IMG/VR virus record: IMGVR_UViG_3300049442_000288
Coordinates: 1 to 21,645 of that record
Reading direction: 5' to 3' (one strand)
Length of the DNA stretch: 21,645 nt
Source: a virus
Positions 1 through 21,645 of this stretch are shown here, piece by piece (the first letter of the stretch is position 1; each line of letters opens with the position of its first letter). A model generated the notes under the pieces. That model was not told the origin of the DNA. It was given only the letters and a program-made list of their open reading frames with translations, and searched no databases. The translations under genes and the position numbers were made by a program.

Positions 1-806
1 TCGTAGTCGGGCCAGTGGTCGTCCGCGATGCAGTGCTGCCACTTGTTGATCGCGACCTTCACGCGGTCGTCCTCGATCTGCGCCTTCGCTGGCGTCAGGC
101 CGATCAGCGTGCAGGCGTACGGCGCGTCCTGCTCCTGCACGAGCATCAGGTGGTGGGTGTGCGGCGTGGGCTGGATGATCTGCGACAGGCCGCGCGCGTA
201 GAAGCGCAGGCTGAAACCGTAGCCCATGTTCTGCATGATGCCGCGGATGAACTTGTCGGCGCGCGCGCTCGCGCTCGTCGTCTTGTAGTGCAGGATCAGG
301 TCGTAGTCGTGCGTCATAAAGTCCGGACGCGCGCGGCAGTAGATGTCGTGCTTGACGTCGGGGCCGGTTTCCTTCCACACGATCGTGCGCTCGGCCGCGC
401 CGCGCTCGAAGATGCCGTCGAACTGCGACTGCTCGATGAAGCGGTGCGCACGCAGAGCCATCGCGTTGACCGCAGGCATCTTGATCGCGAGCATCGGGAT
501 CTTGCCTGCCGCACGCGCGGCGTCGCGCTCGTCCTTTGCTTTGTTCGTGCGCCAACTGTCGGCGTCGACGACGACGATGCGTTCCTCGCCGTGCAGGAAC
601 AGGTCGTGCGCGGCGGATCCGATGTCGGCTTCGTTCGCCTCGAAGGTGCCGAGCGCGCCGAGGCGGGGGTGCTCCTGCCAAGCGTGCAGTGGAGAAGCTG
701 TGAGCATCCTGTGTCCAATCGAGGAGGACAGCGAGGGGTTCTCGCAGGGATCCGCGAGGTACTCAGAAAACGGCATGTCGTAGATGCCGGGCGCGGTGAT
801 TCTCAT
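1..806 (-). CDS. RecE-like (exonuclease VIII type) PD-(D/E)XK exonuclease, 3' end outside window
   Basis: The 268 visible residues resemble the RecE/DUF3799-type nucleases that phages use to resect double-stranded ends for single-strand annealing recombination. Family hallmarks in order are a GSAAH segment with His67, RPDF with Asp162 and a following LHYKTT segment with Lys175. The GFSLRFYARG stretch near residues 197-206 matches the conserved helix after the active site. The ATG start at 804-806 has AAGGAA nine bases upstream. The gene diverges from the early operon and has its own promoter at 850-878. Oddity: the acidic residue normally two before the catalytic Lys (DxK/ExK) is His173 here. 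The C-terminus and any annealing-protein partner lie outside the window. Family call is by motif recognition only. Confidence 0.8.
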   Translation of the reverse strand, partial: MRITAPGIYDMPFSEYLADPCENPSLSSSIGHRMLTASPLHAWQEHPRLGALGTFEANEADIGSAAHDLFLHGEERIVVVDADSWRTNKAKDERDAARAAGKIPMLAIKMPAVNAMALRAHRFIEQSQFDGIFERGAAERTIVWKETGPDVKHDIYCRARPDFMTHDYDLILHYKTTSASARADKFIRGIMQNMGYGFSLRFYARGLSQIIQPTPHTHHLMLVQEQDAPYACTLIGLTPAKAQIEDDRVKVAINKWQHCIADDHWPDY

Positions 807-849
807 GGGGTTTCCTTTGGGGGTGAGTGGGCGGTTTCTTGCACTCGCC

Positions 850-878
850 AGAATACGCGAGGGGATACAAGTGGTCAA
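850..878 (-). promoter_or_regulatory. Sigma-70-like promoter for the leftward exonuclease gene
   Basis: Read on the minus strand, TTGACC (873-878) is followed by exactly 17 bases and then TATTCT (850-855). The predicted start site is near 843, giving a leader of about 37 bases before the exonuclease ATG. The spacer contains one operator-like arm (856-868). Confidence 0.65.
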
Positions 879-917
879 TACTCATTGAAAGGCACAGATC
901 ACTGCCGTATCCTCGCG
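856..917. promoter_or_regulatory. Inverted operator-like pair between the divergent promoters
   Basis: CGCGAGGGGATAC at 856-868 is the near-perfect inverted complement of GTATCCTCGCG at 907-917, differing by a two-base insertion. One arm sits in the spacer of the leftward promoter and the other on the -10 box of the rightward promoter. A repressor bound to both, with or without looping, would shut both transcripts. The HTH protein encoded immediately downstream is an obvious candidate binder, but that link is inference. Confidence 0.5.
885..913 (+). promoter_or_regulatory. Sigma-70-like promoter for the rightward early operon
   Basis: TTGAAA (885-890), a 17-base spacer and TATCCT (908-913) give a well-formed promoter. 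The predicted start is near 920, about 28 bases before the ATG of the HTH gene. The second operator-like arm (907-917) covers the -10 element. Confidence 0.65.
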
Positions 918-947
918 GGCATCTCGCCAACGGAGGCAAAGCGCCCC

Positions 948-1157
948 ATGACCCCACAATTCGCAGTCCTGTCCCTCCTCGCACGCGGCTGGAGGCAGGA
1001 GGACATCGCCGACGCCGTCGGCGTCACCCAGCCAACGATCCACCGCATCAAGGGCGGCGTCATGCCAGCGTGGGACACCGGCATGAAGCTGATCGAGGTC
1101 TGCAAGCTGGAAAAAGCGAAACGCAAGCAGCCGCAGGTCGCCGCCGGTGGAAGTTGA
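948..1157 (+). CDS. Small helix-turn-helix DNA-binding protein (69 aa)
   Basis: Residues 15-38 (WRQEDIADAVGVTQPTIHRI) form a typical Cro/CI-like helix-turn-helix: a scaffold helix, an AVGVTQ turn and the recognition helix TIHRIKGG. No other domain is present, as in Cro-size phage regulators. The ATG at 948 has GGAGG twelve bases upstream; reading further upstream in frame gives non-phage-like sequence. It is the first gene of the rightward early operon and lies 30 bases from the inverted repeat at 856-917, so autoregulation of the divergent promoters is plausible. Its 3' end overlaps the next gene by 11 bases. It could equally be a replication-associated or Cro-like factor rather than the main repressor. 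Confidence 0.75.
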   Translation: MTPQFAVLSLLARGWRQEDIADAVGVTQPTIHRIKGGVMPAWDTGMKLIEVCKLEKAKRKQPQVAAGGS

Positions 1158-1533
1158 TCTCTACGGCGAACTGATGGTCGAGGCCACGCGGCTCGGCAAT
1201 CGGCTCTGGCGCAACAACATCGGCATGGCGAAGTACACGGCCGAGAGTGGAAATGTATACACGGTGCCGTACGGCGTCGGCGGCAAGGGCGGCGCGGACA
1301 TGATCGGCTTCACTCGCAGGTGCTACCGGCAACTCTTCAGAGTCGACGAGATCGTGCCCGTCTTCACCGCCATCGAGTGCAAGCGCCTCGGCTTTCGCCC
1401 GCGCAACAAGAAGGAAAAACAACGCTGGGAGGATCAGCAAAAGTACCTGCAGTTCGTGCGCGACTCCGGCGGCATCGCGGGGAGCGTCGAGTGCATCGAG
1501 GACTACCACAAGCTGATCGGGCACGTCGAGTGA
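1147..1533 (+). CDS. VRR-NUC domain nuclease (128 aa)
   Basis: This is a stand-alone VRR-NUC (PD-(D/E)XK superfamily) protein, a class that cleaves structured or branched DNA and is common next to phage helicases and primases. Active-site landmarks are Asp51 in GGADMIGF, Glu77-x-Lys79 in FTAIECKR, and the family's QQ pair (97-98) in the following helix. The length is usual for phage members. The GTG at 1147 overlaps the end of the HTH gene by 11 bases; an in-frame ATG at 1174 is the alternative start and keeps all catalytic residues. It ends in a GTGA overlap with the next gene. A role in recombination or replication-fork processing is inferred from family and context. Confidence 0.85.
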   Translation: MEVDLYGELMVEATRLGNRLWRNNIGMAKYTAESGNVYTVPYGVGGKGGADMIGFTRRCYRQLFRVDEIVPVFTAIECKRLGFRPRNKKEKQRWEDQQKYLQFVRDSGGIAGSVECIEDYHKLIGHVE

Positions 1534-2072
1534 ACGTCCACGCGCGCGGTGACTACATCCGATTCTGCAGCTACGGCATGCATTTTCTCGACCCCTGCGA
1601 CGGCTACTACACCATCAACCCCGAAGGAGGATACGGCCGACACGAAGTTCTCTGCTGTGAACACTGCATCAAGAAACCCGAACACTCCGCAGCCCTCGAA
1701 CGAATGATCGAGGCCGGAGCCACCGAACTGGAAAAGTACAGGAATCCACAAATGAACGACAACGCCCGCAAGAAGAAGACCGCCACGACTCCCGTCCTGA
1801 CGCCCACACCCCCGCCTGCGCCCGTCGCCAAGAAGCGCGAGCCGCGGGAACCCCTGCCCTACAAGGTGCGCGATCGCATCAGCGGCGACGTGATCTACGT
1901 CATCGCGAATGGCCGCTCGCAGGCCGAGAACTTCGCGAAGTACTACCGCTTCGAGGTGCGGCCCCTGCATGCCCGTGAGGCGATCGGCTTGAAGCCCGAG
2001 CAGATCTTCGACGCGACCAAGCAGCCCGGCCCGCCGGAGCAACTCAAGCTGGCGGTGGGTGATCCGGAATGA
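1530..2072 (+). CDS. Unknown protein with Cys-rich N-terminus and linker (180 aa)
   Basis: Not recognised. The N-terminal 50 residues carry Cys13, Cys23, Cys42, Cys43, Cys46 and several His, which could bind a metal. A Lys- and Pro-rich low-complexity linker (about 80-105) follows. The C-terminal part (about 108-160) looks like a compact alpha/beta domain. The GTG at 1530 overlaps the previous stop (GTGA), which supports coupling. A second in-frame ATG at 1752 (residue 75), preceded by AGGAA, could start a shorter 106-residue product containing only the C-terminal domain, so this may be two overlapping products. The stop overlaps the next ATG (ATGA). Position suggests an early or replication-accessory role; no function is claimed. 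Confidence 0.65.
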   Translation: MNVHARGDYIRFCSYGMHFLDPCDGYYTINPEGGYGRHEVLCCEHCIKKPEHSAALERMIEAGATELEKYRNPQMNDNARKKKTATTPVLTPTPPPAPVAKKREPREPLPYKVRDRISGDVIYVIANGRSQAENFAKYYRFEVRPLHAREAIGLKPEQIFDATKQPGPPEQLKLAVGDPE

Positions 2073-2428
2073 GCGGAGTCAACATCTCCTCGCAGCAACT
2101 GCACGAGATCCTCTCGAGCGTCACCGAACTGACCGACCTGCAGTTGACGCAAAACCCGAAGCTCGACGTGATGACGTTCGCGACGTGCGCGTTCTCGCAG
2201 TTGCTGCGCGAGTTGCGGCACCACACCGATGTCGAGGTGCATGGTGCCCACGCCGACGTGATCGCTGACGCGCGCAAGTTCCTCAACCCGACCGAGCAGA
2301 TCTCCAACCGTCGGCGGTGGAGGGTCGTCGCGTACGACTTCGACACCAAGATCAGGATGGCGACGCCAGACGACAAGGAGACCGTTTGCTTTCTGGTCGC
2401 AGGGATGCCGCCCCCGGTCGACCAATGA
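2069..2428 (+). CDS. Unknown early protein (119 aa)
   Basis: Not recognised. It starts at the ATGA overlap with the previous gene and ends in an ATGA overlap with the helicase gene, so it is clearly part of the coupled operon. The predicted content is helical in the first 60 residues, with a more beta-rich C-terminal half around RRWRVVAYDF. No signal peptide, membrane segment or metal site is visible. Neighbours on both sides act on DNA, so a helicase- or nuclease-associated role is possible but unproven. Confidence 0.65.
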   Translation: MSGVNISSQQLHEILSSVTELTDLQLTQNPKLDVMTFATCAFSQLLRELRHHTDVEVHGAHADVIADARKFLNPTEQISNRRRWRVVAYDFDTKIRMATPDDKETVCFLVAGMPPPVDQ

Positions 2429-3828
2429 TCGAGCTCTACCCGCACCAAGAGGAGCAGCTTGAGCGCGTGCGGGCGAGCATGCGCCGCAAGGTGATGCGTC
2501 CGTTGATCGTCCTGTCGACTGGCGGCGGCAAGACGGTCATCGCGACGAAGATGTGCGCGACGTCAATCAGGAAAGGGTTCGCGCCGATGTGGTTCGTCGT
2601 GCATCGGCGCGAGCTTCTCGACCAAGCCGCCAAGGCATTCGCCAACGCCGGGCTCGACGTCGGCATCGTCGCGCGCGGTTACGACCTCGAAGGCAGCCGG
2701 TCGCTGCAGATCGTGCTGATCGACTCGCTGCCGCGGCGCATGCAGTACCTCGCCAAGCCGCGCGTGATCATTCCCGACGAGGCGCACCATTGCGTCGCGC
2801 CGAAGTGGGCGCACCTGCGCGAGTTGTTCCCTGACGCGTTCTACGTCGGGTTGACCGCGACACCGCAACGGTTGGACGGCCGCGGCCTCGGCGAGCACTT
2901 CGATGAGATTATCGAGGGGCCACCGATGCGCTGGCTGATCAACAACGGCTACCTCGCCGACTACCGGATCTTCGCGCCGCCGACGAAGGATCTGGATCTG
3001 ACGCACCTCAAGCATCAGGGCGGCGACTTCAACAAGCATCAGGTCGCCGAGCGCGTGGCAAAGTCGACCATCCTCGGCGATGCGATCGCCGAATACAAGC
3101 GGCACGCGATGGGCACGCGCTGCCTGATCCGCTCGGTCGGCGTCGAGGCCAGCTTCCACACCGCCGAGGCGTTCAAGGCCGCGGGATTCGTGGCCGTTCA
3201 TCTGGACGCCAAGACCTCCGATGGCGAGCGCCGCAGGGTTTTCAACGACTTCCGCCGCGGCGAGATCTCGCACCTGTGCAACGTGGATTTATTTGGCGAA
3301 GGGATCGACATTCCCGGCGTACAATCCCTCATCGATTTGCGCCCCACCGACTCGCTGACGTTCTTCCTCCAGTACATCGGAAGGATGCTGCGTCCCGCAC
3401 CCGGCAAGACTCATGGAATTTATCTCGACCACGTCGGCAACACCCTGCGGCACGGCATGCCCGACGAGCCGCGACCGTGGTCACTCGACGGCAAGCGCGC
3501 GAAGTACAAGCCGCTCCCGGTATACATGTGCAAAATTTGCTTTGGCACGTTCGGCAAGCCCTTCCGCATCTGCCCCGGCTGCGGCGCGATCGTCGTCGGC
3601 GGCGTTCCGCGCGTCGAGCCGAAGAAGGTCGACGGCGAACTGCAGGAGCTCAACAAGGAGATGCTGGCCCAGTCCCGCTACGGCAAAAAATTTGACCGCG
3701 AACGCGGTCGCGCAAAAACATTGGAGGAACTGGTCCGCATCGGCGTCGCGAGAAAATATCCGAAGCCGGAGCGGTGGGCCATGCACGTCATGGCAGGCAG
3801 ACAAAACAAGACGCGAGCGCGGCAGTAG
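2425..3828 (+). CDS. DEAH-box superfamily 2 helicase with C-terminal zinc ribbon (467 aa)
   Basis: An ATP-dependent SF2 helicase/translocase of the kind found in phage replication modules. Motifs: Walker A STGGGKT (31-37), DEAH (118-121), motif III TATPQR (144-149), motif V around FGEGIDIPG (290-298) and motif VI QYIGRMLRP (316-324). After the helicase core there is a four-Cys zinc ribbon, Cys369/Cys372 and Cys383/Cys386, then a basic tail. The ATG at 2425 overlaps the previous stop (ATGA); upstream in-frame sequence is discarded because it would overlap the preceding gene by over 100 bases. All core motifs are intact, so it should be active. Pairing with the primase-helicase downstream suggests replication initiation or fork restart; the exact substrate is unknown. 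Confidence 0.9.
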   Translation: MIELYPHQEEQLERVRASMRRKVMRPLIVLSTGGGKTVIATKMCATSIRKGFAPMWFVVHRRELLDQAAKAFANAGLDVGIVARGYDLEGSRSLQIVLIDSLPRRMQYLAKPRVIIPDEAHHCVAPKWAHLRELFPDAFYVGLTATPQRLDGRGLGEHFDEIIEGPPMRWLINNGYLADYRIFAPPTKDLDLTHLKHQGGDFNKHQVAERVAKSTILGDAIAEYKRHAMGTRCLIRSVGVEASFHTAEAFKAAGFVAVHLDAKTSDGERRRVFNDFRRGEISHLCNVDLFGEGIDIPGVQSLIDLRPTDSLTFFLQYIGRMLRPAPGKTHGIYLDHVGNTLRHGMPDEPRPWSLDGKRAKYKPLPVYMCKICFGTFGKPFRICPGCGAIVVGGVPRVEPKKVDGELQELNKEMLAQSRYGKKFDRERGRAKTLEELVRIGVARKYPKPERWAMHVMAGRQNKTRARQ

Positions 3829-3851
3829 CTGCAGCACGCGGGGAGACTCTC

Positions 3852-6209
3852 ATGGCCGACACGGTAGGCTTGAAAGCCACCGTCAGCATCACTGACGTCA
3901 TCGGGCGCTACGTCGAACTACGCAAACACGGGCGCGAATTCAAAGGGCTGTGCCCGTTCCACGAAGACCGCAATCCGAGCATGTCGGTCGTGCCGCAGAA
4001 GGAGATGTTCTACTGCCACTCCTGCGCGGTCGGCGGCGACGCGATCACGTTCGTGCGCCGCATCGAGGACTGCTCGTTTCAGCGGGCGCTCGACATCATC
4101 GGCGGCAAGCCGGACAAGGACAACTCGCGACCGCGCATCGCGTACCCGCGCCAAGTGCCCGCGCAGCCGGAGCGCATCTGCTTCGCGCCGCCGGTGGAGG
4201 ATCTCGAACCGAAGGACATGACACTCCCGCCGAGCGAGGGCCACTCGTGGGCGCTCAAGCAGGTCTGGACGTATTACGGCACCGGGCGCGAGGTGCTGTT
4301 CTACGTCGCGCGCTACGAGTGGTGGAACGCCGAGGGCGATCTCGTGAAGAGCTACCGCGCATGGACGTACGCGAAGGATGGCTGGAAGCGCCTGCAGTGG
4401 CAGACGCCGCGCCCGCTCTACAACCTGCACAACCTCACGCAGCAGCCCGACGCGGTGGTCTGCCTGTTCGAGGGCGAGAAGGCTGCCGACGCAGGCGCAC
4501 TGATCGGCGGGAGCCGCTGGGTCGCCGCGTCGTGGCCCGCGGGCGCTGGCGGCGTGGCCTACGCTGATTTCAGCCCGCTGCAGGGGCGCGTCGTCTTCCT
4601 CTGCCCTGACCCCGACAAGGCGGGCAGGCAGGCCCGTGACGAGCTCCTGCTGCGTCTGCGGGGCGTCGCCAGCGAGGTCTGGCTGATCGAGACCGACGAC
4701 ATGACCGAGGGCTGGGACATCGCTGACGCGGTCGAGGACGATGGCTGGGACGGTGCCCGGCTCGACCACTGGCTCAATGAGCCCATCGCAGGGGTGGCCC
4801 GGCTGCACAAGCACGACTACGGCGACGAGCCCGTGCGCGCGGGCCTGATCGCGCCGGACGCGGCGGTGCCGGGCATGCTTGCCCTCGTGCCGAGCCGCGC
4901 GCCGCCGCGCAAGAAAACGCGCACGGCACCCAAGGTCAAGAACTGGGATCTGACCGACTGGCGCGAGAAGATGATCCTGTCGACGAACAAGAAAGACGGC
5001 AAGCAGACACCGCTGCGCTGCATCGAGAACACCACCGTGCCGCTGGAGTACGCCGAGGAGTGGAAAGGGCTGCTCGCGTGGGACGAGCTCCGGCAATGCA
5101 TCACGACGACGCGGATGACGCCATGGGGCGACCAGCCGCTCGAGTGGGCCGATCACCACGACACCGAACTCGAGTGCTGGTACGACCGCGCCGGGATGCA
5201 TCACGGCGGGCTGGTCAGCCGCGCCGTCGACGTCGTCGCGCATCGCAACTCGTTCCACCCGGTGCGCGACTACCTCACCTCGCTGAAGTGGGACGGCGTC
5301 AAGCGCATCGATGACTGGCTGCTCAATTACTGCGGCACGGCGCGCACCGAATACACGGTCTTCGTCGGCGCGGCGTGGCTCCTCTCCGCGGTCGCTCGCG
5401 CGATGCGTCCCGGCGAGCAGGTGAAGACCTGCCTGATCCTGTTCGGCCCGCAGGACGCAGGCAAGAGCGAAGCGTTCCGGATCCTCGGCGGACCGTACTA
5501 CGCGATCCAGCACGGCACCATCGGAGGCGACAGCACGAAGTCCATCGAGCAGTGCTCCAAAGTTTGGCTCATCGAGATGGCCGAGCTCGCGAAGGTGCGT
5601 CGCAGCGACGACGTCGAATCGATCAAGGCGTTCCTGTCGACCAACGAGGACACGTACCGCCCGGCGTACGCGCGGCGCGTGCAAACGATCCCGCGCTGCT
5701 GCGCATTCTGTGGCACGAGCAACCCCGACGAAGTGTTCTCCGACATCACCGGCAACGTCCGGTTCTGGCCGGTGCCGGTGTGCGAGCAGATCGATCTGGA
5801 AGCACTGCGTCGCGACCGCGACCAACTGTGGGCCGAGGCCGTCGTGCGCTACCGCGCAGGCGACAAGTGGTGGATCGAAGACGAGGGGCTTCGCAAGCTC
5901 GCCGCGCAGGCGACCGAGGCGTACATGGTCCGCGACGAGTGGACGAACGTGATCGGTGACTGGCTCCGCGATCCTGATCAGCGGCAGAAGAAAAACTTTC
6001 AGACCCGCGAGATCCTGTTGGGCGCGCTCAAGATCGAGGTCGGCAAGCAGGGGCGCATGGAGCAGCTTCGCGTCGGCAACAGCATGCGCAAGCTGGGCTT
6101 CGTCTACACGACGATCTGGTACACCGCAGCAGAGTTGTCGGTGATGGCAGCCGACGCACCAAAACACCGAAAGGCATGGAGACGAAAAACCGATGAAAAA
6201 TCTGAATGA
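3852..6209 (+). CDS. Primase-helicase fusion: CHC2 zinc finger, Toprim and VapE-type P-loop ATPase (785 aa)
   Basis: A bifunctional replication protein expected to synthesise primers and unwind DNA. The N-terminal DnaG-like zinc finger uses Cys34, His37, Cys55 and Cys58. The Toprim domain has FEGEK (206-210, Glu208) and PDPDKAG (252-258, Asp253/Asp255). A Lys/Pro-rich linker around 345-365 leads into a virulence-associated-E-type helicase with Walker A GPQDAGKS (532-539), a Walker B-like VWLIEMAEL (571-579), the arginine-rich TYRPAYARR (601-609) and the GTSNPDEVF/TGNVRFWPV signature (621-640). The ATG at 3852 follows GGGGAGA and lies 23 bases after the helicase stop. It overlaps the next gene by 17 bases. 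No DNA polymerase is seen in the window. Confidence 0.9.
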   Translation: MADTVGLKATVSITDVIGRYVELRKHGREFKGLCPFHEDRNPSMSVVPQKEMFYCHSCAVGGDAITFVRRIEDCSFQRALDIIGGKPDKDNSRPRIAYPRQVPAQPERICFAPPVEDLEPKDMTLPPSEGHSWALKQVWTYYGTGREVLFYVARYEWWNAEGDLVKSYRAWTYAKDGWKRLQWQTPRPLYNLHNLTQQPDAVVCLFEGEKAADAGALIGGSRWVAASWPAGAGGVAYADFSPLQGRVVFLCPDPDKAGRQARDELLLRLRGVASEVWLIETDDMTEGWDIADAVEDDGWDGARLDHWLNEPIAGVARLHKHDYGDEPVRAGLIAPDAAVPGMLALVPSRAPPRKKTRTAPKVKNWDLTDWREKMILSTNKKDGKQTPLRCIENTTVPLEYAEEWKGLLAWDELRQCITTTRMTPWGDQPLEWADHHDTELECWYDRAGMHHGGLVSRAVDVVAHRNSFHPVRDYLTSLKWDGVKRIDDWLLNYCGTARTEYTVFVGAAWLLSAVARAMRPGEQVKTCLILFGPQDAGKSEAFRILGGPYYAIQHGTIGGDSTKSIEQCSKVWLIEMAELAKVRRSDDVESIKAFLSTNEDTYRPAYARRVQTIPRCCAFCGTSNPDEVFSDITGNVRFWPVPVCEQIDLEALRRDRDQLWAEAVVRYRAGDKWWIEDEGLRKLAAQATEAYMVRDEWTNVIGDWLRDPDQRQKKNFQTREILLGALKIEVGKQGRMEQLRVGNSMRKLGFVYTTIWYTAAELSVMAADAPKHRKAWRRKTDEKSE

Positions 6210-6561
6210 CTTTGGCCTGTCGCGCGACGTCGAGAACGAGCTCAAGATCTACGGCAGGAACGGCGATCACGGCAACGGCATGTTCAACTTCATGTCGTGC
6301 GAAGACGGCAAGACACTGCGCGTGATCTGCAGCGATGGCGGCGGCTGGGACCACGTCAGCGTGTCGCGCGTCGACCGCGTGCCGACGTACCGCGAGATGG
6401 AGCAGGTCGCGAAGATCATCTTCCAGCCCGACGAGTACGCGGTGCAGTACCACGTCCCGGCGAGCGAGCATGTAAATTTCCACAAGTACTGTTTGCACTG
6501 GTGGCGACCGACGCGCGAGTTGCTGCCGCATCCGCCGACGATGATGGTCGGGCCGAAGTGA
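6193..6561 (+). CDS. DUF7694-like phage protein (122 aa)
   Basis: The pattern GGGWDHVSVS (residues 49-58), RVPTYREMEQVAKIIF and QYHVPASEHVN...CLHWWRP, ending in PPTMMVGPK, matches a small conserved phage family that I recall as DUF7694; its function is unknown. The aromatic and His residues in HVSVS, QYH and LHWW are the conserved core. The ATG at 6193 lies inside the 3' end of the primase-helicase gene (17-base overlap), so translation is coupled. Family members sit in replication or nucleotide-metabolism neighbourhoods, which fits. The family name is from memory and should be checked by profile search. Confidence 0.75.
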   Translation: MKNLNDFGLSRDVENELKIYGRNGDHGNGMFNFMSCEDGKTLRVICSDGGGWDHVSVSRVDRVPTYREMEQVAKIIFQPDEYAVQYHVPASEHVNFHKYCLHWWRPTRELLPHPPTMMVGPK

Positions 6562-6713
6562 GCGAGCCGGATAATCGGATGCGCGTCGTGGTGGGATGGA
6601 CACTGCTGTTTCTGTCGCTGATCGTGCTGACTTGCGTGTGGGATTGGTTGGCGCTGAGAGAGTGCTTGGATGCAGGGAATTCTTGGTTGTTCTGCGTCCG
6701 AGTCTTGGGGTGA
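6558..6713 (+). CDS. Single-TM small membrane protein (51 aa)
   Basis: A short peptide with one hydrophobic helix at about residues 9-27 (VVVGWTLLFLSLIVLTCVW), followed by a short tail with two Cys. The GTG start overlaps the previous stop (GTGA), and the stop is directly followed by the hairpins at 6716-6763, so it is the last gene of the rightward operon. There is no holin dual-start or lipobox. Function unknown. Confidence 0.6.
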   Translation: MSEPDNRMRVVVGWTLLFLSLIVLTCVWDWLALRECLDAGNSWLFCVRVLG

Positions 6714-6715
6714 AA

Positions 6716-6763
6716 GCCCCGGCGTTGCACCGGGGCATGGTTGTCATCCTGCTGGCAGGATGA
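6716..6763. terminator. Two hairpins between converging operons, probable bidirectional terminator
   Basis: Hairpin 1 is GCCCCGG (6716-6722), a 7-base loop and CCGGGGC (6730-6736), beginning two bases after the stop of the last rightward gene. Hairpin 2 is TCATCCTG (6744-6751), a 4-base loop and CAGGATGA (6756-6763), 12 bases from the last leftward stop. Both stems are perfect. Neither is followed by a clear T-run, so intrinsic termination is likely rather than certain. Confidence 0.55.
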
Positions 6764-6775
6764 TGCGTTCGCGTA

Positions 6776-6982
6776 TCACTTTGCGTGCAGGATGAGATCC
6801 TCGAGGATCTCCTTGGGCTTGGCGTCGGGCACGACGACACGCGCCCGGTCGACGAGCTCCTGCAGCTTCTCGGCGACGGGTGGGCGGGCCCAGAACTGCA
6901 CGAACACCCAGCCCTCACCCCTGCGGCGCGAGCGCCACGAGGCAGCGTTTTCTGGGTTTCTGACTGAGTTGATATTGCTCAT
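6776..6982 (-). CDS. Small protein with ribbon-helix-helix-like C-terminus (68 aa)
   Basis: The C-terminal 45 residues read as a beta strand (WVFVQFWARP) and two amphipathic helices (VAEKLQELVDRAR and PKEILEDLILHAK). This order is reminiscent of Arc/MetJ-type ribbon-helix-helix proteins, but the match is structural guesswork. The N-terminus is basic (SWRSRRRGEG). The ATG at 6982 overlaps the stop of the upstream gene (ATGA). It is the most distal gene of the leftward operon, next to the convergent hairpins. Confidence 0.55.
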   Translation of the reverse strand: MSNINSVRNPENAASWRSRRRGEGWVFVQFWARPPVAEKLQELVDRARVVVPDAKPKEILEDLILHAK

Positions 6983-7269
6983 TCGACGTTCCTCGCAAGA
7001 AAGTAACCCAGCAGCAGCACGACGGCTGCGCCGACCACAGCCATCCACATGCCGACCTTCACGTCGGTCTGGCACGCGACCCACACGCAGACCGCGTACA
7101 GCGCGCCCACGACGAGAAGGAACGCGACGGCCTCCGGCATGCTGACCAGCGCACGCGAGCCCCGCCTGCGGCCCTCTGAGAGGTACCGGCCGCAGTAGTG
7201 GCAGTTGTCGAGGCTGGCGGTCGTGATCTGCGCGCCGCACTCGCAGCGGTCATTCGTTCGCACGTTCAC
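6979..7269 (-). CDS. Zinc-ribbon plus two-TM membrane protein (96 aa)
   Basis: A Cys9-x-Cys11 and Cys23-x2-Cys26 pair form a short zinc-ribbon-like knuckle at the N-terminus. A basic stretch (GRRRGSR) and two hydrophobic segments (about 46-66 and 72-92) follow. The topology would place the metal knuckle and basic linker on the cytoplasmic side. The GTG start overlaps the preceding stop (GTGA) and the end overlaps the next ATG (ATGA). Function unknown; a membrane-tethered zinc knuckle could act on a host membrane process. Confidence 0.6.
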   Translation of the reverse strand: MNVRTNDRCECGAQITTASLDNCHYCGRYLSEGRRRGSRALVSMPEAVAFLLVVGALYAVCVWVACQTDVKVGMWMAVVGAAVVLLLGYFLARNVE

Positions 7270-7496
7270 AGTTCCTCCTCAGTGACTTCGCGCAGGCCGA
7301 ACTGATCGACCTGCCCCTGCAGTTCCGACATCGGGTACTGGAACGCCCACACGGTCCCGCGCATGCGCGCCATCTCCATGCGTGCGCGGCCCCAGTCCGG
7401 ATCCGGCACGACGATGTAGCAGGACGCGAGGCTGCGACCGTCGGCGGTCTTGTGGCCGAAGCCGAAGGTGAAGAACCAGCCATCCTCGCGGCTCAC
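7266..7496 (-). CDS. Unknown small protein (76 aa)
   Basis: Not recognised. The start is the GTG at 7494-7496, in a GTGA overlap with the upstream stop; a longer reading would run through the upstream gene in another frame. The sequence has an aromatic N-terminal strand (DGWFFTFGFGHKT), a central VVPDPDWGRAR segment and an acidic C-terminus (VTEEEL). It looks soluble and globular. Coupling at both ends supports it being real. Confidence 0.6.
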   Translation of the reverse strand: MSREDGWFFTFGFGHKTADGRSLASCYIVVPDPDWGRARMEMARMRGTVWAFQYPMSELQGQVDQFGLREVTEEEL

Positions 7497-7753
7497 GATG
7501 GCACCTCGGGCCCGGCCAGCCACCGCTCGACTCTCTCCTTGCTGCCCCACGCTTGCGCAGGAGCCTCGTTGTAGAGCCACGAGACGATGTCGAACAGCAT
7601 GCGCCGGTTGGTCATGTCGGCGCGCTCGCACGCGGCGCGCAGGTCGTTCTCCAACACGGCGGTCAGGAAGCCGCCGGTCGGCCGGTGATGCTCGAAGTAC
7701 AGGCGCAGACCCTCTGTCAGATTCGCGTTGGGCACCTTGCTGAAGTCCATCAT
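7493..7753 (-). CDS. Unknown small protein (86 aa)
   Basis: Not recognised. Mostly alpha-helical by inspection, with paired helices around NLTEGLRLYFEHH and GGFLTAVLENDLRAACERAD and a C-terminal RVERWLAGPE. Two consecutive ATG codons give a start at 7753 (ATGA overlap with the upstream stop) or one codon later. No metal or membrane motif. It is a member of the coupled minus-strand block. Confidence 0.65.
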   Translation of the reverse strand: MMDFSKVPNANLTEGLRLYFEHHRPTGGFLTAVLENDLRAACERADMTNRRMLFDIVSWLYNEAPAQAWGSKERVERWLAGPEVPS

Positions 7754-8004
7754 TGGATTCCCTCCAGCGTGATGCGCGCACGCGCGAGGATCTGGCGCAC
7801 GTCGTCGGGGTTCTGGTGCTCGCCGACCAACAGGGCGTCGATCACGAATGCGAGCTCCCTGCACGTCGCGAGCAGGCGGTCGCGCTGGCCCTTGATGACC
7901 AGCGCCTTGCGGCCGAACTTTTCGATGCGGTCATTGAGCTCGAGGCGCACGCGCTCGAGGTCGGCGTCGGTGACGACAGGGTTTTCGTTTGTCTTCGTGT
8001 TCAT
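7750..8004 (-). CDS. Helical/coiled-coil small protein (84 aa)
   Basis: Not recognised. Most of the chain is charged and helical (LERVRLELNDRIEKFGRKAL and DDVRQILARARITLEGI), suggesting a short coiled coil or helical bundle. The ATG at 8004 overlaps the upstream stop and has GGAGA upstream in the context CCGGAGACCGCA, similar to the leader of other genes in this operon but without the GTATAC palindrome. Confidence 0.65.
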   Translation of the reverse strand: MNTKTNENPVVTDADLERVRLELNDRIEKFGRKALVIKGQRDRLLATCRELAFVIDALLVGEHQNPDDVRQILARARITLEGIQ

Positions 8005-8255
8005 TGCGGTCTCCGGTAGTGTTGAAGGATGGTGGAAGGGGGAAGCACGATCTTGCAGGCGAGTCGCTGCTCGCCCGCATCTTCGCGCAGGAAATTGCGA
8101 TCGCGGAAAATCGTGTAGCGTTCGAGCGCGGATGGGATCCGCACCGTGTGCCACACGACACCGCGCACGTCGCCGTCGTCACGCCACGCGTGCCGCGGCT
8201 GCAACGCCGCGATGATGATGACGGCGACAACGATGGTTCCGAGCAGGGCGATCAT
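8001..8255 (-). CDS. Membrane-anchored small protein (84 aa)
   Basis: The N-terminal 18 residues (IALLGTIVVAVIIIAALQ) form one hydrophobic helix that could be a membrane anchor or uncleaved signal; there is no lipobox. The rest is a soluble, basic domain. The start and end both overlap neighbours by four bases (ATGA). Function unknown. Confidence 0.6.
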   Translation of the reverse strand: MIALLGTIVVAVIIIAALQPRHAWRDDGDVRGVVWHTVRIPSALERYTIFRDRNFLREDAGEQRLACKIVLPPSTILQHYRRPQ

Positions 8256-8446
8256 GTGATCACCAGCCCGTCGGCGACGATGCCTTCGACGATGGCGTCA
8301 ACGTAGCGCGGCTCGACGACCGTGCCGAGCCGACCCCACGACAGCCGATCCTCCGGCAGGTGATCGTCAACCCACGCTTGCGCGGCGGGCGTGACGGCGG
8401 TGAGGATGCAGATCGAACCGTGGTTCGCGAGCGTGAAGTCACTCAC
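8252..8446 (-). CDS. Conserved phage small protein of unknown function (64 aa)
   Basis: The sequence pattern SDFTLANHGSICILT near the N-terminus, AAQAWVDDHLPED in the middle and VEPRYVDAIVEGIVADGLV at the end is one I recognise as a recurrent small protein in unrelated phages and prophages; no function is known to me. The GTG at 8446 gives the canonical N-terminus and lies within the 3' end of the upstream gene (8-base overlap). The C-terminal end overlaps the next ATG. Confidence 0.75.
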   Translation of the reverse strand: MSDFTLANHGSICILTAVTPAAQAWVDDHLPEDRLSWGRLGTVVEPRYVDAIVEGIVADGLVIT

Positions 8447-8810
8447 CGAAATCTCCCGTCTCGTGTCCGCCGCAATTCGACCAACGCTCGGTCGTGTTGC
8501 CCCACATCGACGTGCCGACGGTTGTCGTCCCGCCACTGAGGAGGAAACGCCCCGCGCAGAGCTCCTTGCGGTCGACGCACCAGATCCATTGCTCGCTGCC
8601 GGTCTCCTTCACCGCGGTGCGCATGGCCGCGCGTGCGGCCTTCTTCGCCTCGCTCGGCAGGTCGAACACACCCGCCTCGCGCTCGGTGCCGTGCAAGACC
8701 TGCTCGCGGGCCTCGTACTCCTCGCCCGGCCCGGCGTCGCACATGTGGTACGCGTACGCGTGCAGGAACGTCTCGCCCACCTGCTCACGCGTGAATCGTT
8801 CGCGCTTCAT
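8439..8810 (-). CDS. Unknown protein (123 aa)
   Basis: Not recognised. It has a basic helical N-terminus (MKRERFTREQVGETFLHAYAY), an acidic middle and a C-terminal Gly/Thr-rich segment (SGGTTTVGTSMWGN). Four Cys are scattered and do not form an obvious zinc knuckle. The ATG at 8810 overlaps the upstream stop (ATGA). The long in-frame region upstream of this ATG is a shadow of the next gene. Confidence 0.65.
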   Translation of the reverse strand: MKRERFTREQVGETFLHAYAYHMCDAGPGEEYEAREQVLHGTEREAGVFDLPSEAKKAARAAMRTAVKETGSEQWIWCVDRKELCAGRFLLSGGTTTVGTSMWGNTTERWSNCGGHETGDFGE

Positions 8811-9382
8811 CCGACACCTCGCACGGCGTTCCAGTCCTTCAGGTTCGCCCAGTGCAGCGGCACGAGGTTGATGTGCCGCCCGGTGATCACGAGCCCGTTC
8901 GGGATCGCGTTGGCGACGTAGTGCATCTGCTTGAGGTACGTGCGCGGTGCGGTGCGCTCCTCCAGCGGTGCGTCGGCCAGCGGCACGTAGTGCGGTGCAG
9001 CCAAGCCCTCGGTCGCCACGAGCGCGAGCCCGTCGTGCGGGCTCCGATCGTAGGTGTACAGCTTTGTATACATTGTGGCTCTGTTCACTTTGGTCTCCGG
9101 TTGGTTGTGGTCGAGCTTGCCTTCTTCCTTCGCGATGTCGCGGCCCGCGCGATACCACGCGTAGCCGATCATCTGCCGGGCCTGACGGCTGGCAAAGCCG
9201 TTGATGCCCTTGGTGACGAAGTCGTAGCCGTTCCAGAACGCGATGGCGAACGAACTGCCGTAGCTCCCGCGCTCGCGACGCTTGCCCTTCACGAACAGGC
9301 TCGGGTGCCGCACGTCGTACGCGCGGCGTGCCGCCGTGTACTGGCCCTGCATGTACGGGTCTTTGAATGGATTGGTAGTCAT
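8807..9382 (-). CDS. Apparent in-frame fusion of two small phage proteins (191 aa)
   Basis: Residues 1-98 resemble a small phage protein type (NPFKDPYMQGQYTAARRAYDV, SSFAIAFWNGYDF, IGYAWYRAGRDIA). At residues 95-104 the DNA contains CCGGAGACCAAA, a GTG codon (9086-9088) and a GTATAC palindrome (9066-9071). These are exactly the elements that start other genes of this operon, yet no stop codon separates the halves. Initiation at the internal GTG would give a 93-residue product containing only the second domain (HYVPLADAPLEERTAPRTYL through LVPLHWANLKDWN). The main ATG at 9382 shares one base with the upstream stop (TGATG). Both a full-length and a short product are possible. Confidence 0.65.
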   Translation of the reverse strand: MTTNPFKDPYMQGQYTAARRAYDVRHPSLFVKGKRRERGSYGSSFAIAFWNGYDFVTKGINGFASRQARQMIGYAWYRAGRDIAKEEGKLDHNQPETKVNRATMYTKLYTYDRSPHDGLALVATEGLAAPHYVPLADAPLEERTAPRTYLKQMHYVANAIPNGLVITGRHINLVPLHWANLKDWNAVRGVG

Positions 9383-9912
9383 CAGTAGATCGCCCACGGG
9401 TGGCCGTCCTCGAACGCTTCGAGCGCGCGATCGCGCACGCCGACCTCGACGTCAGGCACGTCGCTCGGCGCGAGGATGTTGAGATGGAACGGACCCTCGG
9501 CATCCTCGGCCATGCGGTCGAACGCGTGCGCGTACGCGCGCGTGGTCGCCGGGTACGCCACGAGGCTGGTCGACTCCGCGCAGTCGCAGTCACGCGACCA
9601 GCTTTCGATCAGCACGACGCGACGGCCGACGTTCTGGTTCCCTTCGATCGGGTTCCAGCAGAAGATGCCCATGCGGCGCGCGCGATCGGCACCGATGGCA
9701 TTCTCGCGGATGTTGCGGCGCAGGTTGCGCGCGTTCGCACGCTCACGCTGGCGGCAGGTGCGCTCGAACAGATCCTTGCCTGCGGCGGCGATCTCGTCGA
9801 CGTTCGCCTCGGTGGCGAGGCCCGCGGCCTTGTACGCGCGCCACGCGATCAGCACGCAGTGGCTGGTCTCGACGTAGTCGGTGGGGATGGGAAGATCGAT
9901 TTGGAATTTCAT
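9382..9912 (-). CDS. Unknown protein (176 aa)
   Basis: Not recognised. The start is the ATG at 9912 behind AACTGGAGACCACC, preceded by the TTGTATACAA element. The first third is helical (VLIAWRAYKAAGLATEANVDEIAA), followed by a basic stretch (RQRERANARNLRRNIRENA), a central beta-rich part and an acidic C-terminus. No signal, membrane or metal motif. It heads a coupled block that runs without gaps to 6776. Confidence 0.65.
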   Translation of the reverse strand: MKFQIDLPIPTDYVETSHCVLIAWRAYKAAGLATEANVDEIAAAGKDLFERTCRQRERANARNLRRNIRENAIGADRARRMGIFCWNPIEGNQNVGRRVVLIESWSRDCDCAESTSLVAYPATTRAYAHAFDRMAEDAEGPFHLNILAPSDVPDVEVGVRDRALEAFEDGHPWAIY

Positions 9913-9917
9913 GGTGG

Positions 9918-9943
9918 TCTCCAGTTGTGGGATTTGTATACAA
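9918..9943 (-). promoter_or_regulatory. Start-associated element (extended form)
   Basis: Minus strand: TTGTATACAA, six extra bases, AACTGGAGA, then the ATG at 9912. GTATAC occupies 9936-9941. One base upstream is a GCAGC/GCTGC triloop hairpin. Confidence 0.75.
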
Positions 9944-9944
9944 T

Positions 9945-9981
9945 GCAGCAACGCTGCCGAGTGCGGTCTCTGACACCGCAC
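9945..9981 (-). repeat. Two intergenic hairpins
   Basis: GCAGC (9945-9949), a 3-base loop and GCTGC (9953-9957); then GTGCGGT (9961-9967), a 7-base loop and ACCGCAC (9975-9981). They fill the gap between genes together with the start-associated element. There is no T-run. Confidence 0.7.
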
Positions 9982-9994
9982 CGAGCAAAGTTAC

Positions 9995-10378
9995 CTACCA
10001 GCGCCCGCCGTTCTCCATGAACATGATCTGGCGCTCCATGCTGCGCTCGCGCGCGTCGTCCATCTCGCGCTCTTGAATCACCTTCCAGAGCAGCGCCTTG
10101 CGCCCCTTCAGGCGCGGCTCGTCGACGACCTCCACGACGCGCTTGCCGTGGCACACGCTGCAGGACACGTCGTAGTCGCCGCGGAAGTACGCCTCCTCGA
10201 AGTCCGGATCCTCGCGGAACTCCTCGGGGCTGATGCCGTTGCCATCGATGGCCGGGTTGGTGTGCGTGCCCTTGCCATCGCAGCGATCGCACACCTCGTA
10301 GCGCGCCGGGAACACGACCTCGAACTCGCGGTCGCTGTGGCGGCTGTAGTGCGTCTTGGTGACGGTGACGGCGCTCAT
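9995..10378 (-). CDS. DnaJ-like zinc-finger protein (127 aa)
   Basis: Two CxxC knuckles, Cys30/Cys33 in CDRCDGKGTH and Cys73/Cys76 in CSVCHGKR, resemble the CxxCxGxG repeats of the DnaJ central zinc domain. The J domain is absent. The spacer between knuckles is acidic and the C-terminus is a charged helix. The ATG at 10378 follows AGGAGAGC and overlaps the upstream stop (ATGA). Such short DnaJ-type zinc proteins are frequent in phages; partner unknown. Confidence 0.7.
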   Translation of the reverse strand: MSAVTVTKTHYSRHSDREFEVVFPARYEVCDRCDGKGTHTNPAIDGNGISPEEFREDPDFEEAYFRGDYDVSCSVCHGKRVVEVVDEPRLKGRKALLWKVIQEREMDDARERSMERQIMFMENGGRW

Positions 10379-10743
10379 GCTCTCCTCCCTTGATCGAGGA
10401 GCCACTTGCGGCGCTCGTCCGGACAGCAGGCGCGGCACGGTCCGCCCTCGGCGTTCTCGAAGCCGTCGCCACCGCAGTGCGAGCAGTAGCGCACCTTGGT
10501 CTGATGCGCCACTTCGAGCGTGGGCTCGTCGATGCTGCGCACGGCGGTGCCGTCGACCAAGATCGTGGAGCGGATGCGGTCGAGCTTTACGCGTACCTTC
10601 TCGGTGGTGCCGTTGAGCGCGACCACGCTGCCGAACCGCGCGCCGCGCATCCAGAAGTCGGTGCCGGGGTGCATCTCGACGCGGGAGTGAAGCTTGATGG
10701 TCGAGCCATCGAAGCCGGTGATGGTATTGAAGTTGTCTTTCAT
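10375..10743 (-). CDS. Small beta-barrel-like protein with C-terminal zinc knuckles (122 aa)
   Basis: Residues 20-75 look beta-rich and SH3/KOW-like (FWMRGARFGSVVALNGTTEKVRVKL). The C-terminus has CSHCGGDG (Cys87/Cys90) and CRACC (Cys103/Cys106 or 107), a four-Cys zinc site of the CxxCxGxG type like the coupled downstream protein. The ATG at 10743 follows ACTGGAGAATGCC and the TTGTATACAA element. The pairing of two zinc-knuckle proteins in one coupled unit suggests joint action, which is inference. Confidence 0.65.
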   Translation of the reverse strand: MKDNFNTITGFDGSTIKLHSRVEMHPGTDFWMRGARFGSVVALNGTTEKVRVKLDRIRSTILVDGTAVRSIDEPTLEVAHQTKVRYCSHCGGDGFENAEGGPCRACCPDERRKWLLDQGRRA

Positions 10744-10748
10744 GGCAT

Positions 10749-10773
10749 TCTCCAGTTGTGGTTTTGTATACAA
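10749..10773 (-). promoter_or_regulatory. Start-associated element (extended form)
   Basis: Minus strand: TTGTATACAA, an inserted AACCAC, AACTGGAGA, then the ATG at 10743. GTATAC occupies 10766-10771. Confidence 0.75.
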
Positions 10774-10776
10774 TGT

Positions 10777-10828
10777 CGGGTCGTTAGCCCGCCGCTGCCG
10801 CCTCGCGTGAGCGTGGCGACAGGGGCAG
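10777..10828 (-). repeat. Intergenic hairpins
   Basis: CGGG (10777-10780) with CCCG (10788-10791), and CTGCC (10795-10799) with GGCAG (10824-10828) enclosing GCC/GGC and CGC/GCG pairs. They lie between the stop at 10833 and the start-associated element. Confidence 0.55.
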
Positions 10829-10832
10829 TCGA

Positions 10833-11342
10833 TTACTTCCGCTCGAACTGCTTGGTGCGCTCCAGCAGAGCGCGTGCGTTCTTGACGTCGTCCTCGGCCT
10901 TGGCGAAGCTCGCGCGATCCTCGTCGAGCTCGTGGACGTCGTCCGCGTGCTCCTCAAGGCCCACGTCCGCGACCGGCAGCACCTCGGCCAGCGCCTCGCG
11001 CAACTGGGCGATGATGTCGGCGCGCATGTTCGACTGGCTGCGCGTCAGCGCCAGCGCCTGCTCGAAGTGGTCCCACGGCTTGGCGGTGCCATCCTCGGGC
11101 GGGCAGTCGAACAGGCCCATGCTGCGCAGGGTGATGCGGGCGAACGCCACGTCGCTCGTGAGGTTCGGGCTCTGTGCGATCACGAGCAGCGTGGCGAGAA
11201 GCTCCGGCGCTGCGTGCGCGATGCGCAGTTCCATCGCGATCGCCTGCGAGGTCGGGCTCTTCTCATCGATGATGAGCTCGAGTGGTTGCGGCTTTGCGCC
11301 GATGTCGATCATCTGAAAGAAGCGGGGGGTGTTGATGCTCAT
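10833..11342 (-). CDS. Unknown, largely helical protein (169 aa)
   Basis: Not recognised as a named family. The stretch LRIAHAAPELLATLLVIAQ resembles the 'AAPELL' helix common in small phage proteins of unknown role. The C-terminal 60 residues are strongly acidic and helical (VADVGLEEHADDVHELDEDRASFAKAE in part), likely a coiled coil. The ATG at 11342 follows CTGGAGAAAATTCA and the start-associated element. No catalytic motif is visible. Confidence 0.6.
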   Translation of the reverse strand: MSINTPRFFQMIDIGAKPQPLELIIDEKSPTSQAIAMELRIAHAAPELLATLLVIAQSPNLTSDVAFARITLRSMGLFDCPPEDGTAKPWDHFEQALALTRSQSNMRADIIAQLREALAEVLPVADVGLEEHADDVHELDEDRASFAKAEDDVKNARALLERTKQFERK

Positions 11343-11349
11343 TGAATTT

Positions 11350-11374
11350 TCTCCAGTTGTGGTTTTGTATACAT
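11350..11374 (-). promoter_or_regulatory. Start-associated element (extended form)
   Basis: Minus strand: ATGTATACAA, AACCAC, AACTGGAGA, then the ATG at 11342. GTATAC occupies 11367-11372. One palindrome position differs from the consensus. There is no hairpin because the upstream stop is only 16 bases away. Confidence 0.7.
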
Positions 11375-11389
11375 TGGGTGGCAGCGGGA

Positions 11390-11635
11390 TCATTGGACTG
11401 CGGTGTCCTGCGCGCGCGCCGCGGCAATGATCTCGTTGTGCCGGATGTCGGCGACCTCGGCGTCGAGCTTGTCGAGGGCGTCGACAAGGGTGTTGCCCGA
11501 GGCGGCGATCGCCTCGCGCTGGCGGAAGACGAGCAGCGCCCAGAAGTGTTTGTCGCTCGTGGTGAACGGCTCGACGATTACGCGTGCGCCGTCGGCGCGG
11601 TTGGCAAACAGGAAAGCGGTGATGTTGTCGTGCAT
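11390..11635 (-). CDS. Unknown small protein (81 aa)
   Basis: Not recognised. A beta-rich N-terminal half (NITAFLFANRADGARVIVEPF, HFWALLVFRQ) is followed by an amphipathic helix (LVDALDKLDAEVADIRHNEIIAA). The ATG at 11635 follows CCGGAGACCCAC, a variant of the shared ribosome site without the GTATAC palindrome; the upstream gene stops 17 bases away. Confidence 0.6.
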   Translation of the reverse strand: MHDNITAFLFANRADGARVIVEPFTTSDKHFWALLVFRQREAIAASGNTLVDALDKLDAEVADIRHNEIIAAARAQDTAVQ

Positions 11636-11652
11636 GTGGGTCTCCGGTTGGT

Positions 11653-11889
11653 TTAGCGGTGGCTGACGTCGACGACAGCGCCGGTGTCGAACAGCGCGAC
11701 GATGGCCTCGGCGTCCTTCAGGCTCGCCGTGTCGAACTGGTACGTCGTGCCGTAGTTGCGGATGCACACGTCGTAGACGATGGAGCCATCGGTCAGCGTC
11801 TTCGCGACGATGCGCGGCTTCATTGCGTCGGCGTCGACGGCGGTCGGTTGCGGCCACGGCTTGGTGCGGATCTGGATCGTGTCGTTCAT
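11653..11889 (-). CDS. Unknown small protein (78 aa)
   Basis: Not recognised. It appears as a compact alpha/beta fold with strands PRIVAKTLTDGSIVYDVCIRN and TTYQFDTA, then a helix (LKDAEAIVALFD). It uses a TAA stop, unlike the TGA used by most genes here. The ATG at 11889 follows GGAGACCACC. The start-associated element lies just upstream in a variant where CCCTTTTT replaces the usual AACT stretch. Confidence 0.6.
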   Translation of the reverse strand: MNDTIQIRTKPWPQPTAVDADAMKPRIVAKTLTDGSIVYDVCIRNYGTTYQFDTASLKDAEAIVALFDTGAVVDVSHR

Positions 11890-11894
11890 GGTGG

Positions 11895-11920
11895 TCTCCA
11901 AAAAGGGAAGTTGTATACAA
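11895..11920 (-). promoter_or_regulatory. Start-associated element (divergent linker)
   Basis: Minus strand: TTGTATACAA, then CTTCCCTTTTTGGAGA. GTATAC occupies 11913-11918. The palindrome is perfect while the linker to GGAGA has changed, arguing that the palindrome is the part under selection. Confidence 0.7.
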
Positions 11921-11924
11921 TGTT

Positions 11925-11965
11925 GCAGCGGTGCTGCCTGCAGCCGCCTCGGACAGAGGCGACTG
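11925..11965 (-). repeat. Two intergenic hairpins
   Basis: GCAGC (11925-11929), a 3-base loop and GCTGC (11933-11937); then CAG-CGCCTC (11941-11950) pairing with GAGGCG-CTG (11956-11965) with one internal mismatch. Same order as at 9945-9981, with different loop sequences. Confidence 0.7.
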
Positions 11966-11974
11966 AGGGCATCA

Positions 11975-12649
11975 TCACTCAGCCTGTGCGTCGGCGGGAG
12001 GAGCCGAGGAGGAAACCTCGAACCTGCGCCACGACTGCGTGCCTGACCAGCCGCGGAAGCCGTCCGGCTCGCGCACCCAGTACACGCGACCGCGGTCGGT
12101 GTAGCGCGCTCTGGCGTCCTTCCCAGAGGGCAGCTTGCGGCGCTCGCCGGGCAGGATCGGTGCCGGGCCCGCCGTGCGCTCGACCTCGCGCAGCGGCTGG
12201 CCGTGACGCGCATCCGCCACGCCCGCGAGGAACGCGACGAAGGCGCGGCCGCTGCGCTCGCGGTGCTCAAGCTGGCCGACCTCGCTGCGCACCGCGAGCA
12301 CCTGCGCGTACTCATTGGCTTGGTCGAACGGCACCAGTTCGTACCGGCGCACGCCATGCTTGAGCACGTAGGCCGTGCCGTTGGCCTTCTCAGGCTTCAC
12401 GGTCCCGGCTTCCAGCCCAGCGATGCGCACGAGCATCTCGTCGCACTGCTTGGTCACGTCGGCGATGACCTTGTCGGCCATCGTGCGCGAGACCTGCAGC
12501 GGCTCGTACTGGTTGCCTTGGCACACGCCGCTGAAGTAGCCGTGCTCGACCGTGTAGCCGTGGTGCGCCATCGCGCCGTTCTTGACGGCCTGCTCGCGGC
12601 CGCACAGTTGGCAGTGGCCGCGGCGTTGGATGTTGTTGCTGTCTCTCAT
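11975..12649 (-). CDS. Putative zinc-binding phage protein (224 aa)
   Basis: The N-terminus has CQLCGREQAVKNGAMAHHGY followed by GVCQG: Cys13, Cys16, one of His29/His30 and Cys43 form a likely zinc site, a pattern I have seen at the start of many phage and plasmid hypothetical proteins. The middle (50-130) is a long helix set, with helices around MADKVIADVTKQCDEMLVRI. The C-terminal part has a YWVREPDGFRGWSG segment. The ATG at 12649 follows CTGGAGAATGCACC and the compact start-associated element. Largest of the minus-strand accessory genes; function unknown. Confidence 0.65.
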   Translation of the reverse strand: MRDSNNIQRRGHCQLCGREQAVKNGAMAHHGYTVEHGYFSGVCQGNQYEPLQVSRTMADKVIADVTKQCDEMLVRIAGLEAGTVKPEKANGTAYVLKHGVRRYELVPFDQANEYAQVLAVRSEVGQLEHRERSGRAFVAFLAGVADARHGQPLREVERTAGPAPILPGERRKLPSGKDARARYTDRGRVYWVREPDGFRGWSGTQSWRRFEVSSSAPPADAQAE

Positions 12650-12656
12650 GGTGCAT

Positions 12657-12673
12657 TCTCCAGTTGTATACAA
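12657..12673 (-). promoter_or_regulatory. Start-associated element (compact form)
   Basis: Minus strand: TTGTATACAACTGGAGA, then the ATG at 12649. GTATAC occupies 12666-12671. It nearly abuts the upstream stop at 12676, so the 17-base unit is the whole gap apart from a few bases. Confidence 0.8.
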
Positions 12674-12675
12674 TG

Positions 12676-12912
12676 TCAAGGTTTGGCGGCGGCGTCTTGC
12701 ACCGTCGTCGTCTGGTCGTCGAGGCCGTCGATCAGCGTGCTGATCTCGTCGAGGAAGTTCTGCACGCGCTGGCCCTTGTCGCCGTCCTGCAGCGACGAAG
12801 GCATGTTGTCGTACACCTCCTGCTCCTCGTCGCGGATCTCTTCGAGTTGCTGCGTGGCGAGGCGGATGGATTCGAGCGCGGCAGCGAGCCGCTTGCGGCG
12901 TTGGTCGTTCAT
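12676..12912 (-). CDS. Coiled-coil small protein (78 aa)
   Basis: Not recognised. Almost entirely charged helix: KRLAAALESIRLATQQLEEI followed by RDEEQEVYDNM and VQNFLDEISTLIDGLDD. Consistent with a dimeric coiled coil. The ATG at 12912 follows AACTGGAGACCACCGCA; here the upstream TTGTATACAA palindrome is missing and only CACCCACAACTGGAGA remains. Confidence 0.65.
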   Translation of the reverse strand: MNDQRRKRLAAALESIRLATQQLEEIRDEEQEVYDNMPSSLQDGDKGQRVQNFLDEISTLIDGLDDQTTTVQDAAAKP

Positions 12913-12940
12913 TGCGGTGGTCTCCAGTTGTGGGTGGGTG

Positions 12941-12978
12941 TTGCCCGATGCCGCCCCGTGAGGAGCGGCAAACGGCAA
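12941..12978 (-). repeat. Nested intergenic hairpin
   Basis: Outer TTGCC (12941-12945) pairs with GGCAA (12974-12978); inner TGCCGC (12949-12954) pairs with GCGGCA (12965-12970). On the minus strand it begins right after the stop as TGAGTCTTGCC, a string shared with the gaps at 14154 and 14802. Confidence 0.75.
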
Positions 12979-12981
12979 GAC

Positions 12982-13284
12982 TCAGAAGGGGATCGGATCG
13001 GTCGAGTAGTCGGCCAAGTCCCAGCCCTCGTCGGGCTCGCAGTCATCCTCGGGATGACGGCCCGAGGAGACGCCGGTGAAGTGCGGGTTGCGTTCCCATG
13101 TGTCGTACGGGGAGAGCACCCACTCATCGTCGGGGCGGTAGGCTCCCTCGACGCCGGCCCACTGGGCGATCGCGGCGCTCATCCACTGGCCGTGGGTCAT
13201 GGCGTCGTTGCGGAGCGCATCCTCGCGCTCCTGTTCGTAGGTGTAGAGGTCATTGAGGCTGTCCTCGCGGGTGTAGTCAGGCAT
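12982..13284 (-). CDS. Unknown acidic protein (100 aa)
   Basis: Not recognised. The N-terminal half is helical (YTREDSLNDLYTYEQEREDAL, GQWMSAAIAQWAGVEG). The C-terminal half is acidic and aromatic with little predicted structure (DDEWVLSPYDTW, PEDDCEPDEGWDLADYSTD). Strong negative charge is also typical of DNA-mimic anti-defence proteins, but that is only a loose analogy. The ATG at 13284 follows CTGGAGAATACCGCA and the compact start-associated element. Confidence 0.65.
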   Translation of the reverse strand: MPDYTREDSLNDLYTYEQEREDALRNDAMTHGQWMSAAIAQWAGVEGAYRPDDEWVLSPYDTWERNPHFTGVSSGRHPEDDCEPDEGWDLADYSTDPIPF

Positions 13285-13292
13285 TGCGGTAT

Positions 13293-13309
13293 TCTCCAGT
13301 TGTATACAA
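13293..13309 (-). promoter_or_regulatory. Start-associated element (compact form)
   Basis: Minus strand: TTGTATACAACTGGAGA, then the ATG at 13284. GTATAC occupies 13302-13307. The upstream stop is only seven bases away. Confidence 0.8.
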
Positions 13310-13315
13310 AGTGGT

Positions 13316-13396
13316 TCAGTGGTTGACGGCGATCGCGCAGGCGATGAAGAAGGCCGACGCGCAGAACAGCAGCAGGGCGATGGCGAGCGTCCTCAT
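13316..13396 (-). CDS. Tiny single-TM peptide (26 aa)
   Basis: Nearly the whole peptide is one hydrophobic helix (LAIALLLFCASAFFIACAIA) after MRT. The ATG at 13396 overlaps the stop of the upstream gene (ATGA), and a GGAGG lies just upstream inside that gene. The coupling and position between two clear genes make it more than a chance frame, but its size keeps confidence moderate. It could be a membrane toxin-like or regulatory peptide. Confidence 0.5.
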   Translation of the reverse strand: MRTLAIALLLFCASAFFIACAIAVNH

Positions 13397-13761
13397 GCGG
13401 CCTCCTTGGCGCGCGACCAGACCAGCACGTCCCAAGTGCCGGTCCACGGCGTGTAGTTGCCGTCGTGGTAGTCGCGGACCGAGTCGGCGTGGTCGTAGCC
13501 GCCGGACACGTAGAGGTGCGTCACGCCGGGGTGGTTGGCCTTGACGTCGGCGATGGCGGCGCGGATCTCGTGCCAAGTGCCGCGCCAGAAGTGGCATTCG
13601 GCGGCGGGCAGCGGGCCGCACTGCCCACCGGCGTCGGCGGTGCAGAGCCAAGTGCCGCGGGACTGGTGGACGCCGCGACGGCCGCAGTCGGCGATGGACT
13701 CGCGCAGGGCGGCGTTGCGGGCGGCGGTGATCTGGTGCTTGAGGGTGTTGAGAGGGGTCAT
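13393..13761 (-). CDS. Unknown protein (122 aa)
   Basis: Not recognised. The N-terminal helix (TLKHQITAARNAALRESIAD) is followed by a Cys/His/Trp-rich central part (Cys26, Cys40, Cys49 and Cys57 with several His) that might bind a metal. A C-terminal alpha/beta segment has THLYVSGGYDHAD and WDVLVWSRAKE. The ATG at 13761 follows CAGGAGACCACC without a GTATAC palindrome. A strong hairpin (13791-13816) lies in the gap upstream. Confidence 0.65.
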   Translation of the reverse strand: MTPLNTLKHQITAARNAALRESIADCGRRGVHQSRGTWLCTADAGGQCGPLPAAECHFWRGTWHEIRAAIADVKANHPGVTHLYVSGGYDHADSVRDYHDGNYTPWTGTWDVLVWSRAKEAA

Positions 13762-13790
13762 GGTGGTCTCCTGTTCGGCGGGATGCCGTC

Positions 13791-13816
13791 GCAGCGCCCT
13801 CGTTGGAAGGCGCTGC
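13791..13816 (-). terminator. Strong intergenic hairpin
   Basis: GCAGCGCC (13791-13798), a 10-base loop and GGCGCTGC (13809-13816), a perfect 8-bp stem. It lies ten bases past the stop at 13826. It is terminator-like in stem strength but lacks a T-run on the minus strand, so it may instead be a processing or stability element. Confidence 0.5.
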
Positions 13817-13825
13817 AGCTGCTTC

Positions 13826-14083
13826 TCACTTGACGGGTGGCGGTAGCAGGAAGCCATGCTCGGTGGCCCACGTGACCGCGGCCTTGACGGCCAGCGCGGC
13901 GGACTGGCAATCCTCGACCAGTTCGAGCTCGGCGTCGCCGCTGCGCTGGTTGAAGATGGTCAGCTGCCAGTCGTAGACGTCAGCGCCGAGAACCTGTGCG
14001 ATCGTGACGGCGATCTCGCGATCGGCCAGCGCGCGGTTGAGGGCCTTGAGGTTGGTGAGGGTCTCGATCATTGCGTAGCTCAT
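13826..14083 (-). CDS. Unknown small protein (85 aa)
   Basis: Not recognised. Pattern: helix (MIETLTNLKALNRALADREI), strands (VTIAQVLGADVYDWQLTIFNQ, DAELELVED) and helix (SAALAVKAAVTWATEHG), a small alpha/beta fold. The ATG at 14083 follows CTGGAGAACACC and the compact start-associated element. The stop is separated from the next gene by the hairpin at 13791-13816. Confidence 0.65.
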   Translation of the reverse strand: MSYAMIETLTNLKALNRALADREIAVTIAQVLGADVYDWQLTIFNQRSGDAELELVEDCQSAALAVKAAVTWATEHGFLLPPPVK

Positions 14084-14088
14084 GGTGT

Positions 14089-14105
14089 TCTCCAGTTGTA
14101 TACAT
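14089..14105 (-). promoter_or_regulatory. Start-associated element (compact form)
   Basis: Minus strand: ATGTATACAACTGGAGA, then the ATG at 14083. GTATAC occupies 14098-14103. One palindrome flank base differs (ATG for TTG). Confidence 0.8.
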
Positions 14106-14108
14106 TGT

Positions 14109-18901: not shown

Positions 18902-19083
18902 ACTTCCACTCGAATTACACGCATTCGCTGGCGCTGACCGAGCGCAAGTTTCAGCGCATGTCGAAGCGACGGCGCAAGCGGGCGAAGGAGTTCATGCTGC
19001 ACATGAATTTCCGGCCGTTCGACTACCTGCGCATCTGGGCGGTCGACCACGCGGCCTTGGTCCGAGCGGTGTCGCCGCCGTGA
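18898..19083 (+). CDS. Small basic protein (61 aa)
   Basis: Not recognised. It is strongly basic in the middle (RKFQRMSKRRRKRAKEF) and ends in an aromatic segment (FRPFDYLRIWAVDHAAL). Nucleic-acid contact is plausible from charge alone. The ATG at 18898 overlaps the upstream stop and the 3' end overlaps the GTG of the small terminase gene, so all three are coupled. Confidence 0.55.
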   Translation: MNFHSNYTHSLALTERKFQRMSKRRRKRAKEFMLHMNFRPFDYLRIWAVDHAALVRAVSPP

Positions 19084-19847
19084 CCGAGCCTGCCCAAGCA
19101 CTCGAGCCGGTCACGCTGCACGAGCCGCGCAACCAGCACGAGTTGCGGCAGGTCGACTTCGTGCATCACCTGCTCAAGACGGTCGAGGTGGCGCGCTCGT
19201 ACCGCGACGTGTTCGCGCCCGGCACCGACGTGACCTCGGCGCACCATGTCGCGGGCACGCGGATGATGAAGGATCCGTACGTCGGGATCTGGATCAAGGA
19301 ACTCGCCAAGCACGCGCTCGAGGCGGCGGGCGTCGACCGCGAGCTCGCCATCCGCCGCTTGCTGCAGACGATCGATTCGGACATCACCGACTTCGGCCGC
19401 ACGGTGGTCGGCGAGGACGGCGTCGAGGTCGACGACGGCTTCATGTCGCTCAAGGAGATGCGCGAGAAGCTGCCGCTGGAGAAGCGCCGCCTGATCCGAA
19501 AGTATACCGAGCGCCTCAACGCCAAGGGCGCGGTGATCATGCGCCAGATCGAGCTCGAGCCGAAGCATCAGGCGCTCGAGTTGCTCGCGCGGATCCAGAA
19601 CTGGGTGTCGCCCGACCAAGTCAACGTCGTGCATGGCGACATGATCGTGAACGTGATCTCGCGCGCGCAGTCGGCGGCGCTCCGGCGCGTGGCGGCGCTG
19701 CGCCCGGCGATCGAGGGTAGCGCGACCGCGACGCAGATCTCGCGATCGGCGCAGGCGTCGAACCTGCTCACAAGCCCGGCGAAGGACGAGCGCGGGCGGC
19801 AGGTGGCCGAGCCGATCAACGCGCCCGAGCCTGACGCGCCGGTGTGA
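19080..19847 (+). CDS. terS: Putative terminase small subunit (255 aa)
   Basis: Expected to recognise phage DNA and load the large subunit. The call rests on direct coupling to the large terminase gene (GTGA overlap), a suitable size, and a mainly helical sequence with a central conserved-looking stretch (MREKLPLEKRRLIRKYTERLN; then MRQIELEPKHQALELLARI) typical of oligomerising terminase small subunits. A Ser/Ala-rich tail (about 215-255) looks disordered. The GTG at 19080 is chosen because it overlaps the preceding stop. No clear N-terminal helix-turn-helix is visible, so DNA recognition could be of a divergent type. Confidence 0.7.
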   Translation: MTEPAQALEPVTLHEPRNQHELRQVDFVHHLLKTVEVARSYRDVFAPGTDVTSAHHVAGTRMMKDPYVGIWIKELAKHALEAAGVDRELAIRRLLQTIDSDITDFGRTVVGEDGVEVDDGFMSLKEMREKLPLEKRRLIRKYTERLNAKGAVIMRQIELEPKHQALELLARIQNWVSPDQVNVVHGDMIVNVISRAQSAALRRVAALRPAIEGSATATQISRSAQASNLLTSPAKDERGRQVAEPINAPEPDAPV

Positions 19848-21325
19848 ACGCGGTCGTCGCCGAGCAACAGGAAGTCTGGCCGGAGCCGCGCACCGAGGAC
19901 GAGTTCAGGGCGTGGGGCGAATTCACTGCGCACTACCAGTCCGATCCACTGGGCTTCGTCTGCACGGTGTTCCCGTGGGGCGTGCCGGGCTCGCCGCTGG
20001 AAAACGAGGAGGGGCCGGACGTCTGGCAGGCGGTGATCCTCGACGAGCTCGGCAAGCAGATCCGCGCGGGCATGCAGGTGATCCGCATCGCGGTCGCGTC
20101 GGGCCACGGCGCGGGCAAGTCGACGCTGATGGCGTGGATCACGATCTGGTTCCAGACCTGCTTCCCGCGCAACAAGTCGCGCGTCACCGCGGGCACGATG
20201 CCGCAGTTGAAATCGGGCACATGGCGCGAGGTGGCGAAGTGGCACGAGCTCGCCGCCAACCGCTGGCAGTTCGAGTGGACGCAGACGAAGTTCATCTGCA
20301 ACTGGAAGCCCAATACGTGGTACGCCGAGGCGATGGCGTGGAGCGAGCACAACTCGCAGGCATTCGCCGGTGTGCATGAAGAGATCGTGATGTTTCAGTT
20401 CGACGAGGCGTCGACGATCGCCGATTCGATCTGGGACGTGTCCGAGGGCGCATTTACCACAAAGGGAATTTTTCTCGCGTTCGGCAACCCGACCGAGCCG
20501 GAGGGTCGCTTCGCCGAGTGCTTCGGATCCAAGTCGCATCGCTGGACGACGCTGCACGTCGACTCGCGCGACTCGCGCAAGGCGAACAAGGAATTCCTGC
20601 AGCAACTGATCGACGACTGGGGCATCGATTCGGACTACGTGCGCGTGCGCGTGCTCGGCCTGTTCCCGATCCACGGCAGCCTCGCCTTCATCCCGTCGGG
20701 CTGGATCTCGATGGCGATCGCGCGCGCGCTGGTCTTCGACCCGCTGCAGATCCCGCGCGCGATTCCGCTGCTGATGGGCGTCGACGTCGCGCGGCAGGGC
20801 GAAGACCAGAGCGTCATCGTGCTGCGCAAGGGCCGCTACCTGCTGCCGACGATCTACCCGTACCGGATCCCCGACACGATGCGGCTGGCCTCGATGGTCG
20901 CCGAGAAGATCCGCGAGCACCGCCCCGACATCGTCTTCATCGACGGCAGCGGCGGCTACGGTGCGGGCGTGATCGATCGCCTGCGGCAACTGGGCTTCCC
21001 GGTCGTCGAGGTGCAGTTCGGCGCGAAGGCGGACCTGCCGAAAAAATTCGTGAACAAGCGCGCCGAGATCTGGTCGCGCTGTCGTGACTGGATCCGCGAC
21101 GAGGCGGTGTTGCCGAACGATCCGGAACTGCGCACCGCGCTCGAGACGCCCGGCTACGGCTACGAGCGCAAGACCGAGCGCCTGAAGCTCGAGTCGAAGG
21201 ACGAGATCCGCAAGCGCGGCGGACAGTCGCCCGATTACGGCGACGCGCTGGCGGTGACTTTCGCGCAGGCGGTGCCGGTGAAGATGCAGGACGAGGAGGT
21301 CTCGCTCGAGCCTGATGTGGTATAA
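19844..21325 (+). CDS. terL: Terminase large subunit, packaging ATPase and nuclease (493 aa)
   Basis: The motor that pumps DNA into the procapsid and cuts the concatemer. ATPase: Walker A SGHGAGKS (86-93), Walker B VMFQFDEA with Asp187/Glu188, and coupling motif FGNPT (213-217). RNase H-like nuclease: Asp314 in MGVDVAR, Asp367 in FIDGSG and the C-terminal SPDYGDAL (Asp464, Asp467). All key residues are present and the length is normal. The GTG at 19844 overlaps the small-terminase stop (GTGA). It anchors the identification of the region as a tailed-phage late operon; the next expected gene, the portal, is not identified in this window. Confidence 0.95.
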   Translation: MNAVVAEQQEVWPEPRTEDEFRAWGEFTAHYQSDPLGFVCTVFPWGVPGSPLENEEGPDVWQAVILDELGKQIRAGMQVIRIAVASGHGAGKSTLMAWITIWFQTCFPRNKSRVTAGTMPQLKSGTWREVAKWHELAANRWQFEWTQTKFICNWKPNTWYAEAMAWSEHNSQAFAGVHEEIVMFQFDEASTIADSIWDVSEGAFTTKGIFLAFGNPTEPEGRFAECFGSKSHRWTTLHVDSRDSRKANKEFLQQLIDDWGIDSDYVRVRVLGLFPIHGSLAFIPSGWISMAIARALVFDPLQIPRAIPLLMGVDVARQGEDQSVIVLRKGRYLLPTIYPYRIPDTMRLASMVAEKIREHRPDIVFIDGSGGYGAGVIDRLRQLGFPVVEVQFGAKADLPKKFVNKRAEIWSRCRDWIRDEAVLPNDPELRTALETPGYGYERKTERLKLESKDEIRKRGGQSPDYGDALAVTFAQAVPVKMQDEEVSLEPDVV

Positions 21326-21346
21326 CGCGGCGCACGGGAGAGAGCC

Positions 21347-21601
21347 ATGCCGTATACGCCGCCGCGCGCCCCGACTGCCAAACGAATCGACATGCGCACC
21401 TTGGTGGCGTCGCTCGATCCGGCATGGCGCGATCCGGCAGAAGTATACTTGTTCCCCAACGGCCGCAAGTTCACCGAACCGCAAGGCGCGCCTCCGGCGA
21501 CCGAGCCGCTGTGGCTCGGCACGGTGTACGCGACGAGTGACGGCAAGGGCTTCTACCAAGCCTCGACCTCGCAGATGATCCTGTACGGGACGATTCCCTG
21601 A
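21347..21601 (+). CDS. Unknown small late protein (84 aa)
   Basis: Not recognised. It contains a beta-like segment (LWLGTVYATSDGKGFYQASTSQMILYG) after a Pro-rich N-terminus. The ATG at 21347 has GGGAGAGAG just upstream, 22 bases after the terminase stop. The stop shares its last base with the next start (TGATG). Position between the large terminase and the presumed portal suggests a minor structural or packaging factor. Confidence 0.6.
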   Translation: MPYTPPRAPTAKRIDMRTLVASLDPAWRDPAEVYLFPNGRKFTEPQGAPPATEPLWLGTVYATSDGKGFYQASTSQMILYGTIP

Positions 21602-21645
21602 TGCCGACGCCGCCGTTTGTCACGCGCATTTTCAAGGACGTCGGC
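21601..21645 (+). CDS. Start of a late gene, cut by the window end
   Basis: The ATG at 21601 overlaps the previous stop by one base (TGATG). Fifteen codons are visible (MPTPPFVTRIFKDVG), too few to identify. By usual phage order this could be the portal protein or another small gene. Confidence 0.45.
   Translation, partial: MPTPPFVTRIFKDVG

Follow-up and report, generated by a model that had tools for sequence, protein, structure and literature searches.

The 191-amino acid open reading frame (ORF) at 9382–8807 on the minus strand of an uncultured tailed phage probably arose when two small genes were joined in frame at a start-associated sequence, with the 93-amino acid protein encoded by its COOH-terminal half (C-half) predicted still to be initiated internally. 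The window, by which we mean the entire stretch of DNA analyzed, is a virus record of 21,645 bases that encodes both a VapE-type primase-helicase and a terminase, the latter showing at most 49% identity to any record in the phage collection. The ORF belongs to a run of small minus-strand genes that extends from approximately 15.1 kb down to 8.4 kb; we lettered the genes of this run A to O, following the direction in which they are read. The start of the 191-amino acid coding sequence (CDS) overlaps the stop codon of the preceding gene (TGATG), and its own stop codon overlaps the start of the next (ATGA). Features are listed in Table 1.

Table 1. Coordinates of the 191-amino acid ORF, its embedded elements, and related features of the window.
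Feature	Position	Strand	Evidence or remarks
Fused CDS, 191 amino acids	8807..9382	minus	ATG 9382-9380, TGA 8809-8807; present in five other records
N-half, approximately residues 1-98	9089..9382	minus	homology to COOH-terminal domain of RHEph10 gp106; GC3 0.87
C-half, 93 amino acids from internal GTG	8807..9088	minus	no homologue found; GC3 0.85; codon score best in ORF frame
Embedded start signal ACCAACCGGAGACCAAA-GTG	9086..9105	minus	15-nt identity with signal at 11655-11634; matrix score; CAACYGGAGA count
Embedded palindrome element ATGTATACAA	9064..9073	minus	palindrome motif matches
Sibling start signal, genes H/I, TAA-ACCAACCGGAGACCCAC-ATG	11632..11655	minus	closest match to embedded signal
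Further module copies, TGTATACAA at 9934, 10764, 11365, 11911, 12664, 13300, 14096, 14741	9910..14749	minus	each followed by start signal and small gene
Module TTGTATACAACTGGAGAACCACCATG before gene A	15033..15061	minus	same stretch precedes gene D in G001/G003/G006
Hairpin-bearing intergenic regions	14816-14724, 14164-14081, 12984-12913, 11977-11888, 10835-10744, 9997-9913	minus	

The ORF contains the sequence CAACCGGAGACCAAA-GTG, with the GTG at 9088-9086, followed 14 nt on by GTATACAA. The original prediction had described CCGGAGACCAAA-GTG and GTATAC within the 191-codon frame; both are present, although the gap between them is 14 rather than 15 nt, and translation from 9088 yields exactly the 93 residues that had been predicted. 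The GTATAC motif occupies 9071-9066 on the minus strand, and CACAATGTATACAA starts 8 nt past the internal GTG, so that the palindrome is also embedded, downstream of the start signal. A comparison of AACCAACCGGAGACCAAA-GTG in the ORF with TAAACCAACCGGAGACCCAC-ATG, the start signal between genes H and I, which serves the gene starting at 11634, revealed identity over 15 nt. We scored the window with a 17-nt start-signal matrix, for which the training set comprised 12 other starts and excluded the embedded site. The embedded site ranked 12th over all positions on both strands, ahead of three of the training starts, and no site in 3 Mb of order-2 Markov sequence equaled its score. The internal GTG is in frame and has a GGAGA Shine-Dalgarno sequence at 5 nt, with spacing as in neighboring genes, but as a start codon it is weaker than the ATG of those genes. 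By eye only, CTG-TACACC after GTATAC bears a likeness to CTGGAGAACACC such as a decayed second start signal might show, on which we base no claim.

The embedded signal is one copy of an array. The motif CAACYGGAGA occurs 12 times in the window, compared with 0.05 expected: ten copies lie directly before small minus-strand genes, with 5 to 8 nt between GGAGA and the start codon, one is in the 191-amino acid ORF, and one is at the 3' end of a plus-strand gene. For TGTATACAA, 19 matches were found on both strands, again with 0.05 expected. Of the 11 minus-strand matches, nine directly adjoin the upstream side of a start signal or are separated from it by a few bases, and the remaining two are in the ORF and at 15575. 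The small minus-strand genes mostly share one start signal (CAACYGGAGA, 5 to 8 nt, ATG), usually with the palindrome TGTATACAA upstream and often with a hairpin. In the ordinary intergenic modules GTATAC is placed upstream of the GGAGA signal, whereas in the ORF copy this order is reversed, and the embedded module has no upstream hairpin. GGAGA alone occurs several times within coding sequence. On the plus strand, CAACTGGAGAATGTGAAAAAGTAGAGGAGTATACAATG (18381-18418), at the 3' end of the gene at 18243-18404 and before a start at 18416, consists of a start signal and then GTATAC, the same reversed order as in the ORF. Two more TGTATACAA elements lie at 15575-15677, in a stretch without clear genes (approximately 15.2 to 16.3 kb), and plus-strand site 15587 scored highly with the start-signal matrix. 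A role for TTGTATACAA as a promoter or terminator was rejected, given that a consensus scan revealed no promoter-like site at any pre-gene module and, on the minus strand, nothing resembling a terminator.

Stable hairpins occur shortly downstream of the preceding gene's stop codon in many of the longer intergenic regions. Their sequence is often TTGCC...GAGGCGG...GGCAA, with some pairs changed on both sides and no T-run. In an alignment of nine such regions, which was short and gappy and had no shuffle control, seven of ten predicted pairs showed at least one both-sided change. The hairpins gave no match in Rfam. They are possibly an element similar to the extended start-associated sequence (ESAS) of mycobacteriophages, a processing site, or a terminator.

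Both halves of the ORF behave as coding sequence. Their GC contents at codon position 3 are similar to those of neighboring genes (78–96%), and the codon score of each half is positive in the ORF frame only. The ten-codon windows spanning the join, however, ranked 4 and 6 of 1794 for rare codons in the gene run. Such codons would be expected if the DNA at the join had formerly been noncoding, but they would fit an inserted module equally well. Residues 4-99 of the N-half matched a hypothetical protein of Rhizobium phage RHEph10, gp106 (YP_009352395.1), with a tblastn E value of 4e-7 and 34% identity. The last approximately 95 residues of gp106 are homologous to the N-half, the domain there being fused to a different NH2-terminal region and forming the COOH-terminus of the protein; gp106 continues for a few residues beyond the position that corresponds to the join and lacks the C-half. 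An alignment scan with the N-half matched only the phage's own lineage and RHEph10, and homology outside the lineage rests on one phage at 34% identity. The suggestion that the halves look like separate proteins is supported: this independent homologue ends near the join, and the join itself contains module sequence and rare codons. For the C-half, searches by tblastn against phages, in PHROGs, and in viral contigs yielded no credible homologue outside the lineage, and the full-length 191-amino acid protein gave no match in a Pfam scan and no homologue in a genome-contig scan. An AlphaFold model of the full ORF was unusable (pLDDT of 38); that of the N-half, obtained with one homologue, had a pLDDT of 60 and gave no significant match in a PDB search.

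Five further IMG/VR records from different metagenomes carry the intact ORF, with only one SNP across the 576 nt, which excludes an assembly error. All full-length copies belong to one near-identical lineage, and the six records are too alike for the direction of the event or selection to be read from them. Records whose primase is 59% identical, and one at 91%, showed no match to the ORF, although these records may be fragments, and among the records searched none encodes the two halves separately. Four records that share the flanking sequence, including two from the group with the 59%-identical primase, have one such module (TTGTATACAACTGGAG), and this type of module therefore reaches beyond the closest lineage. 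A single TTGTATACAACTGGAGTACTACCC-GTG module was seen in distant relatives with a 59%-identical primase, at 16886 on the minus strand of L039 and in L051–L054.

Most likely, in our view, recombination or a small deletion placed the C-gene, beginning with its start signal, directly behind the end of the N-gene in one frame with no intervening stop codon. The joined site would perhaps be what is left of a gene that once lay between two modules, and such a loss would, speculatively, fit with the signal preceding the palindrome here. Ribosomes would then make the 191-amino acid fusion as well as the 93-amino acid C-protein from the GTG at 9088. The nested product is plausible on sequence grounds, given that its Shine-Dalgarno sequence and spacing are the same as those of neighboring genes. 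Loss of a stop codon, which had also been proposed, is not supported for a point change at the equivalent place: in the sibling module (11655-11634), the upstream TAA stands 20 nt ahead of the start codon and is not in phase with the fused frame. Point mutation of a stop placed like that of H/I, which is in another phase, would not yield the 191-amino acid ORF, and a join by recombination or an indel would appear to fit better than a point change. Several points speak against this reading, namely that no relative with separate halves turned up among the records searched, that the C-half has no homologue marking it as an independent gene, that the N-half homology depends on one phage, and that the embedded module has reversed order, no hairpin, and a GTG start.

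Some of these same features bear on the view that the genes were joined as described but that the embedded signal is dead, leaving the 191-amino acid fusion as the sole product. The presence of GTG in place of ATG, the misplaced palindrome, the absence of the upstream hairpin, and the loss of the usual order of module parts other than GGAGA would all suit such a relic. We nevertheless regard it as unlikely, because GGAGA is present at the same 5-nt spacing as in working neighbors and because none of the six records shows a change in the signal, although the gene hardly varies anywhere in them.

An alternative that dispenses with gene fusion is that the ORF encodes one ancestral two-domain protein whose gene either acquired an inserted start module or developed codons resembling one. 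That every known full-length copy is unbroken, and that no free-standing C gene was found in searches of phages by tblastn, PHROGs, or viral contigs, would be expected of such a protein. The sole distant homologue of the N-half, however, ends near the join without a C-half, and the rare codons there fit former noncoding DNA, even if they also fit an inserted module; we judge this origin quite improbable. Chance, with NQPETK-VNRATMYTK being ordinary coding sequence that happens to resemble signals, was already disfavored and appears very improbable indeed. Although GGAGA by itself is found at several coding sites, chance would have to place two independent elements, each expected approximately 0.05 times per window, less than 40 nt apart and on the right strand, and the 3 Mb of random sequence held no equally good site. 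An in-frame join with a start signal that probably still operates remains our preferred reading.

The modules mark gene-exchange borders, a conclusion supported by comparison with three related records (G001, G003, and G006). In these records, the stretch of approximately 100 nt found upstream of gene A in the window, extending to TTGTATACAACTGGAGAAC, sits before gene D, and the switch falls within the start signal. Nearby gene order and content also differ from those of the window. A second difference from the same records switches at the start of gene L, with no such module there. The proposal that the module serves as a recombination boundary thus holds for the module family, having been seen at one module other than the copy in the ORF. 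We also observed that the COOH-terminal part of gene K (10377-10520, minus strand) differs in related records, with 256 nt replacing 142 nt and one switch coinciding with the start codon of gene L.

Repeats of similar layout have been described in cluster K mycobacteriophages. The start-associated sequence (SAS) of these phages is a short asymmetric repeat that contains a Shine-Dalgarno sequence and lies, mostly in one orientation, before the starts of varied gene families, with one copy, Anaya site 7, located away from a gene start (PMC3203893). Approximately half of SAS sites have an ESAS, imperfect 17-bp inverted repeats with a short, variable spacer, upstream; the role of both repeats was left open at their first description (PMC3203893). 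The array in our phage likewise consists of repeats directly upstream of many starts, mostly in one orientation (10 of 12 CAACYGGAGA copies, minus strand). It differs in sequence (CAACYGGAGA versus GGGATAGGAGCCC in cluster K), in having the additional palindrome TTGTATACAA and one copy within a continuous coding frame, and in that a mycobacterial host is not evidenced. The 13-bp SAS GGGATAGGAGCCC was not found in the window with two or fewer deviations, and its three matches, all with three mismatches, compare with 5.2 expected by chance. The phage module resembles SAS/ESAS in layout but does not belong to that family. Cluster O mycobacteriophages possess 17-bp dyad repeats, short palindromes of which some lie inside reading frames near the 5' end, and one gene that has been gained or lost is bordered by a 17-bp direct repeat (PMC4351075). 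Repeated short palindromes, some inside reading frames, are common to both systems, but those of cluster O are not tied to translation starts, whereas the palindrome of this phage is mostly just upstream of the start signal. That short conserved boundary sequences serve as sites of mosaic exchange in phages is an old proposal (Susskind and Botstein 1978; Clark et al. 2001; both as cited in PMC3029335). As far as the proposal is represented there, the present case resembles it in that relatives share a short border sequence while having different genes next to it (A or D), but differs in that the border sequence is the translation-start signal itself and in that one copy lies in a coding frame.

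The fused ORF looks more like an unusual vestige of gene shuffling than like a novel type of system, and it concerns one gene in one lineage. Our findings add an uncultured phage lineage that carries a start-linked repeat module, one example of which is positioned exactly at a gene-exchange border. They also provide a concrete case of an exchange border that seems to have yielded a fused gene with a predicted inner start. The occurrence of hairpin, palindrome, and Shine-Dalgarno sequence as separable parts within the array makes the role of SAS/ESAS-like repeats easier to test. A more general idea, which we put forward tentatively and hold to be rather unlikely, is that start-associated modules act as in-frame joints, with exchange at these sites generating fusions that keep the inner start so that the downstream partner is still made alone. 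If true, it would provide a route to multidomain phage proteins.
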